A stretch of 64,000 bases of DNA. Source: Clostridia bacterium. Lineage in GTDB: Bacteria > Bacillota > Clostridia > Monoglobales > Monoglobaceae. The DNA lies in the NCBI GenBank assembly GCA_017546205.1, contig JAFYXJ010000010.1, forward strand, positions 1 to 64,000, in the 5' to 3' direction. Position 1 is the first letter of the stretch, and every line of letters starts with the position of its first letter. Made by a program: the position numbers and the translations under genes. The notes beneath the pieces are model-generated. The model was not told the DNA's origin. It did no database searches and was given only the letters and a program-made list of their open reading frames with translations. Below are positions 1 through 64,000 of this stretch, piece after piece.

Positions 1-2
1 AA

Positions 3-77
3 AGCGAATATATACATGCAAACTTCAGGCGTAAAAACAAGGGGAAAACCGTAGAAGTTTTAGTTACAAACTATTAA
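3..77 (+). CDS. possible 3' end of an unidentified gene
   Basis: One frame is open from the window edge to a TAA at 75-77 and would encode about 24 residues ending in KTVEVLVTNY, a basic then hydrophobic tail. The end lies just before the bidirectional terminator at 76-114, which is where the stop of a converging gene would be expected. I do not recognise the family. Two other frames are also open for short distances, so this is weak evidence. Confidence 0.3.
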   Translation, partial: SEYIHANFRRKNKGKTVEVLVTNY

Positions 78-114
78 ATAAGCACTCTCTGGGGTTCCAG
101 AAAGTGCTTATTTT
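76..114. terminator. bidirectional terminator
   Basis: The stem AATAAGCACT-c-TCTGG pairs with CCAGA-a-AGTGCTTATT around a GGTT loop, with A and T runs on either side. It overlaps the stop codon of the minus-strand XRE gene and follows the possible plus-strand ORF end. Confidence 0.75.
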
Positions 115-416
115 ATCATATCATTAACAATAGAAGTTATAGTGTCAAGTTGCTTATCGCTCATCTTTTTCAATGATTTAATCAACGTATTCAACTTTTC
201 AGGGTTTGCAGCATCCGTATCAAAGAAGTCGCTTGGACTTATGTCAAGGTACTCGCAGATGAAGAAAAACGCTGCCATTGAAGGAAGGGCTTTGCCACTT
301 TCAATATTGCTGATATAACCTGTGTTTTGTGAAATCGAAAGGCTCATTTCGCGTGCACTGACACCTTTCTTTGTTCTTAACTGTGCCAATCGTAATGGAA
401 AATCTTCTTCGTACAT
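108..416 (-). CDS. XRE-family helix-turn-helix regulator
   Basis: This 102-residue protein has a Cro/cI-type helix-turn-helix over about residues 7-62: FPLRLAQLRTKKGVSAREMS, then NTGYISNIESGKALPS and a hydrophobic helix. A polar C-terminal helix of about 35 residues may serve for oligomerisation. Small single-domain XRE proteins of this kind are the usual repressors of integrated elements. The gene is divergent from a SLOG-fold gene and shares the element end with a large serine recombinase, so control of the mobile element is a plausible role but an inference. GAGGTG lies 5 bases before the ATG at 416, and TATAAT lies about 20 bases further upstream on the minus strand. Confidence 0.85.
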   Translation of the reverse strand: MYEEDFPLRLAQLRTKKGVSAREMSLSISQNTGYISNIESGKALPSMAAFFFICEYLDISPSDFFDTDAANPEKLNTLIKSLKKMSDKQLDTITSIVNDMIK

Positions 417-487
417 AAAATCACCTCGCTACATAATATTATATCCTACGGATTTAAAATTATGGTGGAACCATTCCTGAAAATACA

Positions 488-516
488 TTGCCATTAAGGA
501 ATGAATGTGATATAAT
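488..516 (+). promoter_or_regulatory. sigma-A promoter of the SLOG-fold gene
   Basis: TTGCCA and TATAAT are separated by 17 bp. Initiation near 523 would exclude the ATG at 517 as a start codon. Confidence 0.7.
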
Positions 517-552
517 ATGTATAAATGTTTGAAACAAAGTGATAAATGTGAG

Positions 553-1104
553 ATGAGTAAACCGATGAGCATAGAAAATACAGCCTGTTTCTTCGGGCAT
601 AGGAAGATTTCTGTAACCGATGATTTGAAAAGTAGATTATATAATGAAATTGAAAATTTGATAACTACTGACGGAATTAACACCTTTCTTTTTGGCAGCA
701 AAAGCCAATTTGATGACCTTTGCTACAAGGTTATAACTGATTTAAAAAGCAAATACCCTAATATACAGCGTGTATATGTTAGGGCAGAAAATGAATATAT
801 AGACGGCGAAGGCAGTCGAGCATACAGAGAAGGGTTGATGGAATTTTATGAACACACCTACTACCCCGAAAGTGTTTCGGGTGCTGGTAAGGCAGTTTAT
901 GTCAAGCGTAATCAACATATGATTGATGAGAGTTCCGTATGTGTGTGTTTTTATGATGAAAACTATTTACCAGCCAGAAGAAAACAAAGCAGACGTGATT
1001 TGTTTGATTATCAACCTGCAAGCGGTACAGGCATAGCCTATCAGTATGCGGTGAAGAAAAAGAAAAAAATAATAAATATTTTCTCAAAAAATCAAAAAAT
1101 CTAA
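553..1104 (+). CDS. SLOG-fold (DUF1273/YpsA-like) protein
   Basis: The 183-residue protein has the DUF1273/SLOG pattern: an N-terminal CFFGHRKI segment, then TFLFGSKSQFDDLC with the Gly-rich nucleotide-binding turn, then RVYVRAENEYI and a VCVCFYDENY strand. SLOG domains are Rossmann-like folds that bind nucleotides or nucleotide-derived ligands, and this small subgroup is common on integrative elements; its molecular job here is unknown. ATG 553 was chosen because the promoter at 488-516 starts transcripts after the upstream ATG 517; ATG 565 is an alternative and neither has a strong ribosome binding site. The Lys-rich C-terminus (VKKKKKIIN) is AT-rich, like the rest of the element. Confidence 0.75.
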   Translation: MSKPMSIENTACFFGHRKISVTDDLKSRLYNEIENLITTDGINTFLFGSKSQFDDLCYKVITDLKSKYPNIQRVYVRAENEYIDGEGSRAYREGLMEFYEHTYYPESVSGAGKAVYVKRNQHMIDESSVCVCFYDENYLPARRKQSRRDLFDYQPASGTGIAYQYAVKKKKKIINIFSKNQKI

Positions 1105-1271
1105 TCACTACTATATATTGACATAAATATAAAAAATAAGGACATATAACACTATATATGACATAAATGCTGTTTTTTGATGCTTGAAACACTACCAAAA
1201 CAGCCCTTAAACAGGGACAGTTACCTTAAAGAGAGATACAGGATGCAAAAATCCGAGTATCTTTTTAGGGT
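1105..1271. other. intergenic region of the mobile element
   Basis: No gene is visible. The stretch is AT-rich and contains two similar direct sequences, TATATTGACATAAATAT near 1114-1130 and TATATGACATAAATG near 1154-1168, which could be protein-binding sites. With the short ORF that follows it makes up the gap in front of the recombinase. Confidence 0.4.
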
Positions 1272-1280
1272 GTGATTGAT

Positions 1281-1412
1281 GTGGCTGATAAGGAAAAAGC
1301 AGCACAAGAAGCCGCTTTCAATCGTTGTGTGGATTTTCTTGTTCAGATGATAGAAAAGTATGGGCATGAAGTTTTGGCAGAGATTGAGAGTTTGGAAGAA
1401 AGCAAAAAATAA
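1281..1412 (+). CDS. small hypothetical protein of the mobile element
   Basis: The ORF encodes about 43 residues, acidic and helical (VADKEKAAQEAAFNRCVDFL, then QMIEKYGHEVLAEIESLEESKK). It starts at GTG 1281, eight bases after AGGGTG; GTG 1272 would add three residues. It lies between the SLOG gene and the recombinase and ends just before a terminator, so it looks like a real short gene. I do not recognise the family. Short helical proteins just upstream of large serine recombinases could be accessory or directionality factors, but nothing in this sequence proves that. Confidence 0.5.
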   Translation: MADKEKAAQEAAFNRCVDFLVQMIEKYGHEVLAEIESLEESKK

Positions 1413-1426
1413 TATAAATTACAGGG

Positions 1427-1453
1427 AAAGAACCTTTCGGGGTTCTTTTTTTG
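1427..1453 (+). terminator. intrinsic terminator after the small ORF
   Basis: AAAGAACC pairs with GGTTCTTT around TTTCGG and is followed by a run of T. Confidence 0.8.
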
Positions 1454-1481
1454 TTTATAAGGACAAATTGTCTGTATTTTA

Positions 1482-1510
1482 TTGATTTTTTACGCATATT
1501 GAGTTATAAT
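1482..1510 (+). promoter_or_regulatory. sigma-A promoter of the serine recombinase
   Basis: TTGATT and TATAAT are 17 bp apart, about 50 bp before the start codon. Confidence 0.7.
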
Positions 1511-1561
1511 AATGGTTGGGAATGAATGCACACGTTTGTGTGGTAAATGGAGTTGAGTTGG

Positions 1562-3235
1562 ATGGAAAATATAAAATGTTATATCTACACACGTGTTTCT
1601 ACTGCTATGCAGGTAGAAGGATATAGTTTAGATGCACAGAGAGAGGCTATATACAAGTATACTAACGCATTTGGTTACGAAGTTGTCAGAGAATATACCG
1701 ATGAAGGTTATTCTGGAAAGAACGTGGAAGGTAGACCTCAATTCAGACAGATGCTACAGGATATTGAAGATAAAAAAGATGACGTCAAGTTTGTTTTGGT
1801 ATTTAAACTATCCAGATTTGGACGAAATGCAGCAGATGTTTTAACCACCCTACAAACTATGCAAGATTATGGTGTGAATTTAATATGTGTTAAAGATGCT
1901 CTTGACAGTTCACAAGAAACAGGCAAACTTATGATTACGATTTTATCTGGCGTGGCTGAAATAGATAGAGAAACCATTAGAATACAAACAATGGCGGGCA
2001 GAGAAGAAAAAGCCAGAGAAGGAAAATGGAATGGCGGATATGCTCCCTATGGTTATGACCTTAAAGAAGGCAAACTTGTAATTGCCGAAACTGAAGCGGA
2101 ACATGTTCGCGTTATTTTTGATAAATATGCAAACACCACAATGGGGCCTGGCGTTATTGCCGAATGGTTAGAAAATAACGGGTACAAGAAAACTGTAAGA
2201 AAAAACGGTAAACTGCCACACTTCTCGCCAGATTTTGTAAAAAAAGTTCTTGACAACCCTGTGTATTGTGGTCGAATTGCTTATGGCAGAAGAAAAACGG
2301 AGAAAATAGATGGTAAGAGAAATGAATATCACATTGTAAAGCAAAAAGAATATCCTACATATCAAGGCATTCATCAGCCGATAGTTTCAACTGACCTTTG
2401 GGAAGCAGCACATGCTAAAAGACAACAAACGGGTGGCATGTGGATAAAAACCCACTCTTTAGACCACGAACATCTGCTTTCTGGCATCGTAAAATGTCCT
2501 GTTTGTGGCGGAGGTATGTATGGTAATGTTCACCGAAAGAAAAAGAAAGATGGTTCATACTATAAGGACTACTTCTTTTATAGGTGTAAACACAAGATTA
2601 AATTCGACGGTCACGATTGTGATTATAAAAAACAATGGGCTGAATATAAAATAGACTTTGCTGTTGAAGAAGTAATTTCTGAACTTGTGAACACTCCGCG
2701 TTTCAAAGAAACCATATCTGCACAGATTGAGGCGCACGTCGACACTAACAATTTAGAAACAGAACTTGAAAGCATCAAGAAAACAATTAAGAGCAAAGAA
2801 ACCTTGATAGCGAAAACAAATAGAGATATTACAAAATTGGATGCATCTGACAGTTTGTATGAAAAACGGTGTCAAGATTTGGACATTAGATTAAATGCAC
2901 TTTATGACGATTTGGCTTTGTATCAATCTAAACGTTCCGAAATAGAACAACGCATACTGAATATTAGGGAAGAAAAAATAAAGACGGAAAATATATATAA
3001 GTTTCTTCTATACTTTGATAATTTATACTCTAAATTCACTGATGTTGAAAAAAAGGTTTTCTTAAAAACCTTTATAGAACGGGTTGACATATACCCAGAA
3101 GAACAGGCTGATGGTAGAATATTAAAGTCGATAAAGTTTAATTTCCCAATATTCTTTGATGATAAAATCATAAAAGGATTGAGTTGGGATAACGAGGCTC
3201 ACGACGAGTGCGTGGCGTTGATTTGTCGGGAATGA
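1562..3235 (+). CDS. large serine recombinase (site-specific integrase)
   Basis: This 557-residue recombinase should catalyse integration or excision of a mobile element through a 5'-phosphoserine intermediate. The N-terminal resolvase domain (about 1-150) has CYIYTRVSTAMQ with catalytic Ser13, LVFKLSRFGRNA and the LSGVAEIDRETIRIQT helix. A recombinase domain follows (about 165-270, APYGYDL and ending GRIAYGRRKTEK). A zinc ribbon has CPVCGGGMYGN and a later paired Cys. A coiled coil (about 400-480) precedes the typical terminal AHDECVALICRE motif, so the protein is complete. ATG 1562 is preferred over ATG 1547 because GGAG (1549-1552) sits 9 bases before it. The gene is AT-rich compared with the flanking chromosome. 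Its stop is only 16 bp from the next chromosomal ATG, which puts the element's right end within or next to this gene. Confidence 0.95.
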   Translation: MENIKCYIYTRVSTAMQVEGYSLDAQREAIYKYTNAFGYEVVREYTDEGYSGKNVEGRPQFRQMLQDIEDKKDDVKFVLVFKLSRFGRNAADVLTTLQTMQDYGVNLICVKDALDSSQETGKLMITILSGVAEIDRETIRIQTMAGREEKAREGKWNGGYAPYGYDLKEGKLVIAETEAEHVRVIFDKYANTTMGPGVIAEWLENNGYKKTVRKNGKLPHFSPDFVKKVLDNPVYCGRIAYGRRKTEKIDGKRNEYHIVKQKEYPTYQGIHQPIVSTDLWEAAHAKRQQTGGMWIKTHSLDHEHLLSGIVKCPVCGGGMYGNVHRKKKKDGSYYKDYFFYRCKHKIKFDGHDCDYKKQWAEYKIDFAVEEVISELVNTPRFKETISAQIEAHVDTNNLETELESIKKTIKSKETLIAKTNRDITKLDASDSLYEKRCQDLDIRLNALYDDLALYQSKRSEIEQRILNIREEKIKTENIYKFLLYFDNLYSKFTDVEKKVFLKTFIERVDIYPEEQADGRILKSIKFNFPIFFDDKIIKGLSWDNEAHDECVALICRE

Positions 3236-3251
3236 TAACAGGAGGATAAGG

Positions 3252-3992
3252 ATGACAACGGCGAGAAAAATCAAAGAATTTGTAAGCGAGCAGTACCCTT
3301 ACCGGACAGAGATGCATGCCCATACCAAGCCGGTGAGCGGATGCAGTGAAGTACCTCCGGAACAGCTGATTGAGATTTATAAAAACTTGGGTTATCACGG
3401 GATTGTGATTACCAATCATTTTTTTATGGGCGATGTTTTTTCTGATCCATCCCGTTCCAAAGAAGAGAAACTCCGTTGGTATCTTGCGGGATATGAAGAA
3501 GCAAAAAAAGCAGGGGATGCCTGCGGTCTTCATGTGATGTTGGGGGCGGAACTTCGGTTCAATGAGAATTTTAACGATTATCTCCTTTACGGTGTGGATT
3601 ACGAAATCTTAAGTGATGCTTTTGATTATCTGGAGCAAGGATTAAGCGTTTATCGGGAAAAGGGAATGCCAAAGCGAGGTGTTCTTCTTCAGGCACATCC
3701 GTTTCGCAGCAGAATGGAGTTGGCAGACCCCTCTTTACTGGACGGGATAGAAACATTGAACATGCATCCGGGACACAACAGTGCGGTTGGGCTGGCAATT
3801 GCGTATGCAAAGGAAAACAAGTTCCCGATTACTGTGGCAGGTTCGGATTTTCATCATATCAATCGGGGACACGAGGGCGTTGCGGCATTGAGAACCAAAG
3901 TGATGCCGGAGGATTCCTTTGCCCTTGCAAACTTGCTGAAGCAAGGGGATTATGTATTGGAACTGGGAGGCGAGGCAATCGTTTTCCCGTAA
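3252..3992 (+). CDS. PHP-domain metal-dependent phosphoesterase
   Basis: The 246-residue protein has the PHP fold (polymerase and histidinol phosphatase type). H-x-H metal ligands lie in RTEMHAHTKPVSGCSEV (His22 and His24), followed by GIVITNHFF, a Glu ligand in MLGAELRF, QAHPFRSRM, and the C-terminal VAGSDFHHINRG metal-binding motif. Such proteins hydrolyse phosphoesters with a cluster of two or three metals; the substrate cannot be read from sequence. AGGAGG lies 8 bases before the ATG. The gene is the first chromosomal gene after the mobile element and is followed 17 bp later by the flavoprotein gene, so the two are probably cotranscribed. The insertion may have replaced the original promoter. 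Confidence 0.88.
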   Translation: MTTARKIKEFVSEQYPYRTEMHAHTKPVSGCSEVPPEQLIEIYKNLGYHGIVITNHFFMGDVFSDPSRSKEEKLRWYLAGYEEAKKAGDACGLHVMLGAELRFNENFNDYLLYGVDYEILSDAFDYLEQGLSVYREKGMPKRGVLLQAHPFRSRMELADPSLLDGIETLNMHPGHNSAVGLAIAYAKENKFPITVAGSDFHHINRGHEGVAALRTKVMPEDSFALANLLKQGDYVLELGGEAIVFP

Positions 3993-4009
3993 ACAGCAGA
4001 GGTGAAACT

Positions 4010-5239
4010 ATGAGTAAAAGAGTAATCGTAATTGGCGGCGGTCCTGCCGGAATGATGGCGGCAGGAGTTGCGGCACAGCGTGGACTACATGTCAAATTGA
4101 TTGAGCAGAATAAAATGCTTGGCAAAAAACTGATGATTACCGGAAAAGGGAGATGCAATGTAACCAATGCCTGCGAAGATGTGCAGGATTTGATTGCCAA
4201 CGTTCCCACCAATGGCTCCTTTTTGTATAGTGCATTTTACGGATTTACCAATGCACAAACCATGGAATTTTTTGAATCTATGGGTGTTCCTTTGAAAGTG
4301 GAACGGGGGGAGCGGGTGTTTCCTGTCTCAGATAAAAGTCAGGACATTGTTTCTGCCATGCGTCGCTTCTTAATTGAAAACAACGTAGAATTGATTTGCG
4401 ACCGTGTGGATGAAATTCTTGCTGAGGATGGGCATGTTCGTGGCGTCAGATGCCAGAAACGGGGAGAGATTTACAGCGACAGCGTGATTCTGGCAACCGG
4501 CGGTTTATCCTATCAGGGGACAGGCTCAACCGGAGATGGCTACACCTTTGCAGAGGATTTGGGGCATACCATTACCGATATCCGTCCGTCCTTGGTTCCT
4601 GTGCAGGTGGAAGAAGACTGGGTGCCGGAACTTGCGGGACTTTCCTTAAAAAATGTAGCCCTCACCGTACATAACAGTAAGGGCAAAAAGGTGTATACGG
4701 ATTTTGGTGAACTGATGTTTGCACATTTCGGATTAACCGGACCCATTGTGCTGAGTGCGAGTGCACACATGCGAAATATGGGCAGGGAAACCTATCGGCT
4801 TTCCCTGGATTTGAAACCTGCCTTAGATGAAAAGCAACTGGATGCCCGTATCTGTCGGGATTTTCAGGAGGGGCTGAACCGGGATTTTCGCAACAGTCTC
4901 GGCAAACTTTTGCCCATCCGGTTGATTCCGCAAGTGATTGCGCTTTCCGGCATTGACCCCTATAAAAAAGTAAACTCCGTTACCAAAGAGGAACGGAGTC
5001 AACTGATGCATGTGATAAAAAATATGGAATTTCAGGTCGTGGGATTCTGCCCTATTGAGCAGGCAATCATCACATCCGGCGGTGTCAGCGTGAAGGAAAT
5101 CAATCCCTCTACCATGGAATCCAAACTGGTTTCCGGTCTGTTTTTTGCCGGAGAGATTATTGACGTAGACGCATATACCGGAGGGTTTAATTTACAGATA
5201 GCGTTTTCGACGGGCCATCTTGCGGGCTCGTGTTGCTGA
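4010..5239 (+). CDS. FAD-dependent oxidoreductase, HI0933/YhiN/BaiN family
   Basis: The 409-residue flavoprotein starts with a Rossmann dinucleotide-binding motif (VIGGGPAGMMAAGVAAQRG, residues about 7-25) and the family signature GKKLMITGKGRCNVTNAC, and ends with FFAGEIIDVDAYTGGFNLQ, which closes the FAD site. It is full length for the HI0933-like family. Members are annotated as aminoacetone oxidases or, in bile-acid clostridia, as BaiN; the true reaction of most is unproven, so no substrate is claimed. GAGGTG precedes ATG 4010. Its last 48 bp overlap the 3' end of the convergent acyltransferase gene, an unusually long tail-to-tail overlap. Confidence 0.9.
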   Translation: MSKRVIVIGGGPAGMMAAGVAAQRGLHVKLIEQNKMLGKKLMITGKGRCNVTNACEDVQDLIANVPTNGSFLYSAFYGFTNAQTMEFFESMGVPLKVERGERVFPVSDKSQDIVSAMRRFLIENNVELICDRVDEILAEDGHVRGVRCQKRGEIYSDSVILATGGLSYQGTGSTGDGYTFAEDLGHTITDIRPSLVPVQVEEDWVPELAGLSLKNVALTVHNSKGKKVYTDFGELMFAHFGLTGPIVLSASAHMRNMGRETYRLSLDLKPALDEKQLDARICRDFQEGLNRDFRNSLGKLLPIRLIPQVIALSGIDPYKKVNSVTKEERSQLMHVIKNMEFQVVGFCPIEQAIITSGGVSVKEINPSTMESKLVSGLFFAGEIIDVDAYTGGFNLQIAFSTGHLAGSCC

Positions 5240-6280
5240 AGCGCGAAGCCGTTTTGCCTTGAGGTTGGCAAATAAGGTTGCTTTAAGCACGCAGAAGATA
5301 ATAGAAATGCCGTAGGTGACCAGAAAAGCAATCCCGAAACGCGGGAGGATGTTGTCAATACCCCACTGAGTCAGGATGCGGTATAGAACCATAATGATCA
5401 AACAATGAATCAAGTAAATATCATAAGAGGCCTGCGAAATACTGGTAAGCAGGCCTTTTCCACGTCTTTCCAAGGAAAACGTCAGTTCCCGTGCATAGGA
5501 ATAAAATCCGCAAATAGAGAAGAAGCAGAATAAAACAACAATGACAGGAGAAAACTTGTAGGCAATCAGTCCCCCAAATTGCATGTAAGAAAGAATACAA
5601 TGGGCAACGGCAAGAAGTAGCCACCCAACGTATATCAGGGGTTTGCTCTTGGCAATAATGGTTTCAAATGCTTCGTAGTGAAGACCCACATAACTTCCCA
5701 AGAACCAGAAAATCAGGTAGGATGGGAAAATCTTGTTGGTTGCTGCCTCATAGGGGAAATACATTCTGGATAATATGGTCAAAGCCAGCGCACCAATCAT
5801 CAGGAATATCACAAACAGTTTGTTTTTCACGCGGGAAAAGGACATCCAGATAGGCATCATCAGATAAAACTGAACAATCAGAATAACGAAATAAAATTGG
5901 GCAGAAAGATTACCGTTGATGAGCAACCCCAGAAACTGGTCAAGGTCAAATTGATAAATATGCAGAATCCAGACAAAAACTGCATAATACACAACCGATG
6001 CCAATAGATAGGGGAATACCACTTTTTTTGTTCTTCCCCACAAAAAACGGAGGTAGGAGAACCGGTTGCGGTCACCGTACTGATAAAACAGTTTGACAGC
6101 GCTGGTAAACACAAATCCCGGCACCGCAAAGGTGGTCAGCTTGGTAAGGCTGAAAAAAAGAACTGACCAAAAGCTCCATTTGGGTAGGGTATCCACACCC
6201 TCTGAAAGCAGATGAATGAGGATAACAAACATACAAAGAAAAAATTCAAATACAGACATTTCTGTAATTTTTCGTTTCAT
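5192..6280 (-). CDS. acyltransferase 3 (OafA/YrhL-like) membrane protein
   Basis: The 362-residue protein has about ten hydrophobic segments and the acyltransferase-3 layout: the N-terminal FEFFLCMFVILIHLL helix with a conserved His, FSLTKLTTFAVPGFVFTSAV, an RTKKVVFPYLLAS segment, and ISQASYDIYLIHCLII near the C-terminus. Family members move acetyl or other acyl groups from the cytoplasm to surface polysaccharides, peptidoglycan or lipids. The acceptor here is unknown, since no polysaccharide cluster is nearby. The basic tail (LRASATRARKMARRKR) lies in the stretch that overlaps the convergent flavoprotein gene. Confidence 0.85.
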   Translation of the reverse strand: MKRKITEMSVFEFFLCMFVILIHLLSEGVDTLPKWSFWSVLFFSLTKLTTFAVPGFVFTSAVKLFYQYGDRNRFSYLRFLWGRTKKVVFPYLLASVVYYAVFVWILHIYQFDLDQFLGLLINGNLSAQFYFVILIVQFYLMMPIWMSFSRVKNKLFVIFLMIGALALTILSRMYFPYEAATNKIFPSYLIFWFLGSYVGLHYEAFETIIAKSKPLIYVGWLLLAVAHCILSYMQFGGLIAYKFSPVIVVLFCFFSICGFYSYARELTFSLERRGKGLLTSISQASYDIYLIHCLIIMVLYRILTQWGIDNILPRFGIAFLVTYGISIIFCVLKATLFANLKAKRLRASATRARKMARRKRYL

Positions 6281-6312
6281 GATAACATTCCTTTTCTGAA
6301 TGAGATGGTTTC

Positions 6313-6341
6313 ATTTTACAATACAAAGCGTATGTTGTCAA
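6313..6341 (-). promoter_or_regulatory. sigma-A promoter of the acyltransferase gene
   Basis: On the minus strand TTGACA is followed after 17 bp by TAAAAT, about 35 bp before the ATG. Confidence 0.75.
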
Positions 6342-6416
6342 TCATATCGGCAGAAGAAATCGGCAAAACAACCAAAAAATAAGTTGAAATATCCCCAAAA
6401 AATACTGAAATTAATG

Positions 6417-6445
6417 TTGCAATTTATGGCATGCTCTGTTATGAT
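6417..6445 (+). promoter_or_regulatory. sigma-A promoter of pflB
   Basis: TTGCAA and TATGAT are 17 bp apart, leaving an untranslated leader of about 60 bases. Confidence 0.75.
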
Positions 6446-6512
6446 ATAAAGAGAAATAAAACAAGATATTGTGGTATCAATCTTGGACAAGCAGTAAGGA
6501 GTGTATGATATC

Positions 6513-8747
6513 ATGAAATTTGAAGCATGGAAAGGATTTCACGATGGTCCCTGGACAGATGGGGTTGACGTCAAAGACTTTATTCATAAAAATTATACGC
6601 CTTATGAAGGCGATGAGGGGTTTCTTGCGCCTGCAACCGAGAAAACCAAAAACCTCTATGCAAAAGTACATCAACTGGTGCAGGAAGAGTTAAAAAACGG
6701 TGTTCTGGATGTGGAAACATTCCGTGTTTCCGGTATTGATAATTTTGAACCCGGTTATATTGATAAAGAAAAGGAAGAAATTGTAGGTTTGCAGACTGAC
6801 GCACCCCTGAAACGGATGATTAACCCTTACGGCGGTGTGCGGATGGTGGAACAGTCTCTCGCGGCTTATGGATACGAGATGGATCCGGTGCGGATGCAGA
6901 ATTTTAAGGAATTCAGAAAAACGCATAACGATGGTGTTTTTGATGCTTATACCCCCAGAATGCGAACCGCACGCAGTGTGGGCTTGATGACCGGGCTTCC
7001 CGACGCTTACGGCAGAGGAAGAATCATTGGAGACTACCGCAGAATTGCCCTTTACGGTATTGATTTTCTGGTGGAACAAAAAGAAGCAGATTTTGAACGT
7101 TACGCCAACCTCCCAGCAGATGAAGTAACCATCCGTATGCGAGAGGAAATCCGGATGCAGATTCGTGCATTGGGAGAAATCAAAAAAATGGCACAGCGGT
7201 ATGGTTATGATATTTCAAAGCCGGCACAAACAGCCAAAGAGGCTATTCAGTTTACCTATTTTGGTTATCTGGCAGCAATCAAGGAAAACAATGGCGCCGC
7301 AATGTCCTTTGGGAGAAACTCCACATTCTTTGATATCTATATCAACCGTGATATGAAAAATGGTATACTTACCGAGGATAAGGCGCAGGAACTGATTGAC
7401 CATCTGGTGCTGAAACTTCGTATGGTTCGCCATCTGCGCACGCCGGAATATAACGAACTGTTCTCCGGTGATCCTACATGGGTAACGGAATCCATTGGCG
7501 GTATGGGTGAGGATGGACGGACGTTGGTTACCAAGACATCATTCCGGTTCCTCCATACGCTTACCAACTTGGAATCTGCACCGGAACCCAATATGACGGT
7601 GCTGTGGAGTGTAAAACTTCCGGAGGCGTTCAAGCGTTACTGTGCTAAAATGAGTATCCAGACCGATTCTCTTCAATATGAGAGCGATGATGAGATGCGA
7701 CCTCTCTATGGCGACGACTACGCAATTGCATGTTGCGTTTCTTCTATGGAGTTGGGCAAGCGGATGCAGTTCTTTGGTGCAAGAGTGAATCTTGCCAAGA
7801 CCCTTCTCATGGCGCTCAATGATGGATATGATGAGAAAAAGGGTATTAAGGTTCTTTCCAATACAGAACCTATGACGGATGAAATCCTGAATTTTGATAA
7901 GGTAAAAGCCGCTTATGATAAATGTATGGAAGAAGTGGCAGAACTTTATGTTAATACCATGAATACCATCCATTATATGCATGATAAGTATGCCTATGAG
8001 GCAGGACAGATGGCGCTTCATGATACAGAAGTGAAACGCTTTATGGCGTTTGGCGTGGCAGGACTTTCTGTTGTTGCGGACTCTTTGTCTGCCATTAAAT
8101 ACGCCAAGGTAAAACCCATCCGCAATGAGGCTGGTATTACAATTGATTTTGAAGTGGAGGGCGACTTCCCCAAATACGGAAACGACGATGACAGAGTGGA
8201 CCAACTTGCAGTCGATGTTTTGAAAAAGTTTTACAGCGAACTCATCAAGCATCCCACCTATCGTGACGCAGAACACTCGTTGTCGGTATTGACTATTACT
8301 TCCAATGTGGTTTACGGGAAAAAGACCGGAACTACGCCGGACGGAAGAAAAGGTGGAGAACCCCTTGCGCCGGGAGCCAATCCTATGCACGGAAGAGATA
8401 CCAGCGGTGCGTTGGCGTCTTTGAACTCGGTTGCCAAACTTCCCTATGCCGGCTGTTGCCAGGATGGAATTTCCAATACCTTCTCGGTAACGCCCGACAC
8501 ATTGGGAAAAGAGGAGGCAACCCGAATTTCCAATCTGGTTGCAGTTTTGGATGGGTACTTTATGCAAAAAGCGTTCCATTTGAATGTGAATGTTCTCCGA
8601 CGTGAGACCTTGATTGATGCTATGGAGCATCCTGAAAAGTATCCCACGCTGACCATCCGGATTTCCGGCTACGCAGTGCGGTTTAACCGGTTGACCAAGG
8701 AACAGCAACTTGAGGTTATCAGCCGAACCATGCATGAATCTATGTAA
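6513..8747 (+). CDS. pflB: formate C-acetyltransferase (pyruvate formate-lyase)
   Basis: The 744-residue glycyl-radical enzyme converts pyruvate and CoA to acetyl-CoA and formate in anaerobic fermentation. Both catalytic cysteines are present (Cys407-Cys408 in IACCVSSM), and the radical Gly is residue 719 in [14 protein letters not shown]. The N-terminus [14 protein letters not shown] matches the family start. AAGGAG lies 11 bases before ATG 6513; the upstream in-frame GTG 6501 overlaps that ribosome binding site and was rejected. A strong hairpin separates the gene from its activase, pflA. It has its own promoter. The radical makes the enzyme oxygen-sensitive, which fits a strict anaerobe. 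Confidence 0.98.
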
Positions 8748-8752
8748 ACAGG

Positions 8753-8784
8753 AAAGGACATCTCAATCCTGAGATGTCCTTTTC
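8753..8784 (+). terminator. hairpin between pflB and pflA (attenuating terminator)
   Basis: A perfect 13-bp stem (AAAGGACATCTCA with TGAGATGTCCTTT, ATCC loop) is followed by a short T run. Such a signal inside the operon would leave much less pflA than pflB message and protect the pflB 3' end. Its GGACATC core resembles other hairpins at 10.1, 11.25 and 11.7 kb. Confidence 0.8.
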
Positions 8785-8804
8785 AAGAAAAAGGATGTGA
8801 AAGA

Positions 8805-9530
8805 ATGGCAAAAGGGTATATCCACTCTATTGAGAGTATGGGACTGGTAGACGGACCGGGGGTTCGTTGCGTTGTTTTCATGCAAGGGTGTGCTATGCGT
8901 TGCCGTTACTGTCACAATCCGGATACCTGGCACCTGCACAGCGGTCAGGAAATTGAGGCAGAGGATTTATTCGCAAAGATTCTTCGGTTCAGACCCTACT
9001 TTGAAAGCTCCGGAGGAGGGGTTACCTTTTCCGGCGGTGAACCCCTTTTGCAGAAAGAATTTCTCTTGCAACTACTTCGGCTTTGTAAAAAGGCAGGAAT
9101 TCATACTGCGATTGATACTGCCGGAGGCGGTATGGGTGATTTTAGTGAGATTTTGGAACTTGCGGATATGGTTCTTCTGGATGTCAAACATGTGGAGGCA
9201 GAAGCATACCGTGACTTAACCGGTATCTCCCTTGGACGTTATGAACATTTTCTCCGGCAGTTAAAGGAACATCCGGTGGAGGTTTGGGTTCGGGCAGTCA
9301 TTGTGCCTGGAATCCATGACAATTTTGAATATATTCAAAACTTGTGGGAGGAAGTAAAACGAATTCCAAAGGTCAGTAAGATTGAACTTTTGCCCTACCA
9401 TACCATGGGAACCAAAAAGTATGAAGCTATGGGAATCCCTTATTCATTGGAGGGGGTTCCGCCTATGGATAAAAAGCAAACCACCCAGTGGCAGGATCAT
9501 TTGAATAAGATTTTGATGGCCAATAAGTAA
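8805..9530 (+). CDS. pflA: pyruvate formate-lyase activating enzyme
   Basis: This 241-residue radical SAM enzyme abstracts a hydrogen from the active Gly of PflB using SAM and a 4Fe-4S cluster. The cluster cysteines are C29, C33 and C36 (GCAMRCRYCHNPDTW). GGGVTFSGGEPLLQ provides the SAM-binding GGE motif, and LLDVKHVEAEAY is the usual activase strand. The N-terminal IHSIESMGLVDGPGVRCVVF is typical of PFL activases. It lies 57 bp after pflB behind an attenuating hairpin and is followed by a terminator. Full length for the family. Confidence 0.97.
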   Translation: MAKGYIHSIESMGLVDGPGVRCVVFMQGCAMRCRYCHNPDTWHLHSGQEIEAEDLFAKILRFRPYFESSGGGVTFSGGEPLLQKEFLLQLLRLCKKAGIHTAIDTAGGGMGDFSEILELADMVLLDVKHVEAEAYRDLTGISLGRYEHFLRQLKEHPVEVWVRAVIVPGIHDNFEYIQNLWEEVKRIPKVSKIELLPYHTMGTKKYEAMGIPYSLEGVPPMDKKQTTQWQDHLNKILMANK

Positions 9531-9567
9531 GAGGATGTAAAACGTTTCAGGTTTTGCATCCTCTTTG
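9530..9567. terminator. terminator after pflA, probably bidirectional
   Basis: AGAGGATGTAAAAC pairs with GTTTTGCATCCTCT (one G-T pair) around GTTTCAG, followed by TTTG. It begins at the last base of the pflA stop and also faces the end of the convergent AbrB-like gene. Confidence 0.8.
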
Positions 9568-9580
9568 TATTTGTAAATAT

Positions 9581-9769
9581 TCAAATTGTTTCGGTGTCCT
9601 GCGGTGTTATCTCAATAACTTTATATTTTGGATTGGTGATCAGCAACCCGTCAGGGGTGTCAACCACTGCAACCAATTCATTTTCGTTCATGTGATAAAA
9701 ATCCCGATATTCTTTAGGGAGGGTTACTCTTCCAAGTTTATCAATTTTGCGAATAATTCCAACTCTCAT
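9581..9769 (-). CDS. AbrB/SpoVT-type swapped-hairpin DNA-binding protein
   Basis: The 62-residue protein has one N-terminal AbrB/MazE domain: VGIIRKIDKLGRVTLPKEYR followed by an acidic FYHMNENELVAVVDTPDGLLI strand pair. These dimerise into swapped-hairpin DNA-binding folds and act as transition-state regulators or as antitoxins. The gene is divergent from a ribbon-helix-helix gene, and the shared promoter region has an inverted repeat over the -10 box, so autoregulation is likely. No toxin-like gene is adjacent. GAGGTGA precedes ATG 9769. Confidence 0.88.
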   Translation of the reverse strand: MRVGIIRKIDKLGRVTLPKEYRDFYHMNENELVAVVDTPDGLLITNPKYKVIEITPQDTETI

Positions 9770-9793
9770 GATTTCACCTCAAATACAATATGG

Positions 9794-9852
9794 TAGTATT
9801 TTATACGACTTTATACTATTTGTCAATACTTTTTCGCATTTTGTGCTATAGT
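9794..9852. promoter_or_regulatory. divergent promoters with an inverted-repeat operator
   Basis: For the minus-strand AbrB-like gene, TTGACA (9821-9826) is 17 bp from TAAAAT (9798-9803). For the plus-strand ribbon-helix-helix gene, TGCTATAGT (9844-9852) is an extended -10 whose nearest -35 (TTGTCA, 9820) overlaps the opposing -35. The inverted repeat TAGTAT-13-ATACTA (9794-9799 and 9813-9818) covers the minus promoter and is a candidate operator. Confidence 0.65.
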
Positions 9853-9869
9853 GGGACAGAGGTGATTGT

Positions 9870-10010
9870 ATGAAACCGTTAAAAGAAAAGGTAAGTATTA
9901 CCATAGATGCAGATATTCTTCTCGAAATTAGAGAGAAAGCAGAAAAGGATGATCGTTCTTTATCGCAGTATATTAATTTAGTTTTGAGAGAGCATCTTAA
10001 TAGAAAGTAA
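9870..10010 (+). CDS. ribbon-helix-helix (Arc/CopG-like) DNA-binding protein
   Basis: This short ORF encodes 46 residues: MKPLKEKVSITIDADILLEI, then REKAEKDDRSLSQYINLVLREHLNRK. The pattern is a beta strand with alternating residues (KVSITIDADI), helix A, the turn DDRSLSQYI and helix B, as in Arc/CopG/MetJ proteins, which bind DNA as dimers. AGAGGTGA lies 5 bases before ATG 9870. It is divergent from the AbrB-like gene and ends before a terminator. Such proteins often serve as antitoxins, but no toxin lies beside it. Confidence 0.75.
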   Translation: MKPLKEKVSITIDADILLEIREKAEKDDRSLSQYINLVLREHLNRK

Positions 10011-10026
10011 AAGACACTTAATCATT

Positions 10027-10058
10027 AAAAAGCGTACTGATTTTCAGTACGCTTTTTG
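10027..10058 (+). terminator. terminator after the ribbon-helix-helix gene
   Basis: AAAAAGCGTACTGA pairs perfectly with TCAGTACGCTTTTT around a TTT loop. Confidence 0.85.
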
Positions 10059-10070
10059 TGTCTCAGTGCT

Positions 10071-10158
10071 CTGCGTCCGCAAGCGGCTCGCAGGCTCGTT
10101 GGTTCGACCCTGAAAAACGCAAACAAAAAGGACATCCAAAGATGTCCTTTTGTTTTGG
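10071..10158 (+). repeat. tRNA-Asn-flank repeat, copy A
   Basis: Two 37-bp blocks (10071-10107 and 10122-10158) are identical to 11658-11694 and 11713-11749. The first ends in CGTTGGTTCGA, like a tRNA T-loop. The second is the hairpin AAAAAGGACATC-caaa-GATGTCCTTTT and ends in TTTTGG. In copy B those last three bases are the complement of the CCA end of the tRNA-Asn gene. Copies A and B are in direct orientation 1,587 bp apart and flank two AT-rich genes of unknown function. Confidence 0.85.
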
Positions 10159-10253
10159 AAGAGCCAAATGATTTGGATGCCAGTTTGTTTAACAAGATGG
10201 TCCGCTTTGCCCACAATTTTATCCAAACTCCGTTGGATAAAATCAAACAATGA

Positions 10254-10640
10254 TTAATGTTTTTTAACTCTTAACATAAGACCTTTTATCGCTATTCCGA
10301 TGAGAGAAAGAATAAGATTTAAAATAGTAACAATTATAATAGACAACCACACTACCGCAGAAGTTTCAGGGTCACTTCCTATAAAATTATAATAAAGAAC
10401 ACCCTCTATTAACACGCCTAATACTTGCAACCCTGCAGATATGAGATATAGTAACACAAGTCTTTTTAAATGTATTTCCGAAAATGTATTAATGATAAAC
10501 ATAATAATCGGTATTGCAAACCACAGAAAAATATATATGGTTCCATAATCTAATCTGCCTATATCATATTTAATCATAAAAAACATTATAATCCATAAAA
10601 CAGGTATAAATGCATTTATAATAATATTCGCCCTTTTCAT
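10254..10640 (-). CDS. small membrane protein, unknown function
   Basis: The 128-residue protein has four hydrophobic segments (about 5-22, 35-55, 65-85 and 98-122), short loops and a basic tail (LMLRVKKH). No known motif is visible. ATG 10640 is preferred to GTG 10649, which overlaps the ribosome binding site GAGGTG. The gene is AT-rich and lies between the two direct repeat copies, so it may have been acquired with that segment. Together with the next gene it is transcribed on the minus strand. Confidence 0.65.
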   Translation of the reverse strand: MKRANIIINAFIPVLWIIMFFMIKYDIGRLDYGTIYIFLWFAIPIIMFIINTFSEIHLKRLVLLYLISAGLQVLGVLIEGVLYYNFIGSDPETSAVVWLSIIIVTILNLILSLIGIAIKGLMLRVKKH

Positions 10641-10721
10641 AACTTTCACCTCAAGAGGAGTATATCATAAACCTTCGTTTTTTTCAATCGACACTTTGAC
10701 TTTGCAAAGTAATCAACATTT

Positions 10722-11096
10722 CTAATCGCTCCATGATTGATTTTCCCAATATGTTTTGCTGTTTTTAAATAATTCGTACGAATTATTAGGAAGAAGTTTC
10801 TTTTCGTACTGAATTCCGCCAGCTGATAAAATTAGTGAAACAACATAATCACATTGCTTTCCCCACGCCTTAAACAACACATTATAATGACCCGGGTTAG
10901 AAAATACATCAGCAGCATACTGAAACATACGCTTTCCCGCATCACTGTCAGGCACATCATACCATATAAATCTGTCATATGCGTCTTTTCCTGTTTCCCA
11001 GCGCCTGTCTCCGTATATAGTTATGGACTCATAAATCTCTCCACTTCTATCCTTGACCTCGTCCACTTCGTCTTTAGTTAAAATCGAAAATCTCAT
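10722..11096 (-). CDS. hypothetical protein
   Basis: The 124-residue soluble protein begins MRFSILTKDEVDEVKDRSG and ends YELFKNSKTYWENQSWSD. It is acidic and aromatic-rich (RFIWYDVPDSDAGKRMFQYA) with no recognised motif. The start at 11096 is supported by AAAGGAG 3 bases upstream; a longer frame to 11183 lacks such a site. It sits with the small membrane protein in the AT-rich segment bounded by the direct repeats. Function unknown. Confidence 0.6.
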   Translation of the reverse strand: MRFSILTKDEVDEVKDRSGEIYESITIYGDRRWETGKDAYDRFIWYDVPDSDAGKRMFQYAADVFSNPGHYNVLFKAWGKQCDYVVSLILSAGGIQYEKKLLPNNSYELFKNSKTYWENQSWSD

Positions 11097-11477
11097 TTCT
11101 CCTTTGTTTGGTTTTATTTTATTTTGACACAAAAGGAAGGTCACGACGTGCCATGTTATATTCATTTCTTTCACTCGATGCAAACGAATATCACTGACTA
11201 AAGGGCAATATCACTTGTTCCGCAAGGAAGAAATATAGCTGAAAAAAGACATCCGAAGATGTCCTTTTCATGGAAGTACGATATAATTTTACTGTTAATA
11301 AAAGAAAGTTATAATGATGCATCGCCACAGGCGATATGATGTGATGCTTCGCATAATGATGTTGCTCGTTTCACTCGCAATGATGAGATGTTTGCCAAAT
11401 GTGTCGCAAGGCACACATCATTAGCTTCGGCGTCATCATTAGTGAAACGACATCATTTGCCGCAGGCAAACATCATT
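11097..11477. other. gene-free region with hairpins
   Basis: No convincing gene is present. A GACATC-cgaa-GATGTC hairpin with flanking A and T runs is at 11244-11269. The stretch 11312-11477 is a run of small palindromic modules listed separately. The rest is AT-rich and contains the minus-strand upstream region of the hypothetical gene. Confidence 0.6.
11312..11477. repeat. array of hairpin modules spaced by ATGATG / CATCATT
   Basis: On the plus strand four ATGATG boxes are followed by four CATCATT boxes, and each gap holds a short palindrome or half-palindrome: ATCGCC-aca-GGCGAT, ATGC-ttc-GCAT, TTGCTCGTTTCACTCGCAA, ATGTGT-cgcaaggc-ACACAT, AGCTTCGGCGT, AGTGAAACGA and TTGCC-gca-GGCAA. Some left and right modules are complementary at 10 of 10 bases (TCGTTTCACT with AGTGAAACGA; GATGTTTGCC with GGCAAACATC). 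There is no coding capacity. It differs from CRISPR because neither repeats nor spacers have a constant length. Confidence 0.7.
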
Positions 11478-11513
11478 GAAAAAAGCACTTGCAAAAATGC
11501 AAGTGCTTTTTTC
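11478..11513. terminator. perfect 16-bp hairpin, bidirectional terminator-like
   Basis: GAAAAAAGCACTTGCA pairs with TGCAAGTGCTTTTTTC around AAAA. It lies right next to the tRNA-Asn 3' remnant, in the place a tRNA terminator would occupy on the minus strand. Confidence 0.75.
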
Positions 11514-11514
11514 A

Positions 11515-11540
11515 TGGCTCCTCCAGCCCAACTCGAACCA
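11515..11540 (-). pseudogene. tRNA-Asn 3'-end remnant
   Basis: Twelve bases, TGGCTCCTCCAG, are identical to the CCA end and acceptor strand of the tRNA-Asn at 11747-11758. Six differing bases follow, then TCGAACCA, identical to the tRNA T-loop region (20 of 26 overall). The T stem no longer pairs and the 5' two-thirds of the tRNA are missing. This is a tRNA-derived fragment, not a functional tRNA. Confidence 0.65.
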
Positions 11541-11650
11541 CGTCCGTTTGCAACATCAATTCAATTGCGCCGTCTCTCGCCGGCTTATTTCATTGTGTTG
11601 CGGCACCACCTCCGCGCTCCCTGCTTCGTCCACCGGACGCGGTCGCTGCT

Positions 11651-11749
11651 CGGTGCCCTGCGTCCGCAAGCGGCTCGCAGGCTCGTTGGTTCGATTCTAA
11701 TTTAAAAAGCAAAACAAAAAGGACATCCAAAGATGTCCTTTTGTTTTGG
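11651..11749 (+). repeat. tRNA-Asn-flank repeat, copy B
   Basis: This copy contains both 37-bp blocks shared with 10071-10158, here separated by 18 instead of 14 bases, and runs directly into the intact tRNA-Asn gene. The CGTTGGTTCGA end faces the TCGAACC end of the remnant at 11533, so the roughly 160-bp GC-rich segment between them has inverted T-loop-like ends. Confidence 0.8.
11713..11746 (-). terminator. terminator of tRNA-Asn
   Basis: Read on the minus strand, AAAAGGACATC-tttg-GATGTCCTTTTT follows the tRNA CCA end within a few bases. Confidence 0.75.
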
Positions 11750-11822
11750 CTCCTCCAGTTGGACTCGAACCAACGACCCTGCGGTTAACAGCCGCATGCT
11801 CTACCGACTGAGCTATAGAGGA
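11747..11822 (-). tRNA. tRNA-Asn (anticodon GTT), CCA encoded
   Basis: On the minus strand the acceptor TCCTCTA pairs with TGGAGGA, the D arm is AGCTCAGTCGGTAGAGC, the anticodon loop reads CTGTTAA, and the T arm is GTTGG-TTCGAGT-CCAAC. The discriminator is G and CCA is encoded. It has its own promoter and terminator. Confidence 0.97.
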
Positions 11823-11854
11823 ATATATTACTATTCTTGCCGAACAGTAACCAT

Positions 11855-11881
11855 ATTATACTATTTCCCGTAAAATGTCAA
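11855..11881 (-). promoter_or_regulatory. promoter of tRNA-Asn
   Basis: On the minus strand TTGACA is followed by TATAAT (15 bp) or TAATAT (17 bp), about 30 bases before the mature tRNA 5' end. Confidence 0.7.
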
Positions 11882-11920
11882 CCCTTTTTTTGAATTTTTT
11901 TAAATACTATGCGACAAATA

Positions 11921-11962
11921 AAAAAAGAGGGTCTTACAACAGTCTATGCCATAAGCCCCTCT
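11921..11962 (-). terminator. terminator of ilvE
   Basis: On the minus strand AGAGGGGCTTA and TAAGACCCTCT pair around GGCATAGACTGTTG (with one mismatch), followed by TTTTTTT. Confidence 0.8.
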
Positions 11963-11978
11963 GATAATCTTGTATGTT

Positions 11979-13037
11979 TTAGATTTCGATGGTCCAGTCA
12001 AATTTATCTTCCAGTTTACCCCATTGGATACCGGTCAGCAAATCATAAAGTTTTTGCGTAACTTCACCAATCTGATTATTGTTGACCTCGTATTCGGTAC
12101 CGTCATAGTAAAGTTTGCCGATGGGAGAAACAACTGCCGCAGTACCACAGCCCCATGCTTCTTCCAGAGTACCGTTCTTCATAGCCTCCACCAGTTCATC
12201 AATGCTGATCAGACGTTCGCTGACTTTGTAACCCTCGCTGCGCAGAACCTCAATGCAGGATTTTCTGGTAATACCGGGCAGAATGGAACCGGAGAGTTCC
12301 GGTGTAACAATCTCGCCGTTGATTTTGAACATAACGTTCATAGCGCCAACTTCTTCGATGTACTTTCTGTAGATACCATCCAGCCAGAGTACCTGAGTAT
12401 AACCCTTTTTCTCTGCATTTTCGCCGGCACGGTTTGCAGCTGCATAGTTACCGCCGCACTTGGTGTAACCGGTACCGCCCTTTACTGCGCGGACATCGTC
12501 TTTCTCAATCATGATTTTAACGGGATTGATGCCCTCCGGATAGTAACTGCCGCTGGGAGAAAGGATAATCATAAAGGTTGCCTTTTTGATGGAGTGAACA
12601 CCCAGAGTCTCGTCGTTACCAAACAGGAACGGTCTGATGTACAAGGATTCACCAAACTTGCTGGGCACCCATTTTTCGTCAACCTCAACCAATGCTTTGA
12701 TTGCGGCAACAAAATCTTCCTCATCAATGAGAGGGAGACGGATTCTTTCAGCAGAACTATTGATTCTCTTTGCGTTTTCATAGGGGCGGAACAACTGTAC
12801 CTTGCCGTCCTCCCGTCTGTATGCTTTCAGTCCCTCAAATACTTCAGAGCCGTAGTGGAAAACTGTTGCAGCAGGATGCATGGAAATGCGGTCAAAGGGA
12901 ACGATTCTTGCATTGCTCCAACCGGTGGCTCTGTCATAGTCCATCAGGAACATATGATCGGTAAAATGCTGACCGAAACCTAAGTTCTCGGTAGGAATGG
13001 TTTTGGGGGAAGTGGTTTTTGTAATAGAAATATTCAT
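11979..13037 (-). CDS. ilvE: branched-chain amino acid aminotransferase
   Basis: This 352-residue PLP enzyme of fold type IV interconverts Val, Leu and Ile with their 2-oxo acids using glutamate/2-oxoglutarate. It has FHYGSEVFEGLKAYR near residue 65, LYIRPFLFGNDETLGV, the Schiff-base Lys in GTGYTKCGGNYAAA, and EVGAMNVMFKINGEIVTPEL, as in the long IlvE/BCAT type. TAGGAGAG precedes ATG 13037. It has its own promoter overlapping the end of the amidohydrolase gene and a strong terminator. No other ilv/leu genes are in the window, so it is probably a stand-alone gene for uptake, salvage or final transamination. Confidence 0.96.
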   Translation of the reverse strand: MNISITKTTSPKTIPTENLGFGQHFTDHMFLMDYDRATGWSNARIVPFDRISMHPAATVFHYGSEVFEGLKAYRREDGKVQLFRPYENAKRINSSAERIRLPLIDEEDFVAAIKALVEVDEKWVPSKFGESLYIRPFLFGNDETLGVHSIKKATFMIILSPSGSYYPEGINPVKIMIEKDDVRAVKGGTGYTKCGGNYAAANRAGENAEKKGYTQVLWLDGIYRKYIEEVGAMNVMFKINGEIVTPELSGSILPGITRKSCIEVLRSEGYKVSERLISIDELVEAMKNGTLEEAWGCGTAAVVSPIGKLYYDGTEYEVNNNQIGEVTQKLYDLLTGIQWGKLEDKFDWTIEI

Positions 13038-13068
13038 TGTTATTCTCTCCTAACCTTTGGGATAAAGT

Positions 13069-13097
13069 ATTCTAAGCGTCTTCACGCATTTTTTCAA
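13069..13097 (-). promoter_or_regulatory. sigma-A promoter of ilvE
   Basis: On the minus strand TTGAAA and TAGAAT are 17 bp apart; the -35 box overlaps the stop codon of the upstream amidohydrolase gene. Confidence 0.6.
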
Positions 13098-13879
13098 AGT
13101 TTTAACAGCCGTTCGGCGTTCTGGTGGAAGATGAGTTCGCACTCGCGTTCAGTCAACTGCATTTTTTCAAAATAGCCAAGCTCGTCTTTCAGTCCCCACA
13201 TGGGGAAATCGGTGCCAAATACCAATCGTTCTGCTCCGTAAATACGAATCAGTTCTTTGGATCTCACCGTGCCCAACATGGCAATGGAACTGGAGGTGTC
13301 CAGATAACAGTTTTTGTCTTTCAAGTATTCCAGTGCCAAATCCCAAAGTGACCAACCGCCAAAATGAGCACCCACCACGGTAAGACGGGGGAATTTGTCA
13401 AGCAAGTCGGCCAGGCGGCGTGGATGGGAAAAATCATAACGGTAATCTCCGCAATGAATCAAAAGGGGCAGTTCATAGGCGGATAAATAATCGTACACCT
13501 CATACATGCCAGGGTCATCCAGATTGTAATGCTGGGTGTCAGGATGAATTTTTATGCCACGCAAGCCAAGATTCCGTACCCGCTCCAGTTCGTCAATTTT
13601 ATTGGGATAGTCAATATGCATGGTGCCGAATCCGTAAAATTCCGGATGGAGTTGACACTGGGAAGAAATATAGTTGTTGACTGTCTCTACATGCGCACCG
13701 TCAACTGCAACGGAATGTACCACATATCCGGAAACGGAATAGGCGCTTCCTTCTTTCAGTAAAGTTTCGGGCGTTCCGTCACCGGTCATGGGAATCTGAT
13801 AAAATTCCCCCACGCTTTCTACCGCTTTTCTGGAAATCTTCTCAGGGTAGATGTGGGCGTGAAAGTCAATAATTTTCAT
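13094..13879 (-). CDS. amidohydrolase-family (amidohydrolase 2) metal-dependent hydrolase
   Basis: The 261-residue TIM-barrel protein starts MKIIDFHAHIYPEK with the D-x-H-x-H metal site. It has RGIKIHPDTQHY, LLIHCGDYRYDFSHP, VVGAHFGGWSLW and the terminal RLVFGTDFPMWG with the metal-binding Asp, as in amidohydrolase-2 hydrolases or decarboxylases related to ACMSD and resorcylate decarboxylase. The substrate is unknown. AAAGGAGGG lies 8 bases before ATG 13879; the open frame upstream to 14068 has no such site. It lies between ilvE and the stalk-domain gene on the same strand. Confidence 0.88.
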   Translation of the reverse strand: MKIIDFHAHIYPEKISRKAVESVGEFYQIPMTGDGTPETLLKEGSAYSVSGYVVHSVAVDGAHVETVNNYISSQCQLHPEFYGFGTMHIDYPNKIDELERVRNLGLRGIKIHPDTQHYNLDDPGMYEVYDYLSAYELPLLIHCGDYRYDFSHPRRLADLLDKFPRLTVVGAHFGGWSLWDLALEYLKDKNCYLDTSSSIAMLGTVRSKELIRIYGAERLVFGTDFPMWGLKDELGYFEKMQLTERECELIFHQNAERLLKL

Positions 13880-14039
13880 CAGGAAGCCCTCCTTTCGTAT
13901 CAGTAGAAAAGGCAACCCTGCCCAAGCAAAGTTGCCGTTGTTTCCAAGCATATCGGACAGAAAATAATTACAAATTATTTTATCACCATTCGGGTAAAAA
14001 GTCAATGATTTTTTCCGTAAAAATGCATAAATCTGTATT

Positions 14040-14987
14040 TTATTGAAGGGAAACAGAGACGCTGACAATATCCCTTTCCTTCAAATCCATAGGGAACCAA
14101 AAGTAAAAATCAGAATGTCCGCTACCTTTTCCTTGTGTAACCTTGGTAATAGAGACGGGAGTATCGTTGATAAGAATTTTCATACGCTGATTGGCTTTAT
14201 CCGCATTCGGTGAGAGGGTTGTCCCATCGTAACTCTGGGTGCTGATATCCCAAAGCAGAGTATTAAGATCCACCGTTTGGAATAAAACCCGCTGATAGAG
14301 AGAAAATCCCAGACACATACCGTCTTTTTTATTGTAATAAAGCCTCATATAATCAAGATAATCCAGATTTTCCCCCGTAGTAATGATGGAACCCTCAGAA
14401 TCACGATGCATGTTTAGCGAAAAAGAAGCCACAGGTTGTTCGGTTTCTGCCTCGTAGTCAGGATGGTATAAGTCCATAGACCAGGAGGGTACATAGTCAT
14501 AACGGATTTCCCGTCTATCTTCATGCCATACTACATCTCCAAACCGAGAAAGTTCGTCAATGAAAATGATGGTTCTTCCGCCGATGTTGTAGGCGGAGAC
14601 CGGCTCGTTTGCCACATAGGTTCTGATGTCTGTTGCATAGATAGAACCTGCACGGGAACCGATGGGTTTGGTATTCGTTTCGGGTATATAGGTGGCGGTT
14701 ACAGGTTCCATACCCTGCAGATTTGTGGCAGTGTATTCGGGGTAAGGAAAGAAAGCATCGCCAACCCACAGAGAACGCTCATCTGCATCCCAGAACACAT
14801 CAAAACCGTAGGTTCTTAAATCCTCGGCTACAATGCCCGTCCAACCGTCTATGTTGTAGGACGGTATCGGCAAACCGTTAATATATGCAACAATATCGGT
14901 ATGGGCAAAATATCCGATGATTTTTGCCTGTGCTGTTACAGGGAGAAGGGACAGCAGTGCAAGAACAAGTATTCCAATCTTTTTCAT
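14040..14987 (-). CDS. exported protein with two copper-amine-oxidase-N-like (stalk) repeats
   Basis: The 315-residue protein has a clear signal peptide (MKKIGILVLALLSLLPVTAQA). Two copies of a stalk-type repeat follow: AYINGLPIPSYNIDGWTGIV with EDLRTYGFDVFWDADERSLW, and TYVANEPVSAYNIGGRTIIF with DELSRFGDVVWHEDRREIRY. Such repeats, named after the copper amine oxidase N-terminal domain, are surface modules in clostridia and do not imply oxidase activity. The C-terminal 140 residues are beta-rich and unassigned. ATG 14987 has AGGAG 7 bases upstream; ATG 14993 is too close to that site. Confidence 0.8.
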   Translation of the reverse strand: MKKIGILVLALLSLLPVTAQAKIIGYFAHTDIVAYINGLPIPSYNIDGWTGIVAEDLRTYGFDVFWDADERSLWVGDAFFPYPEYTATNLQGMEPVTATYIPETNTKPIGSRAGSIYATDIRTYVANEPVSAYNIGGRTIIFIDELSRFGDVVWHEDRREIRYDYVPSWSMDLYHPDYEAETEQPVASFSLNMHRDSEGSIITTGENLDYLDYMRLYYNKKDGMCLGFSLYQRVLFQTVDLNTLLWDISTQSYDGTTLSPNADKANQRMKILINDTPVSITKVTQGKGSGHSDFYFWFPMDLKERDIVSVSVSLQ

Positions 14988-15093
14988 AAACATTCTCCTT
15001 TCGGAAGAAATTTTTTCTTTATTATACAACAGAATAGGGAAAATAACAAGAAAATATGACGAAAACTTCGGGATAAAATTCAAGGAAAAACAC

Positions 15094-15122
15094 TTGCAAA
15101 GCAGATGAATTTGTGATATACT
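15094..15122 (+). promoter_or_regulatory. sigma-A promoter of SRP RNA
   Basis: TTGCAA and TATACT are 17 bp apart, and the RNA 5' end follows 7 bases after the -10. Confidence 0.85.
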
Positions 15123-15128
15123 GATTCG

Positions 15129-15402
15129 GTCATGCTAAATCGGGGCGTTAGCGGTGCCTTGTAACCCTCAATCCGCTACAGAGGGGATGAAAACTTGCCA
15201 TGAGGGACAGCCGTGTCCGGTCTGCCCTGTTCAAGTGGTGTTGACGACCTGGTCTTGCGCAATCAGAACCTGTGAACCTCGTCAGGGCGGGAACGCAGCA
15301 GCGATAAGCAGTTACTCTGATGTGCCGCGAGGGTGCCAGGTCTGAGCTTACTGTTCAGGTAACGCGGGTATTGTTATTTCGACGGCAAGGCATGACTTTT
15401 TT
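15129..15402 (+). ncRNA. ffs: signal recognition particle RNA, large (Alu-containing) type
   Basis: The ends GTCATGC and GCATGAC pair and are followed by a T run. The 5' Alu part has GCGTTAGCGGTGCCTTGTAA and ATCCGCTA. The conserved helix-8 region reads GTCAGGGCGGGAACGCAGCAG with GATGTGCCGCGAGGGTGCC, the Ffh (SRP54) binding site. The length of about 270 bases matches the Firmicutes 6S/scRNA type. Its protein partner ffh is at 29.6 kb. The usual position just before dnaX is kept. Confidence 0.96.
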
Positions 15403-15403
15403 A

Positions 15404-15432
15404 TTGCAATCATAACAATTTCATGATACAAT
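15404..15432 (+). promoter_or_regulatory. sigma-A promoter of dnaX
   Basis: TTGCAA and TACAAT are 17 bp apart, just after the SRP RNA terminator. Confidence 0.7.
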
Positions 15433-15456
15433 GGAAATAGAAAGGAAGTGGAGTAC

Positions 15457-17088
15457 ATGGCTGATTCTTATCAGGCGCTGTATCGGAAATGGCGGCCGAT
15501 GACCTTTGACGATGTAGTTGGACAAAAGCATGTGTCCGACACCTTAAAAACGGGAATTGCAACAGGCAGAATCGCCCATGCGTATCTGTTCTGCGGTACA
15601 CGCGGAACGGGAAAAACTTCCACCGCCAAAATCTTTTCCCGTGCGGTCAACTGCGAAAATCCTCAAAATGGAGAGCCTTGTAATGCGTGTGCCACCTGTC
15701 GGGGGATTCTGGACGGCAGTATTTTGGATGTCTATGAGATGGACGCTGCCAGCAACCGCAGTATTGAAGATATCCGTGTGATTCGGGATGAGATTATTTA
15801 TACGCCGGCAGGCTGTACTTACAAAGTTTATATCATAGACGAGGTGCACATGCTCACCACCGAGGCATTCAATGCTTTGTTAAAGACCTTGGAAGAACCT
15901 CCCAAACATGCACTCTTTATTTTGGCAACCACCGAACCCCACAAGATTCCGGCAACGGTTCTTTCCCGTTGTCAGCGGTTTGATTTCCGCCGGATTGGGG
16001 TGGACGATATTGCTGACCGCCTGTCCCAAATTGTCAAGGCGGAGGGCATTGATGCAACACCGGATGCATTGGAACTGGTTGCAGAACTGGGTGACGGTTC
16101 TATGCGTGATGCCCTGAGTCTTCTGGACCAGTGTGCGGCGTATGGTTATGAGACTTTGACCTCTGCCCTGATTGGTGAAATTGTGGGTATCGTGGACAGC
16201 AAAACGTTGTTTTCCATCACCGATGCCATTGCCAAAGGCGATACCAAAGAAGCGCTGATACAGACAGATGGGTTTTTGCATCGGGGAAAAGAAGTTCAGA
16301 CATTTCTGGAGGATTTGACCTCTCATTTTCGTAGTTTGCTGATTTGTAAGGCGGCACAGGATGTGGCGGAACTTCTGGAAAGAACGCCGGAAGCGGCGGC
16401 GAAATTTCAGGCTCAGGCAGAAACCATGTCAACCGAGCAGATTATTTATGCCATTGGTGTTTTGAGTGAGGCGCTTGCCCAGTCAAAATGGATGGCGACT
16501 CCGCAGGTTGCGGCAGAGGTTGCAATGGTAAAACTTTGTAACCTGAATTACAGCAACGAACCGGACGCACTTCTGGCACGGTTGGAAAAACTGGAACGGA
16601 TGCTGGCGCAAGGGGTAACTGCTGCACCAAAATCTGCAGTTAAACCGGAGCCTGACAGTCCCCCGTGGCAAACGGAACCGAAACCGGAACCGGAAGAGGT
16701 CAAGAAAGAAGAGATACCCAAGCCGGTAGAAAAACCAAAGACACCGGAAGATGCCGCACTTTGGGAATACTGGGCAGATGCCTTGCAGGAAGTCAAGGGT
16801 GAAAGCAAACTTTTGTACGCATTTTTGAGTAACGCCAAAGGATTTTTGAATGGTGATATTGTGGAAATAGAACTTTCCAATAAGGTAGCTTACGATAAAA
16901 TTGCGACCCCCAACGGACTGGAATACCTGAGCAATCTGTTTGGCAGGATTGCAGGGACACCGCTACGTGCTGAGGCGGTTCTTGCCGGAGAACGGGAAAA
17001 GAAGCAAAACAGTGCAAGCATCTTTGATATTGCAAAAAAGAAAGATTTATTGGGCGATACCCTTAATATTATACAAAATCAGGATTAG
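15457..17088 (+). CDS. dnaX: DNA polymerase III subunit gamma/tau
   Basis: The 543-residue clamp-loader ATPase assembles the replicative polymerase. It starts MADSYQALYRKWRPMTFDD and has Walker A GTRGTGKTSTA, a Cys4 zinc module (CENPQNGEPCNACATC), Walker B YIIDEVHML and the SRC sensor motif (TVLSRCQRFDF). Domain III runs to about residue 370, then a Pro/Glu/Lys-rich linker and a C-terminal tau-like domain. AAGGAAG lies 8 bases before ATG 15457; GTG 15448 overlaps it. dnaX and ybaB are 15 bp apart; recR, the usual third gene, is not here. I see no slippery A-run forcing a short gamma form. Confidence 0.96.
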   Translation: MADSYQALYRKWRPMTFDDVVGQKHVSDTLKTGIATGRIAHAYLFCGTRGTGKTSTAKIFSRAVNCENPQNGEPCNACATCRGILDGSILDVYEMDAASNRSIEDIRVIRDEIIYTPAGCTYKVYIIDEVHMLTTEAFNALLKTLEEPPKHALFILATTEPHKIPATVLSRCQRFDFRRIGVDDIADRLSQIVKAEGIDATPDALELVAELGDGSMRDALSLLDQCAAYGYETLTSALIGEIVGIVDSKTLFSITDAIAKGDTKEALIQTDGFLHRGKEVQTFLEDLTSHFRSLLICKAAQDVAELLERTPEAAAKFQAQAETMSTEQIIYAIGVLSEALAQSKWMATPQVAAEVAMVKLCNLNYSNEPDALLARLEKLERMLAQGVTAAPKSAVKPEPDSPPWQTEPKPEPEEVKKEEIPKPVEKPKTPEDAALWEYWADALQEVKGESKLLYAFLSNAKGFLNGDIVEIELSNKVAYDKIATPNGLEYLSNLFGRIAGTPLRAEAVLAGEREKKQNSASIFDIAKKKDLLGDTLNIIQNQD

Positions 17089-17103
17089 AAGGAGAGAAAT
17101 GAG

Positions 17104-17454
17104 ATGGCAAAAGGCGGATTCCCCAAGGGGATGGGCATGGGCGGAGCAAATATGAATCAAATGATGAAGCAAGCCCAGAAAATGCAGGAACAAATGCTGA
17201 AAATGCAGCAGGAAATGGAAGAAAAACAGTTTGAGGCAACTGCCGGTGGCGGTGCAGTCAAAGTGGTGGTTTCCGGTAAGCGGGAAGTGACCTCCATTGA
17301 ACTGAAACCGGAGGTCGTAGACCCGGATGATATTGAAATGCTGCAGGATTTGATGATTGCGGCAATTAATGAGGCAATGCGGAAAATGGAAGCGGACAGC
17401 ACCGCACAGATGGGACAACTTACCGGTGGCCTGAACATTCCCGGATTATTCTAA
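17104..17454 (+). CDS. YbaB/EbfC-family nucleoid-associated protein
   Basis: This 116-residue protein follows dnaX as in most bacteria. A Gly/Met-rich start ([20 protein letters not shown]) leads into the long helix [20 protein letters not shown], then [20 protein letters not shown] strands and the [20 protein letters not shown] helix. YbaB dimers bind DNA without strict sequence preference. The gene is followed by a terminator, so the operon stops here without recR. Confidence 0.95.
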
Positions 17455-17475
17455 AAATATTTTATTTTAAAGATA

Positions 17476-17515
17476 AAACAGTTGGAGAAATTGAATTTTC
17501 TTCAACTGTTTTTGT
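17476..17515 (+). terminator. terminator of dnaX-ybaB
   Basis: AAACAGTTGGAGAA pairs with TTCTTCAACTGTTT (one G-T pair), followed by T residues. Confidence 0.8.
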
Positions 17516-17544
17516 GATTTTTAAGAAATAAATGTCGAATGTTA

Positions 17545-17573
17545 TTGAAAATTCAACGCTACTATGATATACT
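17545..17573 (+). promoter_or_regulatory. sigma-A promoter of the structured RNA
   Basis: TTGAAA and TATACT are 17 bp apart. Initiation near 17580 coincides with the first strand of the long stem. Confidence 0.75.
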
Positions 17574-17579
17574 ATTGTT

Positions 17580-17734
17580 GCGACGCAATCTGAATATATT
17601 ATTCTTGTCATGGGAAAATACCTTGGTAAAAGGTGTTTCCCTATTTCTCATACCATGACGAGAAGAGATTGTGTCGCAACAATTGGGGACTACACTTTTT
17701 CAGTGCGTTCTCTTTTGTGGGGCGCACTTTTTTT
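17580..17734 (+). ncRNA. unassigned structured RNA (about 155 nt) with own promoter and terminator
   Basis: The transcript would fold into a rod. P1 pairs 17578-17591 with 17666-17679 (14 bp, one G-U). P2 pairs CTTGTCATGG (17604-17613) with CCATGACGAG (17653-17662). P3 is GAAA-A-TACCTT with AAGGTGTTTC around GGTAA. Asymmetric bulges of 12, 3 and about 12 bases separate the helices. A terminator hairpin (17702-17734) closes the unit. The layout is that of a small RNA like 6S, or of a riboswitch-type leader for the membrane protein gene downstream. No known riboswitch consensus was recognised. Confidence 0.6.
17702..17734 (+). terminator. terminator of the structured RNA
   Basis: AGTGCG-TTCT pairs with GGGG-CGCACT (including G-T pairs), followed by seven T. 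Confidence 0.85.
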
Positions 17735-17740
17735 AGCCCA

Positions 17741-17781
17741 CAATAGCGTTTGTAAATTTCGCGAAATTCACAGATGCTATT
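17741..17781 (+). other. hairpin upstream of the membrane protein gene
   Basis: AATAGC-gt-TTGTAAATTTC pairs imperfectly with GAAATTCACAG-at-GCTATT. It ends about 15 bases before the ribosome binding site at 17796-17801, so it could affect translation or stability. Confidence 0.5.
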
Positions 17782-17808
17782 ATGAAAAACATTTTAAGGA
17801 GGATTCTT

Positions 17809-18669
17809 ATGCAAATAGGGAAATTTCATGTATCAAAGAAAGCGTTTCAAACAGTAGTATTAATTCTTGTTGGATTGTTATCATTTTTTGTAGTGTCTAA
17901 AATTGCTGCATCTCCATCACTTCATGCATCAACCATTGCAACCTTAGATGAAAAGAAAATGGAAGTTATCGGGCTTACAGGGGCAACAGCGGCGACATCT
18001 GTTGCGATATCGGCAATCCCCGGAGACGCAACTACTCCGATTGCAAATGAAGTTGCGAATTTAAGTTCATATTTGTTGCTTGTTGTGTGTGCGATATTCT
18101 TAGAAAAATTTTTGCTTACAACCACGGGTTTTATCACCTTTTCTATCATTGTGCCTATAGCATGTTTGTTGTGGATTGGGTATATACATAAACAGAATGT
18201 AATATTGAAAATCATTGCATTGAAACTAATTGCGTTTGGGATTGCAATTGTCCTCATTATTCCTACCAGTGTATTTGTAAGTAATATAATTGATGATGTC
18301 TTTGATACAAAGCAAAAGATTGCAGTTGCCATGGGTAGTTCTGAGGAAATTGATACTGCTACGCAAAATATTTCAGAAGAGGAAATTTCTGGTTTGCAAA
18401 GTTTCTTTCATAAGGTTAAAGAAGGATTAACCAACGGAATAACAAATGCAATAAATAAAGCGGAAATGGCTCTCAGTAATTTTGTGGATGTCATTGCTGC
18501 GTTTCTGGTGACAGCATGTGCGATTCCTATTGCAGTTATGGTGTTCTTCCTTTGGATAATCAAGGTGATTTTTGGGGTAAATGTGAAAATGCCAAAATTA
18601 AAGAAACATACATTCTTTAAGAAGAAAGAACGCGGCGAAGAAGTGATAAAAGAATTGCAGGAAGTATAA
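17809..18669 (+). CDS. conserved membrane protein of unknown function
   Basis: The 286-residue protein has hydrophobic segments at about 10-30, 85-115, 120-140, 145-180 and 235-265, and a basic cytoplasmic tail (KLKKHTFFKKKERGEEV). The segment LTGATAATSVAISAIPGDAT followed by PIANEVANLSSYLLLVVCAI is striking and looks like a family hallmark of uncharacterised membrane proteins, but I cannot name a function. AAGGAGG lies 7 bases before ATG 17809; the ATG at 17782 has none. The gene is AT-rich compared with its neighbours and lies between the dnaX operon and a PAP2 gene, where recR would be expected, suggesting acquisition. Confidence 0.75.
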   Translation: MQIGKFHVSKKAFQTVVLILVGLLSFFVVSKIAASPSLHASTIATLDEKKMEVIGLTGATAATSVAISAIPGDATTPIANEVANLSSYLLLVVCAIFLEKFLLTTTGFITFSIIVPIACLLWIGYIHKQNVILKIIALKLIAFGIAIVLIIPTSVFVSNIIDDVFDTKQKIAVAMGSSEEIDTATQNISEEEISGLQSFFHKVKEGLTNGITNAINKAEMALSNFVDVIAAFLVTACAIPIAVMVFFLWIIKVIFGVNVKMPKLKKHTFFKKKERGEEVIKELQEV

Positions 18670-18675
18670 ATAGAT

Positions 18676-18712
18676 AAAAAACCGGTCATAGACATCTATG
18701 ACCGGTTTTTTC
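18676..18712. terminator. bidirectional terminator
   Basis: AAAAACCGGTCATAGA pairs with CTATGACCGGTTTTT; it overlaps the stop codon of the minus-strand PAP2 gene and also ends the plus-strand membrane protein gene. Confidence 0.85.
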
Positions 18713-19235
18713 TGTAAATGAACTTTGTAAAATGTATTCCCAAATATGCACACAAGATGCCGAGGAGTACACCACCGAAAATGTCGCTTGGAAAATGCAA
18801 CATCAGGTAAAGGCGGGTAAAGGCAATCATGATTGCCAGAATCATGGCAGGAATTCCCAACTTTCGGTTAAACCGCCATAAAATGATGGCAGAAGCAATG
18901 CCGGAATAGGTGTGACCCGACGGAAAGGAAAAATCCTCCGGCGGGGGAATCAATATGGAGATGGCAGAGTCCATAGAAAAGGGTCTTGGCCGTGCAATCA
19001 GGGGTTTGAGGAGACAGTTCCCCATCAATAATGTAAGTAACAATGCAATTGCCATGGCAATTCCGCACCGTCTGGTTTTTGGTATCATCAAAAGAACCAG
19101 AGCCACCAGAATCCAAAAAATGCCGGCGTTTCCCAAAACGGTAAGGCGAGGCATCAGGGCGTCTAAAAAAGGATTCTGCAGAGATTGTATGGCAGATAAA
19201 ATCTGCCAATCCAAAGTTTGAATGAATTCCAACAT
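18696..19235 (-). CDS. PAP2-family membrane phosphatase
   Basis: The 179-residue, roughly five-helix membrane protein carries the three phosphatase motifs: KPLIARPRPF, FPSGHT and RLYLMLHFPSD, which hold the catalytic His residues. Small bacterial PAP2 proteins dephosphorylate undecaprenyl diphosphate or phosphatidylglycerol phosphate at the outer face of the membrane; which one applies here is not clear from sequence. Its ATG overlaps the stop of the flavoprotein gene (ATGA), so it is the last gene of a fabG-flavoprotein-PAP2 operon. Confidence 0.9.
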   Translation of the reverse strand: MLEFIQTLDWQILSAIQSLQNPFLDALMPRLTVLGNAGIFWILVALVLLMIPKTRRCGIAMAIALLLTLLMGNCLLKPLIARPRPFSMDSAISILIPPPEDFSFPSGHTYSGIASAIILWRFNRKLGIPAMILAIMIAFTRLYLMLHFPSDIFGGVLLGILCAYLGIHFTKFIYRKNRS

Positions 19236-19864
19236 CAGCGGATGTAATTGGTTTTGATTTTGGGTTCTACTTCCGGCATGGAGACGCCGGCTTGTTTCCC
19301 TGCCTCAATGGACTTAAGCAACCACGCCATATTACGCCCCAATTGACGCATGGTTTGCAATCCTTCAAGATCTTCCAAAACCTCTTCCGGTGTATTTCCG
19401 TGAACCTGATTCCAGTAGTTGGAAGATACAACCGGCATATTCAAAATGGTAAAATACTTATTCAGTTGATCAAATGCCGCACTGGCACCGCCCCTGCGGC
19501 AACTGGCGATGGCGGCACCGGGTTTAAACGCCAGATGTTTACCGCCTGCATAGCAGACGCGATCCATCAAGGATGTGATGGCACCGGACGCTGCAGCGTA
19601 GTGTACCGGCGTTCCCAAAATAAATCCGTCAGCCTGTTCTGCTTTTTCGATGACAGTATTGACAATATCATCTTGGAAGATACAACGGCTGTTTCCGGCT
19701 TTGGCACATCCGCCACAACCGATACATCCCTGAATGGGGTTTTTCCCAACAGATATCAGTTCTGTTTCTATGCCGGATTCTGTCAATGCCTTGCTGACTT
19801 CCATAAGTGCTGTGTAGGTACATCCGGATTCCTTAGGACTTCCGTTAATCAGTAATACTTTCAT
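19235..19864 (-). CDS. iron-sulfur flavoprotein / NADPH-dependent FMN reductase family
   Basis: The 209-residue protein has a flavodoxin-like FMN-binding fold: LLINGSPKESGCTYTA binds the FMN phosphate, and ILGTPVHYAAASGAITSLMD is the second flavin loop. The compact cysteine motif CIGCGGCAKAGNSRC resembles that of iron-sulfur flavoproteins, where it holds a 4Fe-4S cluster. Such proteins move electrons, and some reduce quinones or oxygen species in anaerobes. The acceptor is unknown. AGGGAGGTT precedes ATG 19864; fabG ends 41 bp upstream. Confidence 0.88.
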   Translation of the reverse strand: MKVLLINGSPKESGCTYTALMEVSKALTESGIETELISVGKNPIQGCIGCGGCAKAGNSRCIFQDDIVNTVIEKAEQADGFILGTPVHYAAASGAITSLMDRVCYAGGKHLAFKPGAAIASCRRGGASAAFDQLNKYFTILNMPVVSSNYWNQVHGNTPEEVLEDLEGLQTMRQLGRNMAWLLKSIEAGKQAGVSMPEVEPKIKTNYIR

Positions 19865-19905
19865 AGCATAACCTCCCTTAAGAGTATTGTATTCTTGTGT
19901 GTGAG

Positions 19906-20619
19906 TTATATAACCAAACCGCCGTTAGGACTGAGAATCTGACCGGTCATAAAATGACAGTCCTCTGCAAGATAAACCACAGTATTGGCAATTTCCTCAG
20001 CAGTTCCCATGCGACCAAGAGGAGTTTCTTCCTCAAGTGCCTGCATGGTTTCTTCGCTCAATGTGCGGTTCATATCGGTGTCAATGACGCCGGGCGCAAC
20101 ACAGTTGACAGAAATGCCGGACGGTCCCACCTCTTTTGCCAGAGCCTTGGTCATCCCGATCAGTCCGGCTTTTGCGGCAGAATACGCAACCTCGCAGGAG
20201 GCACCACAGATGCCCCAGATGGAGGAGATGTTGATAATTGCCCCCTTTTTTTGATGTATCATAAAGGGGAGTGCTTCACGAATACAGTAAAACGCACCGG
20301 TAAGGTTGGTGGAAAGAACGTTATTCCAATCTTCATCGGTCATGGCGTCAAACATAGAAAAATGGGCAATGCCTGCGTTATTCACCAGAATATCCACACC
20401 GCCATAACGGGTGTTGATTTCCTGAAACATGGTTTTCACTTGCTTGCTGTCGGAAATATCGGCACAAAGGGCGATACCATTCAGTTCTTCGGCAAGGGTT
20501 TCCGCCTTTTGGCGGCTGGTTTTATAGTTGAGAATCACACGGTCGCCTTTGGCGGCAAAAGCCTTTGCACAAGCGGCGCCGATTCCCCGGGATGCCCCGG
20601 TAATCAAAACAGTTCTCAT
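19906..20619 (-). CDS. fabG: short-chain dehydrogenase, FabG-like 3-oxoacyl-ACP reductase
   Basis: The 237-residue Rossmann enzyme has the cofactor motif TGASRGIGAACAKAF, NNAG, the catalytic Ser of INISSIWGICG and the YSAAKAG Tyr-Lys pair. PGVIDTDMNRTLSEE and the C-terminal GQILSPNGGLVI match FabG-type reductases. Without other fab genes nearby, a role in fatty-acid synthesis is likely but another oxo-reductase role is possible. AAAGGAGTG precedes ATG 20619; the open frame further upstream runs into addA antisense and is not coding. It is divergent from addA. Confidence 0.88.
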   Translation of the reverse strand: MRTVLITGASRGIGAACAKAFAAKGDRVILNYKTSRQKAETLAEELNGIALCADISDSKQVKTMFQEINTRYGGVDILVNNAGIAHFSMFDAMTDEDWNNVLSTNLTGAFYCIREALPFMIHQKKGAIINISSIWGICGASCEVAYSAAKAGLIGMTKALAKEVGPSGISVNCVAPGVIDTDMNRTLSEETMQALEEETPLGRMGTAEEIANTVVYLAEDCHFMTGQILSPNGGLVI

Positions 20620-20640
20620 GGATTTCACTCCTTTGATATG

Positions 20641-20669
20641 AGTATAGCACAACTTGTCTTTAAGAGCAA
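20641..20669 (-). promoter_or_regulatory. sigma-A promoter of the fabG operon
   Basis: On the minus strand TTGCTC and TATACT are 17 bp apart. Confidence 0.7.
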
Positions 20670-20687
20670 GTGCAAAAGGAAAAACTG

Positions 20688-20716
20688 TTGCATAAAGACA
20701 AAGAATATGGTAAACT
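20688..20716 (+). promoter_or_regulatory. sigma-A promoter of addA
   Basis: TTGCAT and TAAACT are 17 bp apart, 25 bp before the start codon. Confidence 0.65.
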
Positions 20717-20740
20717 GTTGGGAAAGGATGGTGAAATGAA

Positions 20741-23700
20741 ATGGCGGTAAACTGGACAGCGGAACAATTGCAGGCAATTGAAGCGAGAGGCAGCAATATT
20801 CTTGTTGCGGCAGCGGCGGGAAGCGGAAAAACAGCCGTTCTGGTGGAACGGATTATTCGCCGTATCTGTGATGAGCAAGTTTCAGTGGACAGTCTTCTGG
20901 TTTTGACCTTTACCGAAGCGGCAGCTGCAGAAATGAAACGGAAGATTGCCCGTGCCATTTCCGAAAAACTGCAGGATGACCCCGAAAACCCCCACCTTCG
21001 CAGACAGAATATGCTGGTACATTCTGCCCATATTTCCACCATTCATTCTTTCTGCAAAACGATGATTCAGAACAATATCCACCTGACCGACATTCCTACC
21101 GATTTTACATTGATTGACCCGGTGGAAAATGAAGTGTTGCGGGCAGAGGCTCTTGATCGTGTGTTAGAGCGGTACTACCGCAGAATCGGGAAGAAACACG
21201 CATTCCGTGACCTTGCTGTAGGCTATGGCGGAATCAAAAGTGATGACACCTTGCGTAGTACAGTACTTTCCTTACATAATTTTGTGCGGAGTATGGCATA
21301 CCCGGAACGGTGGCTTCGAGAAACGGCGGAAGAGTACAAAAAAGTAAGCCGGCAAAGAACCCTTTCCGGAACCCGTTTTGAAGAGCAGACACTTGCAGTT
21401 ATTACTGAACTTGCAAAAGAGATTCTGGCAGATTATCAGTGTCTTGCCAGACTTGCAGAGGATGAAATTCCTGCAGATTTGCCTATTGCCGGATATTTTT
21501 GCGAACTCCCTCAAAAGTTCCAAGATGCTTATGCTACTGTGCTTTCCGGTACTGCAACTTTGGATGATGTGCGTCATGCAGTACAGAATTTTGACAAGGG
21601 CAGAGCAACCGGCATGAATAAACTGGATAAGGAAACGGTAGAAAGAATTGATTTTATCCGGAAGAAACTGATTCAACCTCCTATGGATGAAATCAATGGT
21701 CTTTTAGATGCTGCCGAGCCGGAGAAAATTGCATATCTAACGGGACTGGAACCCAGAGTGCGGGTGCTGAAACAACTGGTTCGTCAGACGGAGCGGTTGC
21801 ATCAGGCAATGAAACAGGAACGCTCTGCACTGGATTTTAATGATCTGGAGCATGAACTGCTTCGTCTTCTTGCAGATAAAAAAGGGAATCCAACTCCCGT
21901 TGCAAAAAAACTGAGAGAGAGATTCACTGAAATTCTGGTGGATGAGTACCAGGATACCAATGATATTCAGGATACCATCTTCCGGATGCTTTCCAGAGAG
22001 GAACGCAATGTGTTTATGGTAGGAGACCTGAAACAGTGTATTTATCAGTTCCGGAACGCCAATCCCGGAATCTTCGCAGAGAAGTATCACCGTTACCTCA
22101 AAGGGGATGGCGGTGTTTGTATTCGATTGTTCAAAAACTTCCGCAGTCGGCAAGAGGTTGTGGACTGTGTCAACTATCTGTTTGCGTCCTTGATGACGGA
22201 GCGGATGGGTGGTATTTCCTATACGGAGGAGGAGTACTTGATTCAGGGGGCAGAGTATCCGGAAAAGACCGGAAATGTGACGCCGGAACTACTGGTGACT
22301 GATGCCCATACCAGTAATTATCAGGAGGATGGAATCTTTGCGGAGTTTTCTGCTCATCAACTAGAAGCAGAGACGGTTGCCCGCAGAATTAAGCAGATGG
22401 TGGAAAATCGTGAACTTCTGGTTTGCGATAAAGACACCAAGGAACTCCGTCCTGTTCGATATGGCGATGTTACCATTCTAATGCGGAACTCGACACATAT
22501 GGAAGAAGTTTCAAGGATTCTGGAGGGATACGATATTCCGGTGACAGATACCGCCGGAAGAAACTATCTGGAATCATTGGAAGTTATGACCGTGTTGAGT
22601 TTTCTGCAGATTATTGATAATCCTCTGCAGGACATTCCGCTGCTTGCGGTACTGCGTTCATCCATGTTTCATTTTACCGCTGATGAGTTGGCAGAAATCC
22701 GGCTTTGCAAAGAGGGGAATTTTTACTATGCGTTAAAAGCCGCCCAGGAACAAGGAAACCGTCGTGCGGATGAATTCTTGAAAGTTCTGGATAAATTCCG
22801 TGATGATGCGGTACACATGGGCGTGGATGAACTGATATGGAACATTTGTTATGACCTGCATTATATGGCACTGGCAGGGGCAATGCCGGGGGGAAGCCTT
22901 CGTCAGGAAAATCTGACCCGCCTTTATGAGCATGGTGTTGCCTTTGAACAAGGGGTTTTACATGGACTGTTTCATTTTATTGGATACATAGAAACACTGC
23001 GGGAGGGCAGAGGTGCTGTGCTCACCAATTCTTTTGCCGATGAAAAGGATATGGTGACCATTTCCACCATCCATCGGTCCAAAGGTTTAGAATATCCGGT
23101 GGTGATTCTTTATGGTATGCAACAGTATTTTCAGGATATGGACGCTGCCAAGGCGGTAATCTGGGAAGAAAAATCCGGAATTGCCATGGACTGGGTGGAC
23201 ACCGTGAAACGTGTCCGGTATCTTACACTCCCGAAAAAACTGACCCGTGCACAAATTATACAGGAACAACATTCGGAAGAAATGCGGCTTTTGTATGTGG
23301 CGTTGACTCGTGCCAAAGAAAAACTAATTCTCTCCTGTTCTGTCGGTGAACGGATGAACGGATGGAAAAATGCCGTGTATGAAGACGGGAAAGTGCTTCC
23401 GTACTATGTGGCTAGAACCTCTTGTACAAGGGATTGGGTTGTCGGTGCACTGATGCGGCATCCGGAGACAAAACAATTTCGTCAGATGGCGGAGCGGTTG
23501 GATATCATTCCGGATGTTCATGCTGATTTTCCTCTGTATGCCAAGTATATTCATCATGAAACTGACCCCCTGTTGATACCTGTCGGAGAAAAATTCAAAC
23601 AAGAAGAGCGGAAGGAAACAGTTCTTCTCGATCAGGAACTTACTAAAACGCTTTCCTATGTATATCCTCATATACAGTTGGGCTATACTCCTATTAAGAT

Positions 23701-24319
23701 GTCCATCAGCGAACTGAAACGGCGGCAGATGCCGGAAGAAGATTATACGCCGGGGATTCTACGCCTGAACCGAGTGATTTTGTCTGAAAACACGGAGTTG
23801 GGTGCGGCGGAAATCGGAACAGTAACCCACTATGTGCTGCAGCATCTGGATGAAAAGCGGAGTGAAAGTCTTGAAGAAATCCGTGCACAGTTGGAGAAAA
23901 TGGTGGAACATGGGGTGATTTCCAAGAAACAACGAGAGGTTGTTTCGGATGACCACCTCTATAAGTTTTTCTGTCATCCTTTGGGAGAGAGGATGAAGAA
24001 TGCGAAAAAAGTGTGCAGGGAATTTGATTTTTACATGGAGATTCCGGCAAAAGAAGTGATGCGGAATCTTCCGAAAGAAGATGAGGAAGAGTCGGTTTTG
24101 CTACAAGGAATTGCGGACTGTTTCTTTTATGAGAAAGATGGCGTGGTGTTGATTGACTATAAAACGGACCGGATTCAGCCGGAGATGGCAGAGAAGCGGG
24201 CAGAACAGTATCGCGTTCAGATGGAATGCTATGAACGGGGACTCAATCGGATTTTGCCGGTTCCCATTAAGGAGAAGTATCTGTATTTTCTTCATTGCGA
24301 TACAGCGGTTGCGTTGTAG
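20741..24319 (+). CDS. addA: ATP-dependent helicase/nuclease subunit A
   Basis: This 1192-residue protein is the UvrD-like helicase and nuclease of the AddAB double-strand-break resection enzyme. It has Walker A (NILVAAAAGSGKTAVLVERI, residues about 19-38), LVLTFTEAAAAEMKRKI, the Q-motif-like ISTIHSFCKTM, Walker B EILVDEYQDTND, STIHRSKGLEYPVVIL and the C-terminal RecB nuclease core (GIADCFFYEKDGVVLIDYKT) with catalytic Asp and Lys. It is full length. Its partner addB, which normally lies directly upstream, is absent from this window. The next gene starts 17 bp later. Confidence 0.96.
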   Translation: MAVNWTAEQLQAIEARGSNILVAAAAGSGKTAVLVERIIRRICDEQVSVDSLLVLTFTEAAAAEMKRKIARAISEKLQDDPENPHLRRQNMLVHSAHISTIHSFCKTMIQNNIHLTDIPTDFTLIDPVENEVLRAEALDRVLERYYRRIGKKHAFRDLAVGYGGIKSDDTLRSTVLSLHNFVRSMAYPERWLRETAEEYKKVSRQRTLSGTRFEEQTLAVITELAKEILADYQCLARLAEDEIPADLPIAGYFCELPQKFQDAYATVLSGTATLDDVRHAVQNFDKGRATGMNKLDKETVERIDFIRKKLIQPPMDEINGLLDAAEPEKIAYLTGLEPRVRVLKQLVRQTERLHQAMKQERSALDFNDLEHELLRLLADKKGNPTPVAKKLRERFTEILVDEYQDTNDIQDTIFRMLSREERNVFMVGDLKQCIYQFRNANPGIFAEKYHRYLKGDGGVCIRLFKNFRSRQEVVDCVNYLFASLMTERMGGISYTEEEYLIQGAEYPEKTGNVTPELLVTDAHTSNYQEDGIFAEFSAHQLEAETVARRIKQMVENRELLVCDKDTKELRPVRYGDVTILMRNSTHMEEVSRILEGYDIPVTDTAGRNYLESLEVMTVLSFLQIIDNPLQDIPLLAVLRSSMFHFTADELAEIRLCKEGNFYYALKAAQEQGNRRADEFLKVLDKFRDDAVHMGVDELIWNICYDLHYMALAGAMPGGSLRQENLTRLYEHGVAFEQGVLHGLFHFIGYIETLREGRGAVLTNSFADEKDMVTISTIHRSKGLEYPVVILYGMQQYFQDMDAAKAVIWEEKSGIAMDWVDTVKRVRYLTLPKKLTRAQIIQEQHSEEMRLLYVALTRAKEKLILSCSVGERMNGWKNAVYEDGKVLPYYVARTSCTRDWVVGALMRHPETKQFRQMAERLDIIPDVHADFPLYAKYIHHETDPLLIPVGEKFKQEERKETVLLDQELTKTLSYVYPHIQLGYTPIKMSISELKRRQMPEEDYTPGILRLNRVILSENTELGAAEIGTVTHYVLQHLDEKRSESLEEIRAQLEKMVEHGVISKKQREVVSDDHLYKFFCHPLGERMKNAKKVCREFDFYMEIPAKEVMRNLPKEDEEESVLLQGIADCFFYEKDGVVLIDYKTDRIQPEMAEKRAEQYRVQMECYERGLNRILPVPIKEKYLYFLHCDTAVAL

Positions 24320-24336
24320 AAGAAAGGAGAATGTGT

Positions 24337-25440
24337 ATGAAAGGTTTGATATTTTCTATTACTGCAGGGCAAGGGCATAATCAGACGGCGAAAGTGCTGT
24401 CGGATGCGTTGAATGATGCGGGAGTCGAGTGCAAATATATGGATGTATTTGAGTATATCAATCCTTTGCTTTCCAAATCGGTATCAGATATTTACCTGAT
24501 GTCCACCAAAGCGGTGCCCGAACTTTACGGAGGGGGATATCGCCTCTGTGAAAAACGAGACGTCAATAAAGAGCGGGTGCTCCCTAAACTGACAACCAAT
24601 CTTCTGGCGAGAAAGTTGTTAAAGTTGATTCGTAAAGAAGAACCTCAGGTGATAATCTGTACCCATGTGTTTGCGGCACTATTGGTAACTTATCTTGCGG
24701 AGCGGTTTGAAATGCCGGTAAGAACCATCGGCATTGTGACGGATTTTACCATTCATCCCTATTGGGAGGATACCAATCTGGATTACTATGTAACAGCCAG
24801 TGAATACCTGACGCATGCAGGCACCAAAAAAGGAATTCCAAAAGAGCGTTTTAAACCCTTTGGAATTCCCATTGACCCCAAATTTGCCGAAACCAGAACC
24901 CGTCAGGAGGCATGTCGTCTGCTGGGGATTCCGGAAAAGAAAACCTTGTTGGTGATGAGCGGCAGTATGGGTTTTGGCAATGTGTTGGAAGAAATAGAAG
25001 AACTGGACAAATTGGATCTGGATTTTCAGATTGTGACGGTGTGTGGAAACAATAAAAAATTAAAGGCACAGATTGACCAACTCAATACCCGAAAGAAAAT
25101 TTTTAATTATGGGTATGTGAACAATGTGGATGTGTTGATGGATGCCGCCGATTGTATTGTTACCAAGCCGGGTGGCTTAACCACCAGCGAAGCATTGGCA
25201 AAGGGGTTGCCCATGCTGATGATCAATCCGGTTCCCGGTCAGGAGGACAGAAATGTGGAGTTCTTGCTCAATGCCGGTGCGGCACTGAAAATCAGCAAAA
25301 CATTTCCTTTGGATGAAGCGCTGTATCAACTGTTTTTAAGCGCAGAGCGGCGAAAACTTTTGGAGGGCAGTATTCAGTTGTTACGCAAACCGGATTCTAC
25401 CAAACAACTGGTTTCGTTTATTCTGGATTTAATCAAATAA
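24337..25440 (+). CDS. MGDG synthase-like glycosyltransferase (UDP-sugar:diacylglycerol type)
   Basis: The 367-residue GT-B enzyme (GT28 type) has the lipid-acceptor N-terminus MKGLIFSITAGQGHNQTA, TIGIVTDFTIHPYWEDTNLD, MSGSMGFGN and the donor-binding IVTKPGGLTTSEALAKGLPM. This is the layout of UgtP/YpfP and plant MGDG synthases, which put glucose or galactose on diacylglycerol to make membrane glycolipids and lipoteichoic-acid anchors. The sugar cannot be read from sequence. ATG 24337 has AAAGGAG 7 bases upstream; ATG 24331 is too close. Cotranscribed with addA by position. Confidence 0.88.
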   Translation: MKGLIFSITAGQGHNQTAKVLSDALNDAGVECKYMDVFEYINPLLSKSVSDIYLMSTKAVPELYGGGYRLCEKRDVNKERVLPKLTTNLLARKLLKLIRKEEPQVIICTHVFAALLVTYLAERFEMPVRTIGIVTDFTIHPYWEDTNLDYYVTASEYLTHAGTKKGIPKERFKPFGIPIDPKFAETRTRQEACRLLGIPEKKTLLVMSGSMGFGNVLEEIEELDKLDLDFQIVTVCGNNKKLKAQIDQLNTRKKIFNYGYVNNVDVLMDAADCIVTKPGGLTTSEALAKGLPMLMINPVPGQEDRNVEFLLNAGAALKISKTFPLDEALYQLFLSAERRKLLEGSIQLLRKPDSTKQLVSFILDLIK

Positions 25441-25472
25441 AAAACGGCAAGGAATTTCCTTGCCGTTTTTTG
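25439..25472. terminator. bidirectional terminator
   Basis: AAAACGGCAAGGAA and TTCCTTGCCGTTTT form a perfect stem between the convergent glycosyltransferase and trpB2 genes. Confidence 0.85.
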
Positions 25473-25474
25473 TA

Positions 25475-26845
25475 TTATACATCAGGTAATGATGCGAATC
25501 CTTTTTGTAAATCTTCTTCGGTGGGAATAAAGTCTCCCATGGTGCCGTCCAGATATGCACTGTAAGCAGTCATATCAAAATAACCGGTGCCGGAAAGGGC
25601 AAAAAGGATGGTTTTTTCTTCTCCGGTTTCCTTGCATTTTAATGCCTCATCAATGGCAACACGGATTGCGTGGGAAGATTCCGGAGCAGGAAGGGTGCCC
25701 TCACTGCGTGCAAAAGTGACGGCGGCTTCAAATACTTTAGTTTGTTCTACACTTCTTGCCTCCATATAGCCGTCATGGTACAACTTTGAAATAATGGGAG
25801 ACATCCCGTGGTAACGAAGTCCGCCCGAATGACTGGCAGAGGGCATGAAGCCGGAACCCAATGTGTACATCTGCATCAAGGGTGTCATTTTTCCGGTATC
25901 ACCAAAGTCGTATGCAAATTTACCCCGAGTCAAAGTGGGGCAGGATGCGGGTTCCACAGCGATAAACTGAATGTTGTTTTTGCCCTCCAACCGGTCACCC
26001 ATAAAGGGAGAAATCATGCCGGCAAGATTGCTTCCGCCCCCTGCACATGCAATGACAATGTCCGGTTGAATGTTGTATTTATCCAGAGCCGCTTTGGTTT
26101 CCATTCCAATAATGGTCTGGTGAAGGGCAACATGGTTCAGCACACTTCCCAGTACGTAACGACAGTTTTCGGTTTGGGTTGCAGTCTCCACAGCTTCAGA
26201 AATGGCGCAGCCAAGAGAACCGCCGGTTCCCGGATTTTCAGCAAGAATTTTTCTTCCTACATGTGTTGTGTCAGAAGGAGAGGGGATTACTGTTCCACCG
26301 TAAGTTTCTATCAATGCTTTGCGGTGGGGTTTTTGCTGGGCAGAAACTTTGACCATGTAAACGGTCAGGTCAAGACCGTAAAAGGCACATGCCATAGAGA
26401 GCGCAGTACCCCATTGCCCGGCACCGGTTTCGGTAGTGAGGGAGGTTAAACCCTGTTTTTTTGCGTAGTATACCTGAGCGGCGGCAGAATTCAGCTTATG
26501 GGAGCCGGATGTGTTTTGCCCTTCAAATTTATAATAAATTTTGGCAGGGGTTCCCAGTGCCCGTTCCAGATTGTATGCCCGAACCACCGGAGTGGGACGG
26601 AACATTTTATAAAAATCACGAATTTCTTGCGGGATATCAATATACTTGTCGGTGACATTCAATTCCTGATCCACCAGTTCCTTGCAGAAAACCTGCTCCA
26701 GTTCTTGTCGGGTAGCGGGCTGTTTGGTCACCGGATTGAGAAAGGGTGCCGGCTTTTCCTTCATAAAAGCACGAAGATTGTGCCATTGTTTGGGCAATTC
26801 TTCCTCGGTCAAAAAGATTTTGTACGGAATTTCCTGCTGTATCAT
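25475..26845 (-). CDS. trpB: tryptophan synthase beta-like subunit, TrpB2 type
   Basis: The 456-residue PLP enzyme is of the long TrpB2 class: GRPTPVV-like RPTPVVRAYNLE, PLP-Lys in NTSGSHKLNSAAA, TETGAGQWGTALS, and the phosphate-binding loop ACAGGGSNLAGM. It makes tryptophan from indole and serine. No trpA or other trp gene is near; solo TrpB2 enzymes are usually thought to salvage indole. The gene has its own promoter and a roughly 115-base leader with terminator and antiterminator pairings (see findings), so regulation by tryptophan or another aromatic signal is likely. Confidence 0.95.
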   Translation of the reverse strand: MIQQEIPYKIFLTEEELPKQWHNLRAFMKEKPAPFLNPVTKQPATRQELEQVFCKELVDQELNVTDKYIDIPQEIRDFYKMFRPTPVVRAYNLERALGTPAKIYYKFEGQNTSGSHKLNSAAAQVYYAKKQGLTSLTTETGAGQWGTALSMACAFYGLDLTVYMVKVSAQQKPHRKALIETYGGTVIPSPSDTTHVGRKILAENPGTGGSLGCAISEAVETATQTENCRYVLGSVLNHVALHQTIIGMETKAALDKYNIQPDIVIACAGGGSNLAGMISPFMGDRLEGKNNIQFIAVEPASCPTLTRGKFAYDFGDTGKMTPLMQMYTLGSGFMPSASHSGGLRYHGMSPIISKLYHDGYMEARSVEQTKVFEAAVTFARSEGTLPAPESSHAIRVAIDEALKCKETGEEKTILFALSGTGYFDMTAYSAYLDGTMGDFIPTEEDLQKGFASLPDV

Positions 26846-26871
26846 GGTAAGTACCTCCTGAAAAAGGGCAT

Positions 26872-26898
26872 AAAAAAACCCTGCATAGTTCAGCAGAG
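26872..26898 (-). terminator. leader terminator of trpB2
   Basis: CTCTGC pairs with GCAGGG (one U-G) around an 8-base loop, followed by seven U, 27 bases before the trpB2 ATG. Confidence 0.65.
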
Positions 26899-26928
26899 AA
26901 AAATAGCATAGTTATAGTATATCCTCAT
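26890..26928 (-). CDS. possible leader peptide MRIYYNYAIFLC
   Basis: A 12-codon ORF in the trpB2 leader encodes MRIYYNYAIFLC, with three Tyr and one Phe codons. Its stop overlaps the 5' arm of the terminator hairpin, the right place for ribosome-coupled attenuation. There is no Trp codon, and only a weak AAGATGAG precedes the ATG, so this is uncertain. Confidence 0.3.
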   Translation of the reverse strand: MRIYYNYAIFLC

Positions 26929-26967
26929 CTCATCTTAACACAAACTCATCTCATCTCTGCTACAATC

Positions 26968-26996
26968 AGTATATCTTATTCTGAGAATTTTGTCAA
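26968..26996 (-). promoter_or_regulatory. sigma-A promoter of trpB2
   Basis: On the minus strand TTGACA and TATACT are exactly 17 bp apart. The start would be near 26961. A second, weaker set (TTGTGT-16-TATACT) lies downstream at 26916-26943. Confidence 0.8.
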
Positions 26997-27031
26997 TCCT
27001 GAATTTTCTTGAAAAAATTTTAAAAATTGTG

Positions 27032-27060
27032 TTGACAAAGGATGTTTGCTGTGCTATACT
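27032..27060 (+). promoter_or_regulatory. sigma-A promoter of rplU-rpmA
   Basis: TTGACA and TATACT are 17 bp apart. Confidence 0.85.
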
Positions 27061-27065
27061 ATTGC

Positions 27066-27146
27066 GGTAACCGCGCAGAAAAGGTTTAAGATTCCTTAGG
27101 GAACACCTCATATGGCGAGTCTTGGGTAATAGGAGGGATTACGATT
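27066..27146 (+). promoter_or_regulatory. L21 leader RNA
   Basis: The roughly 80-base leader before rplU contains the GCGGTAACCGCGC hairpin, AAGGTTTAAGATTCC with GGAAC, and AGTCTTGGGTAATAGGAGG pairing back to AAGATT. Position and layout fit the Firmicutes L21 leader, an autoregulatory site for the ribosomal protein; assigned by eye only. Confidence 0.6.
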
Positions 27147-27455
27147 ATGTACGCAGTTATCGAAACAGGCGGCAAGCAGTACAAAGTTCAGCAGGGCGAT
27201 GTAGTTTTCGTTGAGAAACTGGACGTAGAAGCAGGTCAGACCATTACTTTTGATAAAGTTCTGGTACTGGGCGGCGATGAGCTGAAGGTTGGCGCTCCCT
27301 ATGTTGACGGTGCAACTGTTACTGCAACTGTTGCAAAACAGGGTAAGGCAAAGAAGATTATTGTTTACAAGTATAAGCCGAAAAAGGGTTATCACAAGAA
27401 ACAAGGTCACAGACAGCCTTATACAAAAGTTGAAATTACAGCCATCAATGGCTAA
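27147..27455 (+). CDS. rplU: 50S ribosomal protein L21
   Basis: The 102-residue protein begins [20 protein letters not shown] and ends [20 protein letters not shown], the conserved L21 ends that bind 23S rRNA. AGGAGGG precedes the ATG. In most Firmicutes the gene for the protease Prp lies between rplU and rpmA; here rpmA follows after 37 bp with nothing between. Confidence 0.98.
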
Positions 27456-27492
27456 TTGACTTAAAGTTCAAATTGATAAGGAGTGAAAAAAC

Positions 27493-27753
27493 ATGGCTCA
27501 TAAGAAAGGTATGGGTAGTACCAAAAACGGCAGAGATTCCGAGTCCAAACGTCTTGGCGTGAAAAAGGGCGACGGTCAGCATGTTTTGGCTGGTAATATC
27601 CTGGTTCGTCAGAGAGGCACAAAGATTCATCCCGGTATCAATGTTGGTAAAGGAACCGATGATACCCTCTTTGCTTTGATTGACGGAAGAGTAAAATTTG
27701 AGCGTAAAGGTAAGGATAAGAAACAGGTATCTGTTTACGAAATCGCTCAGTAA
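27493..27753 (+). CDS. rpmA: 50S ribosomal protein L27
   Basis: The 86-residue protein starts [20 protein letters not shown] and contains [21 protein letters not shown]27 reaches the peptidyl-transferase centre with its N-terminus. Many Firmicutes make L27 with an extra N-terminal peptide (ending near FFASKKG) that Prp removes; this protein lacks it and starts like the Gram-negative form. That fits the missing prp gene. Confidence 0.98.
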
Positions 27754-27767
27754 GAAATGAAGAGACG

Positions 27768-27792
27768 GGGTGGACAGTTGTCCACCCTTTTT
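27768..27792 (+). terminator. terminator after rpmA
   Basis: GGGTGGACA pairs with TGTCCACCC, followed by TTTTT, between rpmA and obgE; partial read-through is likely since obgE has no clear promoter of its own. Confidence 0.8.
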
Positions 27793-27824
27793 CATTCGGT
27801 CAACAACGATTAGGAGGAAATGCT

Positions 27825-29099
27825 ATGTTTTCGGATTTTGCGAAGATTTTTATTAAGGCGGGAGACGGCGGTAACGGTGCCGTAACCTTTCATCGTGAAA
27901 AATATGTTGCGGCAGGTGGCCCTGACGGTGGTGACGGTGGAAGAGGCGGCAATGTTGTTTTTGTGGCAGATAAAAACATCAGTACGCTGATGGATTTTCG
28001 GTACAAACGAAAATATCTGGCTGAAAACGGCGGAAATGGTCGAGATGCCAAAAGAAATGGAAAAAACGGTGAAAATCTTTTGATTCATGTGCCGGTAGGA
28101 ACTTTGATCCGTGAGGCAGAATCCAACCTGGTGATTGCTGACTTGAAAGAAGACGGCATGCAGATGGTGGCAGCAAAAGGCGGTAGCGGCGGATGGGGAA
28201 ATTCTCATTTTGCAACCGCAACCAGGCAAACGCCCAAGTTTGCCAAGTCCGGAATGCCCGGAGAGGAATTCATGGTGACTTTGGAACTGAAACTGATTGC
28301 AGATGTTGGTCTTCTGGGATTTCCCAATGTAGGAAAATCTACATTTCTCTCCATTGTCAGCGATGCAAGACCGAAAATCGCCAACTATCATTTTACCACC
28401 CTCACACCCAATCTGGGCGTGGTGGATATGGGTGCAGGCAGCGGTTTTGTGGTTGCGGACATTCCCGGTATTATTGAAGGTGCTCATGAGGGCGTAGGCT
28501 TGGGCCATGAATTTTTGCGCCATGTAGAGCGTACCAGACTGCTGCTTCATATTGTAGATGTTTCGGGAATTGAAGGTAGAAATCCCATGGAGGATTTTGA
28601 GGCTATCAATCGGGAACTGAAATTGTATAGCGAAAAACTGGCAGAAAAACCACAGATTGTTCTTGCCAACAAAGCAGATATCCCCATGTTTCATGATAAT
28701 TATGAGAAATTCCGGTCTGAACTGGAAGAGATGGGGTATCGGGTGTTTCCTATTTCTGCAGCAACCAAGCAGGGCATTTCTGATGTTTTGAATTACACAT
28801 GGGAAACCCTTTCCAAGATGCCCAAGGATGCAGAAGAAGAGGATTATGAAATGTACGATTCTGCATTGGCGGTGCAGAACGATGCCATTACCGTAACAAA
28901 AACCGAGGATGCTTACGAGGTGGAGGGCATGCGGGTGCGCAAAATTGTTGGTTCTACCAACTTTGACGATTATGAATCGCTGCAGTACTTCCAACGTGCC
29001 CTGATTAAGACCGGTGTCATCAAGATGTTGACGGATGCAGGTATTCAGGAGGGGGATACGGTTCGGATGTATGGCGTAGAGTTTGATTTTGTAGAATAA
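27825..29099 (+). CDS. obgE: GTPase Obg/CgtA
   Basis: The 424-residue GTPase links 50S assembly and stress. The Gly-rich OBG fold (FIKAGDGGNGAVTFHREKYV then GGPDGGDGGRGGNVVF) is followed by the G domain with GFPNVGKSTFLS, switch II DIPGIIEGAHEG and NKAD, and a C-terminal OCT domain (about 345-424, RKIVGSTNFDDYESLQYFQR) as found in Firmicutes. It follows rplU-rpmA, the usual order. Confidence 0.97.
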   Translation: MFSDFAKIFIKAGDGGNGAVTFHREKYVAAGGPDGGDGGRGGNVVFVADKNISTLMDFRYKRKYLAENGGNGRDAKRNGKNGENLLIHVPVGTLIREAESNLVIADLKEDGMQMVAAKGGSGGWGNSHFATATRQTPKFAKSGMPGEEFMVTLELKLIADVGLLGFPNVGKSTFLSIVSDARPKIANYHFTTLTPNLGVVDMGAGSGFVVADIPGIIEGAHEGVGLGHEFLRHVERTRLLLHIVDVSGIEGRNPMEDFEAINRELKLYSEKLAEKPQIVLANKADIPMFHDNYEKFRSELEEMGYRVFPISAATKQGISDVLNYTWETLSKMPKDAEEEDYEMYDSALAVQNDAITVTKTEDAYEVEGMRVRKIVGSTNFDDYESLQYFQRALIKTGVIKMLTDAGIQEGDTVRMYGVEFDFVE

Positions 29100-29126
29100 A
29101 AACTTTGATTTTTTTGAAAAAAGTGC

Positions 29127-29155
29127 TTGACAAAGAAGCACCTTTGCGGTACAAT
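29127..29155 (+). promoter_or_regulatory. sigma-A promoter of ylxM-ffh
   Basis: TTGACA and TACAAT are 17 bp apart. Confidence 0.8.
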
Positions 29156-29221
29156 CGTAAGGTGTTGTAAAGTTGCTTTGCTTTACATGGTGAAAATCAC
29201 CGGAGCAGAGGGAGGAAAAAT

Positions 29222-29587
29222 ATGGAACGCAATGTAGAAATCGGATTGCTGTTTTCCATCTACAAGAACATGCTGACCCAACGTCAGGCCGAAAGCGTTG
29301 ACTTGTACTACAACGAGGATTTGTCTTTGGCGGAAATCAGTGAACATATGGGGATTACCCGTCAGGGCGTAAGAGATAATATCAAGCGAGCAGAACATAC
29401 CATGTATGATGTGGAAGAAAAATTGGGACTTGCCAAGCGATTTCTTACCATCAAAGAGGAATTGAACCGCATTGATGATATTATTCGCGATATTGAACAG
29501 TCTCCCAACATTATGTATCTGTCCGATGATATTAAGAGAAAGATTAACCAGATTTTGACCATTATTGCTGATATCAACGAGGAGTAG
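29222..29587 (+). CDS. ylxM: YlxM-family putative DNA-binding protein
   Basis: The 121-residue protein has a sigma-70 region 4-like helix-turn-helix: LTQRQAESVDLYYNEDLSLA then EISEHMGITRQGVRDNIKRA, followed by a long helix. YlxM is nearly always encoded just before ffh and has been linked to SRP function. GGGAGG precedes the ATG, and ffh starts 15 bp later. Confidence 0.93.
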   Translation: MERNVEIGLLFSIYKNMLTQRQAESVDLYYNEDLSLAEISEHMGITRQGVRDNIKRAEHTMYDVEEKLGLAKRFLTIKEELNRIDDIIRDIEQSPNIMYLSDDIKRKINQILTIIADINEE

Positions 29588-29602
29588 GGAAAGGAGCACA
29601 GC

Positions 29603-30961
29603 ATGGCATTTGAAAGTTTGGCAGACAAACTGCAAAACACTTTTAAGAAATTAAGAGGCAAAGGCAAGGTCAGTGAAAAAGACCTGAAAGATGCAATGCG
29701 TGAAGTCAAGTTGGCACTTTTGGAAGCAGATGTCAACTTCAAAGTGGTAAAAGACTTTGTCAGTCAAGTGTCTCAGCGTGCAAGCGGTGCAGAGGTGATG
29801 GAATCCTTAACCCCCGCGCAGCAGGTCATTAAAATTGTCAATGAAGAATTGGTTGCGCTGATGGGCGGAACCGAGGCGAAATTGAATATATCGCCCAAAC
29901 CGCCAACGGTTATTATGATGGCAGGTCTGCAGGGTGCCGGTAAAACCACCACTGCGGCAAAATTGGGCGGACTTTTGAAAAAACAGGGCAAGCGTCCGTT
30001 GCTTTGTGCCTGTGATGTTTATCGTCCTGCAGCGGTGAAACAATTGCAGGTGGTAGGCGGCAAACTGGAACTTCCGGTCTTCTCCGTAGAGGGTTCTTGT
30101 GATGCGGTAGGAATTGCAAAATCTGCATTGGAACATGCCGTAAAGCATGCCAACGATGTATTGATTATCGATACGGCGGGACGACTTCATATCGATGAAG
30201 TTCTGATGGAAGAATTAAAAGAAATCAGCCGTGCAGTGAATCCCACAGAGATTCTTCTTGTGGTGGATGCCATGACCGGTCAGGACGCTGTCAATGTGGC
30301 AGAATCCTTTAACCGGGAATTGGAAATCGGCGGTGTGGTATTGACCAAACTGGACGGTGATACCCGTGGCGGTGCGGCACTTTCTGTCCGTGCAGTAACC
30401 CAGAAACCCATTAAGTTCTGCGGTATGGGTGAAAAACTGACAGATTTGGAAGTGTTCCATCCCGACAGAATGGCGTCAAGAATCCTGGGTATGGGAGATA
30501 TGCTCAGCCTGATTGAAAAAGCAGAACAGGCGCTGGATATGAAAAAGGCCGAGGAACTGGAAAAGAAACTCCGTTCTCAGACTTTTACATTCGGCGATTT
30601 TCTTGACCAGATGGATCAGATGAAGAATATGGGTTCCCTTGGAGATATCCTGAAGATGCTGCCGGGCGTTAATGCCGGTGCGTTGAAAAATCTGGATGTG
30701 GACGAGAAGAGAATGGCACACATTGAGGCAATTATTCAGGCAATGACCCCGAGAGAGAGGGATTTGCTTGATAAGTTGACTGTTTCCAGAAAAGAAAGAA
30801 TTGCAAAGGGAAGCGGAACTTCCATGCAGGAAGTGAATACGCTGGTCAAACAATTTGAACAGATGCAGAAAATGATGAAACAGTTAAGCGGTGGCTTTGG
30901 GAAAAAGATGAAACGCCGCGGTGGATTCTTCGGCGGTATGCCCGGCGGATTCCCCATGTAA
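29603..30961 (+). CDS. ffh: signal recognition particle protein Ffh
   Basis: This 452-residue SRP54-type GTPase binds signal peptides and SRP RNA (encoded at 15.1 kb). It has the N domain helical bundle, G1 GLQGAGKTTTAAKLG, DVYRPAAVKQL, DTAGRLHIDEVL, LTKLDGDTRGGAALS, and the Met-rich M domain with FEQMQKMMKQLSGGFGKKMK and a Gly/Met tail. Full length. Confidence 0.98.
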   Translation: MAFESLADKLQNTFKKLRGKGKVSEKDLKDAMREVKLALLEADVNFKVVKDFVSQVSQRASGAEVMESLTPAQQVIKIVNEELVALMGGTEAKLNISPKPPTVIMMAGLQGAGKTTTAAKLGGLLKKQGKRPLLCACDVYRPAAVKQLQVVGGKLELPVFSVEGSCDAVGIAKSALEHAVKHANDVLIIDTAGRLHIDEVLMEELKEISRAVNPTEILLVVDAMTGQDAVNVAESFNRELEIGGVVLTKLDGDTRGGAALSVRAVTQKPIKFCGMGEKLTDLEVFHPDRMASRILGMGDMLSLIEKAEQALDMKKAEELEKKLRSQTFTFGDFLDQMDQMKNMGSLGDILKMLPGVNAGALKNLDVDEKRMAHIEAIIQAMTPRERDLLDKLTVSRKERIAKGSGTSMQEVNTLVKQFEQMQKMMKQLSGGFGKKMKRRGGFFGGMPGGFPM

Positions 30962-31036
30962 ACACTTACTTTAGAAAAAGAATGAGGCGAAAGCCTTACC
31001 AATTTTATATTTATACAATTTTTGGAGGTAAACAAA

Positions 31037-31279
31037 ATGGCAGTAAAAATTCGTTTGAAGAGAATGGGTGCAAAGAGAGCACCGTTTTATCGTGTGGTAG
31101 TTGCGGATTCCAGATATCCCCGTGACGGTCGTTTCATTGAGCAGGTAGGTACTTACAATCCTATGGTTGACCCGTCTGTGACCGAATTCGATACTGAAAA
31201 AGTTCAGAAATGGATTAAGAACGGTGCACAGCCGACTGATACTGTAAAACGTCTGCTGAAAGAAAAGGGTATTATCTAA
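31037..31279 (+). CDS. rpsP: 30S ribosomal protein S16
   Basis: The 80-residue protein reads [20 protein letters not shown], then [20 protein letters not shown]; both are S16 hallmarks. GGAGG lies 9 bases before ATG 31037; ATG 31022 overlaps upstream sequence without such a site. Confidence 0.98.
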
Positions 31280-31296
31280 TCCCGGGAGGAACGAGA

Positions 31297-31524
31297 ATGC
31301 AGGAACTTTTGGAGTTTATTGCAAAATCCATGGTGAATCATCCGGAAGCGGTGACGGTAACCGTGACCGAAAAGGAATCAGCAACCGTACTGGAACTCCG
31401 TGTCGCAGAAGAAGACATGGGTAAAGTCATCGGTAAGCAAGGCAGAATTGCCAAGGCGATCCGTACCGTGATGAAAGCCGCAGCCAGCAACGAGAGCAAA
31501 CGAGTCGTTGTTGACATTATGTAA
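31297..31524 (+). CDS. khpA: KH-domain RNA-binding protein KhpA (YlqC)
   Basis: The 75-residue protein is one KH domain with the GKVIGKQGRIAKAIRTVMKA loop and helix (GxxG core), and it lies between rpsP and rimM as usual. KhpA pairs with KhpB in Firmicutes to bind RNAs and influence cell division and envelope genes. Confidence 0.95.
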   Translation: MQELLEFIAKSMVNHPEAVTVTVTEKESATVLELRVAEEDMGKVIGKQGRIAKAIRTVMKAAASNESKRVVVDIM

Positions 31525-31534
31525 AAAACGAACT

Positions 31535-31575
31535 GAACCGAGGGGGTGCAACTGCTGCACGCCCTCTTTCGGTTT
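31535..31575 (+). other. hairpin between khpA and rimM
   Basis: GAGGGGGTGCA and TGCACGCCCTC pair, with AACCG and CGGTT outside. The T run is interrupted, so this is a weak terminator or a processing site. Confidence 0.55.
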
Positions 31576-31598
31576 CTGTAAGAAAATGAGGGAGTCTT

Positions 31599-32099
31599 AT
31601 GAGACATGAAATACTGGAGCTTGGAAAAGTAGTAAACACCCACGGGATTCGTGGAGAATTGAAGATTCAGCCCTGGTGTGATGAACCGGAACTGTTTCAT
31701 GAACTGGAGTATTTTTATATCAACGGGAAGAAGTATGAGATTCTGAGAACCCGTATCCATAAAAATTGCATTATTGCACAAGTAGAGGGGATTTCCTCTA
31801 TCAATGAGGCAGAACTTCTGAAGAATTGCGTCATCACCATTGAACGGGATGCATTGGGAGAACTGCCTGACGGCACTTACTATATTGCAGACCTTGAGGG
31901 GTTGGAAGTCCATACTCTTGAGGGAAAAGTGCTGGGAAGAATAGATGAAATTATCAAAACGGGAAGCAATGATGTTTATGTGTTGAAAGAGACCGGAGGC
32001 AAGCCTGTTTTGATTCCGGTGATAGAGGATGTAGTAAAAGAGGTTAATGTGGAGGAAGGCTACGTTCTGGTAGAATTGTTAAAGGGGCTGATTGACTGA
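31599..32099 (+). CDS. rimM: 16S rRNA processing protein RimM
   Basis: The 166-residue protein has the N-terminal RimM beta-barrel (LELGKVVNTHGIRGELKIQP) and the PRC-barrel (YYIADLEGLEVHTLEGKVLG, KPVLIPVIEDVVKEVNVEEG). It assists 30S head assembly near S19. Its TGA overlaps the ATG of trmD. Confidence 0.96.
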   Translation: MRHEILELGKVVNTHGIRGELKIQPWCDEPELFHELEYFYINGKKYEILRTRIHKNCIIAQVEGISSINEAELLKNCVITIERDALGELPDGTYYIADLEGLEVHTLEGKVLGRIDEIIKTGSNDVYVLKETGGKPVLIPVIEDVVKEVNVEEGYVLVELLKGLID

Positions 32100-32845
32100 T
32101 GCGTTTCGATATTTTGACGTTGTTTCCTGAAATGTTTGAGGCTGTTTTGGGGGACAGTATTATCGGAAGAGCCAGAGAGAAGGGACTTTTGACCCTGAAT
32201 TTTGTCCAGATTCGGGAGTTTGCACACAACAAACACCGTCAGGTGGATGATTATCCTTACGGCGGCGGTGCGGGTATGGTGATGCAGGCGGAACCGCTGT
32301 ATCAGGCTTACCAAAGTGTGACAGAGGGACTTTCCTATAAGCCCAGAACAATTTATTTATCTCCTCAGGGGAGAACCTTCCGCCAAAGTACTGCAAAACG
32401 TCTTGCTAAGGATAAGCATCAGCATTTGGTATTGTTGTGCGGGCATTATGAAGGTGTAGACCAGCGGTTGCTGGATGAAATTGTGGATGAAGAGCTTTCG
32501 CTGGGAGATTTTGTGCTTACTGGCGGAGAAATTGCCGCAATGGCAATGGTGGATGCAACCGCAAGATTGATTCCGGGTGTGCTGAAAAGCGAAGTGGCGT
32601 TTTCCGAGGAATCCCATTTCAGCGGGCTTCTGGAATATCCTCAGTATACCCGCCCTGAAATCTGGCATGACAGAAAAGTGCCGGAGATTCTATTGAGCGG
32701 ACACCATAAAAATATTCAGGCATGGAAGCGGGAAATGTCCATCCGGACAACCTTTTTGAAACGACGTGGAATGCTGGCAAAGGCGAATCTCAGCGAGAAA
32801 GAAAAGAATTTCGTAAAAGAACTCAAAAAAAGTGAAAACTTGTGA
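32099..32845 (+). CDS. trmD: tRNA (guanine-N1)-methyltransferase
   Basis: The 248-residue SPOUT enzyme methylates G37 of tRNAs. It shows MRFDILTLFPEMFEAVLGDS, DDYPYGGGAGMVMQAEP, the trefoil-knot residues LLCGHYEGVDQRLLDE and SLGDFVLTGGEIAAM. Usually rplS follows; here the gene is followed by a promoter and an unrelated gene. Confidence 0.97.
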   Translation: MRFDILTLFPEMFEAVLGDSIIGRAREKGLLTLNFVQIREFAHNKHRQVDDYPYGGGAGMVMQAEPLYQAYQSVTEGLSYKPRTIYLSPQGRTFRQSTAKRLAKDKHQHLVLLCGHYEGVDQRLLDEIVDEELSLGDFVLTGGEIAAMAMVDATARLIPGVLKSEVAFSEESHFSGLLEYPQYTRPEIWHDRKVPEILLSGHHKNIQAWKREMSIRTTFLKRRGMLAKANLSEKEKNFVKELKKSENL

Positions 32846-32853
32846 AAACATGG

Positions 32854-32882
32854 TTGTAATTCTACGGAAAACATGTTATACT
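32854..32882 (+). promoter_or_regulatory. sigma-A promoter of the zinc-ribbon protein gene
   Basis: TTGTAA and TATACT are 17 bp apart. Confidence 0.75.
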
Positions 32883-32888
32883 ATAAGG

Positions 32889-32961
32889 TGAAAAAATCGG
32901 AGTTTATGTCCTGCTTACATAAAGAGATGACTGGACTCCTTGAGAAAGGCAGTGATTTTTC
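32889..32961 (+). promoter_or_regulatory. structured 5' leader with possible pseudoknot
   Basis: The leader has GAAAAATC-like outer ends pairing with GTGATTTTTC, an inner GGAGT with ACTCC, and a hairpin TTATGT-cctgctt-ACATAA whose loop CTGC is complementary to GCAG at 32949-32952. The last helix lies against the start codon and hides the region where a ribosome binding site should be (AGAAAGG). This suggests translational control; no known riboswitch was recognised. Confidence 0.45.
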
Positions 32962-35085
32962 ATGAAATGTCCAAAATGTGACATCACATTACCTGAAAAT
33001 ACAGAGGTTTGCCCTCTTTGCCATGCACCCGTCAAGCCGGGATTCAGCAAGAGCCAGACCAACAATCAGGAAACCAGACGATTTTCTGCGATAGACCCGT
33101 CTAAGGACTCCTATGATTTTGACCTGCAATATACCCTGACATTCAAGGACGCTGGCGAAATCCGTCAGGCAATAGACGATATGGATTTGGGTGCACGCAG
33201 AGACAGATCCGAGGAATTGTTGCATCCGGAAAGACAGAGACAGACAGAACCCAGACCGGAACGCCGTCAGCGTACCCGTGCGGAGATGGAGGAGGCTGCG
33301 CAACGTGCGGAACTTCGCCGTCAGCAACGGAAGAACGGCGGGCAAAAACCGGCGGGGAGCAGAATGACCAGAACCGAAAAGAGCAAGGCTGCAGCGTTAC
33401 GTTCTGCAAAACCCAGACGGATAACTGTTGACAAGCGTCAAAGAGGGAGACTTCTGTTTGGCTTGGGTGTTGCGATAGTAGTTGTTGCTTTGATTATCGG
33501 TGCCATCAATCTGTTTGCCAATATGGCAAGCGGAGATATGCATTATCCCACTGTTTACACCAAGGGCAATCAACTTTACATGGTGTATGAAAAGAAGCCG
33601 GTATTGTTAAGTGAGTCCTTTATTTCTGTAGGTGCAGCAGAAAATTCTCCGGCAGAACCTTTGAAAGATGCAAAGCGATATCAGGTGGCAAAACCCACCG
33701 AAAAACAGTTGATTCATGTTTCGGAAGATGGCCTTTATACATTTTTCCTTGAAAATGTGGATATGAACACCGGAAGAGGTGATCTGGTTTATCTTCAGAA
33801 CGATTCTGTTAAGTCTAAGACTGTTGTCGCGAAAAATGTATATTATGACATTCAACTTTCTGCCGACGGAAAGGCGGCATTGTTCCTGAAGGATACCGAT
33901 GATACCGGCTATCATGGAGAACTTTGCTACTGGACGGTAGGAAAAAAAGAGATTACACCCATTCAGTGGGATGTTTGTGCAGGGAATTTTGTATTCTCTC
34001 AGGATAGCCTTTCTGCATTGTTTATTAAGAATTTCAATCCCACAGTGAATACCGGTGATTTGTGTGTCCGTGGCTTAGGTAAGGATGCGTCGGAGCAGAA
34101 CATTCATCTGGACGAGCAGGTTGCCTTTGTGTTTGGTACAACACCCAAGGGCATTTACCTTTACGCGAAAGAGTACGATATGAAAACAGGTATCTACAAT
34201 CTTTATGCGAAAAAAACCAGCGAAACACCGCAACTTTGTGCGCAAAAAGCATATCTTGCACCGCATATCCTGAAAAAGGCAGAAGCGGTGTATGCATACA
34301 GCGACTATCATGACGGATTCCAGTCCATCAGTTATGTGGATTTTGAAACCGGACAAACCAATCCCATGGTAAAAGATATTACAAGGATTGAGCGCGTGCG
34401 TGTGGATGAGGCAGCTGTTATTTATACCAAAGAGTATGAAAATGGTAAAAACGATTATTATGTGATCGGTGCCAATGAAAACGCATCTCAGAAAATTGCA
34501 AACGGTGTTGCAACCGTTGCAGAAAAGAGAAGGGTACAGTTTGATGCCAGCGATGATTTTTCAAGAGTGGCATATATCGGCGGTTATGATGAAGAAAACG
34601 GCAAGGGTGCATTGTTCACGCTGACCATTATCAATGGATATGTTGGTATTGAAAAACGGATTTCCGATGAGGTATATTCCTGTGATGTTTCTCAGGACGG
34701 TGCAGTGGTAAGATTTGCATCCGGTTACAGTAAAACGGCAGGAACCGTGAATCTGATGGCATACAACAATTCCAATACAGTAAAACTTTCTGAAAATGTC
34801 AGCGTAGGTGCATTCACCTATGATAAAACCGGTGCGGTTATGGTTTACGCAACCGATGTGCATACTCAACCGCAGGTTTCCGGTGATATTCACAGCGTAA
34901 CCTCCAAAGGTAAGGTGCGGGAAATCGATACAGGCGTTCGTTCTTATGGCATGAAGCAGGATGGAAGAATTTTGCTCCTGAAATATGAGATTGGTGCCGA
35001 GGGAGGAAACTTGTTGTATTCTGACCAGAAAGGCAAAAAAATTAAGCAGATGGATGAAGGCGTAACCAAAGCGCTCCTTTACTGA
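32962..35085 (+). CDS. zinc-ribbon, single-pass membrane protein with beta-propeller-like C-terminus
   Basis: The 707-residue protein starts with a zinc ribbon (MKCPKCDITLPENTEVCPLC). A polar Arg/Glu-rich linker (about 40-150) and one membrane segment (LLFGLGVAIVVVALIIGAIN, about 167-190) follow, so the ribbon is cytoplasmic. The roughly 500-residue outside part has repeats with a similar beta pattern: DMNTGRGDLVYLQND, DDTGYHGELCYWTVG, NPTVNTGDLCVRGLG and DMKTGIYNLYAKK, as in WD/TolB-like propellers. Function unknown; a sensor or a surface scaffold is possible. nadD begins one base after its stop. Confidence 0.8.
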   Translation: MKCPKCDITLPENTEVCPLCHAPVKPGFSKSQTNNQETRRFSAIDPSKDSYDFDLQYTLTFKDAGEIRQAIDDMDLGARRDRSEELLHPERQRQTEPRPERRQRTRAEMEEAAQRAELRRQQRKNGGQKPAGSRMTRTEKSKAAALRSAKPRRITVDKRQRGRLLFGLGVAIVVVALIIGAINLFANMASGDMHYPTVYTKGNQLYMVYEKKPVLLSESFISVGAAENSPAEPLKDAKRYQVAKPTEKQLIHVSEDGLYTFFLENVDMNTGRGDLVYLQNDSVKSKTVVAKNVYYDIQLSADGKAALFLKDTDDTGYHGELCYWTVGKKEITPIQWDVCAGNFVFSQDSLSALFIKNFNPTVNTGDLCVRGLGKDASEQNIHLDEQVAFVFGTTPKGIYLYAKEYDMKTGIYNLYAKKTSETPQLCAQKAYLAPHILKKAEAVYAYSDYHDGFQSISYVDFETGQTNPMVKDITRIERVRVDEAAVIYTKEYENGKNDYYVIGANENASQKIANGVATVAEKRRVQFDASDDFSRVAYIGGYDEENGKGALFTLTIINGYVGIEKRISDEVYSCDVSQDGAVVRFASGYSKTAGTVNLMAYNNSNTVKLSENVSVGAFTYDKTGAVMVYATDVHTQPQVSGDIHSVTSKGKVREIDTGVRSYGMKQDGRILLLKYEIGAEGGNLLYSDQKGKKIKQMDEGVTKALLY

Positions 35086-35086
35086 T

Positions 35087-35692
35087 ATGAAACAAGTTGG
35101 CATTATGGGAGGGACTTTTGACCCTCCCCATATAGGACATCTGATGATTGCAGAAACGGTGAGAGAAACACTTTCTCTGGAAGAGGTCCGTTTTATTCCG
35201 ACAGGTCAGATATCTTATAAAGACAGCAGGGAAACAGCAGAGGCCCAACATCGGCTGGAAATGGTTTCTCTCGCCATTCAGGATAATCCCTATTTTTCCG
35301 TGGATGGAATGGAAGTTGAGCGGGAAGGCTATAGTTACACATGGCAAACCCTGACGGAACTCAGACAAAAAGAACCGGATACGGCATTTACCTTTATGGT
35401 AGGTGCCGATTCTCTGGATTATATGGAACGATGGGTGAAACCGGAGATAGTTTTTCAAATGGCAAGGATTGCAGTTGTCCTCCGACCGGGATTTTCCTTA
35501 ACTGCCGTTGAGAAAAAGAAAAAGGAACTGGAAGAACGGTTCTCGGCTGACATTATTATAGTTCCTATGCCGGAGATGGAAATTTCGTCCACCGAAATCC
35601 GTCATCGGATTTCTCAGGGGAAATCGGTACGGGACCAGATTCCGGAAAAGGTTGAAGCGTATATCAGACAGCATCAACTCTACAGGAGGTAA
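35087..35692 (+). CDS. nadD: nicotinate-nucleotide adenylyltransferase
   Basis: The 201-residue nucleotidyltransferase makes nicotinate adenine dinucleotide from NaMN and ATP. GIMGGTFDPPHIGHLMIAET contains the HxGH motif; FMVGADSLDYMERW and the EISSTEIRHRISQGKSVRD (ISSTxxR) motif complete the site. It works downstream of PncB (55.4 kb). Start of the nadD-yqeK-LCP-rsfS-leuS run. Confidence 0.96.
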   Translation: MKQVGIMGGTFDPPHIGHLMIAETVRETLSLEEVRFIPTGQISYKDSRETAEAQHRLEMVSLAIQDNPYFSVDGMEVEREGYSYTWQTLTELRQKEPDTAFTFMVGADSLDYMERWVKPEIVFQMARIAVVLRPGFSLTAVEKKKKELEERFSADIIIVPMPEMEISSTEIRHRISQGKSVRDQIPEKVEAYIRQHQLYRR

Positions 35693-35695
35693 GGT

Positions 35696-36298
35696 ATGCT
35701 TTCGCAAGTAGAAATCAAGGATTGGTTGCAGACACGGCTGAGTGAAAAACGGTTTTCCCATTCTTTGGGTGTTGCCCAGGAAGCAGAACGGTTGGCGAAA
35801 CATTATGGCGCTGACCCGCAAAAGGCGTATCTCGCCGGCTTGGTGCATGATTGTGCCAAAGAGGTGTCTAAGGATGAAACTATGGTGCAGTTATCTGCTT
35901 TTGACATTGTACCTGATGTTGCAGCAGCGGCGGCACCGTGGCTCCTTCACGGGACCTTGGGCGCATGCGTTGCAAAACAGGAATTCGGCATCGAGGATGA
36001 AGAAATTCTGGATGCTATCCGATATCATACTACCGGGAAAGCTGATATGAGTCTGCTTGCCAGAATCATTTTTATTGCAGATTTTATAGAACCGGGACGC
36101 ACCTATCCGGATGTGGCGATGTTGAGAGAAATGACTTATCAGAATCTGGAGGAGGCTATGCTGTTCGGCATTGATTATACCATAGAGCTTTTGGTGAAAA
36201 AGAAGATGATTATTCATCCTGACACCATTCATTGCAGAAACGATTTGATGATAGAACTTACTGCAAAAGGAAAGCAGGGGATTATGCATGAGAATTAA
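35696..36298 (+). CDS. yqeK: YqeK-type HD-domain Ap4A hydrolase
   Basis: The 200-residue HD phosphohydrolase has FSHSLGVAQEAERLAKHYG, the HD pair in LAGLVHDCAKEVSKDE, WLLHGTLGACVAKQEFG and IIFIADFIEPGRTYPDV, as in YqeK symmetric diadenosine tetraphosphatases. It is found fused to or next to nadD in most Firmicutes. It overlaps the LCP gene by 11 bp. Confidence 0.94.
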   Translation: MLSQVEIKDWLQTRLSEKRFSHSLGVAQEAERLAKHYGADPQKAYLAGLVHDCAKEVSKDETMVQLSAFDIVPDVAAAAAPWLLHGTLGACVAKQEFGIEDEEILDAIRYHTTGKADMSLLARIIFIADFIEPGRTYPDVAMLREMTYQNLEEAMLFGIDYTIELLVKKKMIIHPDTIHCRNDLMIELTAKGKQGIMHEN

Positions 36299-37148
36299 AT
36301 CACCATTGCGATTGTGTATTGCAATCATTACTGTTTTGGTTATTCTCTGGATGTGTTTTAACTTTGTGATTGCCTTGATCAGTGGGCAGCAATTTTCGTT
36401 CTGGGGTAACACCTTAGGCGATGGTGTGGAAACTGTTGTAGTGGCAGGTGTTGATGCTGATGGCTACCGAACAGACCTGATTCTGCTTTGCCAGACCAAT
36501 CGTAAGGATAACAAAGTCAGTGTTTTACAGATTCCCAGAGATACGCGGGTAGAAAACCGACGCAGCGACCGCAAAATCAATTCTGCATATTATTCCGGAT
36601 TTGAGGTTCTTGCTAAAGAAATCCAGCAGGTAACCGGTGTCAAGCCGGAACATTATGTGATGGTAAGTTTTGAGGCGTTTCGGGATATTGTGAATGCTGC
36701 CGGCGGTGTGGCAATTGATGTGCCGATGGATATGGATTATGAAGATCCGGTTCAGGATTTGAAAATTCATTTGAAAAAAGGAAAACAACGGCTAAACGGT
36801 GAGCGTGCGGAAATGTATATGCGTTTTCGGAGCGGGTATACCAAAGGCGATGTGGACAGGCTTTCTGCTCAGCAGGAGTTGTATCAGGCGCTTTCAAAGA
36901 AATTGTTTACTCCCTTTGGCGTCTTGCGGGTACCAGGGGTGCTTGCGGCGGTCAAAAAACATACCACAACCGATTTGTCGGGAGGAAAAATGATTTCCCT
37001 GATGCGGGATATTCTGGCAATCGGAAAAGATAAGATTGAGATTCTTTCTCTTCCCGGAGAGGGGAAATACATAGGCGGGCGTTCCTATTTTGTCCCCTAT
37101 CAGAATCAAACAAAAGCGTTGATGCAAGAATATTTTGTGACCAATTAA
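36288..37148 (+). CDS. LytR-CpsA-Psr family protein
   Basis: The 286-residue protein has an N-terminal membrane anchor (about 8-28) and an extracellular LCP domain with LLCQTNRKDNKVSVLQIPRD, RKINSAYYSGFEVLAKEIQQ and the MRFRSGYTKGDVDRLSAQQE motif (Arg and Asp for polyprenyl-phosphate binding). LCP enzymes move anionic glycopolymers from lipid carriers to peptidoglycan. It is short but has the main motifs. It sits between yqeK and rsfS as usual. Confidence 0.92.
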   Translation: MRIKSPLRLCIAIITVLVILWMCFNFVIALISGQQFSFWGNTLGDGVETVVVAGVDADGYRTDLILLCQTNRKDNKVSVLQIPRDTRVENRRSDRKINSAYYSGFEVLAKEIQQVTGVKPEHYVMVSFEAFRDIVNAAGGVAIDVPMDMDYEDPVQDLKIHLKKGKQRLNGERAEMYMRFRSGYTKGDVDRLSAQQELYQALSKKLFTPFGVLRVPGVLAAVKKHTTTDLSGGKMISLMRDILAIGKDKIEILSLPGEGKYIGGRSYFVPYQNQTKALMQEYFVTN

Positions 37149-37163
37149 GAAAAGGGGCTTATT

Positions 37164-37532
37164 ATGGCTTGTAAAAATGAAACAGTAAATACCATTGTCA
37201 GAGTGCTGGACAGCAAACTGGCAAAAGATATCGAAGTTCTTGCGGTAGGAGAACTGACCACTATGGCGGATTATTTCGTGCTGGCAACCGGAGGGTCTGA
37301 CCGTCAGGTGCAGGCACTTTGCGACCATGTGGAAGAAGAACTTGCCAAAGAGGGAATCTTTGCAGTAAATAAAGAAGGTTACCGGAGCGGAGAATGGGCA
37401 CTTTTGGGCTATGACGATGCTATCGTTCATATATTCCAGAGTGAGACCCGTGCATTTTACGGTCTGGAACGCATCTGGAAAGATGCACCCATAGTGGATA
37501 TGGAAGATATCATTACCGACGGGAACCAATAA
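37164..37532 (+). CDS. rsfS: ribosome silencing factor RsfS
   Basis: The 122-residue protein binds L14 of the large subunit and blocks subunit joining under starvation. The motif [20 protein letters not shown] is followed by [20 protein letters not shown] and F-x-L-E-R-I-W, all typical of RsfS. leuS follows 26 bp later. Confidence 0.95.
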
Positions 37533-37558
37533 GGGAGAACAAAAAGGAGGACAGTCCA

Positions 37559-39970
37559 ATGAAATATGAGTTTAAGGAAATTGAACAGAAATGGCAAAAG
37601 CGTTGGGAAGAAGAGGGAGCGTTCTGTGCGGAAAACGGCTCTGATAAAGAAAAGTTTTTCGGCTTGATTGAGTTCCCCTATCCGTCCGGACAGGGTCTGC
37701 ATGTAGGCCATCCCAGAAGTTATACGGCAATGGATATCATTGCAAGAAAACGCCGTATGCAGGGATACAATGTTCTGTACCCCATTGGTTGGGATGCATT
37801 TGGTCTGCCGGCAGAGAACTTTGCCATCAAAAATAATGTACATCCTGCGGTTATTACCGCAAAAAATATTGCAAACTTCAAGCGTCAGTTAAAGATGCTG
37901 GGATTCTCGTTTGACTGGTCAAGAGAGGTCAATACCACCGATCCGGAATATTATAAATGGACCCAGTGGATCTTCCTGCAGTTGTTTAAAAAAGGTCTTG
38001 CATACAAGAAAGAAATGCCGATTAACTGGTGTACTTCCTGTAATGTAGGTCTTGCCAATGAAGAGGTTGTCAACGGTGTTTGTGAGCGTTGCGGCGGTGA
38101 AGTTATTCAGAAGAACCAAAGCCAATGGATGCTGAAGATTACCGAGTATGCACAAAGATTGATTGACGATCTGGATGAAGTTGAATTTCTGGAAAAGATC
38201 AAAACCCAACAGAAGAACTGGATTGGCCGTTCTGAGGGTGCAGAAGTTACTTTTAAGCTGACAACCGGAGATGAGATGGTTGTTTATACCACACGGTGTG
38301 ATACTCTGTTTGGTGCAACCTATACTGTTATTTCTCCGGAGCATCCGCTGATCGCAAAATTGCAGGATTCTTTGACCAATTATGATGAAATCAAGGCGTA
38401 TCAACTGGAGGCGTCCAAGAAATCCGAGTTTGAAAGAACCGAAATGGTCAAAGAGAAAACCGGTGTAAAACTGGAGGGCGTCAATGCCATCAATCCGGTG
38501 ACCGGAGAGGAAATTCCTGTTTTTGTTTCGGATTATGTTCTGGTTACTTACGGTACCGGTGCCATTATGGCGGTGCCTGCGCATGACACCCGTGACTGGG
38601 AATTCGCAAAGAAATTCAACCTCCCCATTGTGGAAGTTGTTTCCGGCGGAGAAGATGTTCAAAAAGAGGCTTATACCGATGTGTATAAGGGTACTATGGT
38701 AAACTCCGGATTCCTCACCGGAAAATCGGTTCAGGAAGCAATTCCTGCTATGATTGCATATCTGGAAGAAAAAGGGCTGGGTACCAAGAAAGTCAATTAC
38801 AAGTTGCGTGACTGGGTATTCTCCCGCCAGAGATACTGGGGCGAGCCGATTCCCATTGTTTATTGTGAAAAATGCGGTTATGTTCCGCTGCCGGAAGACC
38901 AACTTCCGTTGGTGCTTCCCGATATGGAAGAATTTAAGCCGGGTGAAAACGGAGAGTCTCCGCTTGCCAATGCAACCGAGTGGATTCAGACCACTTGTCC
39001 CTGTTGCGGAGGACCGGCAAAACGGGAAACCGATACCATGCCCCAATGGGCAGGTTCCAGTTGGTATTTCCTTCGTTATACCGATGCCCACAATTCTGAT
39101 GAACTTTCTTCCAAGGAAGCGTTGAATTACTGGATCCCCGTAGATTGGTACAACGGCGGTATGGAACATACCACCCTCCATTTGCTTTACTCCAGATTCT
39201 GGCATAAGTTCCTCTATGATATTGGTCTTGTTCCCACAAAAGAACCTTATCAGAAGCGAACCTCGCACGGTATGATTCTGGGTGAGAACGGTGAAAAGAT
39301 GTCCAAATCCCGGGGTAATGTAGTCAATCCTGATGATGTTGTCAATGAGGTAGGTGCCGATGCTTTCAGAACTTATGAAATGTTCTTAGGCGCTTTTGAC
39401 CAGAGTACGCCTTGGTCTCAACAAGGTCTGCGTGGCTGTTACCGGTTTATCGAGAAGGTTTGGAATCTCCAATCCATCATGACAGAAGAAGATGGTTACA
39501 GCGCAGATATGGAAAAACTGATGCATAAGACCATCCAAAAGGTAGGCGAGGACTTTGAACGGATGAAGTTCAATACTGCTATTGCTACCATGATGAGTTT
39601 TATCAATGAGGTTACCAAGAAAGGCTCCATCACCAAGGGTGAGTATATGACCTTGATCACATTGCTCAACCCTGTTGCACCCCACATGACCGAGGAACTT
39701 TGGGAAATGTACGGAGATGGCGGACTTCTTTCTCTGCATGCTTGGCCGGAATTTGACGAAAGTAAAACTGTGGATGACCAGATTGAAGTTGTTCTGCAGA
39801 TTAACGGCAAGATTCGGGATAAGATTATGATTTCTGCAGAGTTGAATCCTCAGGAAATGCAAGAGGCGGCACTTGCCAGTGAAAAGGTAAAAGAATTGAT
39901 TGCCGGTAAAGAAATTGTGAAATGTATTGCAGTTCCCAAGAAATTGATTAATATTGTTGTAAAAGGTTAA
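37559..39970 (+). CDS. leuS: leucyl-tRNA synthetase
   Basis: The 803-residue class I synthetase shows HVGHPRSYT (the HIGH motif, here in [15 protein letters not shown]), a zinc-like CTSCNVG with CERCGG and later CEKCGY, the editing domain ([34 protein letters not shown]), and EKMSKSRGN (KMSKS). It is a full-length bacterial LeuRS. With only 26 bp upstream there is no room for a T-box; control must come from the operon. Confidence 0.98.
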
Positions 39971-40010
39971 AATTTAAGCGTTTCCCTTTTGGGGAAACGC
40001 TTAAATTTTT
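39969..40010 (+). terminator. terminator of leuS
   Basis: AATTTAAGCGTTTCCC pairs with GGGAAACGCTTAAATT around TTTTG, followed by T residues. Confidence 0.9.
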
Positions 40011-40011
40011 G

Positions 40012-40040
40012 TTGATTTTTTTTGAGAAATATGTTATGAT
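40012..40040 (+). promoter_or_regulatory. sigma-A promoter of the GH36 gene
   Basis: TTGATT and TATGAT are 17 bp apart. Confidence 0.7.
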
Positions 40041-40080
40041 GCGACCAAACATAGCTTAATTTTTGAAAGGCGGATTAACC

Positions 40081-42210
40081 ATGAGATGTTTTATATGCAA
40101 TCAGGAGAGCATGGAATTCAAATATTGTTCCGGTACCACAATCTATACAGAAGCGTTGGTGGACGGAAGACTTTTGAGTGTGAATTACAATGCAACAGGT
40201 ATGCCGGCGCATAAGAGGAATTGCGTTCGGGATATCCCGGTGTGCGCCTTTGATTTGGTTGTTGATGGTAAGGATGCAACCTATGGGTGGGAGTTTGCAG
40301 GCTGGAGTGCAGAAGAGGAAACGGCAGAACGACCAATGGCACAGCTTGTTCTTATAAATAAAGAGAGAAATCTGCAGTTGCGTATCTGTACTTATAGCGG
40401 TGAGAACGGATATTTTTCCAGACATTTCTATGTGAAAAATTTGAGTGAAGAAAAAATTTCTATTACCCGTATTGCCCCTTTGACGGGTACTTTGTGGGAA
40501 ATGACTCATGATGTGAAAGACCCGTTGGGAGATGGGGATGTCAGCCCCTTCAAGATAGGACGTTTTAAGGATAACCATTGGGGCGCAGAGGGAAATTTTG
40601 ACTGGTGTGAGGTTTCGTATAATACAGGACTGGAGTTTGGAAGTGAGAACGGCTGCAGCGGGCATACCACGCCTTTTGCTATTGTTCGTAATGATGCACT
40701 GGGCGGATATTTTGTGTGCCATATGGAATGGGGTGCAAATTGGAAATTCTATTTCCGGAATGATTTTCGTTATGCACCGACGAATTCCAATCCGGAGCTT
40801 AAGGCATATTTAAGGCTCAAGTTCTCCATTGCACCGGAGGCAATGGCACCGATGCGGGTTCTGGATTCGGGAGAGGAAGTTGAAGCGCCGCGCGTCCATT
40901 TTGGGTATGTATATACCGATTTTGATGAAACAATTTGTGCTCTGCATGATTATCAACGAAAGTATTTGTTGGCAAAGCCGGCGGGTGGCTATGATTTGAT
41001 TGGATATGACCATTGGGGCTATATGGAGCATGAAATAGATGAAGAAAAACTGTTGATTGAGGTGGAACGCGCTGCAGAACTTGGTGCTGAAATTTTTGTG
41101 GTAGATGCGGGATGGTATGGTAAATCCTTCAATCATTGGTTTGAGAGCGTTGGCGACTGGCAATATTCTCGTCTTGAAAATGACCTTTATCCCATTATTC
41201 GCAGGGTACGGGAGAAGAATATGAAATTCGGGCTGTGGATTGAACCGGAAGCGGTAGGTCCGGCAAGTGAACTGAGACAAACACATCCGGAATGGCTGAT
41301 GCAACGCTATGGAAAAGGCGTGGAACGTGCGTTGGATATTTCTCGCCCTGAGGTTGAAGAATATGTAGAAAATCAGATTATAAATGTTATTGAACGGTAT
41401 GGACTGGATATGCTCCGACTGGATTACAACAATCAATACCTATGCGAGGGCGGATTTAACAAAAATGGGGAGTACATGGAAAACACCCATTGGCGTCACA
41501 TGGAAGCCGTATACAGAATTTTTGACCGTATCCATAAGCGCTACCCCGATTTATGGTTGGAAAACTGTGCTTCGGGCGGAGGTAGAACGGATTTGGGAAT
41601 GATGTCCAGATTCAGCAAAACACAGTTTTCTGATTGGTATAAGTTCCCGAGAGTGACACGCACTTTTAATGGAATGTCTATGTGCTTGCCACCGGAAAGC
41701 CTGATGGTATGCTACAGCTCAATTCAGGGTGCATCCTGTTATGGTAATGCGGAAACACAACTGCAGATGATGGTACAGGGAATTCCGCAAATGTCGGCGG
41801 TTGCCTATTATGATGAATCAATCAATCCGGCGTTGAAAAACTTGATTAAAAAGTACGTTACCCTCTATAAAGACTATATCCGACCGATACAAAACAAGGT
41901 CAAGTTGTATCATCATACTCCTGTTATCGGTGGTTTTTCCGGAAAAGGATGGGTTGTGACCGAGGCAATGTTGCCGGATGGCACAAAGGGATATGTCAAT
42001 GTTAACCGCCTTCCGGGATGCATGGAAAAGGCGTGGTGTGTAAAATTCAAAGGTGTGGATTGTGCAAAAGATTATATCTTAACCGATGTAGAGAACGGAA
42101 GAAAATTCAAAGTAAGCGGATACAGTTTGCATACGGATGGATTTCCGGTTGCTTTAGATGGGGCACTGACATCACGAATGTTGCTGGTTGAAACAGAGGA
42201 TAACCGGTAA
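40081..42210 (+). CDS. alpha-galactosidase-like glycoside hydrolase, GH36 family
   Basis: The 709-residue cytoplasmic protein follows GH36: a beta-supersandwich N-terminal part, then the (beta/alpha)8 domain with IFVVDAGWYG, GLWIEPEAVGPASEL, the nucleophile Asp in LDMLRLDYNNQY, NCASGGGRTDLGMMSRF and the likely acid/base Asp in QFSDWYKFPR. In typical alpha-galactosidases the last motif reads SDNTD, so this is a divergent subgroup and the sugar is not certain. AAGGCGG precedes ATG 40081; the frame upstream to 40063 is unlikely. It stands alone between a promoter and terminator, without a transporter or regulator. Confidence 0.85.
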   Translation: MRCFICNQESMEFKYCSGTTIYTEALVDGRLLSVNYNATGMPAHKRNCVRDIPVCAFDLVVDGKDATYGWEFAGWSAEEETAERPMAQLVLINKERNLQLRICTYSGENGYFSRHFYVKNLSEEKISITRIAPLTGTLWEMTHDVKDPLGDGDVSPFKIGRFKDNHWGAEGNFDWCEVSYNTGLEFGSENGCSGHTTPFAIVRNDALGGYFVCHMEWGANWKFYFRNDFRYAPTNSNPELKAYLRLKFSIAPEAMAPMRVLDSGEEVEAPRVHFGYVYTDFDETICALHDYQRKYLLAKPAGGYDLIGYDHWGYMEHEIDEEKLLIEVERAAELGAEIFVVDAGWYGKSFNHWFESVGDWQYSRLENDLYPIIRRVREKNMKFGLWIEPEAVGPASELRQTHPEWLMQRYGKGVERALDISRPEVEEYVENQIINVIERYGLDMLRLDYNNQYLCEGGFNKNGEYMENTHWRHMEAVYRIFDRIHKRYPDLWLENCASGGGRTDLGMMSRFSKTQFSDWYKFPRVTRTFNGMSMCLPPESLMVCYSSIQGASCYGNAETQLQMMVQGIPQMSAVAYYDESINPALKNLIKKYVTLYKDYIRPIQNKVKLYHHTPVIGGFSGKGWVVTEAMLPDGTKGYVNVNRLPGCMEKAWCVKFKGVDCAKDYILTDVENGRKFKVSGYSLHTDGFPVALDGALTSRMLLVETEDNR

Positions 42211-42218
42211 GGCGTTTC

Positions 42219-42250
42219 AAAATCACAGCTCATTCTGGCTGTGATTTTTG
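42219..42250 (+). terminator. terminator of the GH36 gene
   Basis: AAAATCACAGC and GCTGTGATTTTT form the stem around TCATTCTG. Confidence 0.85.
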
Positions 42251-42272
42251 CGTATTGCGGAAGAAATTTGTA

Positions 42273-42301
42273 TTGAATTTTCAGTAAGCCCGTGATATAA
42301 T
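42273..42301 (+). promoter_or_regulatory. sigma-A promoter of the DUF6106-acpS-alr run
   Basis: TTGAAT and TATAAT are 17 bp apart. A leader of about 115 bases follows, in which ATTTTATC (42351-42362 region) can pair with GATAAAAT near 42400. Confidence 0.7.
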
Positions 42302-42424
42302 AATGATGAATGAATTAAGAAACAAAGACTATGCATTTGAGTGTGAGTAAAATATTTTATCTCGATCACATGGAATCTGATTTATACACGGATTTTAGGA
42401 TAAAATAAGATAAGGCGGTGCGTT

Positions 42425-42961
42425 ATGGATATTGTGGTTGAACAGTTGGTAAAAAGAAAAAAGACACGGCAAAGTTATACCGGAATGTTTTTTGCCATTG
42501 CATCGGGATTGGTTCTTTTCTGGTTATTTGTCATGGTTTTAAGTGAGATTCCGGGGTTCAGTACGATTTCTCTCTTTCTGTTTGCCGGAATGGTTTACCT
42601 GATTTATCTGATGGCAAGCAGTGCCAATCTGGAATTTGAATATTCTTTTGTTAATGGCGCCTTGGACGTAGATAAAATTGTGAATCGCAGACGCCGGGTG
42701 GCGATTGCATCTTTGAATGCACGCAAAATTGAAAAGATGGCAAGTGTCAGAGACGGGGAATTTCAGCGACTGAATGGTGACAGTAACATTGCCAAGGTCT
42801 ATGCTATAAGCCATCGGGACGATGAGGGACAGTATTATGTTTTGTATGAGGGTGAGAAAGGAATGTGCATGCTGGTCTTTCAACCCAATGATGAAATCAA
42901 AGACGGTTTTTACCGATTGAATCCGCGGAAGGTGTTTCTGGATGATAAAAACGGGTATTGA
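42425..42961 (+). CDS. DUF6106-type membrane protein
   Basis: The 178-residue protein has two membrane helices (about 18-42 and 46-64), then a soluble part with the RLNPRKVFL end and LDVDKIVNRRRRVAIASL. I recognise it as the uncharacterised DUF6106 family of clostridia. No function is known. It overlaps the acpS-nnrD gene by 20 bp, so the two are translationally linked. Confidence 0.75.
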   Translation: MDIVVEQLVKRKKTRQSYTGMFFAIASGLVLFWLFVMVLSEIPGFSTISLFLFAGMVYLIYLMASSANLEFEYSFVNGALDVDKIVNRRRRVAIASLNARKIEKMASVRDGEFQRLNGDSNIAKVYAISHRDDEGQYYVLYEGEKGMCMLVFQPNDEIKDGFYRLNPRKVFLDDKNGY

Positions 42962-44159
42962 TGTAGTTGAGATTCAGCGGTTTGCAAAGATGGCACATCT
43001 GGACTCTTTTGCGAAGCGGGTGTTTTCCAAAGAAGAGCAAGCCTATTTTGCATCTAAGAAAAGCCCTTACGAAAGTATTGCCGGACACTATGCGGCAAAA
43101 GAGGCGTTTTCCAAATACTTGGGAACCGGTGTACGGGGATTCAACCTAAATGATATTACGGTTTTGCATCAGGAAAATGGCAAACCGTATCTCCTGTTTC
43201 ATGGAAATCCGGTGGCGGTGGATTTGAGCATTACGCATTCTGATGCCGTTGCAGTTGCGGTTGTTGCAGGAGAAGAACTGAACACATACCGTGCCTATGA
43301 GGGGGATTTAGAACCGTACCGCGCTTTACTTCCCAAACGCAATCCGGATATGAATAAAGGAGATTGCGGTCGTGTATTGATTGTTGCAGGGTCGAAAGGA
43401 ATGACCGGTGCGGCAACTCTTTCTGCATTAGGTGCGTTGCGTTCCGGTTGCGGGTTATTGACGGTGGCAACGCCGGATAGCGAGCAACCGATTCTGGCAA
43501 TGAAACTGACCGAGGCAATGACCATGGCGTTGCCGTCGGTTCATGGGAAGTTGGCCCCCGAGGCTGGCAAAGCAATAGAAAAAGCAGTACAATCTTCGGA
43601 TGTCTGCGTATTTGGCCCTGGTCTTGGAAAAGCACCGGAGTTATGGAAGTCTGTGGAGATGTTGTTTGAACAGAAAAAACCATTGGTATTGGATGCCGAT
43701 GGTCTAAACGCCTTAAGTGGGCATATAGATAGTATCAAAGATGCAACGGAGAATGTTGTGATGACGCCGCATCCGGGGGAAATGGCACGGCTGACCGGTT
43801 TGACTGTGGAGGAAATTCAGCAGAATCGGGAGTTGGTTGCAAAAACCTATGCAAAAGCATGGGGCGTCACGGTTTTGTTGAAAGGCAGAAACACCGTGAT
43901 TGCATCACCGGATGGACAGCTGCATATCAATCCCACCGGGAATTCCGGCATGGCTTCCGGAGGAATGGGGGATGTACTGTCCGGTGTGATTGGCGCTTTG
44001 ATGGGGCAAGGGCTAGACGGCTATCAAAGTGCTGTGCTGGGTGCATTTTTGCATGGCCTTGCCGGAGATCTTGCAGCAAAGGAATTGGGTGAATTCGGCA
44101 TGATTGCCGGAGATGTGGCAGAAAGATTGCCCCGTGCATTCTTGACAATTCAAGCATAA
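42942..44159 (+). CDS. fusion of holo-ACP synthase (AcpS) and NAD(P)H-hydrate dehydratase (NnrD)
   Basis: The 405-residue protein joins two enzymes. Residues 1-115 are AcpS, which moves 4'-phosphopantetheine from CoA to acyl carrier protein: GIDVVEIQRFAKM, RVFSKEEQAYF, GHYAAKEAFSKYLGTG and SITHSDAVAVAVV. Residues about 125-405 are the carbohydrate-kinase-fold ADP-dependent dehydratase that repairs NAD(P)HX: VAGSKGMTGAATLSA, VMTPHPGEMARLTG and NPTGNSGMASGGMGDVLSG. The epimerase domain (NnrE) usually fused to NnrD is missing; AcpS takes its place. GGAAGGTG precedes the ATG. I see no frameshift or internal start that would separate the halves. Confidence 0.93.
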   Translation: MIKTGIDVVEIQRFAKMAHLDSFAKRVFSKEEQAYFASKKSPYESIAGHYAAKEAFSKYLGTGVRGFNLNDITVLHQENGKPYLLFHGNPVAVDLSITHSDAVAVAVVAGEELNTYRAYEGDLEPYRALLPKRNPDMNKGDCGRVLIVAGSKGMTGAATLSALGALRSGCGLLTVATPDSEQPILAMKLTEAMTMALPSVHGKLAPEAGKAIEKAVQSSDVCVFGPGLGKAPELWKSVEMLFEQKKPLVLDADGLNALSGHIDSIKDATENVVMTPHPGEMARLTGLTVEEIQQNRELVAKTYAKAWGVTVLLKGRNTVIASPDGQLHINPTGNSGMASGGMGDVLSGVIGALMGQGLDGYQSAVLGAFLHGLAGDLAAKELGEFGMIAGDVAERLPRAFLTIQA

Positions 44160-44172
44160 TGGAGGAGTTTTT

Positions 44173-44727
44173 GTGAGGCGTGGTATGACGGTGTTGTGTT
44201 CCGTGATACTGATGATAACCCTGACCGGATGTGAGAGAAATTACGGTGAGGAGATAGAAAAACGCTACAGAGACATGGAAAATTATACTGCGAAAGTTTG
44301 CTTTGCGGTAAACGGCGCAGAGTACGAATTGTTGCAGAGTTACCAAAGACCGGATACTTTTCGCAGTGAGGTGCTTTCTCCCAAGCATTTGAAAGGGACG
44401 GTCAGTGAGGTTACACCGGAAGAGTTCCGTTTGACGGGTGGAAACTTTTCCTCTGTCAAACTGCCTAGAACTGCAAAAGAATCCTTGGCACATCTTCAAT
44501 TAAGGGATTTTTTCCTCGCGTATTATGAAGATGGAACAAGGCTAATGAAAGTGACAGAAGATAACGGCATTTTGTTGGAATGCAAGAGTAAGGGCGATCA
44601 TCGCTACATTGACAAACAGGTGTTACGACTGAATCAAAAAAGTTTGTTGCCTGAAACTTTACTGGGATATCATCAAGATGGCAGTGAGGTTTTCAGAATT
44701 GTATATCTGGAGTTTAAGAAGGAGTAA
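44173..44727 (+). CDS. lipoprotein of the acpS-alr cluster
   Basis: The 184-residue protein starts at GTG 44173 (GGAGGAG five bases upstream) with a lipobox signal peptide (VLCSVILMITLTGC). The rest resembles the LolA-like/YdcC-GerS type of Firmicutes lipoproteins: ENYTAKVCFAVNGAEYELLQ and DKQVLRLNQKSLLPETLLGY. In Bacillus the matching gene ydcC lies between acpS and alr, the same place as here. Its job at the membrane is unknown; related clostridial proteins take part in sporulation or germination. Confidence 0.8.
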   Translation: MRRGMTVLCSVILMITLTGCERNYGEEIEKRYRDMENYTAKVCFAVNGAEYELLQSYQRPDTFRSEVLSPKHLKGTVSEVTPEEFRLTGGNFSSVKLPRTAKESLAHLQLRDFFLAYYEDGTRLMKVTEDNGILLECKSKGDHRYIDKQVLRLNQKSLLPETLLGYHQDGSEVFRIVYLEFKKE

Positions 44728-44734
44728 TCGGAAG

Positions 44735-45931
44735 ATGGACGAGAGAAAAAGAGCCTGGGCAGAAATTAGTCTGGACGCCATTGAAAATAATGTCCGGCGG
44801 ATTCGGGATTTTATTAAGCCCGGAACAAAAATTCTTGGTGTCGTAAAAGCAGATGCATACGGGCACGGTTATCCGCAGGTGGCGAAAACCCTCCTGAAAA
44901 ACGGGGCAGATGCGCTTGGCGTTGCTTGTCTGGATGAAGCATTGCAACTTCGCAGAAGCGGATTTACTTGTCCGATTCTGATTTTAGGGTATACGGACCC
45001 TGCCCTTTCGGATATGTTGGTGAAAGAAGATATCACCACCGCATGTTACAGTTATGAACTTGCACGGACTCTTTCCCGTCATGCAGTTAAGCAGGGAAAG
45101 ACCGTCAAAGTGCATATTAAAATTGATACCGGCATGGGTAGAATCGGACTTCGGTATACGGAAGACAGCACCCTGAATCAGGAGACGGTTGATACTGTTT
45201 TGAAAATGGCAGTTCTTCCCAATCTGGAAATTGAGGGAATTTTCACGCATTTTTCCGTTGCGGATGAACGGGATGATGATTACACTGAGTTGCAGTTCAA
45301 ACGGTTTATGGCGATTTGTAATCGTTTGAAAGAAAATGGACTGGATATTCCGGTCAAACATTGTTGTAACAGTGCAGCGCTGGTGCGGTTTCCCAATATG
45401 CATTTGGATATGGTGCGTCCGGGCATTATTTTGTATGGTTTGAAACCATCACCATTGGTAGATTGCGGGCGATTACACCTAAAACCTGCCATGTCTTTAA
45501 AAGCAAGAGTCAGCAATGTCAAGGAAGTGGAAGCAGGTGTCAGCGTCAGTTACGGAAGAAAGTTCTGTACTACTGAGAAAACCAAACTGATTACCATTCC
45601 AATTGGTTATGCAGATGGATATTCCCGTATTCTTTCCCAAAAGGCACAAGCCATTGTCAAAGGAACTCTTTGCAATCTTGTGGGGAATATTTGTATGGAT
45701 CAATGTATGATTGACGCAACAGCGGTCAATACTATATCTATCGGCGACGAAGTCATTTTGTTTGGCAAGTGCGATGATATAGAATTACCGGTAGAGAGCC
45801 TTGCCGACAAAATGGGAACCATTAACTATGAGATTCTTTGCGTCATCGGCAAGCGGATTCCCCGTGTTTTTTTGCGGGGAGGAAAAGTGGAGGAGACTCA
45901 CAATTTCTTGTTTGATCCTCCCATTCTTTAA
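44735..45931 (+). CDS. alr: alanine racemase
   Basis: The 398-residue PLP enzyme makes D-alanine for peptidoglycan. The Lys of GVVKADAYGHGYPQVAKTLL binds PLP. HIKIDTGMGRIGLR, FTHFSVADE, CCNSAALVRFP and VSVSYGRKFCTTE (catalytic Tyr) and CMDQCMIDAT are present. ATG 44735 has AAGAAGGAG 10 bases upstream. The gene is followed by mazF as in Bacillus. Confidence 0.97.
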   Translation: MDERKRAWAEISLDAIENNVRRIRDFIKPGTKILGVVKADAYGHGYPQVAKTLLKNGADALGVACLDEALQLRRSGFTCPILILGYTDPALSDMLVKEDITTACYSYELARTLSRHAVKQGKTVKVHIKIDTGMGRIGLRYTEDSTLNQETVDTVLKMAVLPNLEIEGIFTHFSVADERDDDYTELQFKRFMAICNRLKENGLDIPVKHCCNSAALVRFPNMHLDMVRPGIILYGLKPSPLVDCGRLHLKPAMSLKARVSNVKEVEAGVSVSYGRKFCTTEKTKLITIPIGYADGYSRILSQKAQAIVKGTLCNLVGNICMDQCMIDATAVNTISIGDEVILFGKCDDIELPVESLADKMGTINYEILCVIGKRIPRVFLRGGKVEETHNFLFDPPIL

Positions 45932-46062
45932 GATCGGGATACATACGCGCGTTGGTTCGCCGCAGGAGGTTGCGGGCATAGTATCCAAAAACGGTCAAGC
46001 CGCATACAATGTCAGTGGGGAAGAAATCTCAATCTGAAATTGAACTGCGGAGTGTGAATCAA

Positions 46063-46407
46063 GTGAATGTAAAACGAGGCGACATTTATTATGCAGACTT
46101 AAGTCCGGTCGTAGGATCGGAGCAAGGGGGCATTCGTCCTGTTTTGATTATTCAGAACGACATTGGCAACCGTTACAGTCCCACAGTGATTGCAACAGCA
46201 ATTACCTCACAACTGAACAAAGCCAAAATGCCGACCCATATTGCCATTCATGCCGGAGGGTTTGGACTTTCCAAGGACTCGGTGGTACTGGCAGAACAAA
46301 TACGGACATTGGATAAACAGCGATTGAGAGAAAAAATCGGACACCTGGACGGGCAACTGATGGATAAGGTGAATGAGGCTTTGGAGATTTCATTTGGTTT
46401 GTCCTGA
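46063..46407 (+). CDS. mazF: MazF/NdoA-type mRNA interferase
   Basis: The 114-residue toxin-fold protein starts at GTG 46063 (GCGGAG 10 bases upstream), giving [20 protein letters not shown], nearly the Bacillus NdoA start. [20 protein letters not shown], the catalytic-region [12 protein letters not shown] and [20 protein letters not shown] are conserved. NdoA cuts mRNA at UACAU. The usual antitoxin gene (ndoAI/mazE) between alr and mazF is not there: the roughly 130-bp gap has no convincing ORF, so the toxin appears orphaned. Confidence 0.93.
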
Positions 46408-46448
46408 TGCTGACTTCCGTCTGGGGAAAAGCAGAAAGGAAAAGAATT

Positions 46449-46916
46449 ATGAGAAACAAATGGTTAAAAACAGGAATTGCTATGGGGGTATGTCTGGTAC
46501 TTTTTGGCGGGATTGCGGTATTTTCTGAACCCGGTGGAACCGATGACCCCATTATTACCAAGAGTTATATTGTGGATAAGGTAATTCCGGAAATCAAAGC
46601 TTACATTGATGAACGATTTGGCATTGCGGCGTCTGAGGGGACAGTTACTACGGATTCCTTTGTGGTTGTCAATGTGGAAAAAGGCAAAAAAGTTCTCTGC
46701 GAAGCCGGTGCAGAACTGATTCTGCGTATGGGAAAAGCTACCATTATTTCCAGCGAAAAAGGCGGTGTTGCAGATACTACCGCAGGTGTAGATCTTTCCA
46801 ACGGCACGGCGATGCCCTCCAATCATCTTTTGGTTGTTCCTTTGGCGGATGGCAGAGGATTTGAAGCAACCGACGATGTTATTGTTATGATAAAGGGCGG
46901 TTACAGAATGCAATAA
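46449..46916 (+). CDS. exported hypothetical protein
   Basis: The 155-residue protein has a signal peptide or N-terminal anchor (WLKTGIAMGVCLVLFGGIAV) and a soluble part with GKKVLCEAGAELILRMGKAT and SNHLLVVPLADGRGFEATDD, rich in Gly and Asp, without a catalytic motif. It resembles small uncharacterised surface proteins of clostridia. GAAAGGAAAAG precedes ATG 46449; the frame upstream to 46407 is unlikely. It follows mazF by 41 bp. Confidence 0.75.
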   Translation: MRNKWLKTGIAMGVCLVLFGGIAVFSEPGGTDDPIITKSYIVDKVIPEIKAYIDERFGIAASEGTVTTDSFVVVNVEKGKKVLCEAGAELILRMGKATIISSEKGGVADTTAGVDLSNGTAMPSNHLLVVPLADGRGFEATDDVIVMIKGGYRMQ

Positions 46917-46917
46917 A

Positions 46918-46950
46918 CCCATATCCTGTGTCTTTTGGACACAGGATATT
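46918..46950 (+). other. hairpin before the HAD phosphatase gene
   Basis: ATATCCTGTGTC pairs with GACACAGGATAT around TTTTG. It has only a weak T run, so it may act in RNA processing or as a weak terminator. Confidence 0.55.
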
Positions 46951-46970
46951 CTCAATTGGAGGTGAATGAG

Positions 46971-47624
46971 GTGGAGCCTAAGGGTGCGTTGTTTGATATG
47001 GATGGTACACTGGTGGATTCTATGTGGGTATGGGATAAGATTCTCTCTGATTTTCTGGTGGAAAACGGACTTCCCCTTGATGATGGATTTGCTGATGATG
47101 TTGCACACATGAGTCCTCAAATAAGTTCTGTTTATGCGAGGGAACGATATCAACTTCCGCAAAGTTCTCAGGAAATTTACCAAAGATGGATGGAACAGGC
47201 GAGCTTAGCATACAAAGAGCAGGTGCTCATGAAACCGGGAGCAAAGGAGTACCTTTTTCATTTGAAAAAGAGTGGGGTGCGGATGGCGGTTGTGACCGCT
47301 TGTGATCCGCAGTTGGTACGGACATGCCTGACCCAAAACGGCGTCTTTGAACTGTTTGATACCATTGTGTATGTGGATGATGTGGGAAAGGGAAAAGATT
47401 TTCCTGATTTATACATAGAAGCGATGAAACGATTGGGTGTAAAACCTCAAAATGCAACGCTGCATGAAGATATTCTTGTAGGAATTCGGACAGCCTCAAA
47501 ATTAGGGCTTAGGACTGTTGCGGTAGAGGATGAATGGCAGGAGAACAAAACATTATTGCAAAAGGAAGCGGACTTGTATATCCGTGATTTTTTCGAATTG
47601 CTTGAAGGTGAAAAACAATGCTAG
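46971..47624 (+). CDS. HAD-superfamily phosphatase (subfamily IA)
   Basis: The 217-residue protein has motif I GALFDMDGTLVDSMWVWDKI with both catalytic Asp, motif II VVTACD, a motif III Lys in DDVGKGKDFPD, and motif IV ATLHEDILVGIRTASKLGLR, where the usual acidic pair is HED. It is like beta-phosphoglucomutase and phosphoglycolate phosphatases; the substrate is not known. GTG 46971 has GGAGG 8 bases upstream. It overlaps mutY by 7 bp. Confidence 0.88.
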   Translation: MEPKGALFDMDGTLVDSMWVWDKILSDFLVENGLPLDDGFADDVAHMSPQISSVYARERYQLPQSSQEIYQRWMEQASLAYKEQVLMKPGAKEYLFHLKKSGVRMAVVTACDPQLVRTCLTQNGVFELFDTIVYVDDVGKGKDFPDLYIEAMKRLGVKPQNATLHEDILVGIRTASKLGLRTVAVEDEWQENKTLLQKEADLYIRDFFELLEGEKQC

Positions 47625-48673
47625 AAGAAGAAACCAGAATCCCGACGGGGATTGTTCCACGGTTACTCAAGTGGTATGACCAAGGTCATAGGATTCTTCC
47701 GTGGAGGACAACCCCGATCCCTTATTATGTATGGGTGTCCGAAATCATGTTGCAACAAACCAGAGTGGAGGCTGTTATCCCTTATTTTAAACGGTTTGTG
47801 ACAGAACTTCCGGATGTGTTTGCCCTCGCCGGCGCAGAGGAATCGGTATTAATGAAACTCTGGGAAGGTCTTGGATATTATCGGAGAGTGAGAAATCTGC
47901 AGGCGGCGGCAAAACGGATTGTAGCTGAATATGATGGTGAAATGCCGGCAAGTTACGCGATGTTACGAGAACTCCCGGGGATTGGCGAATATACAGCCGG
48001 AGCCATTGCGTCCATTGCGTTTGGACTCCCTACCCCTGCAGTTGACGGTAATGTGTTGCGAGTGCTCTCCCGTGTCTGTGAGGATTATCGAGATATTTTA
48101 AAACAATCGGTAAAAAAAGATATAGGGACCCAACTTGCTGCTATGTATCCACGGGGGAGATGCGGAGATTTTACCCAGAGTTTAATGGAACTGGGTGCGA
48201 CGGTGTGTATCCCCAACGGAACTCCTCATTGTGACCAATGTCCGCTTTCGGACCTTTGCCTTGCTTATCAGCACAACTCCACGGATGAACTTCCGGTCAA
48301 AACACCCAAGAAACCGAGAAAAGTACAGAGAAAGACGGTCTTTCTTCTCTATGATGGAGATAAAATTGCCTTGCAAAAACGGGCAGAAGACGGACTTCTT
48401 GCTGGAATGTGGGAATACCCCAATCTGGATCTGCATCTAAGTCAACAAGAGTCAATTCAGGCACTTGCCGATATGGGAATCGTTGTAACTGACCTTGAAC
48501 CATGGGGAAAAGCCGAACATATTTTTACCCATATAGAATGGAAGATGCAAGTCTATCGAGGGGTTTGCCAATCATCAGGAGAAAACAAGTTTGTCTGGGT
48601 GACAGAAAAACAGATGGAAGAAGAATTTGCACTTCCTACTGCATTTAGAAAAATAAAAAGAAAAAATCCGTAA
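47618..48673 (+). CDS. mutY: A/G-specific adenine glycosylase
   Basis: The 351-residue DNA repair enzyme removes adenine paired with 8-oxoguanine. It has WRTTPIPYYVWVSEIMLQQT with the catalytic Glu, the helix-hairpin-helix LRELPGIGEYTAGAIASIAF, catalytic Asp in AVDGNVLRVLSR, the 4Fe-4S loop CIPNGTPHCDQCPLSDLC and a C-terminal NUDIX-like domain (about 230-351). Full length. Confidence 0.96.
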   Translation: MLEEETRIPTGIVPRLLKWYDQGHRILPWRTTPIPYYVWVSEIMLQQTRVEAVIPYFKRFVTELPDVFALAGAEESVLMKLWEGLGYYRRVRNLQAAAKRIVAEYDGEMPASYAMLRELPGIGEYTAGAIASIAFGLPTPAVDGNVLRVLSRVCEDYRDILKQSVKKDIGTQLAAMYPRGRCGDFTQSLMELGATVCIPNGTPHCDQCPLSDLCLAYQHNSTDELPVKTPKKPRKVQRKTVFLLYDGDKIALQKRAEDGLLAGMWEYPNLDLHLSQQESIQALADMGIVVTDLEPWGKAEHIFTHIEWKMQVYRGVCQSSGENKFVWVTEKQMEEEFALPTAFRKIKRKNP

Positions 48674-48697
48674 TACATCAGTATTACGGATTTTTAA
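48663..48697. terminator. bidirectional terminator
   Basis: AAATCCGTAATAC pairs with GTATTACGGATTT around ATCA with A and T runs, between convergent mutY and rpmB. Confidence 0.85.
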
Positions 48698-48725
48698 TTT
48701 TGCATTTAATAATGACTGTGTAAGA

Positions 48726-48914
48726 CTATACAGCACGGTTAACCTTACCCGATCTCAAGCATCTGGTACATGCGTACACCTTTTTGGGAGTACCGTCAAC
48801 GATTGCCTTAACCCGTCTTACATTGGGCTTCCAAGCCTTATTTGCTCTTCTGTGAGAGTGAGATACCTTAATACCAAAGGTAACGCCCTTTCCGCAAATT
48901 TCGCACTTTGCCAT
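48726..48914 (-). CDS. rpmB: 50S ribosomal protein L28 (zinc-binding form)
   Basis: The 62-residue protein MAKCEICGKGVTFGIKVSHS ends YACTRCLRSGKVNRAV. Two CxxC pairs make this the C+ zinc form of L28. Its own promoter is at 48962-48990. Confidence 0.97.
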   Translation of the reverse strand: MAKCEICGKGVTFGIKVSHSHRRANKAWKPNVRRVKAIVDGTPKKVYACTRCLRSGKVNRAV

Positions 48915-48961
48915 ATAGTTACACCTCCTTAATAGCAATGGAACTTAACTCAACTCGAACT

Positions 48962-48990
48962 ATTATACCAGAACTTTTTCCAGATTGCAA
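48962..48990 (-). promoter_or_regulatory. sigma-A promoter of rpmB
   Basis: On the minus strand TTGCAA and TATAAT are 17 bp apart. Confidence 0.8.
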
Positions 48991-49017
48991 GCCTTTTTTC
49001 AAAAAAATCTAAATTTT

Positions 49018-49752
49018 TTATTTTGGCATAAAATTCTGCACGATATAGTGGTTAGCAGATTCCTCCAAAGAGTTATCCAGTGGGGAAAGTTCGGAGAAAT
49101 CTGGATATTTATGTTTGAGTGCGCGGGCAAGAATTACATCGCACAACTCAGGGTTTTTGGGAAAAAGAGGACCATGCAGATAACTCGCAAATACATTTTT
49201 GTAAAGCAAACCCTCATGGGTTTGGGTTCCGTCATTGCCGTTGCCTGTAAGCACAGTGCCCAAAGGCTTGTAGTCTCCAATCCATGTAGCCCCGGGATGA
49301 TTTTCAAAACCGCAGATGGGAGATTGGCAAAGAGAAGAGGATAAAATCACATCCCCAATCATCCGTTTTTTGGTCAGGGTTGTGTGAATATCCAGAATGC
49401 CTAAACCGTTTATGGTTCCATCCGGTGTTTCTATGGTAGTTCCAAGCATAGGGAAACCTCCACAGAATGCAAGGAGCACACCGCCTTTTTCTACATAGTC
49501 AAGCAAAGAATCTCGATAGTTGCTTAAGATATCAAGCACCAATGCCTGTTCTTTATCAGAACCGCCACCCAGAAAAAGAATATCGGTGTTCTCAAAGTCA
49601 GGGGGCGTTTCGCGATTGGTGTGCAGATTGACTTTGGCATCCAGACCTCGCCAGATAAGACGCTTTTTAAGAGAAGCGATGTTTCCTTTGTCTCCGTACA
49701 AATTCAAAAGGTCTGGGAAAAGATGAAGAATGGTAAGACTGTATTGTGCCAT
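49018..49752 (-). CDS. gatD: lipid II isoglutaminyl synthase, glutaminase subunit GatD
   Basis: The 244-residue class I glutamine amidotransferase of CobB/CobQ type supplies ammonia to MurT, which amidates D-Glu of lipid II. It has FLGGGSDKEQALV, nucleophile Cys in LLAFCGGFPMLG, GFENHPGATW and the catalytic His in SYLHGPLFPKNPEL. The gene overlaps murT by ATGA. Amidation of the stem peptide is important for cross-linking in Gram-positives. Confidence 0.95.
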   Translation of the reverse strand: MAQYSLTILHLFPDLLNLYGDKGNIASLKKRLIWRGLDAKVNLHTNRETPPDFENTDILFLGGGSDKEQALVLDILSNYRDSLLDYVEKGGVLLAFCGGFPMLGTTIETPDGTINGLGILDIHTTLTKKRMIGDVILSSSLCQSPICGFENHPGATWIGDYKPLGTVLTGNGNDGTQTHEGLLYKNVFASYLHGPLFPKNPELCDVILARALKHKYPDFSELSPLDNSLEESANHYIVQNFMPK

Positions 49753-51092
49753 TATGCTTCACCTCCTGCAGGCAGATTTTTTTGCAGTTCCAGCATGGTG
49801 GACTGGGTAGAGAATAACACGCTGTAGTTGACCAGTACGTAACAAACCTCAGCATCGGTGGTAAGACAAAGCTTTAGTGCTTCTTCCACAGAATCGCAGA
49901 TACGCTCTACCGGAATATCAGCATACCGGAACCGAAGAGCCAGATCGTGACGCCGTACACCACTTACATAAAGGCGGTTCAGGTTTTCATCTGCCAGTTG
50001 GTCAAAGTTCGCATCCCAGAGCCAGGAAAGGTCCTTTCCGTCATTGGCGGTGGCGTTTATTGCAACAATCACATCTTTTCTGCGCTTGTCCAGCATCACA
50101 GTCTGGATTGCCTGATTGAAACCGGCGGGGTTTTTTGCCAGATTCAGGATAAAGGGTTTGCCGAGATCAATCAGTTCCATACGACCGATTTGGGGTTTAT
50201 AATCGGAGAGGATGGCATTAAAATCCTGATTGGTGATACCCATGACTTGCAGGGCACTGTATACAGCCAGAATATTATAGATGTTGTAAAAACCGCGGTA
50301 ATTTACATGAATAGGCACCTGATGATTGACCGTAAACTTCATAGAACCGGACAAGTCAACATCCGTTGCAGAAAAATCAATCTGCGGACGTTTGTTACCG
50401 CAATGGGGGCAGTAGTAGTCGCCAAGTTGATTGTAATGGGTAAAATGGTAATGCTGTTCCTTTCCGCATTTGGCACAGAAGCGCCCCTCTTCCATATTGT
50501 CAGATTGAGGGAGTACTTGTTCTGAAATGCCATAGTAGTATGCCCGTCTTCCCTCGCCGAATTGAGAGGAGAGAGGGTCATCTCCGTTGAGAATCAAGGT
50601 AAGATTCGGATGCATGGCAATTGCCTCGCGAAGGAGTGCCATGGTGGTATCAATTTCTCCGTAGCGGTCAAGTTGATCTCGGAACAGGTTGGTGACCACC
50701 ATATAATTGGGTGTCAGGTGGGCAAAAACCTTTCTGGCAAAGGCTTCGTCGATTTCCAGAACAGCCCAGTCTCCACGCAGTTTTCCGAAGAGGTTGCAGG
50801 ATTTTGCAAAGGCGGCAGCAACACCGCTGAGCATGTTAGCGCCCAAATCGTTGCAAACGGTGGTATATCCGCATTGTTTCAGGGCGGAATTTAAAAGATT
50901 GTTGGTGGTGGTTTTCCCGTTGGTACCGCAGGTGCAAATGACACCTTTGGTCAGTTCTTTGGAAAGAATCCGAATCAGGTCGGGACAAATCTTTAAAGCG
51001 ATGGCGCCGGGGGTGGAAGAGGATTTTTTCCCTACCAGCAAGCCGGCAACGCTTGCAAGTTTTGCCGCCCATACAGCAAGCAATTTTCGCAT
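49752..51092 (-). CDS. murT: lipid II isoglutaminyl synthase, Mur-ligase subunit MurT
   Basis: The 446-residue Mur-ligase homolog has CTCGTNGKTTTNNLLNSAL (P-loop), VVTNLFRDQLDRYGEIDTT, the zinc ribbon CAKCGKEQ with CPHCGNKRP typical of MurT, and the C-terminal DUF1727 domain (FDQLADENLNRLYVSGVRRH). It forms a complex with GatD. A sigma-A promoter is upstream. Confidence 0.96.
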   Translation of the reverse strand: MRKLLAVWAAKLASVAGLLVGKKSSSTPGAIALKICPDLIRILSKELTKGVICTCGTNGKTTTNNLLNSALKQCGYTTVCNDLGANMLSGVAAAFAKSCNLFGKLRGDWAVLEIDEAFARKVFAHLTPNYMVVTNLFRDQLDRYGEIDTTMALLREAIAMHPNLTLILNGDDPLSSQFGEGRRAYYYGISEQVLPQSDNMEEGRFCAKCGKEQHYHFTHYNQLGDYYCPHCGNKRPQIDFSATDVDLSGSMKFTVNHQVPIHVNYRGFYNIYNILAVYSALQVMGITNQDFNAILSDYKPQIGRMELIDLGKPFILNLAKNPAGFNQAIQTVMLDKRRKDVIVAINATANDGKDLSWLWDANFDQLADENLNRLYVSGVRRHDLALRFRYADIPVERICDSVEEALKLCLTTDAEVCYVLVNYSVLFSTQSTMLELQKNLPAGGEA

Positions 51093-51125
51093 AGGCTAAG
51101 TCTCCTTTGTTTTCTTTGTACTTGT

Positions 51126-51154
51126 ATTATACTTACTTTTTCCAAAAAAAACAA
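51126..51154 (-). promoter_or_regulatory. sigma-A promoter of murT-gatD
   Basis: On the minus strand TTGTTT and TATAAT are 17 bp apart. Confidence 0.75.
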
Positions 51155-51175
51155 GAAACTTATCTTAAAAGACTG

Positions 51176-52324
51176 TTACAACTTCAAAAAATCGGCAATG
51201 CATTCTGCCGCCAGAGAGATGGCGTGCTCTGCTTCCGAAAGTGAATTTCCGCCGGAACCAACCTCTATAATCAGCGATGCTTTGGTGGTGTGGCCGTTGA
51301 ACCGTTCCTGACGCAGATTGATATGTCGCATCAGAGAAGGATACTTTTTTGTGATTGCATCCTGCAGATGAATAGCACATCGCAGATTTTCCCGCCAATG
51401 TGGATGATACAGTCCCTTTTCGTCGGTTCCAACTACAAACATCAGTTGTGCCGCAGGTTTTCCGTTGATTTGTGTGACGGGCCTTGCTTTGGTGCCATCG
51501 GCATAAACAATGGCATCCCGATGAAGATCCAGAACCATCTGGATAGAGGGATAGGACTTGAGATAGGCCTCGATTGCTGCAAGGGAATGGGCGTAGGAAC
51601 CGTTAAAGGACGGATAATCGTGCAGATCGGTATCATGAAGCGTGGGAATTCCCTTTTTATTCAGGATGTCTGCCATGGTTTTTCCGACCCGTACCACATT
51701 TTCTTCCGTGTTCTGACTTCGGTCTCCGCTTTCCTTGTCATAAAACTGCCCTCCTTCCGGGGAATAACTTTCGGTTGCGTGAGTATGAATAATCAGAACT
51801 TTCGGGCCTTTCTTGGAAAAGTCAAACGTTGGCGGTGCACCTCTCATAGCGTCCATATCTACGCTGTAGGAGGTTTGATTTCCTAGTATGGGCTTTTGTG
51901 TGCCGTTTTGAAAAACAGAAAGGTCGACCGCTTTGATGACTCCTTGGTTCTCTGCCAAAATAACAGGAGTAGAGGAGGGGACGGGGGTTTCTGCAGGCGT
52001 CTGCTTGGAAAGCGGTGACGAAGTGTTGCTGTTTATCTGTGCGGCCAAAGGGATTTCGGTAGAGAGAATGGTTTTTGGAGATCCCGGTTCAAAAGAAAGA
52101 AAGGAGGAAAGTAAACGGATTCCATTTTGTTTGAATGCGGAAAGCCGTTCTTCCCAAATGCCGTTGACAGCAGAAACTGCGGGCAGAGTATACCCCAGTG
52201 CTGAGCGGGGTGTGAGGTCTGTCCGTTCTACTGTTAAACATAAAAAAACGGCAAGCAGAACAATGCCTGCAAGCCGTTTGCGTATCTTTTTTCCGTCAAT
52301 GATGATGGCTTTGTAGTGTTTCAT
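51176..52324 (-). CDS. spoIIP: stage II sporulation protein P
   Basis: The 382-residue protein has an N-terminal membrane anchor (about 18-34), a variable stalk, and the SpoIIP amidase/endopeptidase domain: VLIIHTHATESYSPEGGQFY with metal ligands, VGKTMADILNKKGIPTLHDT, VLDLHRDAI and SLIIEVGSGGNSLSEAEHAI. With SpoIID it degrades septal peptidoglycan during engulfment. It marks the organism as a spore former or a recent descendant. No gpr gene, its usual neighbour in Bacillus, is present. Confidence 0.95.
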   Translation of the reverse strand: MKHYKAIIIDGKKIRKRLAGIVLLAVFLCLTVERTDLTPRSALGYTLPAVSAVNGIWEERLSAFKQNGIRLLSSFLSFEPGSPKTILSTEIPLAAQINSNTSSPLSKQTPAETPVPSSTPVILAENQGVIKAVDLSVFQNGTQKPILGNQTSYSVDMDAMRGAPPTFDFSKKGPKVLIIHTHATESYSPEGGQFYDKESGDRSQNTEENVVRVGKTMADILNKKGIPTLHDTDLHDYPSFNGSYAHSLAAIEAYLKSYPSIQMVLDLHRDAIVYADGTKARPVTQINGKPAAQLMFVVGTDEKGLYHPHWRENLRCAIHLQDAITKKYPSLMRHINLRQERFNGHTTKASLIIEVGSGGNSLSEAEHAISLAAECIADFLKL

Positions 52325-52387
52325 GAATCCTCCGGCTTGTCTTGGTATACTTTAGTATATGCAAAACGCAGAAGAGGTAGAACGGAA

Positions 52388-53221
52388 TTATTTGTGATAT
52401 CCCAGAACAACACGGGGGTTTCCGGAAAGATCGTGGAGGAGTTCGATATCAAGATACCCATGCTCTCTCATAAGAGCAGGAACGGATTCCCCCTGATCAA
52501 ATCCAATTTCAAAGGCAAGAAGTCCATGAGAGGAAAGGGGAGCGTGCTTGATGATTTGCCGATAGAATAAAAGTCCGTCTGCTCCGCCGTCCAACGCCCT
52601 GCGTGGTTCAAAAAACCGAACCTCCGTTTGTAATGTTTCAATATCTTTCGTGGGAATATACGGGGGATTGGAGACAATCACCTGAGGGGGAGTAAGGGCC
52701 GGCATACCTTTTAAAATGTCATGCTGCAAAAAAGAGACTCTGTTTGAAAGGCCGTATCGCTGGGCTGTTTGTCTGGCGGTATCGAGTGCCTCGAAAGATA
52801 TATCAAGTTCAGCGACTGAAAGGGATGGATGTAAGTGAGCAAGAGTGATACCAACACAACCGCTTCCACATCCAATATCCCAGAGAATGGTTCGGTCACC
52901 CAGTCGATGAGAGACCGCCTCAACCAGAAGCTCGGTGTCCGGTCTTGGAATCAGAGTGGATGGATTTACGTAAAAATCCAAATCCATAAAAGGGCAGACG
53001 CCGGTCAGGTATCGTACCGGCTCGCCTTGTATGCGACGGTTTGCCAAGGCAAGCATATCGCTCTCTTCTTCCTCAGTAAGAATATAGGTTCCAAGAAGCA
53101 ATTGAGTTTTGCTAAGATTCAACCGATGCATAAGAAGAAGTCCCGAATCAGTTTCGGGACTTTCGATATGATGTTCTTGAAATAAACGGATTAAGTATTT
53201 ACGAATCTCCGCCAAAGTCAT
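52388..53221 (-). CDS. prmC: release factor glutamine methyltransferase
   Basis: The 277-residue SAM enzyme methylates the GGQ Gln of release factors. It has an N-terminal helical domain, ILWDIGCGSGCVGITLAHL (SAM loop), and VSNPPYIPTKDIE (NPPY motif). The DUF1385 gene precedes it by 4 bp, a typical Firmicutes pair; prfA is not in the window. Confidence 0.96.
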   Translation of the reverse strand: MTLAEIRKYLIRLFQEHHIESPETDSGLLLMHRLNLSKTQLLLGTYILTEEEESDMLALANRRIQGEPVRYLTGVCPFMDLDFYVNPSTLIPRPDTELLVEAVSHRLGDRTILWDIGCGSGCVGITLAHLHPSLSVAELDISFEALDTARQTAQRYGLSNRVSFLQHDILKGMPALTPPQVIVSNPPYIPTKDIETLQTEVRFFEPRRALDGGADGLLFYRQIIKHAPLSSHGLLAFEIGFDQGESVPALMREHGYLDIELLHDLSGNPRVVLGYHK

Positions 53222-53225
53222 ACAA

Positions 53226-54242
53226 TCACCACTTATCGTCTTCTTGATTATCAGGAATTACGGCACTCAGCGCCGTAATGGCAACCTCAATCATACTGTC
53301 ATCCGGTTCATTGGTGGTAATTCTCTGAAACCACATACCGGGAGTGCTGATAGCGCGGGTAAAAAAGTTGTCGTGACGACCGGCGTATTTGATGATTTCA
53401 TAAGACAAACCGGCAACAACCGGAAGAAGTAACAACCGCAGTATCATACGGGTAATCGCCCAGGGAATGGCAACCAGAAATGAACCCAGAACGGGGATGG
53501 CGCCAAAGGTTTCTGCATCCCAAGGGATGATAGAAAAAATCAAGATGCTGATAACCATAACAATCAAAAGAAAACTGGTTCCGCATCTGGGGTGGTAGCG
53601 GGATTGCAACCGCACATTCTCTACCGTCAGCGGAAGTCCTTGTTCATAGCAAAAAATAGATTTGTGCTCTGCACCGTGGTACATAAACACCCGTTTGATA
53701 TCTTTCATCCGGGAAATCAGCCCAAGATAGCAAATGAAGATGAGAATCCGTACTACACCTTCAGCAAGGGTCAGTAACAGATGACTGGAAATCAAGGGTT
53801 TCAGGAATCCTGCAATCAAGGTGGGAAGAAGAATAAACAAGCCTACACTGAACAACAGAGAAAGAATGACAGAACAGTAAAGTACTACATTCATTGCTGT
53901 TTCAGAATCCAGTTTTTTCTCGAGCCATGCTTCAAATTTGGATGGCTCCTGCGGTGTGGGCTCGCCGTCTTCGTCCACTTCAAAAAATTGTGCCGAAAAC
54001 ATCAAAGCCTTGACGCCAACAATCATGGAATCAAAAAAGTTGACGCAACCGCGGACAATGGGAAGCTTGACAAATTTTCCCTTCCGGATTTTTCCCAATT
54101 CCTGTTTATCAACAATAATTTCGCCGTCAGGTTTACGGACAGCGGTTGCAATTTCGTGAGGGCCGCGCATCATAACGCCCTCTATAACAGCCTGACCGCC
54201 AATGGATGTGCGGTGGCATGGAGTACATTCTTTTTTAGACAT
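53226..54242 (-). CDS. DUF1385-family membrane protein
   Basis: The 338-residue protein starts TSIGGQAVIEGVMMRGPHEI, the hallmark of DUF1385, and has four to six membrane helices, with RVFMYHGAEHKSIFCYEQGL and SRYHPRCGTSFLLIVMVISI. Its function is unknown; a link to membrane metal handling has been guessed from the His/Cys motifs. ATG 54242 is preferred to GTG 54251. It precedes prmC. Confidence 0.92.
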   Translation of the reverse strand: MSKKECTPCHRTSIGGQAVIEGVMMRGPHEIATAVRKPDGEIIVDKQELGKIRKGKFVKLPIVRGCVNFFDSMIVGVKALMFSAQFFEVDEDGEPTPQEPSKFEAWLEKKLDSETAMNVVLYCSVILSLLFSVGLFILLPTLIAGFLKPLISSHLLLTLAEGVVRILIFICYLGLISRMKDIKRVFMYHGAEHKSIFCYEQGLPLTVENVRLQSRYHPRCGTSFLLIVMVISILIFSIIPWDAETFGAIPVLGSFLVAIPWAITRMILRLLLLPVVAGLSYEIIKYAGRHDNFFTRAISTPGMWFQRITTNEPDDSMIEVAITALSAVIPDNQEDDKW

Positions 54243-54263
54243 AAAAAACACCTACCTTTCTTG

Positions 54264-54292
54264 AGTATACCACAAGTTTTCATGATTTTCAA
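54264..54292 (-). promoter_or_regulatory. sigma-A promoter of DUF1385-prmC
   Basis: On the minus strand TTGAAA and TATACT are 17 bp apart. Confidence 0.8.
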
Positions 54293-54308
54293 CCATGCAA
54301 GTATGAAT

Positions 54309-54809
54309 TCACGAAAAAATTCTTTTCAATGTTTTTTCGCAAGAACGATTTAGGAAATACAAACAAAATCCGGTAAAAAGACCGGTTATAATCCCTGCGA
54401 TTAAAAGAATAGGGAGATAACAGAAAACGGCAAAAGTTCCCGTTACCAATGCCGCAACCAGAAGCTGAACGGTATTATGCACCATAGCGCCCACAGCACT
54501 GAGTGCAGGAATGGGGGCAATTTTGCAAATGCAGAGTTCAACAAACAGGCAACAAAGACCGCCTGTAAGACTGTAAAGCAAAATGACAGGATTTCCTACA
54601 AACAAACTCCCAAGTAAAATTCTGGAAAGCAGAATCAAAGCGGTTTCTCCGGGGGTAAGATAAAGAAGCGCGAACAATGTGATAATATTGGAAAGACCGG
54701 GTTTGATTCCCGGAATGGGGATGAGCACCGGAAACTGTGCTTCAATTACAAAAATAGACAGTGCCACTGCGGTCAGGAGGGCACAACTGGTAAGACGGCG
54801 GTATCGCAT
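54309..54809 (-). CDS. Gx transporter family protein
   Basis: The 166-residue protein has five or six membrane helices and the family segment PIPGIKPGLSNIITLFALLY. It was once called heptaprenyl diphosphate synthase component I; it is ECF/S-component-like and the substrate is unknown. It pairs with the NusG-II protein in many clostridia, near quinone or electron-transfer genes. It follows that gene directly. Confidence 0.88.
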   Translation of the reverse strand: MRYRRLTSCALLTAVALSIFVIEAQFPVLIPIPGIKPGLSNIITLFALLYLTPGETALILLSRILLGSLFVGNPVILLYSLTGGLCCLFVELCICKIAPIPALSAVGAMVHNTVQLLVAALVTGTFAVFCYLPILLIAGIITGLFTGFCLYFLNRSCEKTLKRIFS

Positions 54810-54813
54810 AGAA

Positions 54814-55188
54814 TCACCTCGCTATTGCATCGGGTTTGGGGGAAGTGTCACCGCGGAGACGAATCACAATCCCGTGGGGCAGGCAAACAATGGGAAATAA
54901 AGAGTTTTTTATTTTTCCTTGTTTGACGCAAAGGTTGTCGGGACAGGTGGCGAATATCATAGAAACGCCGTCCTGTTCCAGTAAAATCCGGTTTTGCATT
55001 CCCTGATGCAGAACCTCCCGTGTGACCGGCTCTGTCAGGGTGGAAAGGGAAACCGTCTCAATCAGAATTCCGTCACGGTAAATTTCCGCTGTAAGAGTAT
55101 TGGGGGCAAGGGAAGAAAACAGATACAAGCAAAGACAGGAAAGAAGAAAAATTCCCGATAACAGAAGAATCCAATATCTTGTTTTCAC
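54814..55188 (-). CDS. NusG domain II-containing exported protein
   Basis: The 124-residue protein has an N-terminal membrane helix (WILLLSGIFLLSCLCLYLFS) and a NusG-II/DUF2162-like domain with CPDNLCVKQGKI and LPHGIVIRLRG. The CxxxxC pair may form a disulfide or bind a cofactor. It is usually encoded just before a Gx transporter, as here. Role unknown. Confidence 0.88.
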   Translation of the reverse strand: MKTRYWILLLSGIFLLSCLCLYLFSSLAPNTLTAEIYRDGILIETVSLSTLTEPVTREVLHQGMQNRILLEQDGVSMIFATCPDNLCVKQGKIKNSLFPIVCLPHGIVIRLRGDTSPKPDAIAR

Positions 55189-55234
55189 GTAACCACCACC
55201 AAAAAATAAGGATAAAAATCAAATACTTTATTGC

Positions 55235-55263
55235 ATCATACTGATTTTTTGTTTTTTTGTCAA
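55235..55263 (-). promoter_or_regulatory. sigma-A promoter of the NusG-II/Gx operon
   Basis: On the minus strand TTGACA and TATGAT are 17 bp apart. Confidence 0.8.
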
Positions 55264-55280
55264 GTTTTCGTCAGAAAGAC

Positions 55281-55309
55281 TTGTTTTTTTCTTTTTGGTT
55301 GTGTATAAT
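55281..55309 (+). promoter_or_regulatory. sigma-A promoter of pncB
   Basis: TTGTTT and TATAAT are 17 bp apart, about 55 bp before the start. Confidence 0.75.
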
Positions 55310-55362
55310 ATCAAAGTATAGAAAAAGAGATTCTGTGAAAACGGAAAGAAGGCTTTGACTGT

Positions 55363-56790
55363 ATGAATTATACCATGCTGACCGACTTTTACGAACTGAC
55401 CATGGCAAACGGATACTTCAATGAGGGCATGCGTGATAAAATTGCCTATTTTGATATGTATTTCCGTCAGGCACCTGACGGAGCGGGACTTGCCATTATG
55501 GCAGGCGTGGAACAGTTGATTGAGTATCTTAACAATCTGCATTTTTCGGAAGAAGACATTGCATTTTTGCGTGAAAAACAGTTGTTTGATGAGGACTTTT
55601 TGAACTATCTCCGCAATTTTAAGTTTTCCTGCGATGTCTGGGCAATTCCTGAGGGAACTCCCATTTTTCCCAATGAGCCTATTGTTACGGTGCGGGGACC
55701 GTTGATTCAGGCGCAGTTTGTGGAGACCATGATTCTTCTCACTGTGAACCACCAGAGCCTGATTGCCACTAAAAGTAACCGCATTGTCCGTGCGGCAGGC
55801 AATCTTCCGGTGATGGAGTTTGGTTCCAGAAGAGCGCAAGGATATGATGGTGCCATTTATGGCGCAAGGGCGGCGTATATCGGCGGTGTTTGCGGAACAG
55901 CGTGTACCATATCGGATATTAAGTTCTCCGTTCCTGCACTGGGAACCATGGCGCACAGTTGGGTGCAGGCGTTTGACAGCGAATACGATGCGTTTCTGGC
56001 CTATGCCAAAACATACCCCAACAATTGTACTTTGCTGATTGATACCTACAATGTGCTCAAAAGTGGACTTCCTAATGCAATCCGGGTGTTTAATGAGGTG
56101 CTGAAACCTCTGGGCATTACCAATTGCGGTGTCCGGATTGACAGCGGGGATATTACCTATCTCACCAGAAAATGCCGGAAGATGCTAGACGAGGCCGGAT
56201 GGGAATCTGCTAAGATTGTGGTTTCCAATTCTTTGGATGAATATATTATCCGTGATATTTTACAGCAAGGGGCAAAGATTGATTCCTTCGGTGTAGGAGA
56301 GCGGTTGATTACCTCCAAATCAGAACCGGTATTCGGCGGTGTTTATAAACTGGTTGCGGTGGAAGAAGACGGCGTGATTGAACCCAAAATCAAAATCAGC
56401 GAAAATGTTGTTAAGATTACTACGCCGTATTTTAAAAAGGTGCATCGGCTGTATTCAAAAGAAACCGGTATGGCAATTGCAGATGTGCTTACCAGTTACG
56501 ATGAGACCATTGATACGGACAAGCCTTACGAAATTTTTGATCCCCATCACACATGGAAACGAAAAATTATTACGGATTTCACGGTTCGGGAGTTGCAGGT
56601 TCCTATTTTTAAAACAGGGGAATGTGTGTATCAGTCTCCGTCCTTAAAGGAAATTCAGGAGTATTGCAAAGAAAGCCTGAAAACCATCTGGGATGAAGTA
56701 AAGCGGTTTGAAAACCCCCATGAATATTATGTGGATTTATCTCAAAAACTTTGGGATATCCGTTATCAATTATTATCAGCACACAATTAA
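55363..56790 (+). CDS. pncB: nicotinate phosphoribosyltransferase
   Basis: The 475-residue enzyme makes nicotinate mononucleotide from nicotinate and PRPP with ATP. It has LTDFYELTMANGYF, EFGSRRAQGYDGAIYGARAA, TMAHSWVQAF, LIDTYNVLKSGLPNAI and GVRIDSGDITYLTRK (ribose-phosphate loop). It is the long Gram-positive type. The PRPP-making gene prs follows 13 bp later, and nadD (35.1 kb) is the next step. Confidence 0.96.
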   Translation: MNYTMLTDFYELTMANGYFNEGMRDKIAYFDMYFRQAPDGAGLAIMAGVEQLIEYLNNLHFSEEDIAFLREKQLFDEDFLNYLRNFKFSCDVWAIPEGTPIFPNEPIVTVRGPLIQAQFVETMILLTVNHQSLIATKSNRIVRAAGNLPVMEFGSRRAQGYDGAIYGARAAYIGGVCGTACTISDIKFSVPALGTMAHSWVQAFDSEYDAFLAYAKTYPNNCTLLIDTYNVLKSGLPNAIRVFNEVLKPLGITNCGVRIDSGDITYLTRKCRKMLDEAGWESAKIVVSNSLDEYIIRDILQQGAKIDSFGVGERLITSKSEPVFGGVYKLVAVEEDGVIEPKIKISENVVKITTPYFKKVHRLYSKETGMAIADVLTSYDETIDTDKPYEIFDPHHTWKRKIITDFTVRELQVPIFKTGECVYQSPSLKEIQEYCKESLKTIWDEVKRFENPHEYYVDLSQKLWDIRYQLLSAHN

Positions 56791-56802
56791 TACAGAAAGG
56801 AT

Positions 56803-57948
56803 ATGGTGGAAACAATGGAACAGACAATTGAGTCGTATAACCTTGGCAGACTTGGTGTTATCGGCATGAAAGGGTGCGAGGAAATTACACAGAAAATCAA
56901 TGCGCATCTTCGCAAATTCAATGAGGGGAAAAACGAGGAAATTGAATCCTTTATCATTCCCACCAATTGCCCCCGTTTTGGAACCGGCGAAGCGAAGGCT
57001 ATAATCATGCACTCCATTCGTACTTATGACATTTACATTGTTATGGATGCGTTTAATTATAACGTGACCTACAATATGTACGGAAAGGATCATCCTATGA
57101 GTCCGGATGACCATTTTCAGGATTTGAAGAGAATTATCTCCGCAATGGGAGGTAAAGCAAAGCGGATTACGGTCATTATGCCCATGCTGTATGAGGGCCG
57201 TCAGCACAAGAGAGTGACCCGTGAGTCGCTGGACTGTGCAATGATGCTTCAGGAATTGAACAATATGGGTGTTGACAATATTATTACTTTTGATGCCCAT
57301 GATCCCAGAGTACAAAACGCAATTCCGCTCAGCGGATTTGAGAATGTACATCCTACTTATCAAATGATTAAAGCTTGCATGAAATACGACCCACAGATTA
57401 TGCTGCATCCGGAAAATACGATGATTATTTCTCCGGACGAGGGTGCAGTTGGCCGTTGTATGTACTACTCTTCCGTTTTGGGTACCAATCTTGGCATGTT
57501 CTATAAGCGGAGAGATTACTCTACCGTTATTGACGGAAAGAATCCTATCGTAGCACATGAATATTTGGGTAATGATCTGAAAGGCAAGGATGTTATCGTT
57601 GTGGATGACATGATTGCATCCGGTGATTCCATGCTTGATGTAGCAAAAGAACTGAAAAAAAGAGAAGCACGCAGAGTTTTGGTATTCTCCACATTCGGTC
57701 TTTTTACAGAGGGTGTTGAAAAATTTAACAAAGCCTATGAAGATGGCATCATTGATGCAGTATTCACTACCAATGTGGTATACCGTCAGCCGGATTTGTT
57801 GACAGCACCTTGGTATCATGAGGTGGATATGTCCAAATACATCGCTCTCTTGATTCAGACATTGAATGAAGAAAATTCAATCAGCGAACTGCTGACCCCC
57901 ATTTCAAGAATTGAGAAAATTCTGGAAAAATACAGGAATATGGCATAA
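56803..57948 (+). CDS. prs: ribose-phosphate pyrophosphokinase, long clostridial form
   Basis: The 381-residue enzyme makes PRPP from ribose 5-phosphate and ATP. Motifs include ITVIMPMLYEGRQHKRVTRE (flexible loop), NIITFDAHDPRVQNAIPLSG and DVIVVDDMIASGDSMLDVAK (PRPP-binding loop). It is longer than the 315-residue classical enzyme, with an N-terminal insert of about 40 residues. ATG 56803 is very close to AAAGG; ATG 56815 is a possible start. Its coupling to pncB suggests that PRPP is made where it is used for NAD salvage. The stop overlaps miaB. Confidence 0.93.
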   Translation: MVETMEQTIESYNLGRLGVIGMKGCEEITQKINAHLRKFNEGKNEEIESFIIPTNCPRFGTGEAKAIIMHSIRTYDIYIVMDAFNYNVTYNMYGKDHPMSPDDHFQDLKRIISAMGGKAKRITVIMPMLYEGRQHKRVTRESLDCAMMLQELNNMGVDNIITFDAHDPRVQNAIPLSGFENVHPTYQMIKACMKYDPQIMLHPENTMIISPDEGAVGRCMYYSSVLGTNLGMFYKRRDYSTVIDGKNPIVAHEYLGNDLKGKDVIVVDDMIASGDSMLDVAKELKKREARRVLVFSTFGLFTEGVEKFNKAYEDGIIDAVFTTNVVYRQPDLLTAPWYHEVDMSKYIALLIQTLNEENSISELLTPISRIEKILEKYRNMA

Positions 57949-59354
57949 TGAAAACAAAAACAATCAGCCTTGACCAAATGCAAGAACAGGCAGAGTTTAT
58001 AAAAAAAATTTTTGCAATTCATCGGCAACACGGTAGACAGCCTCTCGCCTTTGTGGAAACTTATGGCTGTCAGCAAAATGTCAGTGACTCAGAAAAAATC
58101 AAAGGGATGCTCTCTGAGATGGGATATGATTTCTGTGATAAAACTGAGGATGCAGATTTGGTACTCTATAACACTTGTGCCGTGCGTGAAAATGCAGAAC
58201 TTCGTGTGTTTGGTAACATTGGTGCTTTGAAACATCAAAAACGCCGGAATCCGGATATGAAGATTGTGGTCTGCGGCTGCATGATGCAACAGGAACATAT
58301 TGCAGAAACCATCAAAAGGAAGTATCCCCATGTGGATTTATTACTGGGAACCCATGCTTTGTATCGGTTTCCACAACGGCTTTATGAGGTTTTGCATCAG
58401 GGGCGCTTCTTTGATGCAGAGAATGAAGAGGGCTCCATTTTTGAGGGGATTCCCTATTATCGCGGTGCCAAACCATTGGCAAACATTCCTATTATGTATG
58501 GATGTAACAACTTCTGTACCTATTGTATCGTGCCTTATGTAAGGGGGCGTGAGAGGAGCCGGAACCCTCAGCATATTCTTGATGAAATTCAGCAGGTTGC
58601 CAAGGAAGGATATCGTGAGGTTATGCTCCTTGGACAGAATGTAAACTCTTATGGCAATGATCTGGAAGAGGAGATGGACTTTGCCACGCTTTTGCGGGAA
58701 GTTTGCAAAATTGACGGCATTGAACGGGTTCGGTTCATGACCTCCCATCCCAAGGATTTATCCGATGCCTTGATTACCGTTATGAAAGAAGAACCGAAGA
58801 TATGCAAGCAATTGCATCTTCCGGTGCAATCGGGGTCCAATCGTGTGCTTTCTGCCATGAACCGAAAGTATACACGGGAGGCATATCTGGAACTTGTCAG
58901 GAAAGTCAAATCTGCCATGCCGAATATTGTATTGACTACCGACATTATTGTGGGATTTCCCGGAGAAACCGACGAGGAATTTGAGGAAACCCTCTCTATT
59001 TTACAGGAAGTGGAGTATGATACAATATTTTCATTCATTTACTCCAAACGGGTGGGAACGCCTGCTGCATCTATGCCGGATGTGATGGATGAAGAACAAA
59101 AGCACCGGAATTTTGACCGGATGCTGGCGTTGCAGAATGAGATTTCTAAACGGAAAAACGACGCTTATCTTGGCAGTACCCAAAAGGTGCTGGTGGAGGG
59201 CATCAGCAAAAATAACAGCGATACACTTACCGGACGTACAGAAGGCGGCAAGGTAGTGAACTTTATTGGTGACCAATCACAAATCGGTGAATTTGTCACA
59301 GTTACAATTACCAAAACACAGACTTGGTCTCTCTTTGGAGAACTGAGCGAATAG
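57948..59354 (+). CDS. miaB: tRNA-2-methylthio-N6-dimethylallyladenosine synthase MiaB
   Basis: The 468-residue radical SAM enzyme adds methylthio to i6A37. The N-terminal UPF0004 domain has VETYGCQQNVSDSEKIKGML and VVCGCMMQQE; the radical SAM CxxxCxxC lies in MYGCNNFCTYCIVPYVRGRE; a TRAM domain ends the protein (about 405-468). It is encoded next to ylbF and mutS as in Bacillus ymcB-ymcA-mutS. Confidence 0.97.
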   Translation: MKTKTISLDQMQEQAEFIKKIFAIHRQHGRQPLAFVETYGCQQNVSDSEKIKGMLSEMGYDFCDKTEDADLVLYNTCAVRENAELRVFGNIGALKHQKRRNPDMKIVVCGCMMQQEHIAETIKRKYPHVDLLLGTHALYRFPQRLYEVLHQGRFFDAENEEGSIFEGIPYYRGAKPLANIPIMYGCNNFCTYCIVPYVRGRERSRNPQHILDEIQQVAKEGYREVMLLGQNVNSYGNDLEEEMDFATLLREVCKIDGIERVRFMTSHPKDLSDALITVMKEEPKICKQLHLPVQSGSNRVLSAMNRKYTREAYLELVRKVKSAMPNIVLTTDIIVGFPGETDEEFEETLSILQEVEYDTIFSFIYSKRVGTPAASMPDVMDEEQKHRNFDRMLALQNEISKRKNDAYLGSTQKVLVEGISKNNSDTLTGRTEGGKVVNFIGDQSQIGEFVTVTITKTQTWSLFGELSE

Positions 59355-59369
59355 AAAGGATGTTTAATT

Positions 59370-59759
59370 ATGGATCAGGAAAAAATTTTTGAAAAAGCAA
59401 AGGAACTGGGAGAACTGATTGCCCACAGTGATGTAAAAGCCCGTGCGGATGAAGCAAACCGTGCTCTGACTGCAGATACTGATGCAGTAGACTTAATCAG
59501 CGGTTACAACGACAAACGCCAGGAAAAATTGGAAGCCTTTGCTGATAAACAGCCTACAGCGGAGGAGGCGCAGGAAATCAATGAGTTCTTGCAGAACGAG
59601 TTTAACAAGATTGCGGAAAATGCAACCATTCGGGAATACATTGAGGCAAATCGTGCTTTTGAGAGTGTGCTGAACCAGATGGATCAGATTATCAAAAACG
59701 CAATTTCCGGAGGACACAGTTGCGGAGGCTCTTGCAGCGAATGTGGTGGCTGTCACTAA
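59370..59759 (+). CDS. YlbF/YmcA (DUF964) family protein with Cys-rich tail
   Basis: The 129-residue helical protein has the DUF964 core (LGELIAHSDVKARADEANRA, EAQEINEFLQNEFNKIAENA) and a C-terminal HSCGGSCSECGGCH tail. In Bacillus, YlbF, YmcA and YaaT form the RicFAT complex with Fe-S clusters, affecting RNA decay, sporulation and competence. The gene's place between miaB and mutS fits ymcA. The cysteines could hold a cluster. Confidence 0.88.
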   Translation: MDQEKIFEKAKELGELIAHSDVKARADEANRALTADTDAVDLISGYNDKRQEKLEAFADKQPTAEEAQEINEFLQNEFNKIAENATIREYIEANRAFESVLNQMDQIIKNAISGGHSCGGSCSECGGCH

Positions 59760-59772
59760 AATAAATATTACA

Positions 59773-59833
59773 AACCGAGAACAATGTTTTGTCTCGGTTA
59801 AGAACCGCTGACTGTTTTGGTCTGCGGTTTCTT
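59773..59833 (+). other. tandem hairpins before mutS
   Basis: AACCGAGA pairs with TCTCGGTT (59773-59799) and AAGAACCGC with GCGGTTTCTT (59800-59833). Neither has a strong T run. They may limit read-through or process the ylbF-mutS transcript. Confidence 0.6.
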
Positions 59834-59853
59834 CGATAAAGGAGGGGTAACCG

Positions 59854-62493
59854 GTGGCACAGGAATTGAACAGAGACCAATTGACACCAATGATGCAACA
59901 GTATTTTGTTGTAAAAGATGAATATAAGGATTGCATTTTGATGTATCGCCTGGGCGATTTTTACGAAATGTTTTTTGATGATGCCCTGATTGCCTCTAAG
60001 GTTCTGGATATTGCCCTGACAGGACGAAACTGCGGATTGGAAGAGCGTGCACCTATGTGCGGTATTCCGTTTCATGCTGCAGATGGGTATATCTCCCGTT
60101 TGGTTACGGCTGGATATTCGGTTGCTATCTGTGAACAAGCAGAAGATCCGGCAACGGCAAAAGGTTTGGTACGCAGAGAGGTTATTCGTGTTGTAACGCC
60201 CGGAACCATTATGGACGCCTCTGCGTTGGATGCCAATAAAAACAATTATCTTTGCTCTCTTTCTATGGGAGAGCAGGGAGCGGGGCTTGCCTTTGTAGAT
60301 ATTACCACAGGGGAATGCTCTACAGTGGAACTGACCGGCGAGGATGTGTTCACGTCTATTTTAAATGAGGTTACCAAATTTGCGCCCATTGAGATTCTGA
60401 TGAATCTTCGGGCGTATGAAAATGCCAATCTTCTTCGCACGGTTCAGGATAAAACCCATGGGACGGTTCGCAACTACTATGATTGGGCATATGGAAGTGA
60501 CCATGCTATGCAGAAATGTCAGCGCCAGTTTGGCGAGGAAGCAGACCGACTTTTGGGCAAGCCTCATTGCATGTCTGCGTTGGGGGCGTTACTGCTTTAT
60601 CTGGAGGAGACCCAGAAAACAGAACTGACCAATTTGAAAAGTGTTGAGGTGAATGGTGACGAGGGGAAAATGCAGATGGATATGTATACCCTCAGGAATC
60701 TGGAAATTCTGGAAACATTGCGGGACAGAAATGCAAGAGGTAGTTTGCTTCATGTTCTTAATCGCACCAAAACCTCTATGGGGGCACGGCTTTTGAGAAA
60801 ATGGGTGACAGCACCCCTTCTTAACTGTGCTATGATTTCCAATCGGCACATTGCGGTAGAGGAATTGTTGAAAGACCCTCTGCTTCGTGCAGAAATTGCA
60901 GAATGTTTAAAACAGATTTCCGATATGGAGCGTTTGATTAACAGAGTTGTATATCGTACCGCAAGTTGCGGCGATTTGACGGCGTTGAAGAAATCTCTCC
61001 AACAGTTGCCTATGTTGGTGCATTGTCTGGGAGAAACCCATGCAAAACTGCTCAGCCAATGTGTGAGAGATATTGATTTATTGGAAGATATCTGTTATTT
61101 GATTGACACGACCATCGATCCGGATGCACCGGCAACTCTGCGAAACGGCGGTTTGATTTTAAAGGGTGCCAATGAGGAATTGGACCATGTTCGCGACCTT
61201 GCGGAAAACGGACAGAAAATATTGACTGAGATGGTAGAAAAGGAAAAAGAAAAGACCGGAATCAAAACCATGAAACTGGGTTACAATAAGGTCTTTGGAT
61301 ATTATGTTGAAATTAGCAAACTCTACGTGGAGCAGGTACCGGAATACTTTATCCGGAAACAAACCCTGACCAATGGAGAACGCTACATAACGCCTGAACT
61401 GAAAGAGGTTGAAGAAGCGGTTCTGGATGCAAGTACTCGCTGCGTGGATATGGAGTATGAATTGTTCTGTCAGGTAAGAGATCGTGTAGGACAGGCGTTG
61501 GACCGCGTCAAACGTACTGCGGATGCAGTAGCGAGAGTGGATGTGCTTTGCTCGTTTGCACAAATTGCAGAGAAAAACGGATACTGCATGCCTACTGTCA
61601 CTATGGGTGACCGTATTTATATCAAAAATGGACGTCACCCTGTTGTGGAACAACTGCATAAAAATGTGCCTTTTATTCCCAATGATGCGAATCTTGATAA
61701 TCAGGGGAATCAGATTGCTTTGATTACCGGACCTAATATGGCAGGTAAATCTACTTATATGAGGCAGACTGCTTTGATTGTGCTGATGGCACAGATTGGC
61801 AGTTTTGTTCCTGCACAAGAAGCGGAAATCGGAATTGTAGACCAGATTTTTACCCGGGTGGGAGCATCTGATGACCTTGCATCGGGACAAAGTACCTTTA
61901 TGGTGGAAATGAATGAAGTTGCCTACATTCTGGAACATGCAACCAATAAGAGCCTGATCATTTTGGACGAGGTGGGAAGAGGCACTAGTACCTTTGACGG
62001 ATTGGGCATTGCATGGGCAGTGGTAGAATATATTGCCGATGTGAAAAAATGCGGTGCAAAAACCATGTTTGCGACCCACTACCATGAACTGACCCAGTTG
62101 GAGGATACCATCCCCAATGTGAAAAACTTCTCTATTGCCGTGAAAAAAAGGGGAGACAGTATCAGTTTTCTCAGAAAAATTATCCGTGGCGGTGCGGACC
62201 GCAGTTATGGTGTAGATGTGGCAGTATTGGCGGGAGTAAAAAAATCTGTTACCCGCCGTGCTGCGGAGATTGTTGAAGCGTTGGAAAACGATGACAATAA
62301 ACAGGTTTCCCATGCTCAAATCAAAACACACGTCCCTGCACCTTTGGAAAATAATCAAATGGACTTTTTTGCTTTGGCGGAGAATCCGGTGATTACAGAA
62401 TTAAAAGAAATAGACTTGAATGTGATGACTCCGGTAGAGGCATTGACCAAGCTTTTTGATCTTCAGGCAAAGGCAAAAAATCAGGAGTCTTAG
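59854..62493 (+). CDS. mutS: DNA mismatch repair protein MutS
   Basis: The 879-residue ATPase recognises mispairs. The N-terminal mismatch domain has the Phe-x-Glu motif (MYRLGDFYEMFFDDALIASK); connector, lever and clamp domains follow; the ATPase has TGPNMAGKSTYMRQTALIVL (Walker A), DEVGRGTSTFDGLGIAWAVV and TMFATHYHELTQLED. It starts at GTG 59854 with AAAGGAGGGG upstream. It is followed 18 bp later by mutL. Confidence 0.98.
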   Translation: MAQELNRDQLTPMMQQYFVVKDEYKDCILMYRLGDFYEMFFDDALIASKVLDIALTGRNCGLEERAPMCGIPFHAADGYISRLVTAGYSVAICEQAEDPATAKGLVRREVIRVVTPGTIMDASALDANKNNYLCSLSMGEQGAGLAFVDITTGECSTVELTGEDVFTSILNEVTKFAPIEILMNLRAYENANLLRTVQDKTHGTVRNYYDWAYGSDHAMQKCQRQFGEEADRLLGKPHCMSALGALLLYLEETQKTELTNLKSVEVNGDEGKMQMDMYTLRNLEILETLRDRNARGSLLHVLNRTKTSMGARLLRKWVTAPLLNCAMISNRHIAVEELLKDPLLRAEIAECLKQISDMERLINRVVYRTASCGDLTALKKSLQQLPMLVHCLGETHAKLLSQCVRDIDLLEDICYLIDTTIDPDAPATLRNGGLILKGANEELDHVRDLAENGQKILTEMVEKEKEKTGIKTMKLGYNKVFGYYVEISKLYVEQVPEYFIRKQTLTNGERYITPELKEVEEAVLDASTRCVDMEYELFCQVRDRVGQALDRVKRTADAVARVDVLCSFAQIAEKNGYCMPTVTMGDRIYIKNGRHPVVEQLHKNVPFIPNDANLDNQGNQIALITGPNMAGKSTYMRQTALIVLMAQIGSFVPAQEAEIGIVDQIFTRVGASDDLASGQSTFMVEMNEVAYILEHATNKSLIILDEVGRGTSTFDGLGIAWAVVEYIADVKKCGAKTMFATHYHELTQLEDTIPNVKNFSIAVKKRGDSISFLRKIIRGGADRSYGVDVAVLAGVKKSVTRRAAEIVEALENDDNKQVSHAQIKTHVPAPLENNQMDFFALAENPVITELKEIDLNVMTPVEALTKLFDLQAKAKNQES

Positions 62494-62511
62494 TGAAATG
62501 AGGTGAAAACT

Positions 62512-64000
62512 ATGGCGGAAATTAGGGTGTTGTCTTCCTCGGTTGCCGATAAAATTGCGGCAGGTGAGGTTGCAGAACGGCCGTCAGCGGTGGTAAAAGA
62601 ATTGGTGGAAAATGCCATAGATGCCGGCGCTGATAAAATTGAGGTGGAAATCAAACAGGGCGGTGTTGGATATATCCGCGTCACCGACAACGGATGCGGA
62701 ATTCCGCGAGGGCAGGTGAAAACTGCTTTTTTGCGGCATGCCACCAGCAAACTAACCGAAATTGATGATTTGTACCGCATTTCTACCATGGGATTTCGAG
62801 GAGAGGCTCTGGCAAGTATTTGTGCGGTCTCTCAGGTTGAGATTGTCACCAAAACTGCTGATGCAGAAGAAGGGACATTCCTTTCCGTAGCCAATGGGAA
62901 AGCGGAAGAGGAGTCATTGATTGCATGCGGAGACGGAACTACTATGGTGGTGGAGAATCTGTTTGCCAATGTGCCTGCCAGAATGAAGTTTTTGAAAAAA
63001 GATTCCACAGAGGCAGGATATGTGGCAGATGTATTGAGCCGGATTGCCTTGTCCAGACCGGAGATTTCATTCACCTACATTTGTGACGGTAATGAAATTT
63101 TTGCAACAGCAGGCGACGGAAAGTTGGAAAATGTGATTCTCAATCTGTATGGTTTGGAGCATGCAAAAGCAATTCTTCCGGTAGATTATACGGAAGAAAA
63201 AATAAGAATCCACGGTGTGGTAGGCAAACCGGAAATTTCCAGAGGAAACAGGAGTAGGCAAACCTTGTTTGTCAATGGCAGATATGTGAAAAATCATGTA
63301 CTCTCCAAGGTTGCAGAGGAGGCGTTTCGTAACCGGATGATGGTGGGAAAGTTTCCGTTTTTTGTGCTTCATGTGGATTTGCCGGCAGAATTGGTAGACG
63401 TGAATGTGCATCCGGCGAAGACGGAAGTAAAGTTTGCCAATGAAAAACAAATTTATGACGTGGCGTATCATGCCATCAAAAATGCATTATATGTAAAAGA
63501 AGAAACAGTATCCGTACAGGAAAAATCGATAGAACAACCGATGCCAAAGATGACGGTGTCGGCACCTATATCTAATTATTCGCCTCAACCGCAACGGGTT
63601 AATCCTATTTTGGTGCGGGAATATATGGATGCGACCATCCCCAAAGAGATGCCTTCCGTTTCTTCTGTTAAGGAACCAACACCGGTGAAGGTCAATATAA
63701 TAGAAGAAACTCCTTTCAAACAAGAGGTTATGGAAGAACTGCAATCGGTTCTGGAAATGGATGAACCGGCAAAAATCATCGGGCAAATCTTTGATACTTA
63801 TATTATTTGTCAGCAAGGGGACGAAGTTTTCTTTATTGATCAGCATGCCGCTCATGAACGGATGCGGTTTGAAACTTTAAAAGAATCTTATCAAAAGAAA
63901 GAAAAGTTTACCCAGATGTTGTTGAGTCCTATCGTTTTGAATCTGGATTTCAGGGAAAAGCAGACAGTGATGGAACATCTATCCGGATTTCTTATGTTTG
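62512..64000 (+). CDS. mutL: DNA mismatch repair protein MutL (3' end outside the window)
   Basis: The open frame from ATG 62512 (GAGGTG upstream) runs to the window edge, about 496 residues. The GHKL ATPase part shows SSSVADKIAAGEVAERPSAV and VKELVENAIDAGADKIEVE (motif I), TDNGCGI (motif II) and STMGFRGEALASICAVSQ (motif III). A variable linker follows, then the C-terminal domain with the DQHAAHERMRFETL endonuclease-type motif. The end is missing. Confidence 0.97.
   Translation, partial: MAEIRVLSSSVADKIAAGEVAERPSAVVKELVENAIDAGADKIEVEIKQGGVGYIRVTDNGCGIPRGQVKTAFLRHATSKLTEIDDLYRISTMGFRGEALASICAVSQVEIVTKTADAEEGTFLSVANGKAEEESLIACGDGTTMVVENLFANVPARMKFLKKDSTEAGYVADVLSRIALSRPEISFTYICDGNEIFATAGDGKLENVILNLYGLEHAKAILPVDYTEEKIRIHGVVGKPEISRGNRSRQTLFVNGRYVKNHVLSKVAEEAFRNRMMVGKFPFFVLHVDLPAELVDVNVHPAKTEVKFANEKQIYDVAYHAIKNALYVKEETVSVQEKSIEQPMPKMTVSAPISNYSPQPQRVNPILVREYMDATIPKEMPSVSSVKEPTPVKVNIIEETPFKQEVMEELQSVLEMDEPAKIIGQIFDTYIICQQGDEVFFIDQHAAHERMRFETLKESYQKKEKFTQMLLSPIVLNLDFREKQTVMEHLSGFLMF

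Follow-up and report, generated by a model that had tools for sequence, protein, structure and literature searches.

Within the window, the whole stretch of 64,000 nucleotides that was analyzed, the solo gene trpB2 lies on the minus strand and is separated from rplU by the leader that is the subject of this analysis. By its profile scores the product is of the TrpB2 type (TIGR01415, trpB_rel); the model for canonical trpB, TIGR00263, gives 165.5 bits, which is under the cut-off of 392.45. Of the four genomes sampled from the genus, two yielded TrpB2, and one genome of the genus (G002, 99% complete) additionally carries a solo trpB of canonical type that has a T-box. No match to trpA or trpC was obtained in any of the four genomes, G002 among them; with the window genome at 74% completeness, its own lack of the two genes is not certain. 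High affinity for indole has been described for TrpB2 enzymes (PMC11917138), and work cited in PMC11085991 reports that such a paralogue salvages indole. Since trpA and trpC were not found in the genus, TrpB2 is probably an indole-salvage enzyme.

The features of the leader are collected in Table 1. The transcript is predicted, from the position of the promoter, to start near 26961. Read from there, the leader consists of UAGcaGAGauGAGauGAG, a gap of 8 nt, AAGauGAGauGAG, a spacer, the terminator hairpin with its seven U, the Shine-Dalgarno sequence, and trpB2. The first UAG straddles the predicted start, and full transcription of that triplet is uncertain. The leader is confirmed as it had been observed in the preliminary description. 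The UAG and GAG triplets spaced two bases apart, given there as six and interrupted, are all present together with one AAG, and the array comprises six (G/U)AG and one AAG with an interruption of 8 nt. The 21-base repeat is AGATGAGATGAG. The 5′ segment that had been proposed to pair with CTCTGCT can do so in an antiterminator helix of 9 bp, one end pair of which is U-G, and the CTCTGC/GCAGGG hairpin followed by seven U is located ahead of trpB2 as described. The sequence CUCUGC is common to the 9-bp antiterminator and the 6-bp terminator, as seen in both the sequence and the fold. The promoter had been called perfect; its elements are present, but at 11 of 12 consensus positions it is near-perfect only.

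Table 1. Positions of the trpB2 leader features and of other RNA and promoter elements in the window
Feature	Positions	Strand	Basis or remark
trpB2, TrpB-like PLP enzyme, TIGR01415, 456 aa	25475..26845	minus	595.3 bits, cut-off 518.85
Shine-Dalgarno AGGAGG of trpB2	26854..26859	minus	sequence
Intrinsic terminator, CUCUGC/GCAGGG stem, 8-nt loop, seven U	26872..26898	minus	z −2.73
Terminator arms and T7	CTCTGC 26898-26893; GCAGGG 26884-26879; T7 26878-26872	minus	
Antiterminator 3′ arm UCUCUGCUG	26891..26899	minus	helix comparison, fold; overlaps terminator 5′ arm
Antiterminator 5′ arm UAGCAGAGA	26954..26962	minus	helix comparison, fold; overlaps first two triplets
TRAP-site-like array: UAG, three GAG, 8-nt gap, AAG, two GAG; 2-nt spacers	26924..26962	minus	
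Triplets before gap	UAG 26962-26960; GAG 26957-26955; GAG 26952-26950; GAG 26947-26945	minus	
Triplets after gap	AAG 26936-26934; GAG 26931-26929; GAG 26926-26924	minus	
Promoter of trpB2, TTGACA-17-TATACT	26968..26996	minus	consensus scan, 11/12 positions
−35 and −10 elements, spacer 17	TTGACA 26996-26991; TATACT 26973-26968	minus	
Near-consensus promoter of rplU	27032-27060	plus	divergent, back to back with trpB2 promoter
Ribosomal protein L21 leader RF00559	27059-27132	plus	distinct from trpB2 leader
Gut-1 RNA (RF01706) match	11163-11241	minus	52.5 bits, just over gathering score 50

The leader is very likely a transcription attenuator of the solo trpB2 that depends on TRAP (MtrB). When tryptophan is scarce, TRAP would be unloaded and the 5′ end UAGCAGAGA would pair with UCUCUGCUG. 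This pairing would prevent the terminator from forming, trpB2 would be transcribed, and indole would be converted to tryptophan. When tryptophan is plentiful, tryptophan-loaded TRAP would wrap the (G/U)AG array including the 5′ arm of the antiterminator; the CUCUGC/GCAGGG-U7 hairpin would then form, and transcription would end before trpB2. Attenuation is the likely mode because the terminator is located well upstream of the Shine-Dalgarno sequence. At trpB2, we infer TRAP binding, the tryptophan response, the direction of control, and the indole-salvage role.

The arrangement resembles the trpEDCFBA leader of Bacillus subtilis, in which (G/U)AG triplets also overlap an antiterminator that excludes a terminator and in which TRAP binding favors termination (PMC4027176). 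The two differ in the target, which is the trp operon in B. subtilis and a solo trpB2 here, and in the number of triplets, which is 11 in B. subtilis and seven, interrupted, here. The antiterminator uses the first triplets here and the last ones in the trpEDCFBA leader. Unlike B. subtilis, the host belongs to a Clostridia-like class and is probably unable to make indole.

A search for mtrB, suggested in the preliminary description, identified the gene in the window genome (PF02081, E = 8.6e-35). The encoded MtrB of 75 aa matches solved TRAP structures with an E value of about 1e-26. When its positions were matched by eye to the numbering of B. subtilis TRAP, the segments HHTEKLDKGE and AIKVRG appeared to conserve the RNA-contact residues Glu36, Lys37, Lys56, and Arg58. 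These residues of TRAP are reported to be in contact with RNA (PMC4027176). The MtrB of another genome (G058, L179:4760-4987) has IKIHG instead of the usual IKVRG, which places a histidine at the RNA-contact position Arg58; the trpB2 leader of that genome retains TRAP-like triplets despite this histidine. The triplets of TRAP sites are mostly separated by 2–3 nt. Stable TRAP binding has been reported for RNAs with seven or more repeats, and with about seven repeats exposed the addition of TRAP raised termination from 16% to 84% in vitro (PMC4027176). The window leader may thus represent the lower repeat limit for TRAP, which may bind it less strongly than the leader of the sister species (G002).

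In the sister species, eight perfect triplets, TAGcaGAGatGAGttGAGatTAGatTAGatGAGatGAG, are followed by a like terminator in the same architecture. Attenuator-type leaders also precede trpB2 in G277, G058, G046, G257, G410, and G422. The same three-element layout is retained before trpB2 where TrpB2 is only 60–82% identical. The preliminary description had made its reading depend on conservation of the pairings in related leaders, and a helix of 7–10 bp between the triplet region and the 5′ arm of the terminator is present in nine of the ten leaders that were compared one by one. In the remaining leader, that of G257 (L188), an array is accompanied by a strong terminator, and no antiterminator of more than 4 bp was found. 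Relative to mononucleotide shuffles, the helix has p < 0.06 in eight of the ten leaders, the values for G410 and G257 being 0.12 and 0.95. The antiterminator sequences differ in G410 (UUAGAACAG/UUGUUCUGG) and G422 (AGCUGAGAC/GUCUCGGUU), which argues that the pairing itself is conserved. The leader of G410 (L184) apparently contains two separate triplet arrays ahead of a single terminator. The helices were compared leader by leader because the 5′ arms of G044 and G047 were wrongly placed when seven leaders were aligned with MAFFT. No two-sided covariation was seen in the core antiterminator helix in these individual comparisons; in the closest group covariation is uninformative because the helix bases double as TRAP triplets.

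The distribution of arrays across the class was compared with that of mtrB. In genomes with mtrB, 29 of 58 trpB2 records have an array in the leader, compared with one of 31 genomes without detected mtrB (Fisher 3e-6, a value overstated by thresholds set post hoc, by related genomes, and by two records from G106). An array was called in a trpB2 leader at a score of at least 3.6 and a shuffle p < 0.02, thresholds that were set after a first look. The trpB2-leader arrays come from 14 families. In an independent comparison, exact arrays of six triplets were present in 27 of 89 genomes with mtrB and in 9 of 302 genomes without it (p = 2e-12). Many of those in mtrB-positive genomes precede trpE, trpG, trpP, trpB, or trpB2, with the trpB and trpE-operon assignments made partly by eye, and this position before trp genes supports the pattern as a TRAP signature. 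Inspection by eye showed that most matches in mtrB-negative genomes are simple tandem repeats, and these were set aside; one array in such a genome (G199, 61% complete) precedes a trpE-like gene.

Arrays were also observed before other genes. At three loci in genomes of one order (L254, L255, and L256, in G045, G049, and G042, respectively), the gene for a TrpX-like substrate-binding protein of an ABC transporter (PF04392) is preceded by a TRAP-like array of six triplets, by a terminator, and by another short array located at the ribosome site; mtrB was found in two of these three genomes. In four genomes of one family (G014, G026, G011, and G017), all with mtrB and with no trpA or trpC found, the leaders of a solo canonical-type trpB (L025, L026, L027, and L028) contain TRAP-like arrays and terminators. 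At L275 (G046, contig C7), the gene for a TrpP-like transporter has a five-triplet array about 106 nt upstream; the TrpP-like call was made by eye, and the first 110 aa have no Pfam match.

These data bear on the identity of the regulator. A tryptophan-responsive RNA-binding regulator that closes the antiterminator, as originally proposed, is supported by mtrB, by the array and pairing in relatives, and by the class-wide tracking of mtrB. The accompanying reservation that so few repeats could indicate a different regulator finds no support, since seven repeats suffice in vitro (PMC4027176) and the sister species has eight perfect ones. It is unlikely that an RNA-binding protein other than TRAP reads the GAG repeats and makes the same choice between antiterminator and terminator. 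The low count and interruption of the window array would fit such a protein, as would the array of G422 (74% complete), the sole array-bearing genome among the 31 without detected mtrB; against it stand mtrB in the window genome, the eight perfect triplets of the sister species, and arrays that track mtrB throughout the class and mark the known TRAP targets trpE, trpG, and trpP.

The possibility of coincidence was evaluated with a simple triplet-chain score. The leader array scores 5.6. When the 153-nt leader was shuffled 5000 times with its dinucleotides preserved, no shuffle reached this value, and among 2548 overlapping 300-nt windows on both strands of the 64 kb it is the highest, the next score being 3.2. 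The genome contains a single run of four KAGNN, and the reversed control likewise gives one; the significance of the array therefore rests on its position and its conservation in relatives, not on that run. The fold energy of the antiterminator is −15.8, with a moderate z of −1.55 versus shuffles, and the terminator, at −8.5, is stabler than its shuffles. The leader as a whole is no stabler than shuffles (z −0.31), and the stability of the folds alone is not remarkable. A constitutive partial terminator, with triplets and pairings that merely reflect a purine-rich 5′ end, would be consistent with the ordinary stability of the whole leader and with the reversed control, but is rendered quite improbable by the shuffles and by the layout kept before divergent trpB2 genes.

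A T-box occurs at trpB2 in 8 of the 58 mtrB-positive records and in 20 of the 31 genomes without detected mtrB (Fisher 2e-6, overstated for the same reasons as above), and Rfam confirms it in four loci. Like the leader described here, the T-box leader (RF00230) of other Clostridia trpB2 genes is terminator-based; most of the relatives without detected mtrB have it. It senses uncharged tRNA, whereas free tryptophan would be sensed through a protein here. No leader among the trpB2 records examined has both an array and a T-box. Common as the T-box is before trpB2 elsewhere, it is most improbable that the window leader is a T-box or a riboswitch that responds to tRNA-Trp or to a metabolite. The leader lacks the T-box core motif, has a length of about 90 nt, which is little for a T-box, and has no match to RF00230 or any other Rfam family; these candidates were rejected.

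With TRAP as the preferred regulator, the leaders across the class suggest three modes of control at trpB2: an attenuator, a hairpin that covers the ribosome site, and triplets that overlap this site directly. In B. subtilis, TRAP controls trpE translation through a hairpin over the Shine-Dalgarno sequence and blocks the ribosome sites of trpG, trpP, and ycbK directly (PMC11255114). The trpB2 leaders of G044 and G047, in which the competing hairpin takes in the Shine-Dalgarno sequence, resemble that of trpE. In families f9, f12, f18, f26, f33, f42, f44, f58, and f78, the triplets extend into the ribosome site of trpB2 and its start codon, as in trpG, trpP, and ycbK; among these short arrays, some contain the Shine-Dalgarno sequence itself, and taken one by one these are weak.

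Most work on TRAP, a textbook regulator, has been done in Bacillus. The presence of mtrB in 89 of the 391 sampled genomes of the class indicates that it is not confined to that genus. Nothing direct on TRAP in Clostridia or at trpB2 was found in the open-access literature that was searched. The mechanism is already known; relative to that literature, trpB2 as a target and the exchange of control modes there appear to be new. In the window genome, TrpB2 would turn scavenged indole into tryptophan, and free tryptophan would switch trpB2 off through TRAP. For the class, the evidence is evenly poised on a broader proposal: that tryptophan-auxotrophic Clostridia-like bacteria kept TRAP to control indole salvage, that the targets left to it are mainly solo trpB2 or solo trpB and tryptophan transporters, and that the T-box was exchanged for three TRAP modes at trpB2. 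If TRAP does control trpB2, the classic Bacillus mechanism would extend to a probable indole-recycling gene, and trpB2 would receive a physiological assignment as a gene that is off when free tryptophan is plentiful. One gene under either a T-box or three TRAP modes would provide a natural series for regulator replacement, and the retention by auxotrophs of a biosynthesis regulator to manage scavenged indole would become a testable idea.
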